NCBI RefSeq assembly: GCF_021391675.1
Contig: NZ_CP090095.1
Span: 3,105,501-3,169,500 of the forward strand
Direction: 5' to 3'
Source: Neorhizobium galegae
GTDB taxonomy: Bacteria > Pseudomonadota > Alphaproteobacteria > Rhizobiales > Rhizobiaceae
DNA: 64,000 bases
Made by a program: the position numbers and the translations under genes. Below the pieces are notes generated by a model. That model saw only the letters and a program-made list of their open reading frames with translations, searched no databases and was not told the DNA's origin. Position 1 is the first letter of the stretch. The number at the start of each line of letters is the position of its first letter. Positions 1-64,000 of this stretch are shown here, in pieces.

Positions 1-393
1 ATATTTCAGCGAGCCCTGCTTGCCGACAATGAGCAGCGACAGGAAGGGATAGACCAGCAGGAAGATCAGCGCGATCTTGAGGAAATGCCGATGGAAGAAG
101 CTCTTCTGCTCGGAAATTTCCAGAACGCCGCTCTTTGCCTTGGCGAGCTTGCGACGGTCGATATGCGGCTTGATGAACCCGACGGTGAGGAAACGGCTGA
201 CCGCCGCTACCAGCACGAAGATCGCCAGAAGACCCCAGCGGGTGCGCCAGACGAGCGCGTTGTTGATGTCCTGATAGGTCTCGACGCCGACGAACAGCAG
301 GAACATGAAGAAGGAGATGACGCCGGCAAACAGTCCTTCCCGTACCGCCTTGGCAAGCACGTTCGGATGTCCGGTTTCGGTGGAAGCTGTCAT
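1..393 (-). CDS. livM: Branched-chain amino acid ABC transporter permease LivM (N-terminal part, runs off the window)
   Basis: Inner-membrane permease subunit of a high-affinity Leu/Ile/Val-type ABC importer, expected to pair with LivH. Only the first 131 codons are present; the rest lies beyond base 1. The start ATG (complement of 391-393) lies one base after the livH stop, so the two are co-transcribed in the order livH-livM. The visible part has a polar N-terminus, a hydrophobic segment around residues 20-38 and another around 53-70. This is the extra N-terminal region (DUF3382 type) typical of rhizobial LivM before the conserved permease core. The identity rests on this region plus the livH neighbour, and substrate specificity cannot be read from it. 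Confidence 0.85.
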   Translation of the reverse strand, partial: MTASTETGHPNVLAKAVREGLFAGVISFFMFLLFVGVETYQDINNALVWRTRWGLLAIFVLVAAVSRFLTVGFIKPHIDRRKLAKAKSGVLEISEQKSFFHRHFLKIALIFLLVYPFLSLLIVGKQGSLKY

Positions 394-394
394 G

Positions 395-1297
<903 letters not shown>

Positions 1298-1594
1298 ATA
1301 TTTTCCCCTGGATGCGATCCCGGAAGGGTCGCATCTCGTTTATTTGCCCCTTGCGGGTTCTTACGTTCTTTGGCGCATTCCATAACGTTTTCGTAAGGAA
1401 TGTGAAGACAAAAAGCCGAGAGACCGACAAAATCGCAGCACTTCTCAACAATCTGGCAACACAAAGATCAGAAATTCCAAAAAACCGGCAGCCTCTGTCG
1501 AAAAATTAGCCGGGAGGCCCTGTTTTCGAAATTAAAGATCGTGCTGCGGTTAACGTTAAATCCAGATCCGACCCTCGACCTGCAAGCGCAGCGT
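1298..1594. other. Intergenic region upstream of livH, downstream of soxG
   Basis: About 300 bases between two minus-strand operons. No credible reading frame. It must hold the livH promoter and the end of the sox transcript, but I see no clear intrinsic terminator or strong operator palindrome in it. Confidence 0.5.
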
Positions 1595-2143
1595 TCAATC
1601 AGCAAAGCCGTGGGTCAGCGCATGTTCGCGGCCCATCTCCATCAGTTCCTCGAAAACCGACCCCGCAAGCGAGCGCGGCACGATGATCTCGAACGTGTCG
1701 GCACCGGTGCGGGCGACATTCGCCTCGGCATGGCAGCACAACATCGCGGCGGAATGGCCCTCCTCGAACACCTCAGGATGCAGGTCGCTCGCCACGCATT
1801 TCGCCAGAATCGTTCGCACGCTCGGACCGGAGATTTCCATCAGCACGCGGCCGTCGCTCTGGTCGACGTAGGACGCTCCGGCGATCCCGGACAACATGCC
1901 GGCGACCGTGTCGGCGCCGACCGTCCGCGATACGGCAAGCCATTCGGACGGGCCGCAGAAGCGCAGCGCCACATCCGGGGCATTCCACAGTGCCTCGGCG
2001 ACGGCTGTTTCCTGGCCTGCATGGGCGAGAACCGAGAAGATCACGGGCCGGCGAATGATTGAGAGGTGGTTCGGATTCGGATCCGTCTCGAAGCCGGAGA
2101 CATGAACCTCAAGGACATGCCGGTGCAGAAGATTGATTGACAT
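1595..2143 (-). CDS. soxG: Sarcosine oxidase gamma subunit
   Basis: 182-residue small subunit of heterotetrameric sarcosine oxidase, the last gene of soxB-soxD-soxA-soxG. The fold resembles the GcvT/YgfZ type: the pattern ALRFCGPSEWLAV near residue 60 and the stretch SDGRVLMEISGPSVRTILAK around residues 98-117 are typical of SoxG. It stabilises the alpha-beta-delta complex in the cytoplasm rather than carrying a cofactor. I chose the ATG at 2143; a TTG one codon earlier is also possible. It starts 10 bases after the soxA stop. The order B-D-A-G matches Corynebacterium, Sinorhizobium and Pseudomonas operons (family knowledge). Confidence 0.9.
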   Translation of the reverse strand: MSINLLHRHVLEVHVSGFETDPNPNHLSIIRRPVIFSVLAHAGQETAVAEALWNAPDVALRFCGPSEWLAVSRTVGADTVAGMLSGIAGASYVDQSDGRVLMEISGPSVRTILAKCVASDLHPEVFEEGHSAAMLCCHAEANVARTGADTFEIIVPRSLAGSVFEELMEMGREHALTHGFAD

Positions 2144-2153
2144 CAAGCAGCCC

Positions 2154-5111
2154 TCAGAGATGCAGTTTGCTGTTTTCGGGATCGACGAAGACCGGCGGGC
2201 AGACTTCGCTGAGCACTTCCGAACCGCGCAACCCGTCCCAGACCATGACCCGCTCGCCGATCCGCTCGCGCCCGGACTTCAGCATGCCGAGCGCGATGAA
2301 ATGCCCGAGCGTTGGCGAAAAGCAGGCCGACGAGACGAAACCCTGGTCGTTCGCCGTCGACGGTTTCGCGCCGTCTTTCAGCAGATGCGCACCGGCCTTG
2401 ATCTCCTTGTCGGCCTCGATCGGCTTCAATCCGACGAGCTGCAGCCGGTCCGCGGCTGTCAGCCCGAATCGCATCGAGAGCCGCTTGCCGATGAAATCCG
2501 GCTTCTGCATCGCCATCATCCGGCCGAGCCCGACATCGTCCGCGGTGGTGCGGCCGTCGAGCTCGCTGTGGGTGACATGCCCCTTCTCGACGCGCAGCAC
2601 GTTCAAGGCCTCGACACCATAGGCGCAGATCCCCTCCTCATGCCCGGCATCCATGATCGCATCGGCGACCGCCTCGCCGTAGCCGGCCGGAACCGCAAGC
2701 TCGTAGGCGAGCTCGCCCGAGAAGGAGATGCGGAACAGCCGCGCCTTCAGCCCGTCGCGCAGCACTACCTCCCTGGCGGCGAGGAAGGGAAAGGCAGCAT
2801 CGGAAATATCGTCCTGCACGACGCGGCTCATGATGATTCGCGCCTTCGGCCCGGCGAGCGACATCTGCGCCCACTGATCCGTGGAGGAGACGAAGCGCAC
2901 GTCGAGTTCCGGCCAGAAGGTCTGCGCCGAAAATTCCAGATGCGCGAGCACTTCCGCGGCAAAAGCCGTCGTCGTGGTCATGACATAGCGGTTTTCGGAA
3001 AGCCGGCTCACTGTTCCGTCGTCGAAGACGATGCCGTCCTCGCGCAGCATCAGCCCGTAACGTGCTCTTCCGACCGGAAGCTTGAGAAAGCTGTTGGAAT
3101 AGATGCGATCGAGGAATTCCGCAGCACCTCGCCCGAATATCTCGATCTTGCCGAGCGTGGAGACGTCGCAGAGCCCGGCATGGGCGCGGACGTTAAGGAC
3201 CTCGCGATCGACGCTTTCCCGCCAGGTCTTTTCGCCCTCCCGCGGGAACCAGGCGGAGCGGTACCAGAGACCGGATTCGACGAAGGTCGCGCCGTTCTTT
3301 CTCGCCCAGCCATGCAGCGGGGAGGTACGTACAGGGGCCGCATGTTCGGCCCGCGCAGTGCCGGCCACAGCACCGAACGAGACCGGCGTGTAGAACGGCC
3401 GGAATGTGGTGGTGCCGATCTCGGCCGGCGACACACCACGCATTCCAGCGACGATGCCGGCCGTGTTGACATTGCCGAGCTTGCCTTGGTCGGTCGCCAT
3501 GCCGGCGGTCGTATAACGCTTGGTGTGCTCGATATGACGGAAACCCTCCCGCTGGGCGAGGCCGAGATCGCCGACATGCACGTCGTTCTGGAAATCGACG
3601 AAAGCCTTGTCCCGGGCGCCCGGCACGTACCAGAGCGGCGCGAAGGACGGATCGTATTCGCCCTCGACCTCGGGCGTATCGAGGGACCCCACCAGCCTGC
3701 CCAGCGCGTCGAGCGCCGCATGCGCCTTGACCGAACCATCCTTCAGGCAATCACCCAGCGACGCGTGGCCGGCAGCCGAACCGGCAGCCACAAAAGCGCC
3801 GCCGACGTCAGGCGCCAGGAATGCCTGTTTCCCGTCCGACCACACGGGCTTGGCGCCGCGCTGGCACATCAGGTGCACGATCGGCGACCAGCCGCCGGAC
3901 ACGGCAAGCGCATCGCAGCCGATCACTTCCTCGAAGCCGGAACGCTCGGCGATCAGCCCCTCGATGCGACGGCGCCCCTTGGTGGCGATCACCGAGCCGT
4001 TGCGGATGATGCGGATACCGTCCGGCACCGGATCGGCCGATTGCGGCCGCGCATCGATGATCGCGGTGACGTCGACCCCCTGCGCGAAGAGATCGGCAGC
4101 AGCGCGATAGCCTGAACCGCCATTGGCGAAGACCGCGACCTTGCCGCCGACAGCAACGCCGTAGCGGTTGAGATAGGTGCGCGCGGCCCCTGCGGTCATC
4201 ACGCCCGGCTTGTCGTTGCCGCCGAAGACGAGCGGCCGTTCTTCGGCCCCGGTGGCGAGGATCGCCCGTTTCGCGACGACGCGCCACAGCCGCTCCATCG
4301 GCAGGTCCGGCGATGGCGAGGCCACATGTTTCTGCACCCGCTCGACCGCACCGAACACCATGTCGTCATACCAACCGAACACGGTCGTGCGCGGCATCAG
4401 GGTGACATTCGGCAGCGTGGCGAGTTCCTCGACGATCTCAGCGGCGAACTCGGCAGCCGGCTGGCCGCCGACCGCAGCGCTTTCCGACAGCAGCGAACCG
4501 CCGAACCTGAACCCCTCGTCGGCCAGAATGACGCGGACCCCGGCCCGGCCGGCTGCAAGCGCCGCCATCAGGCCGGTCGGGCCGGCGCCGATCACCAGCA
4601 GGTCGCAATGAGCCCAGGACTTTTCGTAGCGGTCCGGATCGGCCTGCATCGTGACCTTGCCGAGCCCGGCGGCGCGGCGGATCAGCGGCTCGTAGAGCTT
4701 TTCCCACAGCACGCCCGGCCACATGAAGGTCTTGTAGTAGAAACCGGCACCGAGGAACGGCGAGAAGAGGTCGTTCACCGCGCCGAAATCGTGCTTCAGC
4801 GACGGCCAGCGGTTCTGGCTTGCGGCGGCAAGGCCGTTGTAGAGCTCGACCACCGTCGCCCGAGCGTTCGGCTCGGCGCGCGCGCCGGCCCCGATCGTCA
4901 TCAGCGCATTGGGCTCGGCGGACCCTGCCGTCACCACGCCGCGCGGGCGGTGATATTTGAAGCTGCGGGCCATCAGCATCTGGTCGTTGGCCAGCAGCGC
5001 CGAGGCGAGCGTATCGCCCTCGAAACCCTTGTAGGTCCTGCCGTCGAAGGTGAAGGTGAGCGACTGGCCGCGATTGATCGCGCCGCCCGATCCGAGACGA
5101 TAGGAGGTCAT
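2154..5111 (-). CDS. soxA: Sarcosine oxidase alpha subunit
   Basis: 985-residue cytoplasmic subunit that binds NAD and, through its C-terminal half, tetrahydrofolate. The complex oxidatively demethylates sarcosine to glycine and passes the one-carbon unit to THF as methylene-THF. The domains read in order. An N-terminal ferredoxin-like fold around 10-100 has GFEGDTLASALLAND. A dinucleotide-binding Rossmann segment near 170 has VIGAGPTGLMAALAAG, and a second runs from about 290 to 480. The C-terminal GcvT-like aminomethyltransferase domain (about 600-985) includes SFSGELAYELAVPAGYGEAV. I chose the ATG at 5111, which overlaps the soxD stop by four bases (ATGA), over an in-frame ATG six codons upstream. 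Length matches the family. Confidence 0.95.
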   Translation of the reverse strand: MTSYRLGSGGAINRGQSLTFTFDGRTYKGFEGDTLASALLANDQMLMARSFKYHRPRGVVTAGSAEPNALMTIGAGARAEPNARATVVELYNGLAAASQNRWPSLKHDFGAVNDLFSPFLGAGFYYKTFMWPGVLWEKLYEPLIRRAAGLGKVTMQADPDRYEKSWAHCDLLVIGAGPTGLMAALAAGRAGVRVILADEGFRFGGSLLSESAAVGGQPAAEFAAEIVEELATLPNVTLMPRTTVFGWYDDMVFGAVERVQKHVASPSPDLPMERLWRVVAKRAILATGAEERPLVFGGNDKPGVMTAGAARTYLNRYGVAVGGKVAVFANGGSGYRAAADLFAQGVDVTAIIDARPQSADPVPDGIRIIRNGSVIATKGRRRIEGLIAERSGFEEVIGCDALAVSGGWSPIVHLMCQRGAKPVWSDGKQAFLAPDVGGAFVAAGSAAGHASLGDCLKDGSVKAHAALDALGRLVGSLDTPEVEGEYDPSFAPLWYVPGARDKAFVDFQNDVHVGDLGLAQREGFRHIEHTKRYTTAGMATDQGKLGNVNTAGIVAGMRGVSPAEIGTTTFRPFYTPVSFGAVAGTARAEHAAPVRTSPLHGWARKNGATFVESGLWYRSAWFPREGEKTWRESVDREVLNVRAHAGLCDVSTLGKIEIFGRGAAEFLDRIYSNSFLKLPVGRARYGLMLREDGIVFDDGTVSRLSENRYVMTTTTAFAAEVLAHLEFSAQTFWPELDVRFVSSTDQWAQMSLAGPKARIIMSRVVQDDISDAAFPFLAAREVVLRDGLKARLFRISFSGELAYELAVPAGYGEAVADAIMDAGHEEGICAYGVEALNVLRVEKGHVTHSELDGRTTADDVGLGRMMAMQKPDFIGKRLSMRFGLTAADRLQLVGLKPIEADKEIKAGAHLLKDGAKPSTANDQGFVSSACFSPTLGHFIALGMLKSGRERIGERVMVWDGLRGSEVLSEVCPPVFVDPENSKLHL

Positions 5112-5389
5112 TCGGCAGCTCCCGCCCACTTGAATTCCGAAGCGTCGGTCACGCCGAAAACCTCATGGGTGAGGTTGTCGCGCTCGACCACCAGAAAGCG
5201 GCGGCAGCCGGCGACATGGTGCCAGTATTCTAGGGTTCGCCCTTTCGGGTTGTCCCTCACATAGACGTAACGGTGCCAGGCCTCGTCCTTGGCGGTCGGC
5301 AAAGGGCGTTTCGGCGCGGCGGCCCCGCGGATCGAAAACTCTTCCTTGGGTCTGGTGCCGCAATGCGGACAGGTGATCAGGCTTGCCAT
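5108..5389 (-). CDS. soxD: Sarcosine oxidase delta subunit
   Basis: 93-residue zinc-binding subunit. The N-terminal knuckle CPHCGTRP (residues 8-15) and the later HHVAGCRRF (around 57-65) supply the Cys/His ligands typical of SoxD. The aromatic stretch WHRYVYVRDNPKGR is also diagnostic. It bridges the alpha and beta subunits in the cytoplasmic complex. The gene starts 12 bases after soxB and overlaps soxA by 4 bases, which fits translational coupling and fixed stoichiometry. Confidence 0.93.
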   Translation of the reverse strand: MASLITCPHCGTRPKEEFSIRGAAAPKRPLPTAKDEAWHRYVYVRDNPKGRTLEYWHHVAGCRRFLVVERDNLTHEVFGVTDASEFKWAGAAE

Positions 5390-5401
5390 GGGGGATCTTG
5401 C

Positions 5402-6652
5402 TCAGTGGAGGTTCGGCTGGGGGCCACGGCCCGCTTCGTCGATCGTGTAACCGCGCTCGAACCGGTCGAGCCGCATGAAGCGCGAGACGTGATGCGTCTC
5501 GTTTTTGGCGATCAGGTGGGCGAAACAGAAGCCGGAAGCCGGTGTCGCCTTGAAGCCGCCGTAACACCAGCCGCAGTTGAGATAGAGATTGTCGATCGGC
5601 GTGCGGTCGATGACCGGCGATCCGTCCATCGACATGTCCATCACCCCGCCCCAGCTCCTGAGCACTTTCGCGCGCGAAAGACCGGGGATCAGCGACACCC
5701 CCTCCTCCATCGTATGCTCGACGGTCTGCAGATTGCCGCGCAGCGCATAGGACGAATAGAAGTCGATCTCGGCGCCGAACACCAGCCCGCCCTTGTCCGA
5801 CTGCGATATATAGAAATGGCCGGCGCCATAGGTGATCACATGGTCGACGACGGGCTTCAGCCCTTCCGACACGAAGGCCTGCAGCACATGCGTCTCGATC
5901 GGCAGTTCGAGATCGGCCATCCGCCCGACGGTGGTCGTATTGCCGGCAGCCGCCAGCGCCAGCTTGTTGCAGCCGATAAAGCCCCTGGTCGTCTCGACGC
6001 CGACGACGAGGCCGTTCTCGCGGCGGATGCCAGTTACCTCGCAATGCTGGATCAGATCGACCCCGCGGGCATCGGCGCCGCGGCCGTAACCCCAGGCGAC
6101 CGCGTCATGCCGCACGGTGCCAGCGCGCTTCTGGTAGAGCGCCCCCATGATCGGGAACCGGGCGTGGTCGAAATTGAGATAGGGCGCTTTCCGGCGCACC
6201 TGTTCGCGGTCGAGCAGTTCGGCATCGACGCCATGCAGGCGCATGCCGTTGCCCTTGCGCGCATAGTGATCCCGCTGGCCGTCGGAATGAAACAGGTTGA
6301 GCATGCCGCGCTGCGAGACCATCGCATTGTAGTTGAAATCCCGCTCCAGCCCTTCCCAGAGCTTCAGCGAAAATTCGTAGAACGGGTTGTTGCCTTCGAG
6401 CAGGTAGTTGGAGCGGATGATCGTCGTGTTGCGCCCGACATTGCCGGAACCAAGATAGCCCTTTTCGAGCACCGCGACATTGGTGATGCCGAATTCCTTG
6501 GCGAGGTAATAGGCGGTCGCCAACCCGTGCCCGCCGCCGCCGACGATGATCACGTCGTAATGCGGCTTCGGCTGCGGTTCGCGCCAGGCCGGCTTCCACA
6601 TCCGGTTGCCGGAGAGCGCTTCCTTGAAGATCGAATAGGCCGAATAACGCAT
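5402..6652 (-). CDS. soxB: Sarcosine oxidase beta subunit
   Basis: 416-residue catalytic flavoprotein of the heterotetramer. It carries non-covalent FAD and covalent FMN and oxidises the N-methyl group of sarcosine. The FAD-binding Rossmann motif VIIVGGGGHGLATAYYLAK lies near residues 34-52. The segment GSGNVGRNTTIIRSNY and the C-terminal CGWCYGGFKATPASG are signatures of SoxB and the D-amino-acid-oxidase (DAO) fold. It is the first gene of the operon; its start at 6652 sits about 30 bases downstream of a 12-bp palindrome (6683-6694). Neighbouring folD, purU and glyA genes, common in other bacteria, are absent here. The operon would feed glycine betaine or creatine degradation products into C1 metabolism (inference). 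Confidence 0.95.
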   Translation of the reverse strand: MRYSAYSIFKEALSGNRMWKPAWREPQPKPHYDVIIVGGGGHGLATAYYLAKEFGITNVAVLEKGYLGSGNVGRNTTIIRSNYLLEGNNPFYEFSLKLWEGLERDFNYNAMVSQRGMLNLFHSDGQRDHYARKGNGMRLHGVDAELLDREQVRRKAPYLNFDHARFPIMGALYQKRAGTVRHDAVAWGYGRGADARGVDLIQHCEVTGIRRENGLVVGVETTRGFIGCNKLALAAAGNTTTVGRMADLELPIETHVLQAFVSEGLKPVVDHVITYGAGHFYISQSDKGGLVFGAEIDFYSSYALRGNLQTVEHTMEEGVSLIPGLSRAKVLRSWGGVMDMSMDGSPVIDRTPIDNLYLNCGWCYGGFKATPASGFCFAHLIAKNETHHVSRFMRLDRFERGYTIDEAGRGPQPNLH

Positions 6653-6682
6653 GCTTTTCCCTGTCTCTCGCCGCGCTCACAT

Positions 6683-6694
6683 TCGCATATGCGA
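6683..6694. promoter_or_regulatory. 12-bp perfect palindrome upstream of soxB
   Basis: TCGCATATGCGA reads the same on both strands and lies about 30 bases before the soxB start, where a promoter or operator would sit. An imperfect wider symmetry (GTCTC near 6663, GAGAC at 6693-6697) surrounds it. The regulator is unknown. Confidence 0.4.
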
Positions 6695-6889
6695 GACAAA
6701 GGACAAGCGCAATCAGGACATCGAAACGCCCGCATGCGACGAAACGCGCAGGCGTTGCGCCAAAGGCACGGCGCGTCGAAGCGGGCATATTTCTCAAGGG
6801 CCGCTTCAGGCTTTTCAAAGGCTTGACCGCTTCCGCCTCCCCGTCTCCGCCATCGGCCTTAGACTCCGGGCGACCGAACGGAGACAGCC

Positions 6890-7921
6890 ATGGCCGATAC
6901 GACCGCAAATCTGAACATGCCCTTCATCCTGCCTTCGCAGGCGCAGAAACACGTGACCCACAACGAGGCGCTGCTGCGGCTCGACACCCTGGTGCATCTG
7001 ACGATCGCCGCGGAACTCGCGAACCCGCCCGGCACATCCGAGGAAGGCGCCTGTTACCTGGTGGCGACCGGAGCGACCGGCGCCTGGGCCGGCAAGACGG
7101 GACGTGTCGCTTCCTGGCAGGACGGCTACTGGGCATTCTTGATCCCACGCGTCGGCTGGCGCGCCTGGTTCGCCGCTTCCGAAAAGCTCAAAGTGTTCTC
7201 CGGCGCGCTCTGGCAGGACATCCCCCTGCCCGCCATCGGCCACGTCGACGAACTCGGCATCAATGCGACGCCCGACAGCACAAACCGGCTCACGCTCGCC
7301 TCCCCGGCAAGCCTGTTCAACCACGCCGGCAACGGCCACCAGATCAAGGTCAACAAGGCAGCATCGACCGACACGGCCTCGCTGCTCTTCCAGTCGAACT
7401 GGACGGGTTATGCGGAAATGGGCCTGGCCGGCGACACCGAGTTCTCCGTCAAGGTCAGCGACGGGACGACCTGGAAAACGGGTCTGTCGATCTCGCCCAG
7501 CGGCCGTGTCTCGCAACCCAACCAGCCGGCCGCCCGCGCTTACCGCACCGGCACGAGTTTCACCCCGACCGCCGGCCAGCAGAGCGGTTTCACCACGCTT
7601 GCCCTCGATCGCGGCGGCCTTTCGCTGGGCCCTGCGGTCGGCGGCGGCGGCAACCGGCTCGTGGTGCCGGCCGACGGCCTGTACCTCGTCGCCCTCAATC
7701 TCGCGGTGCTCTCGTCGTCCGGCCATGCGACCAGCCTCATGCTCAATGCAACGCAGACACTTATTCTGATGAACGGCGCAGCCGGTGGAGCACAAATGCA
7801 GTCCGCAACGGGAATTTTTTCCTTTTCCGCCGGGGATTACCTGACGCTCGGGCATGCGGGAACGGCACAACTGGAACTGGGTCCCGGAAAAACAGAGTTG
7901 TCTTTGGCGATGCTGCAATAA
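6890..7921 (+). CDS. DUF2793 (phage tail-type) protein with a C-terminal jelly-roll-like domain
   Basis: 343 residues, no signal peptide. The N-terminal domain (about 1-105) is the DUF2793 module often found in rhizobial prophage and tail-fibre proteins. Its markers are NMPFILPSQAQKHVTHNEAL, then a GATGAWAGKTG and WQDGYWAF pair and PRVGWRAW. The middle (about 130-200) is Ser/Thr-rich. The C-terminal 120 residues resemble a C1q/TNF-like jelly roll: an aromatic/Thr opening, VPADGLYLVALNLAVL, a short LNATQT strand, then FSFSAGDYLTLGH. No other phage genes are nearby, so this is a solitary moron-like or receptor-binding gene. The function is unproven; the C1q-like fold is my reading. Confidence 0.75.
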   Translation: MADTTANLNMPFILPSQAQKHVTHNEALLRLDTLVHLTIAAELANPPGTSEEGACYLVATGATGAWAGKTGRVASWQDGYWAFLIPRVGWRAWFAASEKLKVFSGALWQDIPLPAIGHVDELGINATPDSTNRLTLASPASLFNHAGNGHQIKVNKAASTDTASLLFQSNWTGYAEMGLAGDTEFSVKVSDGTTWKTGLSISPSGRVSQPNQPAARAYRTGTSFTPTAGQQSGFTTLALDRGGLSLGPAVGGGGNRLVVPADGLYLVALNLAVLSSSGHATSLMLNATQTLILMNGAAGGAQMQSATGIFSFSAGDYLTLGHAGTAQLELGPGKTELSLAMLQ

Positions 7922-7948
7922 CAGCAATCTCTAAAATTCTATTCATCC

Positions 7949-7963
7949 TTAACGGACGGTTAA
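7949..7963 (+). promoter_or_regulatory. Perfect CtrA box upstream of the sugar transferase gene
   Basis: TTAACGGACGGTTAA matches the alphaproteobacterial CtrA consensus TTAA-N7-TTAA exactly and is followed by C. A GACTC site (CcrM methylation motif GANTC) lies 11 bases downstream at 7974-7978. The box ends 65 bases before the start of the sugar transferase gene. CtrA itself is encoded 3 kb away. Confidence 0.65.
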
Positions 7964-8028
7964 CTTGGCTGATGACTCCGGACTGAAGGTATTCTATTGA
8001 GAGTTACCGCCGCCCATCAGGGCGTCGG

Positions 8029-8769
8029 GTGGGGTGGCTGGTTTTGAGTGTTCCTGGTCTGCATGACGACACCACCGACCGGTCGAGCGGCTGGCGCCAC
8101 ATCGAGCCGCCGCCAATCCTCATCCGCCATTCGGGTTTACCCCGTAAATCCAGCGGCAGCCTTCGAACGCAGCTCGCGGCAAAGCGGGCGATCGACATCG
8201 GCGTCTCGCTTTCGGCAATGATCCTGCTCCTGCCTCTGATGCTGCTCGTGGCGGTGGCGATCCCCATAGACAGCAACGGGCCTGCGCTCTTCACCCAGAT
8301 GCGCTGGGGCAAGGGCGGTCGCAGGTTCCGGATCTACAAGTTCCGCTCGATGCGCAGCAATCTCGGCGATGCGCGGGGGATAGCCCAGACGGTCAAGGAC
8401 GATCCGCGCGTCACCCGCGTCGGCGCCCTCATCCGCAAGGCCAATATCGACGAACTGCCGCAACTCCTGAATGTCCTGAAAGGCGACATGTCGCTGGTCG
8501 GCCCGCGCTGTCACGCGATCGGCATGCTGGCGGCCGGCATCCCTTACGAGAGCCTGGTTGCGGATTATCATCGCCGCCATTCGATGCGGCCGGGCATGAC
8601 CGGTCTGGCCCAGATGCGCGGCCTGCGCGGCCCGACGGATCGTCCCGGCAAGGCGCGCGCCCGTATCGCATGCGACCTCTATTACATCGACAATTTCTCC
8701 ATTTTCCTCGATCTGCGCATCATGCTCGGCACGCTGCTCGCCGAACTTCGGGGCGGCAAAGGCTTCTGA
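8029..8769 (+). CDS. Undecaprenyl-phosphate sugar-1-phosphate transferase (ExoY/PssA-type)
   Basis: 246-residue initiating glycosyltransferase of the bacterial sugar transferase family. It transfers a hexose-1-phosphate onto the lipid carrier at the inner membrane to start exopolysaccharide or adhesin repeat units. Evidence: an amphipathic region, then one membrane segment (about 56-79, [20 protein letters not shown]), followed by the family blocks [25 protein letters not shown] and RPGMTGLAQ. The start is GTG at 8029 with an AGGG site six bases upstream; a TTG at 8044 would remove five residues. No polysaccharide operon surrounds it. A perfect CtrA box upstream suggests cell-cycle control, as for polar adhesins (inference). 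Confidence 0.88.
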
Positions 8770-8898
8770 CCGGCCGCTTTCAAGCGACCGCCCGATCCCC
8801 GAAACACCGTCTTTTCCTGGACAAGTGACCGCTTTTCGTCCTGCCTTTGGACACGCAACGCGATTGTTGCCACAGTGGGAACAAATGCTGCTGCCTGT

Positions 8899-8913
8899 TT
8901 AGTCAAATATTAA
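8899..8913 (+). promoter_or_regulatory. CtrA-box-like site upstream of sciP
   Basis: TTAGTCAAATATTAA fits TTAA-N7-TTAA with one mismatch. It lies about 50 bases before the sciP start, and a GAGTC (GANTC) site follows at 8958-8962. In Caulobacter sciP is part of the CtrA circuit. Confidence 0.5.
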
Positions 8914-8964
8914 AACTGGGCAGCTAGGCTCATCGACGTGGTCTTGCGTTGTGTAGAGAGTCCA

Positions 8965-9240
8965 ATGACCGAAATGATACGTCCCCGAGTAAAATATGTC
9001 ATCGGCCCCGATGGCAGCCCCCTGACGATCGCCGATCTGCCGCCGGCCAATACGCGCCGCTGGGTCATCCGGCGCAAGGCAGAGGTGGTAGCCGCGGTTC
9101 GCGGCGGCCTGTTGAGCTTGGAAGAAGCCTGCGAGCGTTACACGCTTACCGTCGAGGAATTCCTGTCCTGGCAGTCCTCCATCAACGATCACGGCCTGGC
9201 CGGCCTGCGCACCACACGCATCCAGCAATATCGCCACTGA
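8965..9240 (+). CDS. sciP: CtrA inhibitor SciP (DUF1153)
   Basis: 91-residue small helix-turn-helix protein. In Caulobacter, SciP binds DNA-bound CtrA and blocks transcription of CtrA-activated genes after the G1/S transition. The sequence shows the strongly conserved core KYVIGPDGSPLTIADLPP followed by RRWVIRRKAEVVAAVRGGLL, SLEEACERYTLTVEEFLSW and a short basic tail. I chose the ATG at 8965 (MTEMIRPRV), which matches the family N-terminus; an upstream in-frame GTG would add nine unlikely residues. It lies 2.1 kb from ctrA. A CtrA-box-like site and a GANTC site lie upstream, and a strong hairpin terminator follows. Confidence 0.93.
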   Translation: MTEMIRPRVKYVIGPDGSPLTIADLPPANTRRWVIRRKAEVVAAVRGGLLSLEEACERYTLTVEEFLSWQSSINDHGLAGLRTTRIQQYRH

Positions 9241-9278
9241 CGCCGAATTCGCGGGCGTCAAGCCCGCACCGGAAACCA

Positions 9279-9313
9279 AAAGGTGCCGCTGCAACGAACG
9301 CAACGGCACCTTT
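9279..9313. terminator. Hairpin terminator between sciP and the convergent PqiA-like gene
   Basis: AAAGGTGCCG (9279-9288) pairs perfectly with CGGCACCTTT (9304-9313), and TGC/GCA extend pairing inside the loop. A- and T-rich flanks on both sides make it plausible in both directions, for sciP (+) and the minus-strand neighbour. Confidence 0.75.
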
Positions 9314-9331
9314 CGGTTTCTGAAAGACGGC

Positions 9332-9784
9332 TCAATTCTGCCCGGATCCGATCCGGGACAGCGACGGCAGAAGCCCGGCGATGACGGCTGAAGCGGCGTA
9401 GAACCAGAGGCCCGGCTGCGAGACCGCAACAGCCAGGCCGCTGCTCTTTGCCGCAAAGACGACGATCGCCACCAGCATCACGTCCATCATCGACCATTTC
9501 GAAAGATGCGGCATCGCGCGGCGGAAAAATCCCGCTCCCACCGCCCGTCCGGAAAGCTGCACCGCCAGCCCAGCCAGCTTGACGATCGGAAAAACGATCG
9601 AAAACAACCCGACCACCAGCGATAGCGCCAGGTCTCCCTCCCGGAAAAGCACCGCGACAAGCTCCAGCAGAGACGGCGTTTCGCTGAAGAAATAGAGCCG
9701 CTCGAAACGGATGATCGGCAAAAAGAGCCCGAGCGCCAGAAAGATCGCGGCCAGCGCGAGAAGAAGCGGCCGCAGCCAGTTCAT
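9332..9784 (-). CDS. PqiA-family inner-membrane protein
   Basis: 150-residue membrane protein with four predicted hydrophobic segments (about 4-22, 48-70, 100-118, 125-142). The features LFLPIIRFERLYFF, SIVFPIVKL and LSKWSMMDVMLVAIVVF are the pattern of one half of paraquat-inducible protein A. In that family the motif KWSM.DV occurs at the end of a membrane helix, and full-length PqiA has two such halves while many alphaproteobacteria encode a single-domain form. PqiA works with MCE proteins (PqiB/YebT) in envelope lipid transport; no MCE gene is next to it. I chose the start at 9784 (MNWLRPLLL); a longer frame would add 35 polar residues before the first helix. Confidence 0.75.
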   Translation of the reverse strand: MNWLRPLLLALAAIFLALGLFLPIIRFERLYFFSETPSLLELVAVLFREGDLALSLVVGLFSIVFPIVKLAGLAVQLSGRAVGAGFFRRAMPHLSKWSMMDVMLVAIVVFAAKSSGLAVAVSQPGLWFYAASAVIAGLLPSLSRIGSGQN

Positions 9785-9891
9785 CGCTTTCTCCGTTGAC
9801 GATGTGTCACCCCTGATGAGGCGGCCCAGGCTATTTCCCTTCGGCCCTCCCCGTAATACACCATCGGCGAACGGACAAAAGCGGGACAATC

Positions 9892-10170
9892 ATGAATATT
9901 ACTTTGGAAGAGACACGGTCGGGCGGTCGTTATGTGGCCGAGGTCGAAGGTCATTATGCCGAAATGACCTATTCGCGCGCATCTCCGGAACTTGTCATCA
10001 TCGATCACACCGGGGTTCCGGATGCACTTCGCGGCAAGGGCGTCGGTCAGGCGCTCGCGCTGCATGCGGTCGAAGAAGCCCGCAAGGGCGGCTGGAAGAT
10101 CATCCCGCTCTGCCCGTTCTTCAAGGCCCAGGTGGAACGCCACCCCGAGTGGCAGGATATTCTTCGTTAA
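9892..10170 (+). CDS. Small GNAT-family N-acetyltransferase (COG2388 type)
   Basis: 92-residue minimal acetyltransferase. The acetyl-CoA pyrophosphate loop is recognisable as RGKGVGQALALHAVEEARKGGWKI (about residues 46-69), followed by PLCPFFKAQVERHPEW, the standard ending of the YjdJ/GTLF3B-like group. The substrate is unknown. It is transcribed divergently from the PqiA-like gene with 107 bases between them and ends 120 bases from the convergent fliJ. The size matches the family. Confidence 0.85.
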   Translation: MNITLEETRSGGRYVAEVEGHYAEMTYSRASPELVIIDHTGVPDALRGKGVGQALALHAVEEARKGGWKIIPLCPFFKAQVERHPEWQDILR

Positions 10171-10290
10171 CACGGGATGCCGAGCCCGAATCACAAACGT
10201 TAACGACCACTAAAAATACGGAAATGGGGCCCGGCACCGCGGCACCGCCCCAGATTATGACATTTCCGTCGATGATGCCGCCCGACTTTG

Positions 10291-10641
10291 TTAAGCCCGG
10301 GCGCGCATTCCGCCATCGCGCTCTTCGAGCGCCGAAGCCTTGGCGAATTCTGCTTCCGCTTCCTCAAGCGCCAGTTCGGCGCTTTCCTCCTGGACCTTCA
10401 GCTCGCGAATCGAGACCTGAAGATTATCCGCGCGCTGGCGGGCTGCCTTTGCGAATGTCGGATAAGCGAAGTGATTCCGGTCGGTAATCCCGGATTTCTT
10501 CTCTTCCAGAGTGATCTGATGCTCGAGTTCTTTAGACATTCTCTCGAATTCGGCCATCATCATCTGCAATTGTTGCAGTTGACGGCGCTTTTCGGTGACC
10601 TGAAAGCTTTTCAGGCGAACCATGCTGTCACGCGACTTCAT
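10291..10641 (-). CDS. fliJ: Flagellar export protein FliJ (alphaproteobacterial type)
   Basis: 116-residue coiled-coil protein with nearly continuous heptads (RLKSFQVTEKRRQLQQLQMMM onward, Glu/Lys/Gln-rich) and the rhizobial block HFAYPTFAKAARQRADNL in the middle. FliJ is the soluble stalk of the flagellar type III export ATPase and escorts chaperones. The divergent ctrA-fliJ arrangement is conserved in alphaproteobacteria (recalled). I chose the ATG at 10641 (MKSRDSMVRLK); an upstream in-frame start would add 18 residues unlike FliJ. TTAA-type CtrA motifs (10721-10755) lie about 80-115 bases upstream, consistent with class II flagellar control by CtrA. Confidence 0.8.
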   Translation of the reverse strand: MKSRDSMVRLKSFQVTEKRRQLQQLQMMMAEFERMSKELEHQITLEEKKSGITDRNHFAYPTFAKAARQRADNLQVSIRELKVQEESAELALEEAEAEFAKASALEERDGGMRARA

Positions 10642-10720
10642 ACGCAATACTCCGTGGATAGCGAGACCCAGGCCCGTGTATCCGGATTGGTACACTCAGG
10701 ATCAAAAAATTCTCGCGGCG

Positions 10721-10755
10721 TTAATAAATTAAGGCTCGCGTTAACCTTTCGTTTA
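10721..10755. promoter_or_regulatory. Cluster of CtrA-like TTAA motifs upstream of fliJ
   Basis: Several TTAA half-sites crowd here. TTAA-N7-TTTA lies at 10741-10755 (one mismatch to the CtrA consensus), and two further TTAA tetramers lie at 10721 and 10729 within the preceding 20 bases. The position suits fliJ control and possibly ctrA autoregulation. Confidence 0.45.
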
Positions 10756-10831
10756 CGGGCATCATTAATGATAAACCGGATCGTTTAAGGGTCGGTAAAT
10801 GCCAGGGCCTAAATTGGCCGCGACAATGTAT

Positions 10832-10976
10832 GAGTCGAATGAATCACTTAGCGGAATTTCCTCATCCGCGGATTCAATCCTGGTGATGGCCAAACTTGAA
10901 GGGAAAACAGGTTGCTACTAATCTTGCTTAACGAAATCATGAACCTTGCCAGGTTGAATCATAATTTGTTAACCAT
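10832..10976 (+). promoter_or_regulatory. ctrA promoter region with four GANTC (CcrM) sites and a CtrA half-site
   Basis: The 423-base gap between fliJ and ctrA contains no other gene. GANTC sites occur at 10832-10836, 10841-10845, 10871-10875 and 10956-10960, four in about 130 bases where chance gives roughly one per 256. TTAACCAT, a CtrA half-site form, is at 10969-10976. In Caulobacter and relatives, methylation of a GANTC site controls a ctrA promoter and CtrA autoregulates. Confidence 0.6.
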
Positions 10977-11064
10977 TTAGTGGCAGCTTCCAAATCAGGC
11001 TCAGTCTGGATCCGTATCGAGTAAGGGGGCAACGAGACCTTACGCGGCGGTAAAGGGGAAAAAT

Positions 11065-11763
<699 letters not shown>

Positions 11764-11783
11764 GCCGCCTGACAATCCCCTTT

Positions 11784-11823
11784 CAAAACGTCCGCCTGGT
11801 CTGCCCGGCGGACGTTTTGTTTT
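11784..11823 (+). terminator. Intrinsic terminator of ctrA
   Basis: A perfect 13-bp stem pairs 11784-11796 (CAAAACGTCCGCC) with 11807-11819, around a 10-base loop, and is followed by TTTTG. It lies 21 bases after the ctrA stop. Confidence 0.88.
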
Positions 11824-11918
11824 GAGCCGCGTGCCGACCTGAAACGAAATGTGGGCACAACGAGAATCGGGGACCGTGCGGGCCACCGGTGGTCGAGCGG
11901 ATGTAAGGTCTTTGAAAA

Positions 11919-12281
11919 TCAGGCGGCCTGCGCCAGGGCCGAGAAGACCGACGTCAGGATCTTGCGATCGAACGGCTTCAGCAGGAAATCGTCCGCACCG
12001 GCGCGCTTGCCGGCCATCATCTTCTTTAGGTCCGCTTCGATGACGCAATAGAAGATGCGGATGCTCTTGCCGTTCGGCATCGCCCGGATGGTGCCGATGA
12101 GTTCAAGCGCGCCTTCCAGCGCTGCATCGACGATCAGGAAATTGGGAAGCTCGGCACTGCAGCGCGTCGCCGCCTCGCGCGCGGTGCCGGCCTCGACCAC
12201 GAGGAAGCCCAATTCCGACAGGATTCGCTTTCCGACCGTGCGTACGATGTCCGATCCGTCGGCAATCATTAAACGCTGCAT
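11919..12281 (-). CDS. Single-domain response regulator between ctrA and chpT
   Basis: 120-residue stand-alone receiver protein without an output domain. Receiver landmarks are a degenerate acidic cluster at IADGSD (D8), putative phospho-acceptor D52 in FLIVDAALEG, and K102 in DDFLLKPFD. It lacks one of the usual pair of acidic residues after strand 1. It is not CpdR or DivK by sequence. It lies head-to-tail with chpT (12386-13033, same strand, 104-base gap) and convergent with ctrA, which suggests a role as a phosphate donor, sink or adaptor in the ChpT relay (inference). The CheY-like fold is clear; the specific role is unknown. Confidence 0.85.
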   Translation of the reverse strand: MQRLMIADGSDIVRTVGKRILSELGFLVVEAGTAREAATRCSAELPNFLIVDAALEGALELIGTIRAMPNGKSIRIFYCVIEADLKKMMAGKRAGADDFLLKPFDRKILTSVFSALAQAA

Positions 12282-12385
12282 CGTATCCCCCTGACGCTGA
12301 ACCCGCTCTGGTCCCGAGCATCTATCAATAAGGGGATGGCACTAATGAATGGTTACCCTTGGGTGCCAAACAACCGCAGATCGTC

Positions 12386-13033
12386 TCAAGCGGCCACGGT
12401 CTCGGCAATGAAAACGATCTTGTCTTCAGAAACCACGTGGCTGAGTTCCATACCGGACTCTTCCGCGAGCAGCACCGTGTAATAGGGCTGGATCGAATGA
12501 GCATCGATCGGCTCTTCGAGAGTACCGCTGGCGATCTCGACGAACTTGGCCGGCACGCGCATCATCCGTCCCTTGATGGTGAGGATGAATTTCGCGTCGT
12601 ATTCCGGATTTTCCAGCGTCACGTCCATAGAGCCGCCGCGGGGAATGCCGGCATAGGCGACCAGGAAGAGGTTGAGGAGCAGCTTGACGCGATTCTTGGC
12701 GATGATCGCCCGCGGGCCGTTCCAGGTGACCTCGGTCTTCTTTTCGGCGATGGCGAAATCCTTGGCGGCCTTCTCGGCCTCGCCCGTATCGATCGAGGCG
12801 CCGACCGAGCCGGAAGCACCGAAGGCGAGCCGCGCGAACTTGAGGCGTACCGAGGCGTTCAGGGCCGAGGTGCGGATGAGATCGAGCGCGTCGCCGTCGG
12901 CCGCACCTTCGTCGAGAAGCTCGAGGCCGTTGTTGATCGCGCCGACCGGGGAGATCACGTCATGGCAGACACGGCTGCACAGAAGTGCCGCGAGATCTGG
13001 CCCGGCAAGGGTAAGATTCGGATTCTTCGGCAT
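12386..13033 (-). CDS. chpT: Histidine phosphotransferase ChpT
   Basis: 215-residue dimeric phosphotransferase that relays phosphate from the hybrid kinase CckA to CtrA and CpdR. The key motif LLCSRVCHDVISPVGAINNGLE places the phospho-accepting His at residue 24 in a DHp-like helix. The rest forms a pseudo-ATPase domain without nucleotide-binding boxes (DUF2328). I chose the ATG at 13033 (MPKNPNLTLAGPDLAALL), which fits the family; the open frame extends further upstream into non-homologous sequence. It lies 350 bases downstream of, and on the opposite strand to, the end of ctrA. It is divergent from eipA with about 185 bases between. Confidence 0.93.
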   Translation of the reverse strand: MPKNPNLTLAGPDLAALLCSRVCHDVISPVGAINNGLELLDEGAADGDALDLIRTSALNASVRLKFARLAFGASGSVGASIDTGEAEKAAKDFAIAEKKTEVTWNGPRAIIAKNRVKLLLNLFLVAYAGIPRGGSMDVTLENPEYDAKFILTIKGRMMRVPAKFVEIASGTLEEPIDAHSIQPYYTVLLAEESGMELSHVVSEDKIVFIAETVAA

Positions 13034-13135
13034 GTAGGTCTCCTGTTTGGGAATGCACCCCCCGTATTCGCCTTGCCATCTGAAGGTTGCGCGAGGATGT
13101 AGCAATGTTCCTGGCCATAATGACACCATATTTGG

Positions 13136-13150
13136 TAAACCGATTATTAA
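13136..13150 (+). promoter_or_regulatory. Possible CtrA site upstream of eipA
   Basis: TAAACCGATTATTAA resembles TTAA-N7-TTAA with two mismatches in the first half-site and lies about 70 bases before the eipA start. I recall that Brucella eipA is a CtrA target; here the site is imperfect, so this is tentative. Confidence 0.3.
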
Positions 13151-13217
13151 GATCATGGCTTCAAAATGGCCGGGCCTTAAGCATGATGCAAAAGGCGTGC
13201 CCCTGGATGATACAATC

Positions 13218-13820
13218 ATGGATCTGACAATGCGCATCCACACCCCTTCCGCCCTCGCCCGTTTCGCAGCGACGGTGTTTGCCGTGATCGCAGCCGTGGC
13301 GGTCTTCGCAGGCCCGGCATCCGCCCAGCAGGGCTCCAACCAATATTCCGCCCAGGAAATCGTCGATGCCGGCCACGGCTTCTTCGGCTCCACCAGCGGC
13401 GGCCTTGCCAAGGTTGTGGAGAACGCCTTTTCGCAATACGGCCTGCCGAACGGCTATATCCTTGGCCAGGAAGGCTCGGGCGCGTTCATCGCAGGCCTGA
13501 CCTATGGCGAGGGCGAGCTCTATACGAAGAACGCCGGACAACACCCGGTCTTCTGGCAGGGTCCTTCGCTCGGTATCGACTACGGCGGCCAAGGCACCCG
13601 CGCGATGATGCTGGTCTACGACCTTCCCTCGGTGAACAGCCTCTATGCCCGCTTCGGCGGCGTGTCGGGCTCCGCCTTCGTGGTCGCCGGCGTCGGCATG
13701 ACGGTGCTGCGCAACAACAACATGATTCTCGTGCCGATTCGCACCGGCCTCGGTGCTCGCCTCGGCATCAACGTCGGTTATCTGAAGCTCACCCAGTCGC
13801 CGACCTGGAATCCTTTCTGA
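13218..13820 (+). CDS. eipA: Envelope integrity protein EipA (DUF1134)
   Basis: 200-residue exported protein. The signal peptide spans about residues 1-35 (basic start, hydrophobic FAATVFAVIAAVAVFAG, ending ASAQ). The mature part is the DUF1134 domain: EIVDAGHGFFGSTSGGLAKVVE, YGLPNGYILGQEGSGAFIAGL, YGEGELYTK and the C-terminal GLGARLGINVGYLKLT. EipA of Brucella is a small periplasmic beta-barrel required for envelope stress resistance. I started at the ATG at 13218; a second ATG at 13230 is equally possible, and longer versions would place polar residues before the signal. It is divergent from chpT. Confidence 0.9.
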   Translation: MDLTMRIHTPSALARFAATVFAVIAAVAVFAGPASAQQGSNQYSAQEIVDAGHGFFGSTSGGLAKVVENAFSQYGLPNGYILGQEGSGAFIAGLTYGEGELYTKNAGQHPVFWQGPSLGIDYGGQGTRAMMLVYDLPSVNSLYARFGGVSGSAFVVAGVGMTVLRNNNMILVPIRTGLGARLGINVGYLKLTQSPTWNPF

Positions 13821-13979
13821 AATTCGCCATTGTCCTCTCCGGACAACGGAGGGGAATTTCATGTTTTGCGCCACAGCGGCCGGTAATCCGGCCTTCTGCC
13901 TGAAGGGCGCTTGCCGGTTGAATGTGACCATGCTTAAACAGCCAGCGCATTCCCATCCAGACCGCGAAACGGCCTCATC

Positions 13980-15185
13980 GTGATCCAGTTTGCTCTTCTG
14001 TTCGGCTTGGGTTTCCTGAGCGCCGCGCTTGCGGTGATGCTGGTTGCTCCGGCAGTCCACAATCGCATCGTGCGCTACACCGAAAACCGCATCAAGGCGA
14101 CGCTGCCGATCAGCCCGCAGGAAGTCCGCGCCCAGCGGGACATGGCCCGCGCCGTCTATGCGGCCGAGAATGCCCGCACCAAGCAGGAACTCGTGCAGGA
14201 AAGGGACAAGGCGGTCGCGCTGCAGATCAAGAGCGACAGGCTGGCCGAGGAAGCCACGCAGTTGCTGTCCGAGATTACCGACCTGCGCGCCCAGATCGAC
14301 ACCATGGATGTCGAGGCTGCAGACGCCCGTTCGCGCCTGCGTCAGGAAGACAGCTATATCCAGCAGTTGAAGGCGGCGCTCGAAACCGCCGAGGAAACCG
14401 TCGCCGCCAAGGATCTGGAGATCGAGAAGCTGCAGCAGCGCCAGCTTCTGATGATCGCCGACGCCGACAATTTCCGGATCGACCTTTCCACCCGCGACAC
14501 GGAGGTCGAGAACCTCAAATTCCGCGTCACCGCCTTGCGCGACGAACGGGATACGCTGCGCAACGACGTCCGGCAGCAGACTGCCCGCGCCAAGGACGCC
14601 GAGGCACGGCTCGCCCAGGAAGAGCATCGCGTCCAGCGGCTCGAGGACAAGCTTGCCAAGGAAATCGCCGACCGGGCCGACAGGGAGACGGCGCTGGAAC
14701 GCCGGCTTGCCGAGATCGGCCGACTGCGGGACAAGCTGAAAGGCGCCAGCGCCGAAGCGCGGGATTCCAGTCGCGCCCTTCGCGATTCGACGGCTGTGCG
14801 ACCTGTTATAAAAGCGACGCCGAGAAAGAAGATCACTCCGGAGGACATCAACCTGCGCGAAATTCCGCATGCTCCGCCTCCCAGACAGGCCCGGGTTTCC
14901 GGGCAGCCGGACATCGATCCCGTCGTGGCCAGAATGGCTGAGGACGCCCGCAACCGGGCAGCGGCGCTCTCCGAACGCCTGCAGAAGGGCAGCGGCAGCG
15001 ACGACGCCATTCGCCAGGAGTTGGCCTCCATAGCCGCCAGCATGGTGGCCATGACGGCAGAGTCCGAAGGTTCAGCCTCGCCGATCCACAAGATCCTGTC
15101 CGGCAAATCCGGAAACAGCAACCGGGAAAGCCTTGCCGCGAGGTCGAAGAAGACGCTCGCAACCAGCCAGGACGCGAACACCTGA
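13980..15185 (+). CDS. Membrane-anchored coiled-coil protein of unknown function
   Basis: 401 residues. One N-terminal membrane helix (about 2-25, FALLFGLGFLSAALAVMLVAP) precedes a long, nearly unbroken Ala/Glu/Arg/Lys heptad region (about 45-275). A Pro/Arg-rich hinge (about 285-310, with PRKKITPEDINLREIP) and a C-terminal helical tail follow. No enzymatic motif is visible. The start is GTG at 13980, which places the helix at the very N-terminus. The architecture resembles cell-envelope scaffold proteins, but I do not recognise a named family. It lies 160 bases after eipA on the same strand and ends 5 bases before a convergent methyltransferase gene. Confidence 0.75.
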   Translation: MIQFALLFGLGFLSAALAVMLVAPAVHNRIVRYTENRIKATLPISPQEVRAQRDMARAVYAAENARTKQELVQERDKAVALQIKSDRLAEEATQLLSEITDLRAQIDTMDVEAADARSRLRQEDSYIQQLKAALETAEETVAAKDLEIEKLQQRQLLMIADADNFRIDLSTRDTEVENLKFRVTALRDERDTLRNDVRQQTARAKDAEARLAQEEHRVQRLEDKLAKEIADRADRETALERRLAEIGRLRDKLKGASAEARDSSRALRDSTAVRPVIKATPRKKITPEDINLREIPHAPPPRQARVSGQPDIDPVVARMAEDARNRAAALSERLQKGSGSDDAIRQELASIAASMVAMTAESEGSASPIHKILSGKSGNSNRESLAARSKKTLATSQDANT

Positions 15186-15190
15186 GACTT

Positions 15191-16027
15191 CTATAACCTG
15201 CCCTGAGATAGGCGACCTTGGACCATGGCGATCTCGTAGAGCGCGATGCCGGTCGCCGTCGCCGCATTGAGGCTGTCGAGACCCGGCGCCTGGGCGATCC
15301 TAGCGGATCGGATGCGGCTGAGGACGTGTGCGGGCAATCCCTCGCCTTCCGTGCCGGTGATCAGCACCATACGCTCGGAAGGCGGTACATCCCGGATTTC
15401 CACCGACCCCGTGGGCGAAAGCCCCCAGACGGCAAAACCCTTCTCCATCAGCACGGCGAGGATATCCGTCATCGTGCCGTGCCGCGCATAGGGCACGGAC
15501 AAAACCGCTCCAACCGAGACGCGCAGGGACTTGCGGTAGAGCGGGTCGCAGCAGCCCTGATCGAGCAGCACCGCATCGGCGCCGAAGGCGGCAGCGTTGC
15601 GGAAGATCGAGCCGATATTGTCGTGATTGGAAATGCCGAAGGCCGCGACCACCAGCGCCTTTTCCGGCAGCGCGGCGACCAGGTCGGAAGCCGTCCTCTC
15701 CTGCCGGCGGCGCCCAAGCGCCAGCACGCCGCGATGCAGGTGGAAACCGGCGATCTGATCGAGCACCCCCGCCGAGGCCACATAAACCGGAATATCCGAC
15801 GGAAAGCTGGCGAGGATATCCGAAAGCCCGGCAACCCGGTTTTCGAGCAGCAGGATCTTTTCAGTCAGAAAGTCACCGCCCGAACCATGCGCGGCGGCGA
15901 GCATCCTGAGCACGACCGTGCCCTCGGCGATGAACCGCCCTTCGCGCCCGGTCAGGTCCCGCTCGCGGATCGACCGGAATTCGGCGATCCGCGGGTCGTC
16001 CGCGTCATCGATGCGGAGCGGCGCCAT
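15191..16027 (-). CDS. SPOUT-class RNA 2'-O-methyltransferase (TrmH/SpoU family)
   Basis: 278 residues. The C-terminal trefoil-knot methyltransferase domain carries the three SpoU motifs: NHDNIGSIFRNAAAFGADAV (about residues 134-153), LITGTEGEGLP (about 222-232) and LNAATATGIALYE (near the end). The N-terminal part (EGRFIAEGTVVLRML) is a substrate-binding L30e-like domain as in RlmB/TsnR relatives. The enzyme transfers a methyl from S-adenosylmethionine to a ribose 2'-OH of rRNA or tRNA; the target nucleotide cannot be read. Its start overlaps the stop of the upstream membrane-protein gene by one base (TAATG). Confidence 0.88.
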   Translation of the reverse strand: MAPLRIDDADDPRIAEFRSIRERDLTGREGRFIAEGTVVLRMLAAAHGSGGDFLTEKILLLENRVAGLSDILASFPSDIPVYVASAGVLDQIAGFHLHRGVLALGRRRQERTASDLVAALPEKALVVAAFGISNHDNIGSIFRNAAAFGADAVLLDQGCCDPLYRKSLRVSVGAVLSVPYARHGTMTDILAVLMEKGFAVWGLSPTGSVEIRDVPPSERMVLITGTEGEGLPAHVLSRIRSARIAQAPGLDSLNAATATGIALYEIAMVQGRLSQGRL

Positions 16028-16413
16028 TATTGCGGAATGGCCACCGTCACATCGGCGACGATGCGGCCGGCAGCAAGATCGTAGATGAAGACCTTCTGGT
16101 CGCCGGTGAGCAGTCCATAGAACAGGATCTGGCTGCCGGAGAGCGATATTCCCTGCACGACGAAGCCGGCCGGCAGTTCCGCGGTTGCCGCAAGCGGCTG
16201 GCCGGCCGGTACCGAGAAGCCGCCCGTCGAGGTGATCGTCCCGGGCGTGGCAGGCCGCTGCGCGACCTTGTAGACAATGGCGCCAAGGACCGCCATAAAG
16301 CAGACGAACAGGATCCCGCCCGAAACAAGTATCAGAAGCACCATTTTCCGGCGGATTCTCTCCATTGCCGGATCAAGCGGCTCTTCCTTTTCCTCGATTT
16401 CGGGTTGGGGCAT
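16027..16413 (-). CDS. Small single-pass membrane protein (DUF6476-like)
   Basis: 128 residues. An acidic cytoplasmic head (EIEEKEEPLDPAMERIRRK) is followed by one membrane helix (about 25-48, MVLLILVSGGILFVCFMAVLGAIV) and a soluble beta-rich tail ending IYDLAAGRIVADVTVAIPQ. The tail reads like part of a beta-propeller repeat. I started at 16413 (MPQPEIEEK); the frame stays open much further upstream but only as the antisense of rluD. It is coupled to the methyltransferase by a one-base overlap and lies divergent from rluD with 45 bases between. The function is unknown. Confidence 0.7.
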   Translation of the reverse strand: MPQPEIEEKEEPLDPAMERIRRKMVLLILVSGGILFVCFMAVLGAIVYKVAQRPATPGTITSTGGFSVPAGQPLAATAELPAGFVVQGISLSGSQILFYGLLTGDQKVFIYDLAAGRIVADVTVAIPQ

Positions 16414-16458
16414 GAGGGCGACGTCCTTGTTCTTGTCGAATGCTATCGGAATGATTGA

Positions 16459-17481
16459 ATGAACGATCCCTTTAAAGAAGCCGAGCGCCCAAGGAAAGTC
16501 CTCACCGCCTCCGAAGAGGCCGAAGGACGGCTGGATGCCTGGCTGACATCCGTTCTCGACGGCGAGTTTTCGCGAAACCGCATCAAGGCGCTGATCGAAC
16601 AGGGTGCCGTCAGCCTGAACGGCAAGGTCATCACCGAGCCGAAGAAGAAGATCACTGCCGGCGACATCGTCGAGATCGACCTCCCTGAGCCCGAGGATCC
16701 CGAGCCGAAGGGCGAGGATATTCCGCTCGAGGTTCTCTACGAGGATAACGACCTGATCGTCATCGCCAAGCCCGCCGGCCTCGTTGTCCATCCGGGCGCC
16801 GGCAACTGGACCGGCACGCTGGTCAACGCGCTGATCCACCATTGCGGCGCGAGCCTCTCGGGCATCGGCGGCGTCAAGCGCCCCGGTATCGTCCACCGGC
16901 TCGACAAGGATACGAGCGGCGTCATGGTCGCCGCCAAGAACGATATCGCCCACCGCCACCTCGCCGACCAGTTCGCCGACCACGGCCGCTCGGGCCCGCT
17001 GGAGCGCGCCTATCAGGCGGTCGTCTGGGGCCGTCCGCGTGGGCTCAAGGGCACGATCGACGCGCCGCTCGGCCGCGCCGGCGACCGCACCAAGCGCGCC
17101 GTGCAGAAGGAAGACAGCAGCGACGCCCGCGAGGCCATCACCCATTACCAGGTGATGGAACGATTCCACGAAAAGCCGGACGCAACGGCGCTCGCCGCGC
17201 TGATCGAGTGCCGGCTGGAGACGGGCCGCACCCACCAGATCCGCGTGCACATGGCCCATATCGGCCATCCACTGATCGGCGACCAGGATTATTCGGCCGG
17301 CTTCAAGACCAAGGCCAACCTGCTGCCGGATTTCGCCAAAGGCGTCGTCAACCGCTTCCCACGCCAGGCGCTGCACGCCTTCCTGCTCGCCTTCGAGCAT
17401 CCCCGCACCGGCGAAGTGATGGAATTCGAAGCACCTATGCCTGAGGACATGGCAGAGCTGATCGAAGCGCTGAAGGCATGA
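16459..17481 (+). CDS. rluD: 23S rRNA pseudouridine synthase RluD family
   Basis: 340 residues. An N-terminal S4 RNA-binding domain (about 20-85, RLDAWLTSVLDGEFSRNRIKAL) precedes the catalytic RluA/RluD domain. The active-site motif GIVHRLDKDTSGVMV places the catalytic Asp at 149. The conserved TGRTHQIRVHMAHIGHPLIGD follows near residues 255-275. It isomerises specific uridines in 23S rRNA (positions 1911/1915/1917 in E. coli RluD); the exact sites here are inferred. In many alphaproteobacteria rluD directly precedes rpoH (recalled). Here about 6.6 kb of other genes separate them. Confidence 0.92.
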   Translation: MNDPFKEAERPRKVLTASEEAEGRLDAWLTSVLDGEFSRNRIKALIEQGAVSLNGKVITEPKKKITAGDIVEIDLPEPEDPEPKGEDIPLEVLYEDNDLIVIAKPAGLVVHPGAGNWTGTLVNALIHHCGASLSGIGGVKRPGIVHRLDKDTSGVMVAAKNDIAHRHLADQFADHGRSGPLERAYQAVVWGRPRGLKGTIDAPLGRAGDRTKRAVQKEDSSDAREAITHYQVMERFHEKPDATALAALIECRLETGRTHQIRVHMAHIGHPLIGDQDYSAGFKTKANLLPDFAKGVVNRFPRQALHAFLLAFEHPRTGEVMEFEAPMPEDMAELIEALKA

Positions 17482-17551
17482 AACGGGTGGCCTGAGGCAC
17501 CGTCGAAGAGTATATAACTCCCGACATTCACGAGGCATCCCAAGGCCCTCC

Positions 17552-18385
17552 ATGAGCCAGCTCGCCGTCAGAAAGCTCCTCGACACCGACCTCATCAAGG
17601 TCCGCGACGTCGTGTGCAACGGCGAGTGTCGGCACCGGAGCGGCGAGGAATGCTCGCATGCGACGAGCCTCGTCTTCCCCTATCGCGGCGTCTTCATGCG
17701 CCATGTCGGCAGCGACGACACGGTGGCGGAGGCCAACCAGGTCCTGTTCTTCAACTGCGACGAGGCCTACCAGATCAGCCACCCGGTCGAAGGCGGCGAT
17801 TCCTGCCTCAGCATGGACGTGCCCCAAGCAATGCTGGAGGAACTGGTCCCGGCCGAGCACCGCAATCCCAAGGGATCGCGCTTCGTCTTCAACAAGCAGC
17901 GGCTGAGGATCGACGAGCGCGCCCAGGCGCTGGTGGCGCTGCTGCGCCACAGCCTGATGCGCGGCGCCGCCGAGACGCTGGAAGCCGAGACGCTCGCCAT
18001 GACGCTGGTGCGCCGCTCCGTCGGCGTGCGGACCGCCCGCGCGGCGACCGCCAGCGCCGGACGGCAGAAGCTGGTGGACCGCGCCAAGCTTGCCCTCTCC
18101 TCCGATCTCGCGCGCCGCTGGACGCTCGCCGAGATCGCCGGTGAAACCGGCGTCTCACCGGTCTATCTGACCCAGGTCTTCCAGCAGGTGGAGGGCACGC
18201 CGCTCTATCGCTACCAGCTTCGCCTCAGGCTGGCCCGGGCGCTCGACCTGCTCGGCACCTATGACGACCTGACCGACCTTGGCCTCGAGCTCGGCTTTTC
18301 GAGCCACAGCCATTTTTCCTCGGCCTTCCGGCAGGCCTATGGCCGCACGCCGGCGGAATTCCAGCGATTTGCGGGGCTGAGATAG
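17552..18385 (+). CDS. AraC-family transcriptional regulator with a Cys/His-rich N-terminus
   Basis: 277 residues. The C-terminal double helix-turn-helix (about 180-275) is clear: RRWTLAEIAGETGVSPVYLTQ and, for the second helix, LGLELGFSSHSHFSSAFRQA followed by YGRTPAEFQRF. The N-terminal part has an AraC-type sensing domain with FPYRGVFMRHVG. It is preceded by the cluster C22-x3-C26-x-H28-x5-C34-x-H36, and C69 and C85 follow, which could bind metal or act in redox sensing. It is followed on the same strand by a Cys-rich mini-protein and a DUF1127 gene. The ligand and targets are unknown. Confidence 0.88.
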   Translation: MSQLAVRKLLDTDLIKVRDVVCNGECRHRSGEECSHATSLVFPYRGVFMRHVGSDDTVAEANQVLFFNCDEAYQISHPVEGGDSCLSMDVPQAMLEELVPAEHRNPKGSRFVFNKQRLRIDERAQALVALLRHSLMRGAAETLEAETLAMTLVRRSVGVRTARAATASAGRQKLVDRAKLALSSDLARRWTLAEIAGETGVSPVYLTQVFQQVEGTPLYRYQLRLRLARALDLLGTYDDLTDLGLELGFSSHSHFSSAFRQAYGRTPAEFQRFAGLR

Positions 18386-18476
18386 CAGGGCGCAAAGTCG
18401 CTAAAGATTCTGACAGCGGAAGACCCCGGCAAAATGCTTTTCTTCTCCCGTAACGTCCACATCGGGAGATGCCACC

Positions 18477-18638
18477 ATGAAAGAGAACACCTGCGCCGCC
18501 TGCGACTGCGAACTCGATTCGACCCGGATCGCGGTGAAGATCGGCGGCAAGACGGTCGAAGTCTGCTGCGAGGAATGCGCCGAAGCACTGCGGGAAGCGG
18601 AAGTCGCGACCCGCTCAGCCCAGGCAGCCAGCAAATAA
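18477..18638 (+). CDS. 53-residue Cys-rich putative metal-binding protein
   Basis: A small gene with ATG at 18477 and TAA at 18636-18638. The protein begins MKENTCAACDCELDSTRIAV and continues with a compact beta hairpin and VCCEECAEALREAE, so it has C6-x2-C9-x-C11 and C30-C31-x2-C34. This treble-clef-like pair of Cys motifs resembles TRASH/YHS-type metal-binding mini-proteins. GGGAG lies 9 bases upstream of the start. It sits 91 bases after the AraC gene, so it may be its target or partner (inference). Confidence 0.65.
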   Translation: MKENTCAACDCELDSTRIAVKIGGKTVEVCCEECAEALREAEVATRSAQAASK

Positions 18639-18669
18639 ACGGTCGCCAACACCCAAACAACCGACATCG

Positions 18670-18720
18670 AGGCGGGCGACAGCCGCCCGCCTCCTGAACG
18701 CCGGCCGCGGATCGGCCGGC
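18670..18720 (+). repeat. Two tandem GC-rich hairpins in the leader of the DUF1127 gene
   Basis: Stem 1: AGGCGGGC (18670-18677) with GCCCGCCT (18685-18692). Stem 2: GCCGGCCG (18700-18707) with CGGCCGGC (18713-18720). Neither is followed by a T-run. They sit just before the AGGAG ribosome site of the DUF1127 gene, so they could stabilise the transcript end or control translation. Confidence 0.5.
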
Positions 18721-18740
18721 ATCCCTTCAGGAGAAAGATC

Positions 18741-19049
18741 ATGAAGAACGAGAACCGGGCGGTCTTTGACCGCGCATCGGAACGCTATCACCTTGCCTTG
18801 GAGCTGTTGCCAGCGACGAAGCCCAAGCCAGTAGAAACGGAGGATGCGGCAGACGTCGAAACATCATCTCTGCGCCGCCTGATCGCCGTCATCGCGCTGA
18901 AGCTTCGCCAGCACAGTAACCGGCTGGCGCTGCTCGAGCTGACCGATGATCAGTTGAAGGATATTGGCGTTTCGCGCAGTCAGGCCTATGGCGATTTCAG
19001 CCGCTGCCGCCGCAGCGACGCGCACGGGCTGGAACGAAAATGCCTTTGA
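18741..19049 (+). CDS. DUF1127 protein
   Basis: 102 residues. The C-terminal 45 residues form the small Arg-rich DUF1127 domain: NRLALLELTDDQLKDIGVSRSQAYGDFSR. The N-terminal half is a variable linker. DUF1127 proteins in Agrobacterium and Rhodobacter affect RNA turnover, phosphate and carbon metabolism (recalled). AGGAG lies 8 bases upstream of the ATG. The 238 bases that follow are unusually A/T-rich and hold no gene I can support. Confidence 0.82.
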   Translation: MKNENRAVFDRASERYHLALELLPATKPKPVETEDAADVETSSLRRLIAVIALKLRQHSNRLALLELTDDQLKDIGVSRSQAYGDFSRCRRSDAHGLERKCL

Positions 19050-19287
19050 AATCCTGTAGAAATAGGCGAGGCAAAGACATTCCGAAATAAATCTGAGTCA
19101 TGGTCGGAATCGTAGCGACTATCCCACAAGTCAAATCATCGTCAAAGTTTCGCTTTATTTGTCCCTATTGCTGCGGTGCAAAACAAATATCCGCACCATA
19201 AAAATAAAACTCTGGATCAAGCCGTGCATCGAGCGAGATGTATTTGCCGGTTCCACAGAAAATAGAAAACTTAGGGACGCTCAAGAT

Positions 19288-20073
19288 ATGAATTCAAGCC
19301 TCCGGAAGTTCATCTTTCATGACCTGCAGACGATCGAGGGCTATATTGACCCCCCCGACGCGCTGGTTTTCCTGTCTCTTCTGCAGGCACAAAAGAACAA
19401 TGGGTTGGACGGGGGCGTTGCCGAGATCGGCGTCTTCTACGGACGCTCCTATTTCCTTCTGAAGAAGGTCAATAACGGCGAGGACAAGATCCTGGCGATC
19501 GATCTCTTCGATATCGGCCGGGCGTCGGACGGGGCGCCGACGCAATACGGCCAGTTCCTCGCCAATGGCCGGCGGCTGGGTTTGGACGTGGACGAGGAGC
19601 TGATCATCAAGGGCGACAGCACCCTGATGCAGGCCGACGAGATTACCAGCAAGGTCGGCCGCACCCGCTTCTTCAGCATCGACGGCGGCCATACGCTGCA
19701 ACATATCGCGGCCGACAGCCGGCTTGCGACGGACACGCTCGCCGACCACGGCATCATCGCCTTCGACGATACGTTCAATCCCGCCTGGCCGGAGGTGACC
19801 GTCGGTGTCGCGGACTTCCTGCGGGAGCGCAAGGACACGTTCTCGACCTTCTGCATGACCAAGTACAAGACCTATGTCTGCCGCAAAGAATTCCATGAAT
19901 TCTATTTGAAGGCGATCACCGAGGCCTCGGACCTCCTTGCCTTCGACCATGTGGAAACGGAATTCCTCGGCTCGAAAGTGGCACGGCTGCACAATCCGAT
20001 GAGCCGTCGCATGGTCTATGAATTGATGGTACGGTCGGGCATGCGGGCCTTTTCGGAGCGCGTATACCGGTAG
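19288..20073 (+). CDS. Class I SAM-dependent methyltransferase (Methyltransf_24 type)
   Basis: 261 residues. Motif I is GGVAEIGVFYGRSYFLLKKV (about residues 37-56). The acidic ribose contact is KILAIDLFDIG, and a later SIDGGHTLQHIAAD and HGIIAFDDTF give the metal/substrate loop found in cephalosporin-hydroxylase-like and TylF-like methyltransferases. Such enzymes often modify surface sugars or secondary metabolites; the acceptor is unknown. I chose the ATG at 19288 (MNSSLRKF); upstream codons are in A/T-rich sequence with poor coding character. No glycosyltransferase neighbours are present. Confidence 0.78.
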   Translation: MNSSLRKFIFHDLQTIEGYIDPPDALVFLSLLQAQKNNGLDGGVAEIGVFYGRSYFLLKKVNNGEDKILAIDLFDIGRASDGAPTQYGQFLANGRRLGLDVDEELIIKGDSTLMQADEITSKVGRTRFFSIDGGHTLQHIAADSRLATDTLADHGIIAFDDTFNPAWPEVTVGVADFLRERKDTFSTFCMTKYKTYVCRKEFHEFYLKAITEASDLLAFDHVETEFLGSKVARLHNPMSRRMVYELMVRSGMRAFSERVYR

Positions 20074-20332
20074 GCACCGTCCTCTACGGGTTCGCTGAAA
20101 AGCTTGCGGTTCGCCCTCGTAACGGGACAACCCCGTGCGGTCCTTCACCTTTTCGCTGTCTTGTGAAAGCCAGTCGGATTTGCTCTATTTCCGATTGCAC
20201 GGCTGCATGGACCGAATATCCGCCAGCCTTGCAATCGTCGAGGTCGTTGGCTGTCCATCGACGTCTTTCAGGGCGAATAGGCGGGAGGGCATGTTGCGCA
20301 TTGGAGAATGGCATCGGCGATACCGGCTGTCT

Positions 20333-21037
20333 ATGTCCGGTCGAGGGCTGGCAACCGCCTTCCTGTGGCTCGCGTCCATAGCCTCCGTGCCGGCATTCGC
20401 GCAGGAGGTCGCCGTCGCCACGCCGGGGAAAGATTTCCGCGAGAGCTATGACGAAAGCGCTCCGGTCTCAGGAGGCGTGGTCGTCGGCCTGAGGCTCGGC
20501 GATACGCCCGGAAAGCTCGATCCCGACAACGTACGCTTCGCCATGACGCAAAAAACACTGGTATGCGTCCGCGCCCTGACGCGCGACGGCCGCTACTCGG
20601 CCAACAACGAATATACAATCACGAGTACGCAGACGGCGAAAAGCGTCCGGATTTTCCCCGTGACGAAAATCCATGCGGCGGCGCTGGCCGGCTACGATGG
20701 GCGCGACTACGCGCTCAAGGTCTTCGAGGCGAAAGGCAAGGACTGCATTCCGGAAGACGCAGTGCATTTCCCTCAACTCGGACCCCGCGGGAATTCCGAC
20801 GTACTGACTATCATGATCAATGCGAGCTCCCGAAGGGTCAGCCTGGAGGCGCCGGCAGGCGCTACCGATATCGTCTGCGGCGCGCCGGCCGGCGGGGCGC
20901 GGATCGCCTTCGACCAGGAATGCCGGGTCAATATCCACGGCATCCAGGATGAGGTGGCCCGCTTCGTTATCGCCATGGATGACGGCTTCGACACCGAAAA
21001 GGAACCGGTGCTCGTGTCGCTGAGACGCAATAGATGA
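20333..21037 (+). CDS. Secreted protein, first gene of an envelope protease module (unrecognised family)
   Basis: 234 residues. A standard signal peptide (about 1-25, LATAFLWLASIASVPAFA then QE) is followed by a soluble, beta-rich mature protein. It has four Cys residues (LVCVRAL, KDCIPED, DIVCGAP, QECRVN) that could form two disulfides in the periplasm. I do not recognise the family. The start at 20333 gives a compact signal peptide; an in-frame ATG at 20291 would lengthen the n-region, and neither has a well-spaced ribosome site. Its stop overlaps the next gene by four bases (ATGA), and that gene overlaps the protease gene the same way, so the three are a translationally coupled operon. Confidence 0.6.
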   Translation: MSGRGLATAFLWLASIASVPAFAQEVAVATPGKDFRESYDESAPVSGGVVVGLRLGDTPGKLDPDNVRFAMTQKTLVCVRALTRDGRYSANNEYTITSTQTAKSVRIFPVTKIHAAALAGYDGRDYALKVFEAKGKDCIPEDAVHFPQLGPRGNSDVLTIMINASSRRVSLEAPAGATDIVCGAPAGGARIAFDQECRVNIHGIQDEVARFVIAMDDGFDTEKEPVLVSLRRNR

Positions 21038-22047
21038 AGATCGTGGGCAAGCGCGTTTCGACCGGAGCGAAATGGCTGGCAACCGAGGTCGCCAGGTACC
21101 TGAGTACGAAAGGCGCGACGAACCTGATCATCATCGCGCTTATCCTGACCTCCATCGCATTCCTCGCGCTTCGGCAACTGTCCAGATCCGAGCTCTACGC
21201 CTCCGTCGATGCCGTCTCCGAACTGGTGCGCTTCCGCGCGGTCAGGCCGTTGATCGCCACGATCCCGCTGACCGACGCGACGTTGATCGCGTCGGCGGAA
21301 GGCTGCGTCGGATTGGCCGGCGATCCCTCACCGCGCGTCACCGGCCTCCTGCAGCCCTCGGAAGGCGCTATCGTCAGCTATCGCGCCGGCGCCGGCCGGA
21401 TCGCCATTCAGATCGTCGGCGGCAGGCTTGTCAGCGAAAACGGAGCGAGGATCGCGGCCACCTTCCAATCTTCCGGCCGAGCAGACTGCGACCTCGTGGA
21501 GCCCGTGACGGTGCGGATCAACAACGCCGACGAACTGGTCCGGCCGCTGCCGATCGCCGGCCCGGCCGATATCGGACAGGAATTCGGCGTGCCCACCATG
21601 CCGACCGGAACGGCCTCCTCCCGCATCTACGACATCATGTGGGAAGGGCGCGTAAGGGTCTTCAACCGCACCTATTTCAGCGAACGGCTCGTGCCGGTGG
21701 CGGACGCCGAATTTCCGCTTCCCATCGGCAGCCGCCTGTCCGGCGGCGACAACCTGGATCCGAAGCAGCCGGTAGACCCGGCGATTGCCGCCTGGTACGG
21801 CGCCGCGATTCCGGGCGAGAAAGGGTTGCAGATTTCGGCGACGACCATATCGAAGACCCTTCAGCTCTACCGGCCCGGCACCCGCCGGGACGAGATGGAA
21901 ACGCTCGGCCTCAGCCTGCTGACCAGCACATTCGCGGATTCGCTCGCACTCATCATTATCGGCTTTGTCGTCGTGTTCGGCGGCGTGCTGGGAGCCGTCG
22001 CGAGCTGGATGGGACTTTGGCGCAATCCGGAGGAAAAGCACGAATGA
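21034..22047 (+). CDS. Two-helix inner-membrane protein with a large periplasmic domain (unrecognised family)
   Basis: 337 residues. One membrane helix lies near the N-terminus (about 31-47, LIIIALILTSIAFLALR) and one near the C-terminus (about 304-326, LALIIIGFVVVFGGVLGAVAS). They enclose a predicted periplasmic domain of about 250 residues with two Cys (EGCVGLA, RADCDLV). The ends are short and charged (cytoplasmic). No known motif is visible. It starts inside the last codons of the upstream secreted-protein gene (ATGA) and ends the same way in the protease gene, implying a complex in which it anchors two periplasmic partners (inference). Confidence 0.65.
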   Translation: MKIVGKRVSTGAKWLATEVARYLSTKGATNLIIIALILTSIAFLALRQLSRSELYASVDAVSELVRFRAVRPLIATIPLTDATLIASAEGCVGLAGDPSPRVTGLLQPSEGAIVSYRAGAGRIAIQIVGGRLVSENGARIAATFQSSGRADCDLVEPVTVRINNADELVRPLPIAGPADIGQEFGVPTMPTGTASSRIYDIMWEGRVRVFNRTYFSERLVPVADAEFPLPIGSRLSGGDNLDPKQPVDPAIAAWYGAAIPGEKGLQISATTISKTLQLYRPGTRRDEMETLGLSLLTSTFADSLALIIIGFVVVFGGVLGAVASWMGLWRNPEEKHE

Positions 22048-23174
22048 GGCGCTTTTCCCGTCCAATCGGCATTGCATTGGGACTTGCTGCCCTGCTTCTC
22101 TCCGACGCCCGGGCGGAACCCGTATCGGTCCGCTCGCGCAATGGCGAGATCGGGCAGGCCTGGCTGTTCGGCTCGGCAGGCATCAATCCCGGCGAATGCT
22201 GGCTCGCCGTTCCCGCCCATGTCGTCGCCTCGCCGGAAACCAAGGAGTTGCAGCCGTTCTTCTTCACCGATCGGAATGCGGTGGGCGGAGAAAGCGCACG
22301 ACCGGTCTCCGGCGCCATCGATGCTCCGAAGACGCCCATGGAGGAGCGCGCCGCCGACCTCGCCTTCGCCCGCGTCGCAAGCGGACGCAAGGACGGCGCC
22401 TGCCTGTCACGGCTCGGCCCGCCCACCTTCGTCTACAACAACCTGCTTGCCTCGGCTCCGCGCATGAACGTCTTCAGCATGCTGAGGACCAGCTACGGAA
22501 ATTTCGAAGTGGCACTGAAGCGCGGCGGCGTCGATGAATTCGGCGGCGCCATCCTGCAGTTCCAAGTGCCCGACCCCGCCGACAAGAGCTTTCTGCAGAA
22601 AGGGCTCAGCGGAGCGATCGTCATGAGCGAGCGCTCCGGAAGCCCTGTCCCCTTCGCGATGATCACCCGGGTACCGGCCGATCAATCCGGCGTCATGGCG
22701 ATACGCTTCGACTACATCCGCGAGCGGTTTGCGGCGATCGACAGTCACGACTCCGCAAAGCGGCGCGGCAGCCGCGCGGCCGGCGATGGCGTGCCGTATA
22801 CCGTGTTGGGCTACACCGCGCTGCTCCTGAAGGGCAGCGACGGCCCCTCCGCGCTCCAGTCGGGCTCCGGCTGCTTCCGGGCCGCGGCGGACGGCGGGCG
22901 CAGCGACATCGAACTGATGATCGAACTGGCCGACAAACTTGACCGGATCGAGACGATCGAACTCCAGCACCAGGGAAGCTGCGCCGGCACACCAAAGACA
23001 TTCTGGGTCGAGGAGCGCCGGCCGGGAGACGGCGCCTGGAACTATGTCGGCAAATGCCAGACCGGCAGTGCCGGGGCACCCCCGTGCCGCGTCAACCTCA
23101 ACGGACCTCGGCAGCTTCGCCTGCGGATCGAGGCGAAGGAACCGGTAAGCCTGTCCGGCATGAAGCTGCGCTGA
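22044..23174 (+). CDS. Periplasmic trypsin-fold serine protease-like protein with a C-terminal beta domain
   Basis: 376 residues. The signal peptide spans about 1-24 (ALGLAALLLS, ending ARA). The chymotrypsin-type order H-D-S is visible: H59 in LAVPAHVVAS, D105 in RAADLAFARV and S189 in QKGLSGAIVM. The usual GxSGG is GLSGA here. The C-terminal 110 residues (from about 265) are a Cys-rich beta domain with four Cys, resembling a discoidin-like sandwich. I chose the ATG at 22044, which overlaps the upstream stop. It is the last gene of the three-gene coupled operon and converges with a fourth exported-protein gene 10 bases away. Substrates are unknown; activity is inferred from the triad. Confidence 0.65.
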   Translation: MRRFSRPIGIALGLAALLLSDARAEPVSVRSRNGEIGQAWLFGSAGINPGECWLAVPAHVVASPETKELQPFFFTDRNAVGGESARPVSGAIDAPKTPMEERAADLAFARVASGRKDGACLSRLGPPTFVYNNLLASAPRMNVFSMLRTSYGNFEVALKRGGVDEFGGAILQFQVPDPADKSFLQKGLSGAIVMSERSGSPVPFAMITRVPADQSGVMAIRFDYIRERFAAIDSHDSAKRRGSRAAGDGVPYTVLGYTALLLKGSDGPSALQSGSGCFRAAADGGRSDIELMIELADKLDRIETIELQHQGSCAGTPKTFWVEERRPGDGAWNYVGKCQTGSAGAPPCRVNLNGPRQLRLRIEAKEPVSLSGMKLR

Positions 23175-23184
23175 GGTCGGCGCG

Positions 23185-23865
23185 TCAAAGCAGCTTGGCG
23201 GACACCGCGAAAGGCCAGGCATCCGCGCATTGGAACGTGCCGGCAAGTTCGGAACCGGCCTTCAACTGGATGTTGAGCGAACACTCGCCCTGCGGCAGGT
23301 TGGCCCGGCCGAGCCAGGTCAGGCGGGAGCCGACGATGGTCGTCTTTCCCTTGTAATTGTTGTTTCGGTCATTGAGGCCCACCATCGGATACCAGACTGA
23401 ATTGCTCGTACCCGGTTCGGCTCCGTCAATCTCGAAGATCAGGCCGTTCTGCATCAGCTGCCAGCTGCGCATGATGTACGAGCGCTCCAGTTCGGCCATC
23501 TTCTTCTCGTTGCCGGACGCGGCCTTGATGGCCGCCGTGAGCTGGGGCGGGATCTCCACCGAGAAGCGGATCTGCGGCAGGGTCGCTACGGCGGTGCGCA
23601 GTCCGAGATTGCGAATATCGGCATTGTCGCTGTCGAGCGCGAGGCGGGTGCAGATGCGCTGGATGGCAGCGTCACCCCCGGCGACCGCCTTCTCCACATA
23701 GGCAAGCCGCAGGTCCGGATCCGGATCGTTGCATTGCTCCCGCCAGGCCTTGAGCTCTCCGGCCCGATCCTGGGCATCCTGCGCCAGTGCCAGCGCCGGC
23801 GCAAACAAAACGAAAAACATCGCCAGACCCCTGGCGCGGCGCATCCCGGAAGCACGTTTTTTCAT
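23185..23865 (-). CDS. Exported protein convergent to the protease operon (unrecognised family)
   Basis: 226 residues. The signal peptide spans about 1-28 (LAMFFVLFAPALALA then QD). The mature part has a helical N-terminal half (ELKAWREQC, LRLAYVEKAVAGGDAAIQRIC) reminiscent of short helical repeats and a beta-rich C-terminal half (GQ-type strands, GRANLPQGECSLNIQLK, GTFQCADAWPF) with paired Cys. I do not recognise the family. I chose the ATG at 23865; the longer frame begins in A/T-rich non-coding sequence. Being exported, Cys-paired and adjacent to the protease genes, it may be their substrate, inhibitor or partner (inference). Confidence 0.65.
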   Translation of the reverse strand: MKKRASGMRRARGLAMFFVLFAPALALAQDAQDRAGELKAWREQCNDPDPDLRLAYVEKAVAGGDAAIQRICTRLALDSDNADIRNLGLRTAVATLPQIRFSVEIPPQLTAAIKAASGNEKKMAELERSYIMRSWQLMQNGLIFEIDGAEPGTSNSVWYPMVGLNDRNNNYKGKTTIVGSRLTWLGRANLPQGECSLNIQLKAGSELAGTFQCADAWPFAVSAKLL

Positions 23866-23964
23866 AGCACCTGTCCCCTCGTAGCAAGCCATTGCTGGCG
23901 CAGATCCCCTCCTATCGTTAAATTGCAAGTCGGGTGCTTTCAATACCAACAATCGAAGCAGATA

Positions 23965-23982
23965 CATTACTAAAACGTAATG
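23965..23982. promoter_or_regulatory. Inverted repeat between the exported-protein gene and rpoH
   Basis: CATTAC-N6-GTAATG, perfect 6-bp arms in an A/T-rich stretch about 100 bases upstream of the minus-strand exported-protein gene. It could be an operator for that gene. CTTGAA at 24003-24008, overlapping a GAATC site, resembles the -35 of a heat-shock promoter and may belong to rpoH, but the -10 is unconvincing. Confidence 0.35.
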
Positions 23983-24142
23983 ATATAACGCTTCCGTGAT
24001 CACTTGAATCACTGTTCTGCCGTACTTATCTGTCACTTGGGTCGGTGTGGGGTCGAAAATGACCCGCGCCGCTTGGCTCGCCTTCAGCATGCACAGCTAG
24101 ATCAAAAAGGGAGCCGATATATAGATCGGAAAGGGGTGCTTT

Positions 24143-25045
24143 ATGGCCCGCAATACTCTGCCTTCCATTACCGCCGGTGAAGCCGGCCTCAACCGCTATC
24201 TCGACGAAATCCGCAAGTTTCCCATGCTGGAACCGCAGCAGGAATACATGCTGGCGAAACGGTATGCCGAACATGCCGACCGGGATGCGGCCCACAAGCT
24301 GGTCACCAGCCATCTGCGTCTCGTGGCGAAGATCGCCATGGGTTATCGCGGTTATGGCCTGCCGATCGGCGAAGTCGTGTCCGAAGGCAATGTCGGCCTG
24401 ATGCAGGCCGTCAAGAAATTCGACCCGGAACGCGGTTTCCGCCTGGCCACCTATGCCATGTGGTGGATCAAGGCCTCGATCCAGGAATACATCCTGCGCT
24501 CGTGGTCGCTCGTGAAAATGGGCACCACCGCCAATCAGAAACGCCTGTTCTTCAACCTGCGTCGGCTGAAGGGCAAGATCCAGGCGATCGACGAAGGTGA
24601 TCTGAAGCCCGACCAGGTGGCTGAAATCGCCACCAAGCTGAACGTCTCCGAGGAGGAAGTGGTTTCCATGAACCGCCGCCTTTCGGGCGACGCCTCGCTG
24701 AACGCGCCGATCCGCGCCACCGAAGGCGAATCCGGCCAGTGGCAGGATTGGCTGGTGGACGACCACGAAAGCCAGGAAGCAGTGCTGATCGAGCAGGACG
24801 AGCTCGATACGCGCCGCCGCATGCTGGCCAAGGCCCTGAGCGTGCTGAACGACCGCGAACGCCGCATCTTTGAAGCGCGTCGTCTTTCCGACGATCCGGT
24901 GACGCTCGAGGAGCTGTCGTCCGAGTTCGATATCAGCCGCGAACGCGTCCGGCAGATCGAAGTCCGTGCCTTCGAAAAAGTGCAGGAAGCCGTTCAGAAG
25001 GAAGCGCTCGCCCAGGCGAACGCCCTGCGCGTCGTCGACGCGTAG
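24143..25045 (+). CDS. rpoH: Heat-shock sigma factor RpoH
   Basis: 300-residue sigma-32 family factor that directs RNA polymerase to heat-shock and stress promoters. Region 2 (about 50-120) contains LVTSHLRLVAKIAMGYRGYG, EGNVGLMQAVKKFDPERGFRLATYAMWWIKASIQEY. The RpoH box lies near residues 132-140 (QKRLFFNLR). Region 4 (about 225-285) has LEELSSEFDISRERVRQIEVRAFEKV. The sequence corresponds to RpoH1 of rhizobia. A GGGGTG ribosome site lies 8 bases upstream of the ATG. A strong UUCG-loop terminator follows the stop. Confidence 0.97.
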   Translation: MARNTLPSITAGEAGLNRYLDEIRKFPMLEPQQEYMLAKRYAEHADRDAAHKLVTSHLRLVAKIAMGYRGYGLPIGEVVSEGNVGLMQAVKKFDPERGFRLATYAMWWIKASIQEYILRSWSLVKMGTTANQKRLFFNLRRLKGKIQAIDEGDLKPDQVAEIATKLNVSEEEVVSMNRRLSGDASLNAPIRATEGESGQWQDWLVDDHESQEAVLIEQDELDTRRRMLAKALSVLNDRERRIFEARRLSDDPVTLEELSSEFDISRERVRQIEVRAFEKVQEAVQKEALAQANALRVVDA

Positions 25046-25067
25046 TCCGGCGCGATGCCGACGATAT

Positions 25068-25099
25068 AAAAGGGGCTGCTTCGGCGGCCCCTTTTCTTT
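25068..25099 (+). terminator. Intrinsic terminator of rpoH with a UUCG tetraloop
   Basis: A 12-bp stem (25068-25079 with 25084-25095, one G-T pair) closes the stable loop TTCG and is followed by CTTT. It lies 22 bases after the rpoH stop. Confidence 0.92.
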
Positions 25100-25134
25100 A
25101 TCTGGCATCCGTGAACTCGGTGGGAGAAGCAGGG

Positions 25135-25518
25135 ATGGCACCGCATATTACGCTCAGGGAACTTGCCGGCAGCTATGCCATTGCCCGGCTTCGAGCTGCC
25201 GACCCCATTCCCGCATGGGCGGATGGCGACGGTTTCGTCAGCATCAGCCGCACCGGGGACGAACTCTCGATCGCCTGCCGCGAGGAGCGCGTGCCGTCCG
25301 ACATCAAGCAGGATGGTGGCTGGACCTGCTACAAATTCCAGGGGCCGTTCGCGTTCGACGAAACCGGCATCGTGCTCTCGGTGATCCGACCGCTGTCGGA
25401 AAACGGCATCGGCATTTTCGTGGTCTCCACCTTCGACGGCGACCACCTGCTGATCAAGACGGCCGACAAACCGAAGAGCCGCGAGCTGCTGCAGACCGCA
25501 GGCCACACGCTTCTCTAG
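25135..25518 (+). CDS. ACT-domain protein (COG3603, CASTOR-like)
   Basis: 127 residues. The N-terminus (ITLRELAGSYAIARL) and the segment CREERVPSDIKQDGGWTCYKFQGPFAFDETGI, followed by GIFVVSTFDGDHLLIK, match the small ACT-repeat proteins of COG3603. These usually bind amino acids as allosteric sensors. Two tandem ACT-like halves fit within the length. I chose the ATG at 25135 with GGGAG 9 bases upstream; a GTG at 25111 would add eight residues. No partner enzyme is adjacent; it lies between rpoH and a convergent large membrane protein gene. Confidence 0.8.
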   Translation: MAPHITLRELAGSYAIARLRAADPIPAWADGDGFVSISRTGDELSIACREERVPSDIKQDGGWTCYKFQGPFAFDETGIVLSVIRPLSENGIGIFVVSTFDGDHLLIKTADKPKSRELLQTAGHTLL

Positions 25519-25611
25519 GCGATGCCAGACGAACTGAACCTGATATTCCGCGGCCCAGGGAGTTTTGGACGGGATAGCCTACACGGACCAGGAGGCATTG
25601 CGACCGTCGTG

Positions 25612-25641
25612 AAAAAACCGGCGATGTTTCCAGCGCCGGTT
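25612..25641 (-). terminator. Minus-strand terminator after the 882-residue membrane protein gene
   Basis: AACCGGCG (25616-25623) pairs with CGCCGGTT (25634-25641). On the minus strand the stem is followed by TTTT, as an intrinsic terminator requires. It lies about 30 bases beyond the stop of the gene. Confidence 0.72.
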
Positions 25642-25667
25642 CCTGAATGCCTATTGAGTCACAGCTG

Positions 25668-28316
25668 TCACTGCCCGCTGGCCGTCGCCCCCAGCGTAGC
25701 CCATTCGCGGATCGCATCGTTGAAGGCGCGTTCGCCTTCCGGGCCCTTCTGGAGGGTCAGCAGCGCGCGGCGGCCGTTGCGATAGGCGATCGGGATATCG
25801 ATCCAGTTGCGGCTGCGCAGGAGTTCCAGATTGGTCGCACGTGCATCCGGGAAGTCGTTGAGCGCGATCATGTGGAAGTCGTCGGTGATCTTGGCAGGCA
25901 CCGCGATCAATGCGTTGCCGCGATCCTGCTCGCTCGCCTTCATGGCGATGCGCTGCACGCTTTCGATCGCACCGCCCTCGAAATCCGGCGGCACGGCGAA
26001 AACGATCTCGACCAGGTGGCTCGCCGGCAGCGACGGGTCGGTATTGCGCTTGAAGGTCATCAGCGCCGTCAGGCCCCTGCCCGGCACGTTGATACGTCCC
26101 TGGACGACCGGCTCCTGCCGGCCGTTTGCACCTGCCTCGCGCTGCAGCGACCAGGACACCGAACCGTCGATGGCCGTCGGCGCCGTCTGGCCGATCCGCT
26201 CCTCATAAAGGAACATCTTCTCGCCTGCGACCGCCGGAGCATTTGCCGGGGCCGCCAAGGGCGGGTTGGCGGGCGGCGTGGCGGCATTCGGAGCTGGCAC
26301 CGCCGGTGGCGTCTGAGGCGGTACCGCATTGGCGCTGCCGTTCGGAGCGCGAGGGGCTGCAGCCGGAGCGGGCGCCGGTTGCGCCGGAGGATTGGCGGGC
26401 GGAGCGTTGAGCTGCGCTACCGACTGGCCTTCCGCATTCTGCGCCAGGCCGGCGGTTGCGCCCGGCCCCTCGTCGACCTCGCGGCCGTCGGCCATCAGCC
26501 GTTGGGTGAATTTGGTCCCGGCTGTCGATCCGTCCGCTGTTCGCGGTGCGGCAGGCGTATTGGCCGCACCGTTCTGTGGCGGTGTCGAAGGGGCGGAAGG
26601 CGTCGAAGGGGTGCGGTTGGCCTGTGGTGTCGCGGGTGCGGGCGCCGGCGTCTGCTGCGCCGTCTGGCTTCCAGGCAGGCTCGACTGGATCAGGCCATCG
26701 ACCATGTCGTTCAGCGAGTCGCGGTTCAGCCAGATCGCGTAACCGCCGCCGCCGACAAGTGCCAGACCGACGATCGCCAGCACGATGCCGGCATAGTTGC
26801 GCTTGCGCACCGGAGTGACCCGATAGGGCCTGGCCGGCGCATGCATCAGATCGTCCGCATCGGCATCGGTATGGAGCGTGCTGCGCGCGCCACCGCCCGA
26901 AGAGGACGGAGCATCCTTGTTGAAGCCGATCAGCTCCTCGAGATCACCCCACGGATCGCTGTCGGCCGGTTTCGCCGGCGCGGCAGTGGCCTTCTTGGAC
27001 TGTTGCTCATCGAGATATTCGGCAAAGGGATCAATGGCAGCAGCCGTTGCCACCCCTGCCGCCGCGGCGGATTGCTCCGCGAGCTCCGGAAGATCGGCGA
27101 CCGGCGGCATGCGGACCGAATCGACCGACACATGGGTCTCCTGATCGAAATGAGCGTCGGCCGGAGCTGCGGTACCGCCGTGCGCATGATCGATCGGCAC
27201 GACCGGACCGGCCGTGATCAGTTCCGGCACATCGTTCCATGCAGCGGCGGCGACCGTCTCCTGGCTCGACACCGGAGGCTCGGCCGGAGCCGGCACCTCC
27301 CAGCCCCAATCCTCGTCTGCCGGCTTGGCCGGTTCCGGCGCCTGATCAGCCTCGGCAGGCTGTTCGACCTCCATCCGGTCCTCGACCGGGTGCTGATCCT
27401 CAAACGGATGCGGTTCCCTGTGCCATGCCTCCACGAACTCGGGAGCGTCCTGCTGAACAGCCTGCTCGCCGCGTGTCGGATAGGGGAAATCGTCGTCGGT
27501 CGATTCGCCCACGGCGGATTCGTCCGGCTCGGCGGCAGCATTGACCGGTTCCGGCACAACCGGCTCCGAGGCCGTCAGGGGGGCGGCCGTCGGGAATTCG
27601 ATCGTGCTCTCGTCGAAAGCCTGCGAAGGCTCGGGCGCCGGTTCGGGCGCCGGTTCGGAATGATCGTCGGGTGCCGGTTCGACTGGCATCTCTTCCGACG
27701 GCACGTCGTCCCGCCAGTCGCCATATTGCTGGGCGGCGGGCTCCTGCTGATCGGAAACCGCCGTTACCTCTTCCTCCTCGTCAAGGACGGCCGGCTCGGA
27801 GACCGAAGGCTCCACGTCGGCGGGTTCCTGCGCGACCGGCTCCGGCTCAGCGGGTTCGGCATGGGCGACGACCGGTACCGGCTCTTCATAACCGTCTTCG
27901 TAAAAGACGGGCCGTTCTGCGCGAACGGAGGGGGCTGATTCGGGTGCGGCCGGCGTCTCTGCCGGTTCATGGGCTTCCGGCGCCTGAGCCGGTTCGGCAG
28001 CGTGCTGCTGGTCGTCCTGGTATTCCGAGACCCGCTCGGCCGGAACAGCCTCACCGGCCCTCTGGACATCTGCGGCACTTTCGCCGTCGGCTATGGGTTC
28101 CAATGCTTCGGCATGTTCGCTCTCGACGTCGACGATGGCGGCTTCGAGCTTGTCGAGCTGCCGCCGCAGCATGTCTTCAGGCGGACGCGGCTTCATGTTC
28201 TCGAGTTGCCGCTGCACGGCGCCACGAGCCTTTTCATAAACCTTCGCGCGCATCTCCGGCGTATTGTTCGCCAGACCGTCAACGGCGCGGCGGATCACCG
28301 CTACAAAATCAGCCAT
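25668..28316 (-). CDS. 882-residue single-pass membrane protein with an acidic Pro/Glu-rich cytoplasmic half
   Basis: The N-terminus is helical (MADFVAVIRRAVDGLANNT, then PEDMLRRQLDKLEAAI, about 1-60). A long Glu/Pro/Ala-rich acidic segment follows (about 65-500), then one membrane helix (about 509-528, IVLAIVGLALVGGGGYAIWL). A Pro/Ala/Asn-rich linker (about 530-695) leads to a folded C-terminal domain (about 700-882) with KMFLYEERIGQTAP, HLVEIVFAVPPDF and IPIAYRNGRRALLTLQKG. Conserved ends with a low-complexity middle are typical of rhizobial orthologues as I recall them, but no function is known to me. I chose the ATG at 28316. It lies upstream of purA on the same strand, 59 bases apart. 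Confidence 0.72.
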   Translation of the reverse strand: MADFVAVIRRAVDGLANNTPEMRAKVYEKARGAVQRQLENMKPRPPEDMLRRQLDKLEAAIVDVESEHAEALEPIADGESAADVQRAGEAVPAERVSEYQDDQQHAAEPAQAPEAHEPAETPAAPESAPSVRAERPVFYEDGYEEPVPVVAHAEPAEPEPVAQEPADVEPSVSEPAVLDEEEEVTAVSDQQEPAAQQYGDWRDDVPSEEMPVEPAPDDHSEPAPEPAPEPSQAFDESTIEFPTAAPLTASEPVVPEPVNAAAEPDESAVGESTDDDFPYPTRGEQAVQQDAPEFVEAWHREPHPFEDQHPVEDRMEVEQPAEADQAPEPAKPADEDWGWEVPAPAEPPVSSQETVAAAAWNDVPELITAGPVVPIDHAHGGTAAPADAHFDQETHVSVDSVRMPPVADLPELAEQSAAAAGVATAAAIDPFAEYLDEQQSKKATAAPAKPADSDPWGDLEELIGFNKDAPSSSGGGARSTLHTDADADDLMHAPARPYRVTPVRKRNYAGIVLAIVGLALVGGGGYAIWLNRDSLNDMVDGLIQSSLPGSQTAQQTPAPAPATPQANRTPSTPSAPSTPPQNGAANTPAAPRTADGSTAGTKFTQRLMADGREVDEGPGATAGLAQNAEGQSVAQLNAPPANPPAQPAPAPAAAPRAPNGSANAVPPQTPPAVPAPNAATPPANPPLAAPANAPAVAGEKMFLYEERIGQTAPTAIDGSVSWSLQREAGANGRQEPVVQGRINVPGRGLTALMTFKRNTDPSLPASHLVEIVFAVPPDFEGGAIESVQRIAMKASEQDRGNALIAVPAKITDDFHMIALNDFPDARATNLELLRSRNWIDIPIAYRNGRRALLTLQKGPEGERAFNDAIREWATLGATASGQ

Positions 28317-28375
28317 CAGCACTTTCTCATGTAAGCCGGCCCGAAGGCCGGCCGAATGGTAATCAATTCTTGACT

Positions 28376-29674
<1,299 letters not shown>

Positions 29675-29725
29675 CTGTGTTTCCTGTATTGCGGGCAAAG
29701 CCCCACGCGACCACACGCGCACCTT

Positions 29726-29749
29726 CCGTAGATCAATATTGATATACGG
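29726..29749. promoter_or_regulatory. 24-bp near-perfect palindrome upstream of purA
   Basis: CCGTA and TACGG flank the perfect 12-mer ATCAATATTGAT with one base on each side; 11 of 12 base pairs match. It sits 52-75 bases upstream of the purA start, a typical operator position. The regulator is unknown. Confidence 0.5.
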
Positions 29750-29963
29750 TCGACGCGCCAATTTGATTTTACATGCACTGCCTTTGGCGGAGGGAACTCG
29801 TTCAAGGGCATTGCAAACGGCCGCATCTATAAAGCCTCGGCCGACGGAAAGCGACCTGTTTGTCACTCGGGCGTGGTTTTTACGTGACAAAAGCGTGGAT
29901 CACACGCTATTCCCGCCCGTTATTTCCTGAAATCACCGTCATTTTCCGGCGCCGGAGACCATC

Positions 29964-30854
29964 TTGCATAAAAAGGCCTATCTCTCGCTCGTCATTGCAA
30001 CTCTGGCCTGGGGCGGCAATGCGGTAGCGGGCAAGCTCGCCGTTGGCCATGTGAGCCCGATGATGCTGACCTTCTGGCGCTGGTTTTTCGCCGTCGCCAT
30101 CATCTTCGCCATTTCCATGCCGCAGTTGATCAAGGACTGGCCGGTCGTCAGGAAGAACCTGCCGATTCTCCTCTTCCTCGGCGTCGTCGGTTATGTCGTC
30201 TTCAATGCTGCGCTCTATACCGCCGTCAACTACACGACGGCGATCAACGTGACGGTCGAGCAGGCGGTCATCCCGATGCTGATCTTCGTCATCAACTTCG
30301 CCCTGTTCCGGATGAAGGTCTCCTGGGCGCAGATCCTCGGCTTCACCCTGACGCTTCTCGGCGGCGCCCTCACCGCCGTCCACGGCGATCTGAGCGCGCT
30401 GGTGACGCTGACCGTCAATTCCGGCGATGCGATCATGATGATCGCGATCGTCGCCTATGCGATCTATACGGTGGCGCTCAGATGGCGCCCGAAGGTCAAT
30501 TGGCGGACGCTGATGGCGGTCCCCGCCTTCTTCGCGATGATCTTCTCCCTGCCGCTGGCCTTCTGGGAATATTCGAGCGACCGCCTGATCTGGCCCGACA
30601 CGGAAGGCTGGATCGTGGTGCTCTATACGGCCGTCTTCGCCTCGCTGATCGCCCAGGTGCTCTACATCAAGGGCGTCGAGGAGATCGGCGCAAACCGGGC
30701 CGGGCTGTTCATCAATCTCGTGCCGGTGTTCGGCACGCTGCTCTCGGTCGCCATCATCGGCGAGAGCCTGCAGCTCTTCCATGTCGTCGCGCTGGCGCTG
30801 GCGCTCGGCGGCATCGCCATCGCCGAATGGGGAAAACCCCATATGGACCGGTAG
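29964..30854 (+). CDS. DMT-superfamily (EamA) inner-membrane transporter
   Basis: 296 residues with ten predicted membrane helices in two EamA repeats of five. The first repeat opens AYLSLVIATLAWGGNAVAGKLA and has SPMMLTFWRWFFA; the second (from about 150) ends with GAN-type RAGLFINLVPVFGTLLSVA and ESLQLFHVVALALALGGIAI. Such proteins export or import metabolites such as amino acids; the substrate is unknown. The start is TTG at 29964, preceded by CGGAGA 7 bases upstream, and the family N-terminus begins at once. It is divergent from purA (289-base gap with the palindrome) and followed by a shared terminator. Confidence 0.88.
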   Translation: MHKKAYLSLVIATLAWGGNAVAGKLAVGHVSPMMLTFWRWFFAVAIIFAISMPQLIKDWPVVRKNLPILLFLGVVGYVVFNAALYTAVNYTTAINVTVEQAVIPMLIFVINFALFRMKVSWAQILGFTLTLLGGALTAVHGDLSALVTLTVNSGDAIMMIAIVAYAIYTVALRWRPKVNWRTLMAVPAFFAMIFSLPLAFWEYSSDRLIWPDTEGWIVVLYTAVFASLIAQVLYIKGVEEIGANRAGLFINLVPVFGTLLSVAIIGESLQLFHVVALALALGGIAIAEWGKPHMDR

Positions 30855-30869
30855 TCCTGCTGGAAACAG

Positions 30870-30905
30870 AAACCGCCGGCCCCTGCAAACGGGCCGGCGG
30901 TTTTC
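30870..30905. terminator. Bidirectional terminator between the DMT transporter and the chemotaxis receptor
   Basis: A 13-bp perfect stem (30870-30882 with 30891-30903) with an 8-base loop, A-rich on the left and T-rich on the right, lies between two convergent genes. Confidence 0.85.
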
Positions 30906-30974
30906 AGATCATCGACCGGTGATATCCCGCCGCCTGCTGAGGCATTTGGGGAGCCGGCTGGTCGGAACTGCTCC

Positions 30975-33233
30975 TCAGCTGGCCATCGCCAGTCGTCCAG
31001 GGGCGAACGAGCGCTGATCGCGCACGTTGTTTCGGCTCACTTCAAAGCGCGCCAGCAGTTCGGAAAGACGGCTGCTTTCCTGCGCCAGAGAGGCGCCGGC
31101 CGCATTCATTTCCTCGACCATGGCGGCGTTCTGCTGGGTCATCTGGTCCATGTGGTTCACGGACGTGTTGATTTCCGAGAGACCTAACGCCTGCTCGTTT
31201 GCGGCAATGGCGATCGCCTCCATATGCTGGTTGACCGCCGCGACAAGCTTGGCGATCTCCTTGAGACCGTCGCCGGTATCATTGACGAGAACCACGCCCT
31301 GGTTGACGGCGGCTTCGGAATTGCCGATCAGCGTCTTAATTTCCTTGGCGGCCTTGGCCGAGCGCTGCGCCAGTTCGCGGACTTCCTGGGCAACGACCGC
31401 AAATCCCTTGCCCGCCTCGCCTGCGCGGGCTGCTTCCACGCCTGCGTTGAGGGCAAGCAGGTTGGTCTGGAACGCGATCTCGTCGATGACGCCGATGATC
31501 TGGCTGATCTGGTTCGACGCCATCTCGATCTTCTGCATCGCGTTGACCGCATTGGAAACGACGGTGCTGGAGTTTTGTGCGCGGGAGCTTGCATCGCGGA
31601 CGATTTCCCGCGCCTCGCTCGCCCTTTCGGAGGTCTGCTTCACATTGGTGGTAACTTCTTCCAGCGCCGCCGCCGTCTGTTCCAGCGATGCAGCCTGCTG
31701 TTCCGTCCGCTTCGAAAGCTGGTCGGAAGCGGTCGAGATTTCGTCGCTGCCGCTGCGAACGCTTTGGGCGGTCCGGTTCACGCCTTCGAGCGCAGTCCGC
31801 AACTGGCGGACCGAGCTGTTGAAGTCATGGCGCAAGGTTTCGAACTGCTCGGAAAATTCCTTGTCGATCTCACACAGCAGATCGCCGGCAGCAAGGCGCT
31901 GCAGACCGGAGGCGAGTTCCGAGGTGGCCTGGGTCAGCCGCTCCTCGGCTTCGGACTCTGCCCTGCGCTGGAATTCGATGCGTTCGGCTTCGGCCGCCTT
32001 GCGGGAGTGTTCGGCATCCGCCTCGAGCTGGCGGTTCTGCTGCGCAGCCTCGCGGAAGATTTCGACGGCGCGCGCCATATCGCCGATCTCGTCGGTGCGG
32101 GCGGCACCCGGGATTTCGACGGAAAGGTCGCCGCCGGCGAGCGTGCGCATCACACCCGTCAACCGGCTGATCGGATTGGCGATCCGCACGATGACCGTGT
32201 AGATGCCGAGAAGCGAAAGCGCAAAAGCGATAACGGTCGCAACACTGTAGACGATGATGGATTGCGTTGCGGAAGCAACCTCTTCTGCCGTCAGCCTCGT
32301 CATCTCGTCGAGCGAGGCGGAGGCCATGTCGGCGACCGAAGACTGTGCGGGCGCGGCGGGCTTGCGCCAGTCGTCGACCGCCATGTCGAAGGGTTTGCCG
32401 GCCTGGAATGCCTTGAGGGCAGCATTGCGCTGCTCGGCATACGGTCCGGCGAAATAGGTCGTTTGCGCTGTCCGGTGGAGCGTCTTGATCTTCTCCGGGG
32501 TCGTCTCCGCGTTGGAAAGCTGGGTGATGACATCCCATGCCGTAGCCACGCGCGCATCCTGAACAGCAATTTCCGTCAGCTTGTCCGCCGCAAGCGGCTG
32601 TTTGGCGATCAGCGCATTGACGAAGGTGGAATTGGCGGTGCCGAGCTGCGTGCGCGCCGTCCAGGCAAGGGAGCGTATCTGGGTGAACATGATCATCCCC
32701 GGCCCGCGCGCATTGATGGTGGCCTCGGCCTGATTGGCGGCCTTTTCGAGATCGGCCAGCATCGTATCAGCAAGTCCGAGCACGGCTTTGCCGAGCCCCG
32801 GATCGCGGTCCTTGACCGCCTGCGTGAGCGCCGTGTCGACATTTGCACGATAGCCGGCCCACTGCGTATAGGCGTTGAGGACGGGAGAGATTGCGTTGCG
32901 CAGGCTCGCCGATTCGACTTCGGCCGTCAGGGTCTTCACCGCCGAAAAGGCTTTATCCATCGACTGCCGGCCGGTATCCATGTTCTTGCGGCTGGACGCG
33001 ATCTCGGCAGGTTCCAGCTTGATCGCCGAGGATATGCCGCCGCGCTCGCCGCGCAGCCCGATCAGCGCATTGAACAGCGCTTCGTCAAGCTGTGCCAGTT
33101 CCGAGAGCCGGGTGGAGTTTTGGTAGCGACCGATCTCCTGAGACAGCATTCTGCCCATGAGACCCAGTATGCCCAAGCTAAGAACAACAAAAGCCAGTAT
33201 CAAAGTATGCTTGATTGAAATCCGCACCTGCAT
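30975..33233 (-). CDS. Methyl-accepting chemotaxis protein
   Basis: 752-residue transmembrane chemoreceptor. Helix 1 (about 10-30) and helix 2 (about 325-348) enclose a periplasmic sensing region of nearly 300 residues, predicted all-helical and of no family I recognise. The HAMP linker (about 349-402) has RLTGVMRTLAGGDLSVEIPG. The cytoplasmic signalling domain (about 520-740) contains the hairpin IIGVIDEIAFQTNLLALNAG and VEAARAGEAGKGFAVVAQEV. No C-terminal CheR-binding pentapeptide (NWETF) is visible. I chose the ATG at 33233; a GTG one codon earlier is possible. It has no che neighbours, so it is an orphan receptor of unknown ligand. Confidence 0.93.
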   Translation of the reverse strand: MQVRISIKHTLILAFVVLSLGILGLMGRMLSQEIGRYQNSTRLSELAQLDEALFNALIGLRGERGGISSAIKLEPAEIASSRKNMDTGRQSMDKAFSAVKTLTAEVESASLRNAISPVLNAYTQWAGYRANVDTALTQAVKDRDPGLGKAVLGLADTMLADLEKAANQAEATINARGPGMIMFTQIRSLAWTARTQLGTANSTFVNALIAKQPLAADKLTEIAVQDARVATAWDVITQLSNAETTPEKIKTLHRTAQTTYFAGPYAEQRNAALKAFQAGKPFDMAVDDWRKPAAPAQSSVADMASASLDEMTRLTAEEVASATQSIIVYSVATVIAFALSLLGIYTVIVRIANPISRLTGVMRTLAGGDLSVEIPGAARTDEIGDMARAVEIFREAAQQNRQLEADAEHSRKAAEAERIEFQRRAESEAEERLTQATSELASGLQRLAAGDLLCEIDKEFSEQFETLRHDFNSSVRQLRTALEGVNRTAQSVRSGSDEISTASDQLSKRTEQQAASLEQTAAALEEVTTNVKQTSERASEAREIVRDASSRAQNSSTVVSNAVNAMQKIEMASNQISQIIGVIDEIAFQTNLLALNAGVEAARAGEAGKGFAVVAQEVRELAQRSAKAAKEIKTLIGNSEAAVNQGVVLVNDTGDGLKEIAKLVAAVNQHMEAIAIAANEQALGLSEINTSVNHMDQMTQQNAAMVEEMNAAGASLAQESSRLSELLARFEVSRNNVRDQRSFAPGRLAMAS

Positions 33234-33518
33234 CACTCCTTAGTTAATACACTCGCCGCTCGGTTTGCGGGCAATCAGCAATTCGGATAATTGCTGAACC
33301 ACCCGGCAGCGTCTCCCGACCTGGACGGGAGAGATAATACAACCTCGTATAAAACATTAAATATTCGATTAAATACAAGGCGTTCCGGAAGCCTGTGGAA
33401 TCGTTTCCGCAACTTGGGCATCACATTCACCGAATGGCGAAAACCCGCCTCCCCGTATGAAGGAGACGGGCCGGTCCGTCGTGCTGCAACGGACGGGAGC
33501 GAGGAGAGCCGCTCCGGA

Positions 33519-34037
33519 TCAGATAAGATGACAGATTGGAATGATCATACCACGCCCGCCGGTCGGGCGCCGCACCTGATCGCCGGACATGTCGATCATC
33601 GCGCTGTCATGGCCGAGGATCACGTCGCCGCGGCCGGTCGAAATCGCCAGCACCCGTTCGATGCGGCCTTCCCCGCCGATCGCATATTCGATCCGCAGAG
33701 CCTCCGGCGACCAGCCGAGCAGAATGAGGTGATCGCGCTTCAAGTCGGCGCAATCGAGGCCGGCATTGGCGCGCATCTTGGCCAAAGGTATGCCGGCGAC
33801 CGTGTCGAAATAACTGTCGAGCTCCGAGATGGCGTTGTTGACCGCGGAATTGACCCGCAGCAATTCGCGCCGCTGCGAAAATGTCAGCGCCGTATCATCC
33901 TCGACGCGGTGATGGCGCTCGATCGCCACGCCTTCGGTCAACATGCCCGCGAAACCGGTGATGCCAGCTGCGCGTGATTCCTTGCCGACAATCAGCGCCG
34001 TCAGGACAATGGCGGAAATGATGAGCTTCTTGATCAT
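33519..34037 (-). CDS. Transglutaminase-like cysteine peptidase (BTLCP) homologue lacking two catalytic residues
   Basis: 172 residues. The signal peptide covers about 1-23. The family core is present: FSQRRELLRVNSAVNNAI, then GLDCADLKRDHLILLGWSP with the nucleophile Cys96, then a beta strand pair and RGDVIL. In active family members the pattern after the Cys is a His (in HAVLTV) and an Asp (in VLDN). Here those positions read Glu127 (ERVLAIS) and Gly142 (ILGHD). The Cys remains while the His and Asp are lost, so it may be a pseudo-enzyme. LapG is a calcium-responsive member of this family that acts on adhesins. No lapD/lapA partner is adjacent. Confidence 0.7.
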   Translation of the reverse strand: MIKKLIISAIVLTALIVGKESRAAGITGFAGMLTEGVAIERHHRVEDDTALTFSQRRELLRVNSAVNNAISELDSYFDTVAGIPLAKMRANAGLDCADLKRDHLILLGWSPEALRIEYAIGGEGRIERVLAISTGRGDVILGHDSAMIDMSGDQVRRPTGGRGMIIPICHLI

Positions 34038-34217
34038 GGCTGCACCCTTTTCTTCAGACGGCTTGGATGCCGTTTCTTGGATGAGTTCACCCTAGCGCTC
34101 GGGTTTTTCGGGGCGCTTAAACAGATAGCTGCAATTTTAGTGAAATCGGCTTTTTTCCCGACTTGATACAGAAGGCTCGAAACAGCGTGCTCAAAAAGGC
34201 AGCGGAGTAGGCGGAAA

Positions 34218-34229
34218 TTGATGCTTTTC
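34218..34229 (+). promoter_or_regulatory. 12-base motif shared by the creatininase and transporter promoters
   Basis: TTGATGCTTTTC occurs here 55 bases before the creatininase gene and again at 36141-36152 before the transporter gene on the other side of lysR. This suggests a common regulator. The first six bases could also be a -35 element. Confidence 0.45.
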
Positions 34230-34284
34230 GAGATGTGCCCGATCTCCTACCCCTCAAAAACGAGATGCAGAAAGGCAGGACAAC

Positions 34285-35073
34285 ATGGGCAAGCCATTTT
34301 ACTGGAACGAACTCAATTCACTCGATTTCGCCGGCCTTTCGCCCGACAAGACCATCGCCATCCTGCCGATCGCCTCGACCGAACAGCACGGGCCCCACCT
34401 GCCGATCGCAACCGACGTGGCGATCGCCAACGGCATGCTGGCGGAATTGAAGGCGCAGCGGCCGGACGACCTCGATTTCCTCGTTCTGCCGACCCAGGAG
34501 ATCGGCAAGGCGAACGAGCATGTCTATGGCCCCGGCTCGCTGTCCTTCGGCCCGGAAATCCTGATTCCCGCCTGGACCGCGATCGGCGCCAAGGTGGCGG
34601 AAGCCGGGGTGAAGAAGCTCGTTTTCGTCAATTCGCACGGCGGCAATGTCGATATCATGAGCATTGTCGGCCGCGAATTGCGCGTCCGCTACAAGATGGC
34701 CGTGATCGGCACGCAATGGGGACGCTTCGGGCACCCGCCGGGCCTGATCAGCGAGCACGAGCAGAAATACGGTATCCATGGCGGCGAAGTCGAAACCTCG
34801 CTGATGTTGCATTTCCGCCCCGAACTGGTGCGGATGGAGAACGCGCAAAACTTCGTCTCCAAGGCGGAAAGCCGCTCGAAATACATGCAGCCGGCCCCGC
34901 CGCACGTGCTGTCCTGGGTAGCCCATGACCTGAACCCCAACGGCGTCGTCGGCGACGCCTCGAAGGGCACCGCCGAAAAAGGCGCGCTCATCTGCCGCCA
35001 TCAGGTCGCGGGCTTCATCGAGATGCTGCGGGAATTCGAAACCTTCCCGCTCGACGAGCTCTACTCGCGTTAA
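34285..35073 (+). CDS. Creatininase-family amidohydrolase
   Basis: 262 residues, the family length. Metal-ligand motifs: STEQHGPHLPIATDVAIA (Glu33, His35, Asp44) and FVNSHGGN (His118). GGEVETSLML lies near residue 175. Family members are Zn or Mn enzymes that open cyclic amides (creatinine to creatine), cleave formamides (mycofactocin MftE, FAPy hydrolase ArfB) or act on pyrimidine-derived amides. Creatinine itself is not proven. It lies on the same regulon as the transporter cluster by a shared upstream motif, and its end overlaps the convergent lysR gene by 4 bases. Confidence 0.88.
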   Translation: MGKPFYWNELNSLDFAGLSPDKTIAILPIASTEQHGPHLPIATDVAIANGMLAELKAQRPDDLDFLVLPTQEIGKANEHVYGPGSLSFGPEILIPAWTAIGAKVAEAGVKKLVFVNSHGGNVDIMSIVGRELRVRYKMAVIGTQWGRFGHPPGLISEHEQKYGIHGGEVETSLMLHFRPELVRMENAQNFVSKAESRSKYMQPAPPHVLSWVAHDLNPNGVVGDASKGTAEKGALICRHQVAGFIEMLREFETFPLDELYSR

Positions 35074-36041
35074 CCCTCGTCGCGTTGCGCGTCCCGGCCA
35101 TGCGGCTGGGGCGGCAGGTGGCCCTTGGCCTGCAATTCGGCCACCATGGCCGCCAGTTCAGACAGCAGGAATTCCACGAACAGGCTGGTCGCCGTATCGA
35201 GCGTCGTCCGCGCGCGGGCGAAAAGCTTCATCGGCTGGTGGCGCGCGTGCGGGTTGGCGATCGGCCGGAAGATCAGCTCGCCGCGGCGGCATTCCGACAG
35301 CACGTCGAGGGGATTGAGCAGCGTCAGGCCGGTGCCCGCCTTGACCAGCTTCTTCAGCATTTCCGAGGCATTGCTTTCCACCAGCGGCTCCACCGCCACC
35401 GACAGCGGCGATAGCGCCAGATTGATGATGTTGCGCAGACTGGTGCCCGACTGTGCAAGCACCAGTGGCTCCTGCACGACATCCGCAAGGTCGACCGGCC
35501 CCTCTTCGGCCGCCAGCCGATGCCCTGGCGGCATCACAACGCCGATCGGTATGTCGAAGTTGGCGAGCGTGCGGATGCCGGGCGTCGCGGGGATGTTGAA
35601 ACCGAGCCCGAAATCCACCTCCCCCGTGATCACCGGCTGCATCGTGTTCGACGGCCCATCGTTGCGCAGCAGAACCCGCACGCGCGGATGCTGCGCGACG
35701 AAGCGGGCTATGATCTCGGGGAGCGGCCCCGCGGCAAGCCCGACGGTCGAAACCAGCGTCACCTTGCCGGCCTGCGGCATCTTGAGGCCGCGGATGCGCG
35801 CTTCCATCCGCTCATAGGTCTTCAGCACCTCCCGGATATGCTCGATGCAGAGCTCGCCCGCTGCCGTCAGCTTCAGCCCGCGCGGCATCCGCTCGAAAAG
35901 CGGCGCCCCGAACTCTTCCTCAAGGGCCAGAATCTGCCGGTTGATCGCAGACGACGCGACGTTCAGCCGGGCGGCCGCCTTGCGGATCGATCCGCATCGG
36001 GCGATTTCGTCGATATATTGAAGTTTTCGCGAGTGCAGCAT
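35070..36041 (-). CDS. LysR-family regulator of the uptake/catabolic cluster
   Basis: 323 residues. The N-terminal winged helix (about 1-60) has LQYIDEIARCGSIRKAAARLNVASSAINRQI followed by FGAPLFERMPRGLKLTAAGE. The effector-binding domain (about 90-290) shows GEVDFGLGFNIP and LKKLVKAGTGLTLLNP. The unusual HTH sequence (GSIRKAA) and the ending fit a group that regulates nearby ABC transporters for pyrimidine-like compounds (inference). It is divergent from the transporter operon. Two inverted repeats in the 191-base gap are candidate binding sites. Confidence 0.9.
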   Translation of the reverse strand: MLHSRKLQYIDEIARCGSIRKAAARLNVASSAINRQILALEEEFGAPLFERMPRGLKLTAAGELCIEHIREVLKTYERMEARIRGLKMPQAGKVTLVSTVGLAAGPLPEIIARFVAQHPRVRVLLRNDGPSNTMQPVITGEVDFGLGFNIPATPGIRTLANFDIPIGVVMPPGHRLAAEEGPVDLADVVQEPLVLAQSGTSLRNIINLALSPLSVAVEPLVESNASEMLKKLVKAGTGLTLLNPLDVLSECRRGELIFRPIANPHARHQPMKLFARARTTLDTATSLFVEFLLSELAAMVAELQAKGHLPPQPHGRDAQRDEG

Positions 36042-36060
36042 TTTCTCCGAAGCCCCTCAT

Positions 36061-36081
36061 TGCATGTTTTTTGATCATGCA
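36061..36081. promoter_or_regulatory. Candidate LysR operator (proximal)
   Basis: TGCATG-N9-CATGCA, perfect 6-bp arms, lies 20 bases upstream of the lysR start, consistent with autoregulation. Confidence 0.45.
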
Positions 36082-36121
36082 CCACAATTTGGCAGGTTAA
36101 AATTCGAGCGCTGCCCTAAAG

Positions 36122-36152
36122 GCATCAATGTGAACGAATTTTGATGCTTTTC
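36122..36152. promoter_or_regulatory. Candidate LysR operator (distal) with the shared 12-mer
   Basis: GCATCAA-N12-TTGATGC (36122-36147) is a perfect 7-bp inverted repeat, and its right arm is the start of TTGATGCTTTTC (36141-36152), also found upstream of the creatininase gene. Confidence 0.5.
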
Positions 36153-36232
36153 AAAGAGCAACGCAACCGTACAAATGCTCATCATAAGCTGCTCTCACGA
36201 TGCCGCACGGTTTAACAGGGGAACAAAGCGAC

Positions 36233-37249
36233 ATGTCCAAATCCTTGATGATGAAGAGTTTTTTTGCTGCCGTCGGTCTTTCGGCGGTGGCCCTCGGCGC
36301 TCAGCCGGCCGCTGCCCTCGATGAAGTCTCCTACGGCACCAACTGGCTTGCCCAGGCCGAGCACGGAGGCTTCTACCAGGCCGTCGCCGATGGCACCTAT
36401 GAAAAGCGTGGCCTGAAGGTGAAGATAGTCCAGGGCGGCCCGAACGCCGCCAACCGCGCACTACTGATCGCCGGCAAGGTCGATTTCTACATGGGCGGCC
36501 CGCTCGGCGACATGGATGCCGTCAAGCAAGGCATTCCGCTGGTCAGCGTCGCCTCGATCTTCCAGAAGGACCCGCAGGTCCTGCTCGCCCATCCCGACGC
36601 GGGCGTCGAAAAGTTCGAGGACCTCGCCAAGATGAAGACCATCTTCATGGGCAAGGAAGGTTACACCACCTATTTCGAGTGGATGAAGAAGAACTTCAAA
36701 GGCTTCAAGGACGAACAGTTCAAGCCCTACACCTTCAACCCTGCCCCCTTCATCGCCGACAAGGCCTCCGCACAGCAGGGTTACCTGACCTCCGAACCCT
36801 ACGAGATCGGCAAGCAGGCCGGCTGGACGCCGAAAGTCTTCCTGATCGCCGATGCCGGTTACGGCCCCTATTCGACGATGATCACCACCACGCAGCCGAT
36901 GATAGACAAGAAGTCGGACGTCGTGCAGCGTTTCGTCGACGCCTCGATCGAGGGCTGGTACACTTATCTCTATGGTGACAACAAGGCCGGCAACGACCTG
37001 ATCAAGAAGGACAATCCGGAAATGACGGATGGCCAGATCGCCTATTCCATCGCCAAGATGAAGGAATACGGGATCGTCGTATCCGGCGACGCCGAGACCA
37101 AGGGCATCGGCTGCATCACCGACGAGCGCTACAAGAAGTTCTTCGAGTCGATGGTATCGATCGGTGTCCAGCCGGCCGACCTCGATTACAAGAAGGCCTA
37201 TTCGACCAAGTTCGTCTGCAAGGGCGTCGGCATGGCGCTGAAGAAATAG
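36233..37249 (+). CDS. NMT1/THI5-type ABC transporter substrate-binding protein
   Basis: 338 residues. The signal peptide (about 1-28) ends with AAA then LDE. The mature protein opens VSYGTNWLAQAEHGGFYQAVADGTYEKRGL and has GGPNAANRALLIAGKVDFYMGG and the Tyr-rich STMITTTQP. These are features of the periplasmic binding proteins for pyrimidine (hydroxymethylpyrimidine, ThiY-like), taurine and nitrate analogues. The substrate is unknown. I chose the ATG at 36233 with GGGGAA 9 bases upstream. It heads the operon with an 11-bp hairpin after its stop, which often raises the ratio of binding protein to membrane subunits. Confidence 0.88.
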   Translation: MSKSLMMKSFFAAVGLSAVALGAQPAAALDEVSYGTNWLAQAEHGGFYQAVADGTYEKRGLKVKIVQGGPNAANRALLIAGKVDFYMGGPLGDMDAVKQGIPLVSVASIFQKDPQVLLAHPDAGVEKFEDLAKMKTIFMGKEGYTTYFEWMKKNFKGFKDEQFKPYTFNPAPFIADKASAQQGYLTSEPYEIGKQAGWTPKVFLIADAGYGPYSTMITTTQPMIDKKSDVVQRFVDASIEGWYTYLYGDNKAGNDLIKKDNPEMTDGQIAYSIAKMKEYGIVVSGDAETKGIGCITDERYKKFFESMVSIGVQPADLDYKKAYSTKFVCKGVGMALKK

Positions 37250-37271
37250 TCTCGGAAGAGCGCAACGGTTC

Positions 37272-37310
37272 ATTCCCTCTTTGCTGTGCCTGTCACGGGA
37301 AAGAGGGAAT
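37272..37310 (+). repeat. Intercistronic hairpin after the binding-protein gene
   Basis: ATTCCCTCTTT (37272-37282) pairs perfectly with AAAGAGGGAAT (37300-37310), giving an 11-bp stem. No T-run follows, so it is more likely a 3' stabiliser or processing site than a terminator. Confidence 0.6.
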
Positions 37311-37344
37311 TGCCGCCCTGTCCCGACTAAGTTCAAGGCCCGCA

Positions 37345-38169
37345 ATGAGCATGTCCCAAGCCCCGTTGATACCCGCCCCCGGGGAGACACGCAGACGCCC
37401 GCTGGTCGTCATGCGCTCCGTCTCGAAAACATTCTCCAGCGGCACGCTGGCGCTCTCCGACATGTCGCTGACGGTCGAGGGGGGCGAATTCGTCAGTCTG
37501 CTCGGACCCTCCGGCTGCGGCAAATCGACGGCACTGCGCATCATTGCCGGCCTCGGCGACGTCTCGACCGGCACGATCGACTGGCCGAGTTCCCGCATCA
37601 ACTCCAAAGGCCTGCCGGAAGGCGACATTTCCTTCGTCTTCCAGGAGCCGACGCTGATGCCGTGGCAAACGGTGTTCGGCAACGTCTACCTGCCGCTGAA
37701 ACTGCGCGGCGTCTCCAAATCCGCCGCTCGCGACGAAATCATGAAGACGCTCGCGACTGTCGGCCTCCAGGACTTTGCCGACGCCTATCCGCGCGAACTT
37801 TCAGGCGGCATGAAGATGCGCGTCTCGATCGCCCGTGCGCTGGTCACCAAACCGAAGCTGCTCTTGATGGACGAGCCCTTCGCGGCGCTCGACGAAATCA
37901 CCCGCCAGAAACTCAACGACGACGTGCTGCGGCTGTGGCGCGAGACCGGCATCACGGTGATCTTCGTCACCCATTCCGTGTTCGAATCCGCTTACCTCTC
38001 CAACCGCATCGTGGTGATGAAGGCGCGTCCCGGCCGGGTGCATGCGGATTTCCCGCTGGTCACGAGCCTCGAGCGCGATGCCCGCTACCGCACCTCGGAA
38101 GAATACCGCCAGGCCTGCGAAAAGGTCTCGACCATGCTCATCGAAGCAATCGGCGGGGAGGAACATTGA
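37345..38169 (+). CDS. ABC transporter ATP-binding protein (nitrate/taurine/pyrimidine type)
   Basis: 274 residues. Walker A GPSGCGKST (about residues 53-61), Q-loop FQEPTLMPW, signature LSGGMKMRVSIARAL (about 152-166), Walker B LLLMDEPFAALD and a switch His in FVTHSVFES. Met-Pro-Trp after the Q-loop and the C-terminal SLERDARYRTSEEY are typical of the TauB/SsuB/ThiZ group. It energises uptake by the permease encoded downstream, which begins inside its stop (TGATG). The start is at 37345; a second ATG lies two codons later. Confidence 0.94.
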   Translation: MSMSQAPLIPAPGETRRRPLVVMRSVSKTFSSGTLALSDMSLTVEGGEFVSLLGPSGCGKSTALRIIAGLGDVSTGTIDWPSSRINSKGLPEGDISFVFQEPTLMPWQTVFGNVYLPLKLRGVSKSAARDEIMKTLATVGLQDFADAYPRELSGGMKMRVSIARALVTKPKLLLMDEPFAALDEITRQKLNDDVLRLWRETGITVIFVTHSVFESAYLSNRIVVMKARPGRVHADFPLVTSLERDARYRTSEEYRQACEKVSTMLIEAIGGEEH

Positions 38170-39008
38170 TGGCCGACACCGATACCGCCCTCGTGCCGCC
38201 GAAGCCGGGCTTCCTTAGCCGCAACCGCGATACGCTGCTGCGCACCCTCGTCCCGATCTGCGTGGTGATCTGCCTCGTCCTCCTCTGGCAGTTCATCATC
38301 ACCGTCAACAGCATCCCTCAATACATCCTGCCGGGCCCGCTGGCGGTCGCGAACTCGCTCTACAACGACTGGGGCACGCTCTCGCCCGCTCTCTGGGTGA
38401 CGACGCAGATCACTATGCAGGCGCTCGCGCTGGCGCTGATCGGCGGCGTTGGCATCGCCGTTTTTCTCATCCAGTCGAAATGGATCGAGACCGCCTTCTA
38501 TCCGATCACGGTCATCCTGCAGGTGACGCCAATCGTGGCGATCGCGCCGCTGATCCTCATCTATGCGCCGACGACCCAGGTGGCGCTTTTGATCTGCGCC
38601 TTCCTCGTCGCCTTCTTCCCGATCCTGTCGAACATGGTCCAGGGCCTGAAGAGCGTCGATCACAACCTGCTCAACCTCTTCGATCTCTACGGTGCCTCGC
38701 GCTGGCAGACGCTGCTCTACCTGAAACTCCCCTCCTCGCTCCCCTATTTCATGACGGGCCTGAGGATCGGCGGCGGCCTGGCGCTGATCGCGGCGGTCGT
38801 TGCGGAGTTCGCGGCAGGCTCGGCCGGCGCAGGTTCCGGCCTTGCGTTCCGGCTGCTCGAATCCCAGTATCGCCTCAACATTCCGCGCCTGTTTGCGGCA
38901 CTGATCCTGCTGTCCTTGCTCGGCGTGGTGATTTTTGCGATCACCTCCTTCATCTCGTGGTTTTTCCTGCATCGCTGGCATGAAAGCAGCCTGAAAAGAG
39001 AAAACTGA
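38169..39008 (+). CDS. ABC transporter permease (nitrate/taurine/pyrimidine type)
   Basis: 279 residues with six predicted helices. The N-terminal stretch IPQYILPGPLAVANSLYNDW is the family mark (P-P.V). The cytoplasmic EAA loop LLNLFDLYGASRWQTLLYLKLPSSLPYFMTGLR binds the ATPase. It forms the membrane channel of the importer. It overlaps the genes on both sides by one base (TGATG), so the ATPase, permease and amidohydrolase are translated together. Confidence 0.93.
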   Translation: MADTDTALVPPKPGFLSRNRDTLLRTLVPICVVICLVLLWQFIITVNSIPQYILPGPLAVANSLYNDWGTLSPALWVTTQITMQALALALIGGVGIAVFLIQSKWIETAFYPITVILQVTPIVAIAPLILIYAPTTQVALLICAFLVAFFPILSNMVQGLKSVDHNLLNLFDLYGASRWQTLLYLKLPSSLPYFMTGLRIGGGLALIAAVVAEFAAGSAGAGSGLAFRLLESQYRLNIPRLFAALILLSLLGVVIFAITSFISWFFLHRWHESSLKREN

Positions 39009-40318
39009 TGACTGCCTTCATGACGCTTCCCGACGCCCGCCGTTTCGCGCTCACCGATGCGACGCTGCCGGCCGTCCTCGTCAAGGGCCTGCCGGCTGTC
39101 GCGAAGGACGGCCTCATGGAAGCCGATCTCGTCATCGCGGACGGCAAGATCGAGGCTATCCTGCCGAAAGGCTCGGCGCCCGCCGATCTGACGATTGCGG
39201 ATATGCGCGGCGGCATGGTCTGGCCTTGTTTCGCCGACATGCATACGCATCTCGACAAGGGACATTTCTGGGACCGCCGCCCCAACCCGGACGGCACGTT
39301 CGAGGGCGCGCTGATGAACGTGCGCGAAGACCGGATCGCCAATTGGTCGGCCGTGGACATCCGCGCCCGCTTCGAATTCTCACTGAAAAGTGCCTACGCC
39401 CACGGCACAAAGCTGATCCGCACCCATCTCGATAGTATTCCGCCGCAGCCGGATATCTCCTTTCCGTTGTTCGACGAGCTTCGCGCCGAATGGAAGGACA
39501 GGATCGCGCTGCAGGCGGTCGCCCTGCTGCCGTTGGAATGCGTGCTCGACGAAAGCGTCTTTGGCGGCATCGTCGCGACGGCGAAGCGTTATGGCGGACT
39601 GCTCGGCGGCGCCACCCGCATCCTGCCGGATTTCGAACGGATCCTCGACACGCTCTTCCAGGCGGCCGCCGACAACGGCCTCGACATCGACCTGCATGTG
39701 GACGAGACGGAAGACAAGCAGGTCCTGACCCTCGAAGCCATCGCCGAGGCAAAACTCCGCAACCGTTTCGAAGGCTCGGTGACCGTCGGCCATTGCTGTT
39801 CGCTCGCAAGGCAGGACGACGAGACCGCAGGCCGTGTCATCGACAAGGTGGCCAAGGCCAACATCTCGGTCGTGTCGCTGCCGATGTGCAACATGTACCT
39901 TCAGGACCGCCATGCCGGCCGCACGCCGCGCTGGCGCGGCGTCACGCTGTTCCACGAGCTGACAGCCGCCGGCGTGAAAACCGCCGTCTCCTCCGACAAT
40001 ACCCGCGATCCGTTCTACGCCTATGGCGACATGGATCCGGTCGAGGTTTTCCGCGAGGCGGTCCGCATCCTGCATCTCGACCACCCGCTCGACACATCCG
40101 CCCGCGTCGTCACCTCGACGCCCGCCGAAATCCTTGGACGACCGGATATCGGGGTTATTGCCGAAGGCGCCCCCGCCGACCTCGTGCTGTTCAGCGCGCG
40201 CCGCTGGAGCGAATTCCTTTCCCGTCCGCAGGCCGACCGCATCGTGATGCGGAATGGCATGGGCATCGACCGTCGCCTGCCGGATTACCGTGACCTGGAC
40301 CCGATTTTGGACAAGTGA
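39008..40318 (+). CDS. Cytosine deaminase-like amidohydrolase
   Basis: 436 residues. The beta-barrel metal site is visible: HTHLDKGHFWDR (His79, His81, with the Lys typical of CodA relatives), DLHVDETED, VGHCCSLA and SSDNTRDPFYAYGDMDPVEVFR, the last being diagnostic of the CodA group. It hydrolyses an amine or amide group on a ring such as a pyrimidine, creatinine or hydantoin-type compound; the substrate is not determined. The C-terminus returns to the composite beta-sandwich (PADLVLFSARRWSEF). It starts within the permease stop, so uptake and hydrolysis are coupled. Confidence 0.9.
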   Translation: MTAFMTLPDARRFALTDATLPAVLVKGLPAVAKDGLMEADLVIADGKIEAILPKGSAPADLTIADMRGGMVWPCFADMHTHLDKGHFWDRRPNPDGTFEGALMNVREDRIANWSAVDIRARFEFSLKSAYAHGTKLIRTHLDSIPPQPDISFPLFDELRAEWKDRIALQAVALLPLECVLDESVFGGIVATAKRYGGLLGGATRILPDFERILDTLFQAAADNGLDIDLHVDETEDKQVLTLEAIAEAKLRNRFEGSVTVGHCCSLARQDDETAGRVIDKVAKANISVVSLPMCNMYLQDRHAGRTPRWRGVTLFHELTAAGVKTAVSSDNTRDPFYAYGDMDPVEVFREAVRILHLDHPLDTSARVVTSTPAEILGRPDIGVIAEGAPADLVLFSARRWSEFLSRPQADRIVMRNGMGIDRRLPDYRDLDPILDK

Positions 40319-40320
40319 AC

Positions 40321-41727
40321 ATGCCGGACTACGCACAGATCAAGAAAGAACTCGAAGGCCTCGCACTTGAGGACAATCCGGCGCTGGTGCGCCAGAAGAG
40401 CCGCGATTTCTACTGGTACTCGCCGATCCTCAAGGAAGAACTCGAGAACGTCACCGCCGATCTCGTCGTCTCGCCGAAAAGCGAGGAAGAGGTGATCCGG
40501 GTGCTGAAGGTCGCCTACGCCCATGGCGTGCCGGTGACGCCGCGCGGTGCCGGCACCGGCAATTACGGCCAGGCCATGCCGCTCTCGGGCGGCATCGTGC
40601 TCAACCTCATCCACATGAACAAGGTCAAGGAAATCCATCCGGGCCGCGTCATCGCCGAACCCGGCATCGTGATTGCCGAACTCGACCGCCAGACCAGGGC
40701 GCATTCCGGCCAGGAGCTGCGCTTCCACCCCTCCACCGCCCAGACGGCGACGATCGGCGGCTTTGTCGCCGGTGGTTCCGGCGGTGTCGGCTCGATCCAC
40801 TGGGGCGGTCTGCGCGACCTGGGCAATATCCTGCGCCTGCGCGTCGTTACCATGGAGGCCGAACCGCGCGTGCTCGACCTGACGGCCTGGGACCTGCAGA
40901 AAGTCACCCACGCCTACGGCACCAACGGCATCATCGTCGAGGTCGAGATGCCGCTGGCCCCCGCCTATGACTGGGTGGACGTGCTGGTCGGTTACGACGA
41001 CTTCATGGATGCGGTGCGCTTCGGCGATGCGCTGGCCCACAAGAACGGCCTGCTGATCAAGGAAATCGCCCCGATCGCGGCGCCGATCCCCTACGACTAT
41101 TTCCCGCGCCACAAGCCGTTCCTGCGCGACCGCAACCAGTCGATCGTCGTGCTGATGATCGCGCCGCATTCGATGGACGCCTTCACCGCCTTTGCCGAAC
41201 GCCAGAAGGGCGAGATCCTGTTCCGCTCCGACAAGGTCGAGAGCATGAAGGGCATCCCGCATGCCTATGAACTCGCCTGGAACCACACGACGCTGCGCGC
41301 CCTGAAAGTCGATCCCGGGTTCACTTATCTTCAGGTCCAGTATCCGGGGCCGGACCACGTCGCCAAGGTCGAGAAGATGACAAAACTGTTCGGCGACGAG
41401 GTGCCGGGCCATCTCGAATTCATCAAGTTCGACGGCCGCATGCAATGCTCCGGCCTGCCGCTGGTACGCTATACGACCAGGGAGCGGCTGGAGGAGATCA
41501 TGCAGATCCACCGCGACAACGGCTGCCCGATCTTCAACCCGCACCGCTACACTCTGGAAGAAGGCGGCATGAAACAGACGGACACCGTCCAGCTCGCCTT
41601 CAAGAAGGAGACCGATCCGAAGGGCCTGCTCAATCCCGGCAAGATGATCGCCTGGGACAATCCCGATTTCGATTTCTCGGCCGGCAAGAACTACCTCTTT
41701 CCGGGCCTTGCCGCAGCAGGTGGCTGA
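40321..41727 (+). CDS. FAD-linked oxidase (glycolate oxidase GlcD-type, VAO fold)
   Basis: 468 residues. The FAD-binding PCMH domain (about 35-220) has VTPRGAGTGNYGQAMPLSGGIVL and then IGGFVAGGSGGVGSIHWG, and lacks a His at the usual covalent-FAD position. The C-terminal substrate-binding part ends GCPIFNPHRYTLEEGGMKQTD followed by DPKGLLNPGKMI. This group oxidises hydroxy-acids or ring C-N bonds. I chose the ATG at 40321; a GTG at 40315 overlaps the upstream stop and is also possible. It is between the amidohydrolase and a quinone-reductase gene, suggesting an oxidative step after deamination (inference). Confidence 0.85.
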   Translation: MPDYAQIKKELEGLALEDNPALVRQKSRDFYWYSPILKEELENVTADLVVSPKSEEEVIRVLKVAYAHGVPVTPRGAGTGNYGQAMPLSGGIVLNLIHMNKVKEIHPGRVIAEPGIVIAELDRQTRAHSGQELRFHPSTAQTATIGGFVAGGSGGVGSIHWGGLRDLGNILRLRVVTMEAEPRVLDLTAWDLQKVTHAYGTNGIIVEVEMPLAPAYDWVDVLVGYDDFMDAVRFGDALAHKNGLLIKEIAPIAAPIPYDYFPRHKPFLRDRNQSIVVLMIAPHSMDAFTAFAERQKGEILFRSDKVESMKGIPHAYELAWNHTTLRALKVDPGFTYLQVQYPGPDHVAKVEKMTKLFGDEVPGHLEFIKFDGRMQCSGLPLVRYTTRERLEEIMQIHRDNGCPIFNPHRYTLEEGGMKQTDTVQLAFKKETDPKGLLNPGKMIAWDNPDFDFSAGKNYLFPGLAAAGG

Positions 41728-42305
41728 TGCGGGTCCTGCTCATCCATTCGCATCCGGTCGAGGAAAGTTATGGCGCAGCGCTGCACAGGCAGGCGCGTGA
41801 AAGTCTATTGAAGGCCGGGCATGAGGTGGATGACTGCAACCTCTATGCCGAAGGTTTCGATCCGGTCATGTCGCGCCATGACCGGATGACCTATCACGAC
41901 TACCCCAATAACCTGTCGCTGGTGAAACCCTATGTCGACCGGCTGCAGGCGGCGGAAGGGCTGGTGATTGTCACGCCGGTCTGGAATTTCGGCTGGCCGG
42001 CCATGCTGAAGGGTTATTTCGACCGCGTCTGGCTGCCGGGCATCACCTTCGAGCTGAAGGACGGCAAGCTGACGCGAAAACTGCATATCGACAAGGTGGC
42101 GGTGGTCACCACCTATGGCGCCACCCGCTGGCGCGCCTTCCTTGCCGGCGACCCGCCGAGAAAACTGTCGAAACGCGTGCTGCGGGTACAGACCAACCCG
42201 GCCCGGCCGGTGGCGTTTCTGGCCCATTACGACATGAACAACTGCACGCCGCAGACGCGCGCTGCCTTCCTCGATAAAGTCCGGCGCGAGATGGAACGGT
42301 TCTAG
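41727..42305 (+). CDS. NAD(P)H:quinone oxidoreductase-like flavodoxin-fold protein
   Basis: 192 residues. The flavodoxin-like N-terminus (VLLIHSHPVEESYGAALHRQARESL) binds FMN or FAD. The active-site region VTPVWNFGWPAMLKGYFDRVWLPGITFELKDGKL is the KefF/NQO1 family pattern. It reduces quinones or aromatic compounds with NAD(P)H. The start overlaps the stop of the FAD oxidase gene by one base (TGATG). It is the last gene of the operon and overlaps the convergent acetyltransferase by 4 bases. Confidence 0.88.
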   Translation: MRVLLIHSHPVEESYGAALHRQARESLLKAGHEVDDCNLYAEGFDPVMSRHDRMTYHDYPNNLSLVKPYVDRLQAAEGLVIVTPVWNFGWPAMLKGYFDRVWLPGITFELKDGKLTRKLHIDKVAVVTTYGATRWRAFLAGDPPRKLSKRVLRVQTNPARPVAFLAHYDMNNCTPQTRAAFLDKVRREMERF

Positions 42306-42916
42306 CTTTCCATCGCACGGCGGCGCATCGACAGAAGAGCCGCCGCCTCCACCATTGCCACTCGCGTGGCGGCGCCCGGGCCGTCGGCGTCCGATGCATC
42401 GGACTCGGAGATGAACAGAAACCGATCCACTTCCGCCCCAGCCGCCGTCACCGTCCGATAGGTTTCCCATCGCTGATGAATCTTCGCCGCAACCCGGAGC
42501 GACGGAATGTTTTCCGGACTGACGATCGAGACGATTCGCTCGAAACCGAGAGTGCCGAGACCAAAATCACGGCAGGCGGCCGCTGCCTCGGCGGCATAAC
42601 CACGGCCGAGCCATTCGCGCCGGAGATGATAGCCTATCTCCGGCTCCAAGCCCTTGAGCGTCGGCTGAAGCGTAACGCCGCAATCACCGATAAGCTCACC
42701 GGTCGCCTTCTCGACGACACCCCACAGGCCGAAACCGTTTTCCTCATAGCTCCGGAAGGCAAGCTTTTCGAACCAGGCTTCGGTCTCTTCAAAGCTCTTG
42801 GCGCGCGGATAGAAGCGCATGCTCTCGGCATCGCCGAAGATGCGAAATAAAATCAGCAGATCAGCTTTGGTGATCTCCCTTAAAGTCAGCCCTTCCGTCT
42901 CAAGAACCTCACGCAT
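42302..42916 (-). CDS. RimJ-like GNAT acetyltransferase
   Basis: 204 residues. The opening LETEGLTLREITKADLLILFRIF and the middle GECL-type GECGVTLQP equivalent (ELIGDCGVTLQPTLKG) followed by EIGYHLRREWLGRGYAAEAAAACRDFG are the acetyl-CoA binding core. FERIVSIVSPENIPSLRVAAKI is the final beta-bulge segment. The usual substrates are protein N-termini or small amines; the exact one is unknown. The tail after about residue 170 (Ala/Asp/Gly-rich) has no counterpart in shorter relatives. Confidence 0.87.
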   Translation of the reverse strand: MREVLETEGLTLREITKADLLILFRIFGDAESMRFYPRAKSFEETEAWFEKLAFRSYEENGFGLWGVVEKATGELIGDCGVTLQPTLKGLEPEIGYHLRREWLGRGYAAEAAAACRDFGLGTLGFERIVSIVSPENIPSLRVAAKIHQRWETYRTVTAAGAEVDRFLFISESDASDADGPGAATRVAMVEAAALLSMRRRAMES

Positions 42917-43023
42917 CCCAAGCCCTCAATCATCGCCAAATCGCCCCGCCACTCTTTACTTGAACACGCTTTTTTGCGCTATTTTCCCCATAGCGAATCT
43001 TGATGCTCGGGGGCAGACAGACG

Positions 43024-44226
43024 ATGACGAACCAGGTTTCACCACTCGCCAGTATCCTGCGCCCTTTGCATCCCCGGGATCCGGAGGAACACCACCGTGC
43101 CGCCACCCCGCTCGAACTGCTGTTCGATCTGGTGTCGGTGATCGCGATCGCTTCCGCGGCCGGCGGGCTGCACCATGCGATCGCGGAGAATCATGCAGGC
43201 CAAGGTGTCGTCACCTTTCTGATCGCTTTTTTTTGCATCTGGTGGGCCTGGATGAACTTCACCTGGTTCTCATCCGCCTATGACAATGACGACGTCGTCT
43301 ATCGGCTTTTGACGATGATCCTGATGGGCGGATCGCTGACCATGGCAGCCGGCATCCAGTTCCTTTTTACGGCGGCTCCGGATCTGACCATGGTCGTTTT
43401 TGGCTATGTCGTCATGCGTCTCGCCATGGTGCTGCTCTGGCTGCGCGCCGCCTACCATGATCCCGCCCGCCGCAGGACGAACGTCGCTTATGCCGTCGGT
43501 ATCTTCCTGGTGCAAATCTACTGGGTGGTCTACGTGATGACGCAGTCGGTATCGACCGGCTTCGGCCTGGCGCTGTGGGTCTTGGGCGCCTTGCTTGAAC
43601 TCGCCGTCCCGGCAATTGCCGAGCCGCTCAGCGGCAACACGCCCTGGCATCGACACCACATCATGGAACGCTACGGCCTGCTCAATATCATCGTGCTCGG
43701 CGAAACCCTGCTTGCCGGCTCCATCGCGCTGCGACAGTTTGCCGGCGAATTCAACCTCATGCTCGTCCATACCGCACTTTCGGCACTGATCATCGTCTTT
43801 GCGCTCTGGTGGGCTTATTTCTCCCGGCAGGAACACCTTGGCAGCCATAGGCTCAGCCGCGCATTGCAATGGGGCTATGGCCACTTCTTCATCTTCGCGT
43901 CCGGAGCAGCAGTCGGCGCCGGCTTTGCCGCGCTCGTCGACATCATCACCCACCATGCGGAGGTACCGCTGATCGTCGGCGACTATGCGGTGGCGATCCC
44001 GGTCGCTATCTATTTCGCAAGCCTGTGGTTCGTGCGCGACCGTTTCGCCTGCACCGGCTTCTCCAGGTATGCGCTTCTTATCTTCGGCCTGCTTGGCCTT
44101 GTCGTGCCGGCAATCGGGCTCGGCCTCGAAGGCATTGCAGCCACGACTGCGCTCGGCGTCATCGTACGAAACCTGTTTGCCGGGGGCGCTTATTTAGCGT
44201 CACCGACATCTCATCCCGACCATTAA
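43024..44226 (+). CDS. Low temperature requirement protein A family (LtrA)
   Basis: 400-residue polytopic membrane protein with about ten helices. The N-terminal block RAATPLELLFDLVSVIAIASAAGGLHHAI and then WWAWMNFTWFSSAYDNDDVVYRLLTM are the LtrA signature. Later markers are RHHIMERYGLLNIIVLGETL. LtrA was named in Listeria for growth at low temperature; its molecular role is not known. I chose the ATG at 43024, with GGGGG at a good distance upstream, over a TTG at 43000. It is flanked by unrelated genes. Confidence 0.88.
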   Translation: MTNQVSPLASILRPLHPRDPEEHHRAATPLELLFDLVSVIAIASAAGGLHHAIAENHAGQGVVTFLIAFFCIWWAWMNFTWFSSAYDNDDVVYRLLTMILMGGSLTMAAGIQFLFTAAPDLTMVVFGYVVMRLAMVLLWLRAAYHDPARRRTNVAYAVGIFLVQIYWVVYVMTQSVSTGFGLALWVLGALLELAVPAIAEPLSGNTPWHRHHIMERYGLLNIIVLGETLLAGSIALRQFAGEFNLMLVHTALSALIIVFALWWAYFSRQEHLGSHRLSRALQWGYGHFFIFASGAAVGAGFAALVDIITHHAEVPLIVGDYAVAIPVAIYFASLWFVRDRFACTGFSRYALLIFGLLGLVVPAIGLGLEGIAATTALGVIVRNLFAGGAYLASPTSHPDH

Positions 44227-44280
44227 ACTTTTCCTTAAATTTTACCGGTTATTAATCTCTGGAAACCGAGAGATTAAGCG

Positions 44281-44856
44281 ATGCGTACTGCGTTTTTCAT
44301 CGCCCTCCTGACGCTGTCCCTGTCTGCCTGCGCCTCTGCGCCGAGCAGGGTCACCAATGCCTGCGCGATCTTCGAGCAGCGCGACGGGCTGTTCAACAAC
44401 TGGGCGCGTGACGCCAAGAAGGCGGAGCGGGAATTCGGCGTGCCGGTGCCGATCCTGATGGCGACGATCTATGTGGAATCGGGCTTCCAGCCCTATGCCC
44501 GGCCGCCGCGCACCAAACTGCTCGGCTTCATCCCGTGGACGCGCGTCTCGACGGCCTACGGCTACGCCCAGGCGCTCGACGGTACCTGGCTGAGCTACAA
44601 GAAGGATACCGGCCGCTGGAGCGCCAGCCGCACCGATTTCGGCGATGCCGTCCATTTCGTCGGCTGGTATCACAACCAGAGCCATCTCAAGAACGGCATC
44701 CCGCTCGCCGACAGCTACAACCTCTACCTCGCCTACTACACCGGCCAAGCCGGCTATGCGCGCGGCCAGTTCGGCAACGGCGTCAAGCAGACCGCGCAGA
44801 AATCCGCCGGCATGGCCGCCAAATACGAAGCCCAGCTCAGAAGCTGCGGTTATTGA
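44281..44856 (+). CDS. Outer-membrane lipoprotein with a lysozyme-like (SLT) domain
   Basis: 191 residues. The signal peptide is followed by a lipobox (LSLSAC, Cys at residue 17). The mature domain has NWARDAKKAEREFGVPVPILMATIYVESGFQP with the catalytic Glu in VESGF, then GYAQALDGTWLSY and DSYNLYLAYYTGQAGY. This is the SLT-type (lytic transglycosylase) fold with a variant GYGYAQAL in place of GLMQ. It would cleave peptidoglycan glycan strands in the periplasm. No endolysin or secretion operon is adjacent. Confidence 0.83.
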   Translation: MRTAFFIALLTLSLSACASAPSRVTNACAIFEQRDGLFNNWARDAKKAEREFGVPVPILMATIYVESGFQPYARPPRTKLLGFIPWTRVSTAYGYAQALDGTWLSYKKDTGRWSASRTDFGDAVHFVGWYHNQSHLKNGIPLADSYNLYLAYYTGQAGYARGQFGNGVKQTAQKSAGMAAKYEAQLRSCGY

Positions 44857-44895
44857 TGAAGCGGCGCCGGTTGTCAGCGCCGCCAGCTTCTCGGA

Positions 44896-45108
44896 TCAGT
44901 TCGTCGCCTTCTTCCGCGGCGCGAGTTCAGTCTCGATCAGGATCGTCACCTCGTCGCTGACCACCGGCACATGAAGGCTGAGGCCCCATTCGCTCGAATG
45001 GGCAGGGTCGGACACGTAGATCCCGGAAGGCACCGGTGCCTGCATGCTCTCTGGAAAGGCAGGTGTGCCGAGCAGCGCCGACAGCGCGAGAAGGTGCAGG
45101 TATTTCAT
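44896..45108 (-). pseudogene. Internally deleted YceI-family gene
   Basis: 70 residues in an open frame. The signal peptide (LHLLALSALLGTPAF) is followed by PSGIYVSDPAHSS, the classic start of a YceI mature domain. It then joins directly to EWGLSLHVPVVSDEVTILIE, the classic end (in full-length proteins the R.DFGM... strand followed by V.DEV.L.IE.E). Roughly 140 residues of the lipocalin-like barrel between are missing, without a frameshift. It probably encodes a non-functional stump. It is downstream of the flavin monooxygenase gene on the same strand. Confidence 0.7.
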
Positions 45109-45155
45109 GAGCATGGCCATTCTTGTTGAATCAGGTGAATCAATGGTTGAAGTGT

Positions 45156-46697
45156 TCAAGCCGCCGTCTGAACCGGGAGCAGTTTGAGGAGCTGGCGGAT
45201 GCCCTCCTCCTCGGCCGTGAAACCGCCGGTCGTAATCGCCCCGAAAGCGGCCGCTGCAGCCTCCGTCTTCGCAGGCGCATGCGGCAGCGCATCCGGCCCT
45301 TGCAGGCGGAAGGAGATCGGCGAGAGCAGTCCGAACAGCAGCGCCCGCTCAAGGTCCGGCCAGATCGTCAGGTCCGGCTCCACACCGGCATTGCGGGCGA
45401 AGGCGAGTGCTGCCACATGCATCGGCAGGCTGAGCGGTCCCGAGCGGGTGGCGCGGCAACGTTCAACCCCGGCAAGCATCGCCACCCGCGCCGGGAGCGG
45501 CTGCTTGCTCCCGAAGCACTGGGCAACCCAGCGCGCCTGCAATTCGAGAACCGGGAAGGCCGGTCCGACCAGATCGAACAGGCCGAGGAAGGCGAGCCCC
45601 GGCAGGTCCGGGTGGAAGGTGTGCTCGTGAAGATCGGCGCCATAACCGTCGAGCCGGATCGTCCGAACGATATCCTCCGAAAGCCAGGGCATCTGCAGGC
45701 GGTAACCTGTGCCGAACAGGATGGCGTCCACATTGGCGCTCGTCCCGTCGCGGAACCAGGCGGTATGACCGTCAATCCGCTCGATCCAGGGCTTCACCGC
45801 AATGCGCCCCTCCGCCACCGCCGGCAGAAAACCCTGCGACTGCGAGATGCCCGCCACAAAGGCGTTGCCCTCCGGCCTCCGTGCGCCGAACTGGTCCGGG
45901 GAACCGGCCACCTTCAGGACCGTCATGGTCAGACCTTCGGCCAGCATGTCCGGCGGCAACACGCTTTCCATCAGCACGGCGGCCCGATTGAACATCACGT
46001 GATCCGTCGGCACGCCGGCGATGATTTTCGGCAGGATGTAGCGCTGCCGGCGGTTGGCGGAGATCACCTGTGCCGCACCGCCGAGCGCGATGTCGGAGGC
46101 AATCTCCAGCGCACTGATCGAGCAGCCGGCGACAAGCACCTTGCGCCCGCGATAACGCTCCGGGCCGTTATACTGGGCGGTGTGGGCGGCGCCGAGAGCT
46201 CCGGCAAAACCATCGAGTCCTGGTACTGCCGGCAGGTCGGGCACGTTCTGGCGTCCAGTTGCGATGATCACCCGCTGGAAGACTTCGGAACGCTCCTGCC
46301 CGTCTTCGGTCGAACGGATCAGCCAGCCATTGCCAGCCCGCTCCAGCCGCTCGACCCGCGTCTTCAGTCTCAGATGCGGCAGCAGGCCAAAGGTGAAGGC
46401 ATATCGTTCGAGGTAATCGAGTATGTCCTCCTGCCGCAGATAGGCGGCGCTTCCGGAGGCGTGGTCGAGATCGGAAAAGGCGGTCATCACGCGGCTGGTA
46501 TTGGTGCGCATGCCGGGCCAGATGGCGCTGGCGGCCGAGGCGGAATTCCATTGGCCACCGAGGCGGGACGAGGCCTCGAAAATGACGGGCACCAGCCCGC
46601 GGGCGACGAGGAAGCGCGCGGCGACGAGACCGGCTGGACCGGCGCCGATCACGGCGACAGCGTTTTCAGGCATTCTGACATGGTTCTGGGTGGACAT
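45156..46697 (-). CDS. FAD-dependent monooxygenase (FMO/BVMO-like)
   Basis: 513 residues. The FAD Rossmann motif VIGAGPAGLVAARFLVARG lies near residues 15-33. RLGGQWNSAS and the NADPH-binding VLVAGCSISALEIASDIA (about 190-207) follow, and ILFGTGYR (about 319-326) is the second FAD contact. These are features of flavin-containing monooxygenases that oxygenate N, S or ketone groups. The exact FxGxxxHxxxY fingerprint is only partly matched (YNGPERYRG). The start at 46697 has AAGGAG 8 bases upstream. The truncated yceI gene follows on the same strand. Confidence 0.85.
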   Translation of the reverse strand: MSTQNHVRMPENAVAVIGAGPAGLVAARFLVARGLVPVIFEASSRLGGQWNSASAASAIWPGMRTNTSRVMTAFSDLDHASGSAAYLRQEDILDYLERYAFTFGLLPHLRLKTRVERLERAGNGWLIRSTEDGQERSEVFQRVIIATGRQNVPDLPAVPGLDGFAGALGAAHTAQYNGPERYRGRKVLVAGCSISALEIASDIALGGAAQVISANRRQRYILPKIIAGVPTDHVMFNRAAVLMESVLPPDMLAEGLTMTVLKVAGSPDQFGARRPEGNAFVAGISQSQGFLPAVAEGRIAVKPWIERIDGHTAWFRDGTSANVDAILFGTGYRLQMPWLSEDIVRTIRLDGYGADLHEHTFHPDLPGLAFLGLFDLVGPAFPVLELQARWVAQCFGSKQPLPARVAMLAGVERCRATRSGPLSLPMHVAALAFARNAGVEPDLTIWPDLERALLFGLLSPISFRLQGPDALPHAPAKTEAAAAAFGAITTGGFTAEEEGIRQLLKLLPVQTAA

Positions 46698-46831
46698 CGG
46701 CTTGCTCCTTGTTCGATGGGAGCGCTTTAGCCAGTTCCGCGAATGTCGTTTCCTAAAAGCTCATTAAGTCGCGCGGGGGAATCCTAAAACCTGCCTAACT
46801 GCGCTATGAACCTGTCCAAGGGGGACGTTCG

Positions 46832-47302
46832 ATGTTCGGGGACGAAATCGCAGGCTTCATAGAAAGCCCGGTGATGCAGATCATCGGCAGTTCGAATGAT
46901 GCCCGCCAGCCGGAGATCGGGCGGGCGGTGGGCGCCTGGATGTCCGCCGGAAGTGATACCATCAACCTCCTGACCTCGGCCTGGCAATGGCCCGAGACCG
47001 TCGCCAATCTGCGCGAAAACGGAAAAATTTCCGTCACGTTCGCCCGGCCGTCGGACTACGTCTCCTATCAACTGAAGGGACAGGCCACCATTCGGCCCGC
47101 CGAACCGGACGAGGTGGAGCGCTCATCCCAATATATCGTTGCGATCGTTTCGACGCAGATGAGACTTGGGCTGCTGCCGGAACTGATCATGCCGGTACTT
47201 TCCAACCGCGACCCGATGCTGATCACGATGCGTGTCGCCTCGGTCTTCGTCCAGACGCCCGGCTCCCGCGCCGGGGAACGTATCTGGAGCACGACCCCAT
47301 GA
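46832..47302 (+). CDS. Pyridoxamine 5'-phosphate oxidase-like protein
   Basis: 156 residues with the split-barrel flavin-binding fold. The features are FIESPVMQIIGSSNDARQPEIGRAVGAWM, then LTSAWQWPETVANLRENGKISVTFARPSDYVSYQLKGQA. Such proteins bind FMN, F420 or heme and often serve as small flavin reductases. The residues are too few to name the ligand. Its stop overlaps the next gene by 4 bases (ATGA), and that gene carries another PNPOx domain, so the two probably act together. Confidence 0.75.
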   Translation: MFGDEIAGFIESPVMQIIGSSNDARQPEIGRAVGAWMSAGSDTINLLTSAWQWPETVANLRENGKISVTFARPSDYVSYQLKGQATIRPAEPDEVERSSQYIVAIVSTQMRLGLLPELIMPVLSNRDPMLITMRVASVFVQTPGSRAGERIWSTTP

Positions 47303-48648
47303 CGCCGACGCCGATCAGGCTGACTTTGGCTGATCTCGAAGCCTGTTTCGAAGGCGTGATCCCCTCGATCATCTCGACGGCGGATGCCGACGGGCTGCCG
47401 AATATTTCCTATCTCTCGCATGTCGCCGTGGTCGACGATCGGCATGTGGCGCTCTCCAACCAGTTCTTCGCCAAGACCGCCGCCAACATCCGTCTGAACC
47501 CGCATGCGATGCTGCTTCTGGTGGATGCACGCAATTCTGCACAATATCGGCTGGAACTGGTCTTCGCCCACACCCTGGAGGCGGGACCGTTGTTCGAGCA
47601 CATTGCGCTGCAGCTGGACGCAAGCAGTGCACAGGTCGGCATGGCCGGTATCATGAAGCTTCGCAATCTCGATGTCTTCCGCGTCGTGAGCATCGAGCCG
47701 ATCCCCTCCCAGGTCCAGACCGCCGAACCCCAAATGCCGAAACGGAACCGGTTGGCTGGAGCAGCCAGGATTGCCGAAACGATCGCCGCGGAAATGGACG
47801 CGGACGGCATCATCGATGCCATGCTGGAAGGATTGCGCACGGAGTTCGGTTTCGAGCACTGCTTGTTGCTGCAGCTCTATGAAGAGCGCAACCAGCTCAT
47901 CACCATCGGCAGCATGGGCTATGTCCCGTCCGGCATCGGCTCGGACATCCCTTTCGACGAAGGTGTGATCGGCGCGGCTGCCGCCGGTGGGCGTCTCGTC
48001 AAGTTGAGCGACATGAGCCGCATCCGCCGCTTCGGTGCGGCCGTGCGCGGCTCCTCGGCCGACGAAAACCGCACGCGGGCAATCCCGCTCCCCGGCATGC
48101 CGGACGCGATGAGCCAGATTGCCGTGCCGCTCGTCGCCGCTGGTGCGGTGCGCGGCGTCCTCTTCCTCGAAAGCCGCGACCGCATCGCTTTCACCAATGA
48201 CGACGAGGCGGCTCTTTCGATGATTGCCAGGCAGGCAGCCATGGCACTGGCCCTGAGCGAAAAGCTCTCGCTCGAAACCGAACCGCAACGGTCGGTCCCG
48301 GCCCAACCTCCGGCATCCGAAAAGACAGTGCAAGTTGTTCACCATCGCTTCGATGACAGCGTTTTCATCGATGGCGACTACGTCATCAAGGGGGTCGCAG
48401 GCAGGCTGCTCGCCTCGATGCTGGAACAACACCAGCAAAGCGGCCGGCTGGAATTCACCAACCGCGAAATCCGGCTCGACGCGGCGCTGAAGCTGCCCGA
48501 CTTCAAGGACAATCTGGAAACGCGGCTGCTGCTGCTCCGCCGGCGACTGGACGAGAAGCGGCTGCCGATCCGGCTCACCCGCCTTGGCCGCGGCCGGATA
48601 GGCCTTTTCGTCGAAGGCCAGCTACGGCTCAGCAAGGACGTCGTGTAA
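47299..48648 (+). CDS. PNPOx-GAF-winged-helix fusion protein
   Basis: 449 residues. Domain 1 (about 10-135): split-barrel PNPOx-like fold (FEGVIPSIISTADADGLPNISYLSHVAVVDDRHVAL, then FFAKTAANIRLNPHAMLLLVD). Domain 2 (about 160-330): GAF domain (AETIAAEMDADGIIDAMLEG, then IAVPLVAAGAVRGVLFLESRDRIAFTNDDEAALSMIARQAAMAL). Domain 3 (about 350-445): winged-helix-like, with YVIKGVAGRLLASML, LEFTNREIRLDAAL and LETRLLLLRRRLDEKRLPIRL resembling an OmpR-type DNA-binding domain. The combination suggests a flavin- or redox-responsive regulator (inference). The upstream partner encodes a stand-alone PNPOx protein. Confidence 0.72.
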   Translation: MTPTPIRLTLADLEACFEGVIPSIISTADADGLPNISYLSHVAVVDDRHVALSNQFFAKTAANIRLNPHAMLLLVDARNSAQYRLELVFAHTLEAGPLFEHIALQLDASSAQVGMAGIMKLRNLDVFRVVSIEPIPSQVQTAEPQMPKRNRLAGAARIAETIAAEMDADGIIDAMLEGLRTEFGFEHCLLLQLYEERNQLITIGSMGYVPSGIGSDIPFDEGVIGAAAAGGRLVKLSDMSRIRRFGAAVRGSSADENRTRAIPLPGMPDAMSQIAVPLVAAGAVRGVLFLESRDRIAFTNDDEAALSMIARQAAMALALSEKLSLETEPQRSVPAQPPASEKTVQVVHHRFDDSVFIDGDYVIKGVAGRLLASMLEQHQQSGRLEFTNREIRLDAALKLPDFKDNLETRLLLLRRRLDEKRLPIRLTRLGRGRIGLFVEGQLRLSKDVV

Positions 48649-48653
48649 GCCGC

Positions 48654-49082
48654 TTAGCGGCTGACGACGATGCGTGTGTTCGACACCCCGTGCCGGCTGG
48701 CGAGCGAGAAGAATGTCGCTGCATTTTCAGGATGCAGGCGGATGCAGCCATGCGAGGCAGGTCGGCCGAGCCGCTTCGTCTCGAAGGTCGCATGGACGGC
48801 ATAACCGCCGTTGTAGAACACCGCATAGGGCATCGGGGCATTATCGTATTTGCGCGAACGATGATCCCTGGACAGCCACTTGGCGCCCCAGTTCCCTGTC
48901 GGCGTCGAATAACCCGGACGCGCGGTCGAGACCTTCCATTCGTAGACCACCACGCCGTCCTGCTCGACGGTCATGGTCTGCGACGAGAGGCTGACGCTGG
49001 CAACAAGACTTGCAGAAAAGGCAGCGGGTGCGAGAAATTGCGCACAGAAGAGCGCCATGGCTCCCATTAAGATACGACGCAT
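48654..49082 (-). CDS. L,D-transpeptidase (YkuD domain)
   Basis: 142 residues. The signal peptide covers about 1-23. The short YkuD domain has VSTARPGYSTPTGNW and the active site HATFETKRLGRPASHGCIRL with His97, His111 and catalytic Cys113. It would form 3-3 cross-links in peptidoglycan or link lipoproteins to it. Rhizobiales have many such paralogues and use them in polar growth (family knowledge). The stop is embedded in a short hairpin shared with the convergent PNPOx-GAF gene. Confidence 0.93.
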   Translation of the reverse strand: MRRILMGAMALFCAQFLAPAAFSASLVASVSLSSQTMTVEQDGVVVYEWKVSTARPGYSTPTGNWGAKWLSRDHRSRKYDNAPMPYAVFYNGGYAVHATFETKRLGRPASHGCIRLHPENAATFFSLASRHGVSNTRIVVSR

Positions 49083-49112
49083 AGAAAACCCCCGATAAAA
49101 AACCCTGGAGCA

Positions 49113-49275
49113 AGAGATACCTCATTCAGCTCAAGGAATATTTAAAATCGAGGATGGCATTCGGCGTAAAATCGCAAATCCATCCGCCATCGCCGCAACA
49201 AGACAATACGTAATCAACAAAGACTGAATATCTGCGGCCTGCCCGCAATGCGGATTGCCCGGGAGAGGTATCTCT
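49113..49275. repeat. 11-bp perfect inverted repeats 141 bases apart between the L,D-transpeptidase and ridA-like genes
   Basis: AGAGATACCTC (49113-49123) and GAGGTATCTCT (49265-49275) are perfect inverted copies enclosing an A/T-richer segment with no reading frame. The element resembles a small mobile element (MITE-like) or a distant operator pair. No target duplication is obvious. Confidence 0.4.
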
Positions 49276-49288
49276 ATTCGGCGTTGCT

Positions 49289-49681
49289 TCAAAACACCTT
49301 CGCCGCCGTCACTTCCACTTCGACCAGGAATTCGGCGCGGGTGAAGCCACCGACAACGATCAGGGTCGAGACCGGTTTCGGATCGAGCGTATAGCGGTCC
49401 CGCACCGCCATGTAGGCGGGAAAATCCTCGCGGCTGGTCACGAAGCCGGAAATGCGGATGACGTCCGCGTAGGTCATGCCCGCCTCTTCGAGGATCGCAC
49501 CGATCGCCTTGAAGCAGAGTTCGGCCTGGCCTGCCACGTCCGGCGGGATCCTGTCTTCCGGCGAAATGCCGAGCTGGCCGGAGGTCACCAGCAGGCTTGC
49601 GCCCGGCGGAACCAGCAGGCCGTGATTGTAGCCGCCGAACGGCTTGCGGACGGAAGGCGGATTAAATGTCTTAAATGCCAT
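49289..49681 (-). CDS. RidA family protein
   Basis: 130 residues. The N-terminus NPPSVRKPFGGYNHGLLVPPGASLLVTSGQLG, then GQAELCFKAIGAILEEAGMTYADVIRISGFVTSREDF and the C-terminal VEVEVTAAKVF place it in the YjgF/YER057c/UK114 (RidA) family. These trimeric enzymes hydrolyse reactive imines or enamines to ketones. The Arg that binds carboxylates in RidA (usually in VAR..L) is not evident, so it may be a subfamily with another substrate. It overlaps the aldehyde dehydrogenase gene by 11 bases. Confidence 0.85.
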   Translation of the reverse strand: MAFKTFNPPSVRKPFGGYNHGLLVPPGASLLVTSGQLGISPEDRIPPDVAGQAELCFKAIGAILEEAGMTYADVIRISGFVTSREDFPAYMAVRDRYTLDPKPVSTLIVVGGFTRAEFLVEVEVTAAKVF

Positions 49682-51098
49682 AACCGACGATACCTTTGAT
49701 TTCGAGAAAATCGTGAATGGCCCAGTCGGCATATTCGCGGCCGTTGCCGGATTGCTTGAAGCCGCCGAAGGGCGCGAAGAGATCCCATTCGGGATAGTTG
49801 ATGAACACCGAACCGGCGCGCAACCGCGCCGCCACCTTGCGGGCATGGGCAAGGTCGCCGGACTGGACATAGGCCGCAAGCCCGTAGGGCGTGTCGTTGG
49901 CGATCTCGATTGCCTGCTCCTCGGTTTCGTAAGGGAGGATAGACAGGACCGGCCCGAAAATCTCCTCGCGGGCGATGGTCATGTCGTTGGTGACGTTTCC
50001 GAACACGGTCGGGCGGATGTAATAACCGCGGTTGAGGTTTTCCGGGCGTCCGGGGCCGCCAGTGACCAGCGTGGCACCTTCGGTGATGCCGGCCTCGATC
50101 AGCCGCTGGATCTTGTCGAACTGGATTTGGCTGACCACCGGGCCGAGATCGATGCCATCGGCCCGCGGGTCGCCGGTTTTCAGTTTTTCGGCCGCAGCCT
50201 TGGCAACTTGAAGCGCCTCGTCGTGACGCCTGGCCGGCACCAGCATGCGGGTCGGCGCGTCGCAGGATTGGCCGGAATTGGCAAAGCAGGCGGTCACGCC
50301 CTCCGCCACCGCCTTTTCGAATTCTGCATCCGCCAAGATGATGTTGGGTGACTTGCCGCCGAGTTCCTGCGCCACGCGCTTCACGGTATCGGCGGCGGTC
50401 TTGGCGACGATCACGCCTGCGCGGGTCGAGCCGGTGAAGGACACCATGTCGACATCCGGATGGCCGGCCATCACTTGGCCCACATCCGGACCGGTACCGT
50501 TAACGAGGTTGAAGACGCCCTTCGGCGTGCCCGCCGCCTCCATCACTTCCGCAAAGATGATGCCGCTGATCGGCGCGATCTCGGAGGGTTTGAGCACCAT
50601 GGTGCAGCCGGCGGCGATCGCCGGTGCCACCTTGCAGACGATCTGGTTGAGCGGCCAGTTCCACGGCGTGATGAGAGCGCAGACGCCGATCGGTTCTTTC
50701 ACGATGGTCGTCGTGCCGCGCGTCTCGGTGAATTCGTAGGCTTCGAACGCCTCGATCGTCGCCTTGAGATGCCCCTGCCCGGCGGCGGCCTGCGCGTCCC
50801 GGGCAAAGGCGATCGGCGCGCCCATTTCCTGGGAAACGGCTTGCGCAATATCCTCGTAACGCTTTTCGTATTCGGCAAGGATACGGCGGAGCAGCGCCAG
50901 CCGCTCCTCCTTCGACCACTGCGAGAAAGACGCGAAAGCCGCCTTGGCGGCTGCGACGGCCTTGTCCACATCCGCCTTGGAGCCGAGCGCGATCCGCGTA
51001 TAGGCCTCTTCGGTGGACGGGTCGATGACGTCCAAGGCAACCGGAATGGCCGGCTCGACCCAGGCACCGTCGATGAAGAATTTCAAGTGGTTGCTCAT
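49671..51098 (-). CDS. NAD(P)-dependent aldehyde dehydrogenase
   Basis: 475 residues, family length. Signature motifs: ITPWNWPLNQIVCKVAPAIAAGCTMVLKPSE, FTGSTRAGV for the nucleotide-binding loop, QELGGKSPNIIL with the general-base Glu, and FANSGQSCDAPTRML with the catalytic Cys. The C-terminus contains EEIFGPVLSILPYETEEQAIEIANDTPYGLAAYV. It oxidises an aldehyde to its acid. The substrate is unknown. A GGAGG site lies 5-6 bases upstream of the ATG. It is co-transcribed with the ridA-like gene. Confidence 0.93.
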   Translation of the reverse strand: MSNHLKFFIDGAWVEPAIPVALDVIDPSTEEAYTRIALGSKADVDKAVAAAKAAFASFSQWSKEERLALLRRILAEYEKRYEDIAQAVSQEMGAPIAFARDAQAAAGQGHLKATIEAFEAYEFTETRGTTTIVKEPIGVCALITPWNWPLNQIVCKVAPAIAAGCTMVLKPSEIAPISGIIFAEVMEAAGTPKGVFNLVNGTGPDVGQVMAGHPDVDMVSFTGSTRAGVIVAKTAADTVKRVAQELGGKSPNIILADAEFEKAVAEGVTACFANSGQSCDAPTRMLVPARRHDEALQVAKAAAEKLKTGDPRADGIDLGPVVSQIQFDKIQRLIEAGITEGATLVTGGPGRPENLNRGYYIRPTVFGNVTNDMTIAREEIFGPVLSILPYETEEQAIEIANDTPYGLAAYVQSGDLAHARKVAARLRAGSVFINYPEWDLFAPFGGFKQSGNGREYADWAIHDFLEIKGIVGYGI

Positions 51099-51450
51099 GG
51101 AAAACCTCCGCGCGGTCGAGGGAATGGTGAACCACTATCGGCCATCGCCATCTCCCTCGCAAGCCCGCCGGATATGTCGAAAAGGCGACGTGCGGAGGCT
51201 TCTTCCATCGCCAGGCAGCGCTCGGCAGTCGATGCCTTTGCTCTTGCAGGCCAGAGAAAGCCGGGGAATTTCAACAGGCCTTAAATGTTCGTAAAACCCA
51301 TCGAAACATATCAGCAACAATACCGCTTCATCCGAACTTAAAAGCTCGATGTTACGGAATAGATCGACCTTGCGACGATCCAGCAAATTTCCGCAGCGCT
51401 GGGCATGGACGCGACAGATCAACACGGCTTTCAGAAAGCAGGCAGGCCCG
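51099..51450. other. Intergenic region between the aldehyde dehydrogenase and DUF4344 genes
   Basis: 352 bases between divergent genes. Both promoters must lie here. I see no convincing gene, hairpin or palindrome in it. Confidence 0.5.
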
Positions 51451-52365
51451 ATGCGACGCAGCCTTCTCCCTCTCGCCCTTCTCGGGCTTTTTGCGCTGCC
51501 CATGTCCGGCGCACAAGCGACAGCCCTCACCGACGATCTTCAGGGTCTTTCCAAGAAGCAGGTCGAGGACAGCGTCGAGTTCGCATTCGGCAATGCGCTG
51601 TTTTTCCTGTTCCATGAGGCCGGACACATGCTGGTTTCAGAATTCAACCTGCCGGTTCTTGGCCGTGAGGAGGATGCGGTGGACACGCTTTCCACGCTGC
51701 TCCTGCTGGAGGCCGACGACGAAGTTTTCGACACGGCGCTGACCGATTCCGTCGATGGCTGGACATTTTCCGCAGAGGCCAGCGAGGCGGCCGAACAAGA
51801 ACTGGCCATGTGGGACGTCCACGCGCTCGACCGCCAGCGCGCCTTCAGCATGGTCTGCATGATGGTCGGCAAGGATGCGGAGAAATTCAAGGAATCGGCC
51901 GACAACCTCGAATTTCCGGAGGAACGCCGCAGGCAGTGCGTCGGCGAATATCTGAAAGCCCATGACAGCTGGTTCGGCGTCCTGAAACCGCATCTGCGGA
52001 CCGACGGGCAGAACAACAAATTTACGATCACCTACAAGAAGCCGAGCAACAAGGAACTCGAGGACTACGCGGACCTGACGAAGACGGCGAAGGTTCTGGA
52101 TATCCTCGCCGAGCTTCTCTCCGGGCTCTACAAGCTGGACGACGGCATCAAGCTGACGGCCGCCGAATGCGGTGAGCCGAATGCCTATTGGTCGGCGGGC
52201 GAACGGGAAGTGATATACTGCTATGAGCTGATGCAGTGGCACATGCAGACCGTCGCCAAGTATTTCAAAGAGGAAGAGGGCAAAACGGGCGACAGCGAAG
52301 AGGCGGTCGACGAGAAAAAGCCCACCCTCCAGAACCTGTTCGGCAAGGCAACGGCCCGCTGGTAG
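51451..52365 (+). CDS. DUF4344 exported putative metallopeptidase
   Basis: 304 residues. The signal peptide spans about 1-23 (LLPLALLGLFALPMSGAQA). The zinc-binding motif HEAGHML gives His55, Glu56 and His59, and REEDAVDTL a few residues on (Glu73/Glu74) is the probable third ligand. A second Cys/Glu-rich segment AAECGEPNAYWSAGEREVIYCYELMQWHM is typical of DUF4344. The family was predicted as a peptidase; activity is unproven. I chose the ATG at 51451 to give a proper signal peptide. Confidence 0.82.
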   Translation: MRRSLLPLALLGLFALPMSGAQATALTDDLQGLSKKQVEDSVEFAFGNALFFLFHEAGHMLVSEFNLPVLGREEDAVDTLSTLLLLEADDEVFDTALTDSVDGWTFSAEASEAAEQELAMWDVHALDRQRAFSMVCMMVGKDAEKFKESADNLEFPEERRRQCVGEYLKAHDSWFGVLKPHLRTDGQNNKFTITYKKPSNKELEDYADLTKTAKVLDILAELLSGLYKLDDGIKLTAAECGEPNAYWSAGEREVIYCYELMQWHMQTVAKYFKEEEGKTGDSEEAVDEKKPTLQNLFGKATARW

Positions 52366-52435
52366 AGAGCACCCGCAAAAGCAGGCCCGGCATCAGCCTT
52401 CACAAGCCTGACGCCAGGCGTTTTCATCGTCGCGT

Positions 52436-53050
52436 TCAAGCGCCATAGGGCGCAAAGAACGTCTTGGCAGCTTCGATCTCGTTCGGGCGGATCTCATGCC
52501 CGCCGCCATGCCATTCCAAAGACACCGTGTCGCCCTGCTTCCTGAAATAGTCGGCAAGGTCGGTGGTCTGCTCGATGGAACTGATCGGATCGTGCTGGCC
52601 GGCCGTGATCAACACATGGGCCTTGTCTTCGAGCTTGCGGTCCTTCGGCGTGAACGGGATCAGCGGATGCATCAGCACGCCCGCTTCGAACAGGCCGGGC
52701 TTCTCGATCATGATATTGGCGAGAATGTTCGCGCCATTCGAGAAACCGAGGCCGAGCACGGTCGAGGAACCGTAGCGTTCGCGGTTGGCGGCGACGAATT
52801 CGCTCATCCGCTCGGTCGCCCGAGCCAGATCCTCGCAATCGTAGACGCCTTCCGCCTTGCGCCGGAAGAAACGCGCCGCGCCGTGTTCGGAAATGTCGCC
52901 GCGCGGCGAGATCACCGTGGCGCCCGGCAACAGCCGGCCGCCGAAATCGAAGAACTGGTTTTCATCGCCGCCGGTGCCGTGGAAGACGAACAGGATCGGC
53001 GCTCCGGGAGCACCGGGGCGCGCCCGGTGCACATAACTGTCGTAACTCAT
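52436..53050 (-). CDS. Alpha/beta hydrolase, phospholipase/carboxylesterase (MhqD-like)
   Basis: 204 residues. The oxyanion segment FVFHGTGGDENQFF, the nucleophile elbow GLGFSNGAN (Ser104), the acid in GQHDPI and the base in GGGHEI give a complete Ser-Asp-His triad. MhqD-type hydrolases in Bacillus and Agrobacterium sit with a ring-cleaving dioxygenase in quinone-stress operons (recalled). Here the next gene upstream is such a dioxygenase with a 27-base gap, so they are probably one operon. Confidence 0.88.
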   Translation of the reverse strand: MSYDSYVHRARPGAPGAPILFVFHGTGGDENQFFDFGGRLLPGATVISPRGDISEHGAARFFRRKAEGVYDCEDLARATERMSEFVAANRERYGSSTVLGLGFSNGANILANIMIEKPGLFEAGVLMHPLIPFTPKDRKLEDKAHVLITAGQHDPISSIEQTTDLADYFRKQGDTVSLEWHGGGHEIRPNEIEAAKTFFAPYGA

Positions 53051-53077
53051 GATGGTCTCCTTGGACGCGTCGTCTGG

Positions 53078-54010
53078 TTAGGCGTCCAGCGGTTCGAGAT
53101 GTTGTTCGAGCGTTGACCGCAGATGGGCATGCTGTGCGGGCAGCTTCAGGGCCTCGCCGAGATGGGCGGTATCCTCGTCCCGATCGAAGCCGGGTTCGTT
53201 GGTGGCGATTTCGAACAGCACGCCGCCCGGCGTGCGGAAATAGATCGCCCAGAAGTAATCGCGGTCGATGACCGGAGTGACCTGGTAACCGGTATCCATC
53301 AGCGCCTTGCGGACTTCGAGCTGCTTTGCGCGATTCTCGACGGCAAAGGCGATGTGGTGGACCGAGCCAGCACCGAGATTGGCGCGGGCGATGTTCGGCA
53401 TGGTTTCGATGTCGATGACATCGGCACCGTTGCCGCCCGGCATGATCAGGCGGGTCACACCATCCTGAGCATCGGCTTGGCTGTAGCCCATGAACTTCAG
53501 GAGTTCGGCGGTAGCGCCTTCATCGCGAAGACGAAGCGAGGCGGAATGGAAACCGCGGATCGCATGGTCTTCGGAAATGCCGTTGCCGATGAACTGCTTG
53601 CGGGCATCATCCTTGACTTCGACGAGCGCGAAACCGTCGCCATCGGGGCCGGCGAAATGCAGGCGGTTTTCACCGAATGCGGTATCGGCCTTGATGCCTT
53701 CGGCGCCAGCTTTCGTCAGGCGGTCGGTCCAGAAACCGAACGAACCTTCCGGAACCGAGAAGAGCGTGGTGCCCACCTCGCCGGTGCCCTGACGGCCACG
53801 GGCGATATGCGGAAACGGGAAGTAGGTCATGACAGAGCCGGGCGTGCCGACTTCATCGCCATAATAGAGATGGTAGACATCCGGAGCGTCGAAATTGACG
53901 GTCTTCTTGACCCGGCGAAGGCCGAGCGTATCGGTGAAGAACTTGTTGTTGGTGCTGGCGCTGGCAGCCATCGACGTGACGTGGTGGAGGCCTTTGATCT
54001 GGTCGAGCAT
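53078..54010 (-). CDS. Ring-cleaving dioxygenase of the VOC superfamily (MhqO/MhqA-like)
   Basis: 310 residues with two VOC (glyoxalase-like) domains. Metal-ligand motifs: GLHHVTSMAA near residue 8, RGFHSASLRLRD near the start of domain 2, VHHIAFAVEN, and GGVLFEIATNEPGF for the Glu. Such enzymes open hydroquinone or catechol rings with Fe(II) and O2. I chose the ATG at 54010 (MLDQIKGLHHV). It is upstream of the MhqD-like hydrolase. Regulation by a MarR-type MhqR is possible, but no regulator is visible. Confidence 0.87.
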   Translation of the reverse strand: MLDQIKGLHHVTSMAASASTNNKFFTDTLGLRRVKKTVNFDAPDVYHLYYGDEVGTPGSVMTYFPFPHIARGRQGTGEVGTTLFSVPEGSFGFWTDRLTKAGAEGIKADTAFGENRLHFAGPDGDGFALVEVKDDARKQFIGNGISEDHAIRGFHSASLRLRDEGATAELLKFMGYSQADAQDGVTRLIMPGGNGADVIDIETMPNIARANLGAGSVHHIAFAVENRAKQLEVRKALMDTGYQVTPVIDRDYFWAIYFRTPGGVLFEIATNEPGFDRDEDTAHLGEALKLPAQHAHLRSTLEQHLEPLDA

Positions 54011-54151
54011 TTTAAACCCCTTTCTAGGAGCCGCCTGTGCGGCCCGCTTTCTGAGGTAAAGATGGTGGAACGACCGGCAATTGGATAGACGCGACGATCC
54101 GAACGCATTGTTCACTCTGCGTAGACGACCATTGGTTAATCGTTCACAGAA

Positions 54152-54844
54152 TTAGGCTTGTTCCGGCAGGCGCCAGTCGACCGGATCCTTGCCGATCGAC
54201 TGCAGATAGGCATTCGCCTTGGAGAAGGGACGCGAGCCCAGAAACCCGTTATGGGCCGACAGCGGCGACGGATGCGCCGATTTCAGCACCAGATGCCGCT
54301 GCTGATCGACGAAGGCCGCCTTCTTCTGGGCATAGGAGCCCCAGAGGATGAAGACGACGCCGTCGCACTCGTCGTTGACGGCGCGGATCACCGCGTCGGT
54401 AAACCGTTCCCAGCCCTTGCTCTGATGGGCAGCGGCCTTACCTTCCTCGACCGTTAGCACGCTGTTCAGCAACAGCACGCCCTGTTCGGCCCAGTGTTCG
54501 AGGAAACCATGTTTGGCCGGCGGAATGCCGAGATCCGTCTCCATCTCCTTGTAGATGTTGATGAGCGACGGCGGGATGCGCACGCCGGGCTTCACGGAAA
54601 AGCAAAGCCCATGCGCCTGGCCCAAGCCGTGATACGGATCCTGGCCGAGGATCACGACCTTGACCTCGTCGAGCGGCGTCAGATCGAGCGCCCGGAAATA
54701 TTCCGAGCCTTTTGGAAAGATACGTTTGCCCGCTTCCTTTTCGGCAACGAGGAAGCGGCGCAATTCGCTCATATAGGGATTGGAAAACTCAGGCCCGAGC
54801 GCGTGTTTCCAGCTTTCCTCGAGCTTGACCTCGCCTTCCGCCAT
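54152..54844 (-). CDS. ung: Uracil-DNA glycosylase family 1
   Basis: 230 residues. Active-site motif [22 protein letters not shown] gives the catalytic Asp69 and His72; the second motif near the C-terminus is [18 protein letters not shown]. It excises uracil from DNA to start base excision repair. Length and motifs match Ung. It lies 11 bases after galE on the same strand. Confidence 0.97.
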
Positions 54845-54855
54845 GTCTTGGCCCT

Positions 54856-55845
54856 TCAGATCACATGATGGTTCGAGCGGGAATGCCAGTCCCAGGCTGA
54901 ACGGATGATATCGTTCAGCCCGAATTTCGGCTCCCAGCCGAGCACCGCCCGCGCCTTGTCGTTATTGGCAACCAACGAGGTGGAATCGCCCTCGCGCCGG
55001 CCGACATAGTCCACGGGAAAAGGTTTTCCGGAAACCTCCGAAATCGCTGCAAGCAGCTCCTTCACCGTGGTGCCGGTGCCGGTGCCGAGGTTGAGTTCCA
55101 CGGTTTCGCCGCCCGCGAGAAGGTAGTCGACTGCCCGCACATGCGCGTCGGCAAGGTCGAGCACATGGATATAGTCGCGCACGCATGTGCCGTCGCGGGT
55201 GTCGTAATCGTCGCCGAACACCTTGAAGCCCTGGCGACGGCCGAGCGCCGCCTCGATGGCGAGCGGAATGGCGTGGGTTTCCGGCGTGTGCCACTCGCCG
55301 ATCCGGCCCTCGAAATCGGCGCCGGCGGCATTGAAATAGCGCAGCATCACGGACTTCAGGTCCTTGTAGGTGCCGTAATCCTTCAGCGCCTGCTCGATGA
55401 TGAACTTGGTGCGGCCGTAGGGATTGATCGGCGCCTGTTTGTGCGTCTCGTCCATCGGCACGCGGTCCGGCAGGCCGTAGGTGGCGCAGGTCGAGGAGAA
55501 CACGAAGGCCTTCACACCCGCATCGATCGCCGCCGATAAGAGCGTCAGCGCCCCGATGACATTGTTGTCGTAGAAGGCGACCGGGTTCTTGACCGATTCC
55601 CCCACCTCGATCAGCGCCGCGAAATGCAGCACGGCATCCGGCTTGTGCTTGGCGAAAACCGCGTCTAGCCGGGCGCGGTCACGGATATCGCCCTGTTCCA
55701 GCTCACCCCAGCGCACGAATTCCGCATGCCCGTTGGAGAGATTGTCGAAGACGATCGGCTGATACCCCCGCTCGGCGAGCACCAGGCACGTATGGGAGCC
55801 GATATAGCCGGCCCCGCCGACCACGAGCACTTTCTGTTGCGACAT
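54856..55845 (-). CDS. galE: UDP-glucose 4-epimerase
   Basis: 329 residues. NAD-binding [18 protein letters not shown] at the start, the catalytic YGRTK (Tyr and Lys) near 145-150, and the sugar-binding loop with [17 protein letters not shown] and [21 protein letters not shown]. It interconverts UDP-glucose and UDP-galactose, and supplies galactose for surface polysaccharides. I chose the ATG at 55845, where AGGG lies six bases upstream; an ATG one codon earlier is possible. Confidence 0.95.
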
Positions 55846-55987
55846 CATTTTCCCTGCGGTTATTGAAGCCGGCGGCACTATAGCCGGCGGCGCCTAAATG
55901 TGAAGGGCGGGCGGCCAGGAGAAATTTGGGTGGAGACGCCGCTTTCGAACTTGTCTATCCTACTCAGGATATTCCATAGGTCATTTC

Positions 55988-56344
55988 ATGCGCCTCCTCT
56001 TTCTCGCCCTCGGATGGCTGTTCGTCGCAATCGGCATTGTCGGGGCTTTCCTGCCTGTCCTGCCCACCACGCCATTCCTGCTTCTGGCCGTCGCCTGTTT
56101 CGCCCGCTCCTCGCCGCGGCTGGAGGCATGGCTACTCGACCACCCGAAATTCGGGCCGTCCCTGCGCAACTGGCGGGAAAAGGGTGCGATCGCCAGGAAG
56201 GCGAAGATCGCGGCGATCTCGCTGATGGCGGCGAGCTACGCGGTTTTCTGGTTCGGCACCTCGCCGCCGCTGTGGCGGGCGGCGCTGGTGGCCGCGGTCA
56301 TGCTCGGCTCGGCGACCTTCATCGTCACCCGGCCGGATACATGA
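55988..56344 (+). CDS. YbaN-family DUF454 membrane protein
   Basis: 118 residues with a first helix hairpin (about 1-35, LFLALGWLFVAIGIVGAFLPVLPTTPFLLLAVACF) containing the family mark LPVLPTTPF. The soluble segment RSSPRLEAWLLDHPKFGPSLRNWREKGAI is followed by two further helices. DUF454 members occur near heme and sterol genes in several alphaproteobacteria; the role is unknown. It ends 12 bases from the convergent hmuV. Confidence 0.85.
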   Translation: MRLLFLALGWLFVAIGIVGAFLPVLPTTPFLLLAVACFARSSPRLEAWLLDHPKFGPSLRNWREKGAIARKAKIAAISLMAASYAVFWFGTSPPLWRAALVAAVMLGSATFIVTRPDT

Positions 56345-56356
56345 GCATCTGAACGT

Positions 56357-57139
56357 TCAGCGGTGCCGCGATTGCGGCAGGACGTAGGGAATGTGGGCGG
56401 CCGGCAGGCGGCCGACGGCGCCGGCGATACCGTAGACGCTGGCGATGATCTCGTCGTTCACCGTTTCCATGCAGCCGCCTTCCGCGACCACCCGGCCGTG
56501 GTTGAGCACCACGAGATGATCGGCGAACTCAGCCGCGAGGTTGAGGTCGTGCAGGATGGCGAGCACGATGCCGCCGGCATTGGCGAAGTCGCGGGCGATT
56601 TCCAGCACCGAGATCTGGTGTCCGAGGTCGAGGCTGGCGGTCGGCTCGTCGAGGAACAGCGCCCGCGGCACGCCGTCGGCAACCGGCTGCGGCACCTGGG
56701 CGAGTGCGCGGGCAAACTGCACCCGCTGCTGCTCGCCGCCCGACAGCGACGGATAGGGCCGGCTTTCGAACCCGCGCAGGCCCACGCGTGACAAGGCCTG
56801 ACGCGCCTGTTCGGTCGGGTTCAGCGCCCCTTGCGCCACCGCCCCCATGCGGACGATTTCGAGCGCGGTGAAGGGGAAGGCGAGCTGCGTCGCCTGCGGC
56901 AGCACTGCCCGGCGTTTGGCGAGATCGACCGGCTGGCAGAGATCGACGCTGGTGCCGTGATAGCTGACGAAGCCGATATCGGGTTTCATCTCGCCGGAGA
57001 TCACCTTCATCAGCGTCGATTTTCCGGCACCGTTCGGGCCGATGACGACGGTGAACTTGCCCGGCTCGAGATCAAGGCCGACATTGTCGAGCAGCTTGCG
57101 GCCCGAGCGGGCGACGGTGACGTGTTCGGCGGAAATCAT
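56357..57139 (-). CDS. hmuV: Heme ABC transporter ATP-binding protein HmuV
   Basis: 260 residues. Walker A GPNGAGKST (about 37-45), signature LSGGEQQRVQFARALAQ and Walker B ALFLDEPTASLD, followed by the HmuV-type AILHDLNLAAEFADHLVVLNHGRV. It energises heme import through HmuU. It overlaps hmuU by 4 bases. Confidence 0.95.
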   Translation of the reverse strand: MISAEHVTVARSGRKLLDNVGLDLEPGKFTVVIGPNGAGKSTLMKVISGEMKPDIGFVSYHGTSVDLCQPVDLAKRRAVLPQATQLAFPFTALEIVRMGAVAQGALNPTEQARQALSRVGLRGFESRPYPSLSGGEQQRVQFARALAQVPQPVADGVPRALFLDEPTASLDLGHQISVLEIARDFANAGGIVLAILHDLNLAAEFADHLVVLNHGRVVAEGGCMETVNDEIIASVYGIAGAVGRLPAAHIPYVLPQSRHR

Positions 57140-58224
57140 GGCATGTCCCGCGTGGTGATGCCGTTTTTACCCAACAGCAGAAAGAGGAAGACCGGCGCGC
57201 CGAACAATGCGGTGATGACGCCGATCGGCAGTTCCGCCGGAGCGGCGACGGTGCGCGCCACGCTGTCGGCAACCAACAGCAGCGCCCCACCCCCGAGCGC
57301 CGAACCCGGCAACAGGAAGCGGTGCGACGGGCCCATGACGAGGCGCAGCAGATGCGGCACGACGATGCCGACGAAGCCGATCGAGCCGGCGACCGCGACT
57401 GTAGAACCGCAGGCGGCGGCGACAGCGACGATGACGATCTTCTTCAGCCGCTGCACCGGTATTCCCATGTGAAACGCAGCCGCATCGCCAAGCACCAGTG
57501 CGTCGAGGCCGCGCGCCACGAAGGGCATGATCACCATCACCGCGCCGACGAAGGGCAGGATGGACAACACCCGGCCGAACGTGGCACCCCCGAGCGAGCC
57601 GAGGTTCCAGAAGGTGATGTCGCGCAGCTGCCGGTCGTCGGCCATGACGATCATCAGGCCCATCAGTGCCGCCGAAAGCGCACCGATCGCGATGCCCGAC
57701 AGGATCAGCGTCGTCGTCGAGGTCCGCCCGTCGCGGGTGGCGATGACGTAGAGCGCCCAGGTGTTGAAGAGACCGCCGAAGAAGGCCATCAGCGGCAGGA
57801 ACTGGTTGCCGAGCACCATGGCGACCGGCGCCAGAATGCCGTTGCCGAGGACGATCGCCGCAACCGCGGCAAGCCCCGCGCCGGAAGTGACGCCGACAAT
57901 GCCGGGATCGGCAAGCGGATTGCGGAACAGGCCCTGCATCATCGCACCGGAGACGGCAAGCCCGGCGCCGACCAGAAGGCCGAGCGCGGTGCGCGGCAGG
58001 CGGACCGCCTCGAGGATCACCCGGTCCTGGGTCGAGAGGCTGGCGCTGTTGCCGGTCGCGTAGGTCCAGAGATCGCGCAGGCCGACACCCGTCGGGCCGA
58101 TGCCGAGGGAAAGCAGGCACGCGACAAACAGCATCACCGTCAGCAGAAGAAGCACGACGACCCCGTGGCGGGTCCGGTCTCCATCATCCGCCGGACGAAA
58201 GGGCATCGCCAGCGCCTTCATCAT
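57136..58224 (-). CDS. hmuU: Heme ABC transporter permease HmuU
   Basis: 362 residues with about ten helices in the FecCD/BtuC fold. Markers: LPRTALGLLVGAGLAVSGAMMQGLFRNPLADPGIVGVTSGAG and the conserved AGSIGFVGIVVPHLLRL. It conducts heme from HmuT across the inner membrane. The start (ATG at 58224, or 58221) overlaps the hmuT stop by one base. Confidence 0.95.
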   Translation of the reverse strand: MMKALAMPFRPADDGDRTRHGVVVLLLLTVMLFVACLLSLGIGPTGVGLRDLWTYATGNSASLSTQDRVILEAVRLPRTALGLLVGAGLAVSGAMMQGLFRNPLADPGIVGVTSGAGLAAVAAIVLGNGILAPVAMVLGNQFLPLMAFFGGLFNTWALYVIATRDGRTSTTTLILSGIAIGALSAALMGLMIVMADDRQLRDITFWNLGSLGGATFGRVLSILPFVGAVMVIMPFVARGLDALVLGDAAAFHMGIPVQRLKKIVIVAVAAACGSTVAVAGSIGFVGIVVPHLLRLVMGPSHRFLLPGSALGGGALLLVADSVARTVAAPAELPIGVITALFGAPVFLFLLLGKNGITTRDMP

Positions 58225-59108
58225 CAGTTGATCGCCCCGGGATAGATCTGGCCCGCGAGCGAACGGGCAGCCTCCGGCGTGCGCGGGCCAAAGCCGAGCA
58301 GCAGCAGGCCGTCCATGGTGACCAGCGCCTTGTTGGCGGCAGCCGGCGTCGTCTGCATCGACGGTATCGCAAAAACCTGTTCCGGCGTGATGGTGTGGTC
58401 GCCGCGCGACATGGAAAGCACGACATCCGGCTTCGTGGCGATGACAGCTTCGTCGGCAAGCGGCTTGTAGCCGTTGATCGTCGGAGCGGCATTGATACCG
58501 CCGGCCATTTCGATCACCGCACCCGCCTCCGTGTCGGCACCGCCGGCCATGACGCGGTTGTTGGCAAGCGACAGCACGAACAGAACCTTCTTCTTCGGGC
58601 CGGGGATCTTGGCAACGTCGGCGGCGAGTTTCTTCAGTCCGTCTTCCGTCCTTAGGGCAAGGGCGTCGGCCTTGTCGGAAAGCCCGACCGCCGCACCCAC
58701 GTCGCGGATCTTCCTGCCGATCGCATCCGCCTTCGCCGGGGTCGGGATGACCACCATCGGCACTTCGCTGGCTTTCAGGATTTCGATCACCGGCGGCGGA
58801 CCGGAACCCTCCTCCATCAGGATCAAATCAGGCTTCTGGCCGAGGATACCTTCAGCGGACAGAGCGCGCATATAACCGACGTCCGGTTTGGAGTTCGCCG
58901 CATCCGGATAGAAGCTCGTCGAGTCCCGTGCTACGATCCGGTCCTCGGCGCCGATTGCATAGAGGATCTCGGTGATCGTGCCGCCGATGGAGACGATCCG
59001 CTTGGCCTCCGGATTGCCCTTGTCGGATGCAACGGCGACGCCCGCGACGAGACCGGTGCCCAGGAGGACGGCTGCGAAAAGCCCCCTCAAGGTGAAGGAA
59101 GACCCCAT
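58224..59108 (-). CDS. hmuT: Periplasmic heme-binding protein HmuT
   Basis: 294 residues. The signal peptide covers about 1-28. The mature protein starts with RIVSIGGTITEILYAIGAEDRIVARDSTSFYP, and has the Tyr-bearing VGYMRALSAEGILGQKPDLILMEEGSGPP of type III heme/cobalamin-binding proteins (a Tyr heme ligand in VGYMR). It delivers heme to HmuUV. It is the first gene of hmuTUV. A symmetrical element lies upstream at 59179-59201. Confidence 0.94.
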   Translation of the reverse strand: MGSSFTLRGLFAAVLLGTGLVAGVAVASDKGNPEAKRIVSIGGTITEILYAIGAEDRIVARDSTSFYPDAANSKPDVGYMRALSAEGILGQKPDLILMEEGSGPPPVIEILKASEVPMVVIPTPAKADAIGRKIRDVGAAVGLSDKADALALRTEDGLKKLAADVAKIPGPKKKVLFVLSLANNRVMAGGADTEAGAVIEMAGGINAAPTINGYKPLADEAVIATKPDVVLSMSRGDHTITPEQVFAIPSMQTTPAAANKALVTMDGLLLLGFGPRTPEAARSLAGQIYPGAIN

Positions 59109-59178
59109 GATACTCTGCTCCTTTTCTGCCCAAACCGAGGCGCAATATGCCTCAGGTCCGCCTGGCCGGCGGCGATAA

Positions 59179-59201
59179 CTTGAGTTGACTACGCAAGTTT
59201 T
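59179..59201. promoter_or_regulatory. 23-bp palindrome between hmuT and the heme monooxygenase gene
   Basis: AACTTGAGT-N5-ACGCAAGTT: 9-bp arms with one mismatch. It lies between divergent heme genes, 71 bases from hmuT and 71 from the monooxygenase start. It could be bound by an iron/heme regulator; it does not clearly fit the RirA or Irr motifs I know. Confidence 0.5.
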
Positions 59202-59271
59202 TTAGGCTTTTCAAGGGGACCGGCCGCAGATATCTTGAGCCGAAAGTGAAACTTTAAGTGAGGGACTATCC

Positions 59272-59619
59272 ATGTACATCGCCATGAACCGATTCCGCGT
59301 CGTGCCGGGTTATGAAGAGGCGTTCGAAGCCATCTGGCGCGGCCGCCACGGCCGCCTCGCAGAGCTGCCCGGTTATGTGGAATTCCACATGCTCAAGGGC
59401 CCGAAGGCTGAGGATCACACCCTCTACGCATCCCATACCGTGTGGGAAACCTTCGAGGACTTCCAGGCCTGGACGAAGTCGGAACAGTTCCGCGCCGCGC
59501 ACGCGAATGCTGGCAACAACCGCGGCAAGGTGGAATATCTCTCGGGTCCGCATTTCGAAGGTTTCGAAGTGATCATCCACGAAGACAAGAACGGCGTGCG
59601 CGCCGACGCTGCCGCTTGA
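59272..59619 (+). CDS. Heme-degrading monooxygenase (IsdG/HmuQ type)
   Basis: 115 residues, ABM (ferredoxin-like) fold. The catalytic triad of IsdG-type heme monooxygenases maps exactly: Asn6 in MNRFRV, Trp67 in FQAWTKS and His77 in AAHANA. The segment LAELPGYVEFHMLKGP forms the heme pocket. It cleaves heme to free iron in the cytoplasm. AGTGAGGG lies 8 bases upstream of the ATG. The hutX gene follows after 7 bases. Confidence 0.88.
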   Translation: MYIAMNRFRVVPGYEEAFEAIWRGRHGRLAELPGYVEFHMLKGPKAEDHTLYASHTVWETFEDFQAWTKSEQFRAAHANAGNNRGKVEYLSGPHFEGFEVIIHEDKNGVRADAAA

Positions 59620-59626
59620 GGTCCCG

Positions 59627-60145
59627 ATGAACGCCGTTTCCGAAATCAGCCCGGACCGTCACGCACGGGCTCTCGCCGCCCTTGCGGAGAAGCCCGACGG
59701 CGTCGTCGAGGCGATTGCCGCCAATGCCGAGGTGACGCCCGCCGAGATCCTCGAAATCCTGCCCAAGGGCGCGGCGGTCATCGCCGACAAGGAGAAATTC
59801 GCGGATATCTGGGCCGAGATGACCACCTGGGGCGAGGTCCTGTTCATCGTCCATACCGAAGACATCGTGCTGGAAGCCGAAGGCACCCTGCCGATGGGTT
59901 CGGAGGGCCATGGCTGGTTCAACATCCATGGCGACAGCCCGATCGGCGGTCACATCAAGAAGGAGAACTGCGCCTCCGTGACCTTCGTCGACCGCGCCTT
60001 CCACGGCCGCCGCTCCTGCTCGGTCTGGTTCATGAATGCCAAGGGTTCGGCGATGTTCAAGGTGTTCGTCAAGCGGGATGCCGCACGCGAACTGATCGCC
60101 GAACAGCTGCAAAAGTTCGAAGCACTGCGCGACAGTTACGCCTGA
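59627..60145 (+). CDS. hutX: Heme utilisation cytosolic carrier protein HutX
   Basis: 172 residues. The sequence matches the HutX/ChuX-family: IAANAEVTPAEILEILPKGAAVIADKEKFADIWAEM, then GHIKKENCASVTFVDRAFHGRRSCSVWFMNAKGSAMFKVFV. It buffers heme in the cytoplasm and passes it to degrading enzymes. It is co-transcribed with the heme monooxygenase gene and divergent from hmuTUV, so uptake, trafficking and degradation are grouped. Confidence 0.9.
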   Translation: MNAVSEISPDRHARALAALAEKPDGVVEAIAANAEVTPAEILEILPKGAAVIADKEKFADIWAEMTTWGEVLFIVHTEDIVLEAEGTLPMGSEGHGWFNIHGDSPIGGHIKKENCASVTFVDRAFHGRRSCSVWFMNAKGSAMFKVFVKRDAARELIAEQLQKFEALRDSYA

Positions 60146-60169
60146 GCGAAGGCGGTTCCGTGAGTTTTG

Positions 60170-60202
60170 GTGATTCGGGCGAAAAATCACTGTCCGAATC
60201 AC
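60170..60202. repeat. Inverted repeat with nested GANTC sites after hutX
   Basis: GTGATTCGG (60170-60178) and CCGAATCAC (60194-60202) are perfect inverted copies. Each arm contains a GANTC motif. A second partial copy of the arm (AATCAC) lies at 60185-60190. Confidence 0.45.
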
Positions 60203-60332
60203 TTCCCGGCGGAACTTTTCGTTTCCCCCTGCATTGGAACGCCATGGCAGGGCCTGCGGAGTGGGTTGGCTGCGTGACGATCGTTTAGCCAAATGCTGCC
60301 CTTTTAAGGTGGTTGTCATTGAAAAAGGCGCC

Positions 60333-60391
60333 GCCGCGCCCATAGGCGGACCGATCGCTTGCGAGAGGCGAGCGATCTTTAGCGGCGCGGC
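60333..60391. repeat. Nested hairpin element in the intergenic region after hutX
   Basis: The outer stem GCCGCGCC (60333-60340) with GGCGCGGC (60384-60391) encloses an inner stem GATCGCT (60353-60359) with AGCGATC (60371-60377). Together they could form a structured RNA. I see no coding frame in 60146-60433. Confidence 0.4.
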
Positions 60392-60433
60392 GCGCATCAA
60401 CCGCTTTCAGCTCTCATCGGGTCCGAAAGCTGA

Positions 60434-60664
60434 CTAGAGGGCCGGCACCCATTTCCAGAAAACGCCTTCCATCCGCTCCGGATAATATTTGAATTCGCAT
60501 TCGAAGCGGCGGCCATAGGCCTCGGCCGCCTTCAAGGCCGCCTTGCTCACCGGCTTCATGCCGGTTCCGGGCGCAAACCAGTCTTCCATCAGGTCATCGG
60601 GAATATAGACGCCGATCCTCAGCGGCAGGGCGGTCAGCGTTGCATCGAGTTCTTCAGGCGGCAT
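60434..60664 (-). CDS. Small hypothetical protein
   Basis: 76 residues starting MPPEELDATLTALPLRIGVYIPDD and ending EGVFWKWVPAL. Hydrophilic, no signal peptide or motif I recognise. AGGAAG lies upstream of the ATG at 60664. It lies 111 bases downstream of the DUF3008 gene on the same strand, so the two may be co-transcribed. Confidence 0.5.
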   Translation of the reverse strand: MPPEELDATLTALPLRIGVYIPDDLMEDWFAPGTGMKPVSKAALKAAEAYGRRFECEFKYYPERMEGVFWKWVPAL

Positions 60665-60775
60665 GGCTTCTTCCTCCACGAAAAGGCGGGCGCTCCGAAG
60701 AACGTCCGTCTTTCCGGGAAGTTCCGGTCTCGGACCGGCAGCCCGATCGGGGCATCGAGGCAAATCGGCATCCCG

Positions 60776-60964
60776 TCAGTGGTGAGTGGCGTGATCCGGC
60801 TTGCCCTGGCGCTTGGTCGAGGCAAAATCCTCGAGCTGCTTTTCGCTCATGGATTTCTCCATGCCCTTCGAAGCGCCCTTGAGTTCGCTTTTCTTCATGT
60901 CGCCGCGTTTCGCGGCAAGCGCTGCACCGGCGGCCTTCTGCTGTGCTTTGGATTTCGCTGGCAT
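60776..60964 (-). CDS. DUF3008 small basic protein
   Basis: 62 residues: MPAKSKAQQKAAGAALAAKRG, then ELKGASKGMEKSMSEKQLEDFASTKRQGKP. This is the Lys/Ala-rich DUF3008 family, common in Rhizobiales and probably disordered or nucleic-acid associated. GAGGAG lies 7 bases upstream. No function is known. Confidence 0.78.
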   Translation of the reverse strand: MPAKSKAQQKAAGAALAAKRGDMKKSELKGASKGMEKSMSEKQLEDFASTKRQGKPDHATHH

Positions 60965-61129
60965 ATCTGCCTCCTCGAGTTTGCACACCAAATCCAACAG
61001 CCAACCGCGGCTTTGGTTCCCCGACAATCCCGGGCGCTGACACAGCCCATATCTCGAAAACGACGCAAAGCGGAACCTCCGGGCATGCCCGGGTGTTCCT
61101 TGCGCGAAGCCAAATTCGGAGATCCCGCA

Positions 61130-61999
61130 ATGAATGCCGAAGCGAATGCCGCGCAGAGCCTACCGAGGGAGAAGGCCACTCATCCAGTCGACACCATGCC
61201 GGGGATGGAAGTAAAGGCCGCACCGACCCTTGCCGACGCGGATTCCGAAGCCTTTGTCGCCGAGGCAGTCGAGGATCTGGCCAACTGTCATATCCCGTTC
61301 CTGCTGGCCGGCACCTTTGCCATCAGCGCCTATACGGGCATCACCCGCCAGACCAAGGATCTCGACATCTTCTGCAAGGCCGGCGACTACGCCCGCATCC
61401 TTTCCCACTTCAAGGACAAGGGTTATCACATCGAGGTCGAGGACGACCGCTGGCTCGGCAAGGTGAAGAAGGGCCGGCATTTCTTCGACGTCATCTTCGC
61501 CGCCTCGAACGGCACCATGCCGATCAGCGACGCCTGGTTCGAAAACGCCCGCCAGATCGAGATGAACGGCCACAAGGTGCGCATCATCGCGCCGACCGAA
61601 CTCATCTGGTCGAAATGTTTCGTCCAGCTCCGCCATCGCTACGACGGCGGCGATATCGTCCATATGATCCTGCGCGCCCACGACCAGATCGATTGGGAGC
61701 GGCTGCTGAACCATATGGAAGTGCATTGGGAAGTGCTGCTGATCCACCTCCTGAACTTCCGCTGGATCTACCCGACCGAGCGCGACAAGGTGCCGGACTG
61801 GCTGCTGGACGAGTTGCTCGACCGGTTGAAGGCGCAGCGCGAACTGCCGCTGCCGCAGATGAAGATCTGTCGCGGCCGCATGTTCAGCCGGGTGGATTTC
61901 GAGATCGACGTCAAGGAATGGGGTTTTGCCGATGTCGGCGGCGAAGGCGACCTTCGCGACGGCGTCGAAGAGGAAATGGCCCAGGGAGGCTTAGCGTGA
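61130..61999 (+). CDS. Nucleotidyltransferase-fold protein
   Basis: 289 residues. After a 40-residue polar head, the core IPFLLAGTFAISAYTGITRQTKDLDIF has the pol-beta-type Gly-Thr (61-62) and Asp77/Asp79. The third acid may be in HFFDVIFAA. The C-terminal half is helical (HDQIDWERLLNHM, VLLIHLLNFRWIYPTERDKVPDWLLDELLDRL). This places it with AbiEii/NTP_transf_2-like proteins. Its stop is overlapped by the GTG start of a metallophosphoesterase gene (GTGA). The substrate (nucleotide, tRNA or small molecule) is unknown. Confidence 0.75.
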   Translation: MNAEANAAQSLPREKATHPVDTMPGMEVKAAPTLADADSEAFVAEAVEDLANCHIPFLLAGTFAISAYTGITRQTKDLDIFCKAGDYARILSHFKDKGYHIEVEDDRWLGKVKKGRHFFDVIFAASNGTMPISDAWFENARQIEMNGHKVRIIAPTELIWSKCFVQLRHRYDGGDIVHMILRAHDQIDWERLLNHMEVHWEVLLIHLLNFRWIYPTERDKVPDWLLDELLDRLKAQRELPLPQMKICRGRMFSRVDFEIDVKEWGFADVGGEGDLRDGVEEEMAQGGLA

Positions 62000-62751
62000 G
62001 CAAAGCGACCGACGCGAAGAACGACGCCACCAGGAAAGCAAACGGCAAGCTCAGGATCGCCGCGATGGGCGACCTGCATGTCAAGGAACACGGCACGGTG
62101 TCCTACAAGGAGCTGTTCACCGAGATTTCCCAGGCTGCCGACATCCTCGTCCTGACCGGAGATCTCACCGACCTCGGCAAGGTCAAGGAAGCGGAAATCC
62201 TGGCTTCCGACCTGCGCGCCTGTTCTATCCCGATCGTCGGCGTGCTCGGCAACCATGATTACGAATGCGGCTGCGTCGAGGAGGTCACCCATATCCTGAA
62301 GGAGGCCGGCATCCATCTGCTGGAAGGTCAGGCGGTCGAGATCAACGGCGTCGGTTTCGCCGGCGCCAAGGGTTTTGCCGGCGGCTTCGGCCGCCACATG
62401 CTCGGCTCCTTCGGCGAGCCGGCGATCAAGGCGATGGTGACCGAAAGCGTCGAGGAAACCATGCGCCTCGAAAACGCGCTGCGTCAGGTCCGCTCGGAGC
62501 GGGCCATGGTCATTCTGCATTACGCGCCGATCCGCGAGACCGTGGTCGGCGAGCCGGAGGAGATCTATCCCTTCCTCGGCTCATCGAGATTGGCGGAAAC
62601 CATCGATCGCTTCCCGGTAAAGGCTGTGGTTCATGGGCATGCACATCGCGGGACTTACGAGGGCAAGACGCCGGGCGGTGCGCCGGTCTACAATGTCGCA
62701 AGCCATATCGAGAAGCCGTCGGGGAAACCGTATGCGCTGTTGGATCTTTAG
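61996..62751 (+). CDS. Metallophosphoesterase coupled to the nucleotidyltransferase gene
   Basis: 251 residues. All calcineurin-type metal motifs are present: GDLH (Asp26, His28), GDLTD (Asp56), GNHDY (Asn86, His87), ILHYAP and VHGHAHRG. It hydrolyses phosphate mono- or diesters in the cytoplasm. It starts with GTG at 61996, overlapping the nucleotidyltransferase stop by 4 bases, so it is translationally coupled. A small hairpin follows the stop (GGCTGC/GCAGCC, 62751-62766). Confidence 0.85.
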   Translation: MSKATDAKNDATRKANGKLRIAAMGDLHVKEHGTVSYKELFTEISQAADILVLTGDLTDLGKVKEAEILASDLRACSIPIVGVLGNHDYECGCVEEVTHILKEAGIHLLEGQAVEINGVGFAGAKGFAGGFGRHMLGSFGEPAIKAMVTESVEETMRLENALRQVRSERAMVILHYAPIRETVVGEPEEIYPFLGSSRLAETIDRFPVKAVVHGHAHRGTYEGKTPGGAPVYNVASHIEKPSGKPYALLDL

Positions 62752-62788
62752 GCTGCGGTTGCAGCCTTGCCGTGCTATCAGCTGAGTG

Positions 62789-62899
62789 CCCAACAGCACG
62801 CGGCGCGGCGGTTATCCACACGCGGCACGCCTCGCGGCTTGTTGGCAACAACGGCTCGATCACGCGCCACTCGAAATCGGTCAGGTCATATCAGCTCAT
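62789..62899 (-). pseudogene. Decayed N-terminal remnant of an IS5-family transposase
   Basis: On the minus strand from 62899: MS, a stop, then YDLTDFEWRVIEPLLP. A shift of frame then gives NKPRGVPRVDNRR, and a further shift gives RVLLG. This is the start of the IS5-type transposase (family pattern MSR.DLTDFEWRVIEPLLPNKPRGVPRVDDRRVLNG). It has one stop and two frameshifts within about 110 bases, and the rest of the gene is absent. Confidence 0.7.
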
Positions 62900-62976
62900 A
62901 CCGATCCTGACTCATCAATCAGTGATCGATGTAAGCCCGGCTTGATCCCTAACCGTTGTCCTCGTATCTTTCGAGG

Positions 62977-63240
62977 ATGACGGTGACACTGCTTCCCTTA
63001 TCAAGCGGCCACTATTCGCTGGAATTCGAACCGTCGGACCTTCCGTCGGTAACATTAGCCATTCGCAACCTCTATGGCGTGCCAGACAGGCGGGAGTACC
63101 CGACATCTGCCAGGTACCGGTTCGGTGGATGCAGCTTCACCTTCCAGAGCGAGTGGGACGATCCCTGCCTGATTTCCGGATCAGCAGAAGGCGACATCAT
63201 CCTCAAAGCCCTTCACGAAGCTCTGGACACAGCGACCTGA
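62977..63240 (+). CDS. Hypothetical protein
   Basis: 87 residues beginning MTVTLLPLSSGHYSLEFEPSD and ending EGDIILKALHEALDTAT. Soluble, with a beta-rich core (YRFGGCSFTFQSEWDDPCLISG). I do not recognise a family. An upstream in-frame TTG at 62956 would add seven residues. It follows an IS remnant and precedes a convergent dihydrolipoyl dehydrogenase gene. Confidence 0.5.
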   Translation: MTVTLLPLSSGHYSLEFEPSDLPSVTLAIRNLYGVPDRREYPTSARYRFGGCSFTFQSEWDDPCLISGSAEGDIILKALHEALDTAT

Positions 63241-63297
63241 CGCAAGCCCGCTTATTGAGTTCACGACCTAGTCCAGCATCTGAGAGCGCTGCTTGCT

Positions 63298-64000
63298 TCA
63301 AATATGCAGCGCATGCCCCAGCGCCTTCAGCGCCGCCTCGGCAAACGCCTCCGACTGCGTCGGATGCGCATGGATCGTCCCGGCGATATCCTCCAACCTC
63401 GCCCCCATCTCGATCGCCAGCGAGAACGCCGCCGAGAGTTCGGAAATCCCCGCCCCGACACCTTGGATGCCGAGCACCAAATGATTGTCGGCCCGCGCCA
63501 CGACGCGCACGAACCCCTCCTCCGCCGACAGCGTCATCGCCCGGCCATTGGCGGAAAACGGGAACTGGCCGATCTTGATCTCGCGGCCCGCCGCCCTCGC
63601 CTCGTCCGGCGACATGCCCACCGAGACGATCTCCGGATCCGTGAAGCAGACGGCGGGAATGGCGCGCTTGTCCCAGGAGCGGCGTTTGCCGGAAACGATC
63701 TCCGCCACCATCTCGCCTTGCGCCATCGCCCGATGCGCCAGCATCGGCTCGCCGGTCACATCGCCGACCGCATAGATGCCGCGCATCGAGGTGCGGCACT
63801 GCTCGTCGATCCGAAGGAAGCGACCGTCCATGTCCAGTTCCAGCTCCTCCCGGCCCCAGCCTTCGGTCACGGGCTTGCGGCCAACCGTGACGAGGACCTT
63901 GTCGGCAGCAATGCGTTTCTCCTCGCCGGAACCGGTCTCCGCCAGCAGCGCCTCTCCGTTCGATGACAGGCCCTTGACCTTGGTGCCGAGCAGGACCTCG
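63298..64000 (-). CDS. Dihydrolipoyl dehydrogenase (C-terminal part, runs off the window)
   Basis: The last 233 codons of a FAD-dependent dihydrolipoamide dehydrogenase; the start is beyond base 64000. Visible features are the second FAD contact [22 protein letters not shown] and the dimerisation domain [25 protein letters not shown]. The C-terminal active-site His-Glu region reads [26 protein letters not shown] (HAHPT...E). It regenerates oxidised lipoamide in a 2-oxoacid dehydrogenase complex. Its association with branched-chain or pyruvate complex cannot be told from this part. Confidence 0.92.

Follow-up and report, generated by a model that had tools for sequence, protein, structure and literature searches.

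The 64,000-nucleotide stretch of Neorhizobium galegae DNA analyzed here (the window), which belongs to a 6.05 Mb genome, contains four genes designated A to D (Table 1). A, B and C are coupled on the forward strand through ATGA overlaps (A/B at 21034-21037, B/C at 22044-22047), and D converges on C from the opposite strand, leaving a gap of 10 bp after the C stop codon, an arrangement already described in the initial annotation and confirmed in the sequence. The start of A had been placed at 20333 and was revised. The start at 20291 is probably the genuine one, since a GGGAGGG stretch lies just 5' of its ATG, a database protein 99% identical to A (P0027, 248 aa) begins at the equivalent position, and the methionine encoded at 20333 is replaced by isoleucine in two other loci (L002, L003) and in P0027. 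A scan of genome contigs returned named records carrying the locus in N. galegae and N. vignae, with C 93% identical in each. The dN/dS ratios calculated for the window against two Neorhizobium loci were highest in A (0.30-0.32) and B (0.21-0.29), ahead of C (0.10-0.11) and D (0.08-0.15), making A and B the fastest-changing of the four; reference values for rpoH and rluD were 0.01-0.04. The range of 0.08-0.32 indicates that A to D are real genes and, together with their joint recurrence in 20 intact loci, that the four-gene pattern is beyond chance. A scan for promoters and terminators yielded nothing in excess of shuffled sequences.

Table 1. Positions of the module features; coordinates refer to the window except where another locus is named.
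Feature	Position	Strand	Description
Gene A	20291..21037	+	248 aa, probable start, exported; 20333 start would give 234 aa
Gene B	21034..22047	+	Two-helix (TM) membrane protein of 337 aa
Gene C	22044..23174	+	Exported serine protease with trypsin fold and C-terminal beta domain (both predicted by model)
Codon of C His59	22218..22220	+	Predicted catalytic residue; same in 19/19 aligned loci
Codon of C Asp105	22356..22358	+	Predicted catalytic residue; same in 19/19 aligned loci
Codon of C Ser189	22608..22610	+	Predicted catalytic residue; same in 19/19 aligned loci
Gene D	23185..23865	-	226 aa, exported, converges on C
Whole cassette, 3,893 bp	20070..23962	.	Missing at empty site of close relative L074
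L020 direct repeats	L020:5859-6301 and 10851-11293		Bracket the four-gene run

Three of the four proteins lie outside curated families. Searches of the window proteins against Pfam and NCBIfam returned no match up to an E-value of 1, assigning no family to A or B, and none of the A, B and D proteins scanned, from the window or its relatives, reached a curated Pfam family. Protein A has a hydrophobic, signal-like N-terminus followed by approximately 210 residues with four cysteines, each retained in ≥90% of the 16 homologs compared. Protein B spans the membrane with helices at residues 27-49 and 303-325, which flank a beta-rich domain (model pLDDT 78.5) taken to be periplasmic; its modelled ends are short in the window (26 residues before the first helix, 12 after the second) and longer in some relatives, and exactly two hydrophobic transmembrane segments are present in 19/19 loci. 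Protein D combines a weakly HEAT-like helical part, HEAT-like repeats being one among other weak matches, with a second part. Its four cysteines in the window are incompletely retained in other loci. The initial description of A and D as Cys-rich was overstated. Likewise, the statement that three members belong to no recognizable family stands for A and B, is qualified for D by its weak HEAT-like matches, and gives way for C to a divergent trypsin-type assignment. With hhalign, no homology was detected between A and B or between A and D. Among the PADLOC 2023 models, A and C had no match, and B and D had matches only at an E-value of 0.05 that were regarded as chance; weak matches to PADLOC, Pfam or PDB sequences, whether from the window proteins or from their relatives, were discarded as evidence.

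Protein C is predicted to be a divergent trypsin-fold protease. The model of the window protein shows the double beta-barrel fold of clan PA, with a trypsin domain at approximately residues 25-237 and a C-terminal beta domain at approximately 252-375, and the Pfam Trypsin_2 family was matched in 3/18 C members. The triad H59, D105 and S189, which occupies the positions given in the initial annotation, is invariant across orthologs in two alignments (17/17 sequences and 19/19 loci), and the glycine two positions before the serine is present in 19/19 loci and in 16/17 sequences of the other alignment, the exception being a methionine in P0004. C may be proteolytically active. The fold itself is already known. 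By VIA structure comparison, the nearest solved folds among the matches listed are DegS, DegP and DegQ. These members of the HtrA family carry a PDZ domain, whereas none was found in 18 C members searched up to an E-value of 1; C has a different C-terminal domain and, in contrast to the HtrA family, is always accompanied by A and B in a sporadic cassette. Foldseek placed VesC/VesB of Vibrio cholerae at ranks 1 and 3 (E-values of 1.3e-7 and 2.1e-6). These secreted serine proteases combine a trypsin domain with a C-terminal beta domain, as C does. The alignment has 8-9% identity and an rmsd of 16-19 over its full length, implying that the domains are placed differently, and we know of no VesC/VesB partner resembling A, B or D. 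The absence of VesB and VesC from the best 50 matches listed by VIA for C is neutral as evidence.

Homologs of the four genes were co-localised. A total of 20 intact loci, the window included, were collected from the Alpha- and Gammaproteobacteria (the window, L002, L003, nine loci from C-profile searches, three plasmid loci, L038-L041 and L084), with A, B and C present in 20/20 and D in 17/20; two further loci (L031, L085) were incomplete. This bears out the proposal that the genes constitute one coupled envelope module, and rules out scattered, unrelated neighbors. The nine loci found outside Neorhizobium with C profiles (L008, L009, L010, L015, L016, L017, L020, L024 and L025) all had A, B and D beside C (9/9), a count for which L020, L024 and L025 were not in the profiles used and the other six were; in those six, A, C and D had already come up in searches based on window sequences or on the initial C profile, and sequence searches had detected B in L008 and L009 only. 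The first sign of L016 and L017 was a short match of less than 60 residues. On plasmids, Pseudoalteromonas shioyasakiensis p1 (L028) reproduces the window arrangement of A-B-C and convergent D; the order is C-A-B in Vibrio tubiashii pFP31 (L029) and A-B-C in Vibrio sp. 09022 p09022A (L030), both with no D match. Searches of plasmid records gave matches for C of L020 and for A of L029 and L030, only the query itself for the L028 protease, and no match for the window protease, the L008 protease or A of L020; phage records held nothing matching the L020 protease, used as the single query. With the A profile, at least 4/369 gammaproteobacterial genomes were positive, a lower bound because the best seven candidates per genome were scored, comprising G1061 (source of L020, itself in the profile) and three new genomes with four places (L038-L041), where A was joined by B and C in 4/4 and by D in 3/4. 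In a last draw, 3/159 genomes matched, G1061 again among them, and the new intact four-gene locus L084 was obtained along with the incomplete L085. L085 (8400-11405) contains A and B with no C match; on inspection by eye, an ORF resembling a transposase directly adjoins a tail-like one just before A. The other incomplete locus, L031 (9902-10174) on a Vibrio casei plasmid, is an A fragment flanked on one side by an IS3 transposase gene and on the other by an lrgB-type gene.

Gene order varies among the intact loci: A-B-C on the same strand in 15, A-B divergent from C in three (L016, L017, L025), C-A-B in one (L029) and C-D-A-B, all on one strand, in one (L020). Shared membership is therefore more than a by-product of recent common descent. 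D lies tail-to-tail with C in 16/17 loci, the exception being the in-line D of L020. Pairwise protein distances of A to D correlate with one another (r = 0.77-0.85; Mantel P ≤ 0.0005), as computed over 16 loci (12 for pairs involving D) with the first 260 residues of C, excluding the near-duplicates L002, L003 and L017 as well as L084, from raw values uncorrected for the species tree.

The distribution of the module is sporadic. C was found in 1/60 of the nearest genomes, that one being the window's own, and in 0/35 of the others of its genus. Counting the window's genome, C occurs in at least 4/397 genomes of the order (best four candidates per genome scored), at least 4/385 of the class (best five) and at least 3/398 of the phylum (best four), and within three small families (counting the genome at the centre of each) it is present in 3/7, 1/10 and 2/3 genomes. 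Ten genomes of the genus, drawn from 39 others with rpoH, were examined upstream of this gene, and none carried the module (0/10). Judging from the ten relatives compared, the interval between rluD and rpoH (window positions 17481-24143) is a hotspot for cargo in the genus. It contains a gene of AraC type, a counterpart of the small gene at 18741-19049, a methyltransferase gene or a combination of these; in 3/10 relatives the interval holds no window gene at all. At L074, in genome G001, rpoH comes right after the methyltransferase gene. Homology between the window and L074 ends at 20069 and restarts at 23963, so that 3,893 bp in the former are matched by 18 bp in the latter. The cassette thus delimited starts in the last methyltransferase codons and comprises A to D with their upstream regions; D is therefore part of the unit, sharing the presence or absence of A to C as a single block. 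D as a chance neighbor was ruled out by this empty site, by its recurrence and by its in-line position in L020. No target-site repeat was evident in the comparison, and the single pair is compatible with either gain in the window lineage or loss in the relative. The direct repeats that bracket the L020 module are 443 bp long and 92% identical, and correspond to the 3' part of a helicase gene; approximately 3 kb beyond them lies a large ORF that looks recombinase-like by eye and has no Pfam match. The four genes are strongly supported as a unit, which is best explained as a self-contained and horizontally moving envelope module.

The tail of C differs widely between loci. It is a modelled beta domain in the window, pentapeptide repeats in L040 (Pfam, 1.9e-20), F5/8-type-C-like, that is, discoidin-like, in L039 (E-value of 1.6e-4, below the cut-off) and SH3_3 in L020 (6.5e-5, below the cut-off). 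L029 and L030 show repeats by eye, and in L030 Pfam identifies four DUF7258 matches. Of four short gammaproteobacterial tails scanned, one reached F5/8 type C at an E-value of 0.001, and those of L028, L038 and L041 fell short. In the three loci missing D (L029, L030 and L040), C measures 846, 666 and 859 aa, about twice the usual length, as against 289-385 aa in the 17 loci with D. D and a long C tail seem mutually exclusive, although three loci set against 17 represent few independent events, and this suggests that D in trans and the long tail in cis may share one job. Genome G1287 contains two module copies (L039 and L040) with unlike C tails, one with D and the other without.

Genomic surroundings are mixed. 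The L028 surroundings include a restriction-like helicase (PADLOC mREase_IV, E-value of 3.2e-205), those of L020 a helicase with weaker matches of the same kind, and those of L030 recombinases and restriction-modification genes; the L031 remnant has integrase, IS and toxin-antitoxin genes as neighbors, and the distance between L029 and a type VI secretion locus is approximately 4 kb. Ordinary neighbors were found at L008, L009, L010, L015, L016/L017 and L084, and 5/10 scanned flanking proteins had no PADLOC match at all. The four genes very probably constitute one undescribed envelope system; among the titles and abstract openings searched in the open-licence PMC literature, none described such a four-gene unit. 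MoxR-vWA ternary systems and related conflict systems (PMC7159879) resemble the module in that a trypsin-like peptidase is encoded within an operon that is compact and variable. They are built around NTPases of the MoxR, vWA and STAND kinds, none of which is among A to D, and all four products of the present module look exported or membrane-bound. MoxR, vWA and Trypco had no match among A to D or the relatives scanned; the flanking genes were covered in part by scans and in part as named records. Regulated proteolysis of the DegS-RseA type pairs a trypsin-fold protease with a membrane protein whose outer domain is large, an arrangement that C and B resemble. In contrast to DegS-RseA, window B has two transmembrane helices with short ends, no recognizable cytoplasmic anti-sigma domain and no family match, and the module encodes no site-2 protease.

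Weighing defense-type neighbors against ordinary ones, together with the sporadic cassette and the variable tails, we tentatively put first the possibility of a mobile sentinel that responds when the envelope is damaged or invaded, with B as the target or partner of C. C would be an exported serine protease of the trypsin type, its H-D-S triad complete and its tail exchangeable; B would be an inner-membrane protein presenting its beta-rich domain between two helices, and A and D exported partners, presumably in the periplasm. A, D and the tail of C might hold the protease in check or steer it. Upon a trigger, such as envelope damage or invasion, C would cut B, or A bound to B, and B would change state in the inner membrane by opening, signaling or killing. 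A to D may also form a physical complex, as the initial annotation proposed, with a role in quality control, signaling or defense.

The nearest alternative, envelope quality control, is doubtful. C would be a periplasmic, HtrA-type protease, with B as its membrane scaffold and A and D as substrate adaptors, the whole being a horizontally spread niche gene set that clears damaged proteins; the DegS, DegP and DegQ folds are in keeping with it, as are the ordinary surroundings of several loci and the adjoining rpoH in the window, which may be there by chance because the interval carries other cargo. Against it stand the rarity of C even among the nearest genomes and in the order, the missing PDZ domain, and variable tails and cassette behavior that are atypical of housekeeping proteases. 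A reading centered on mobile envelope immunity seems rather unlikely: the tail, or D, would sense attack at the surface, C would cleave B, and B would depolarize the membrane or signal inward, with B sharing its outer domain with A and the protease-gated, two-helix effector pre-empting entry into the cytoplasm. We regard as distinctly unlikely a role in maturation or display, where C would trim A, and perhaps D, for assembly on B into a structure at the surface or in the periplasm, for instance an adhesin, a pore or a transporter accessory; A and D are small and exported-looking, the coding regions of A and B overlap in 14/20 loci (some starts having been chosen by hand) and some C tails resemble binding domains, but the four genes travel with no outer-membrane or export component. 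A toxin-immunity pair, with C and a recognition tail attacking neighboring cells and D (or A-B) shielding the producer, would accommodate the variable tails, the exclusivity of D and long tails, the umbrella-toxin complex 9oee at Foldseek rank 15 for C and the type VI secretion locus near L029, yet it is quite improbable, given that the umbrella and other Foldseek matches reflect the general trypsin fold, that the module encodes no secretion route and that the two-helix partner B is constant in 20/20 loci.

The module spans Neorhizobium, Tistrella, Pseudoalteromonas and Vibrio, the Vibrio loci being without D, and ties three proteins outside any curated Pfam family to one protease across distant bacteria. 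It is a small, tractable cassette with a predicted active site, for which the naturally empty site provides a control. It raises a sharp question as to the substrate of C and the trigger of cutting. To our knowledge, exported, horizontally moving modules confined to the envelope are much less charted than cytoplasmic ones. As a defense system or damage sentinel, the module would add a layer on the envelope side; as a quality-control unit, it would represent a new HtrA-like type that has a membrane partner of its own.
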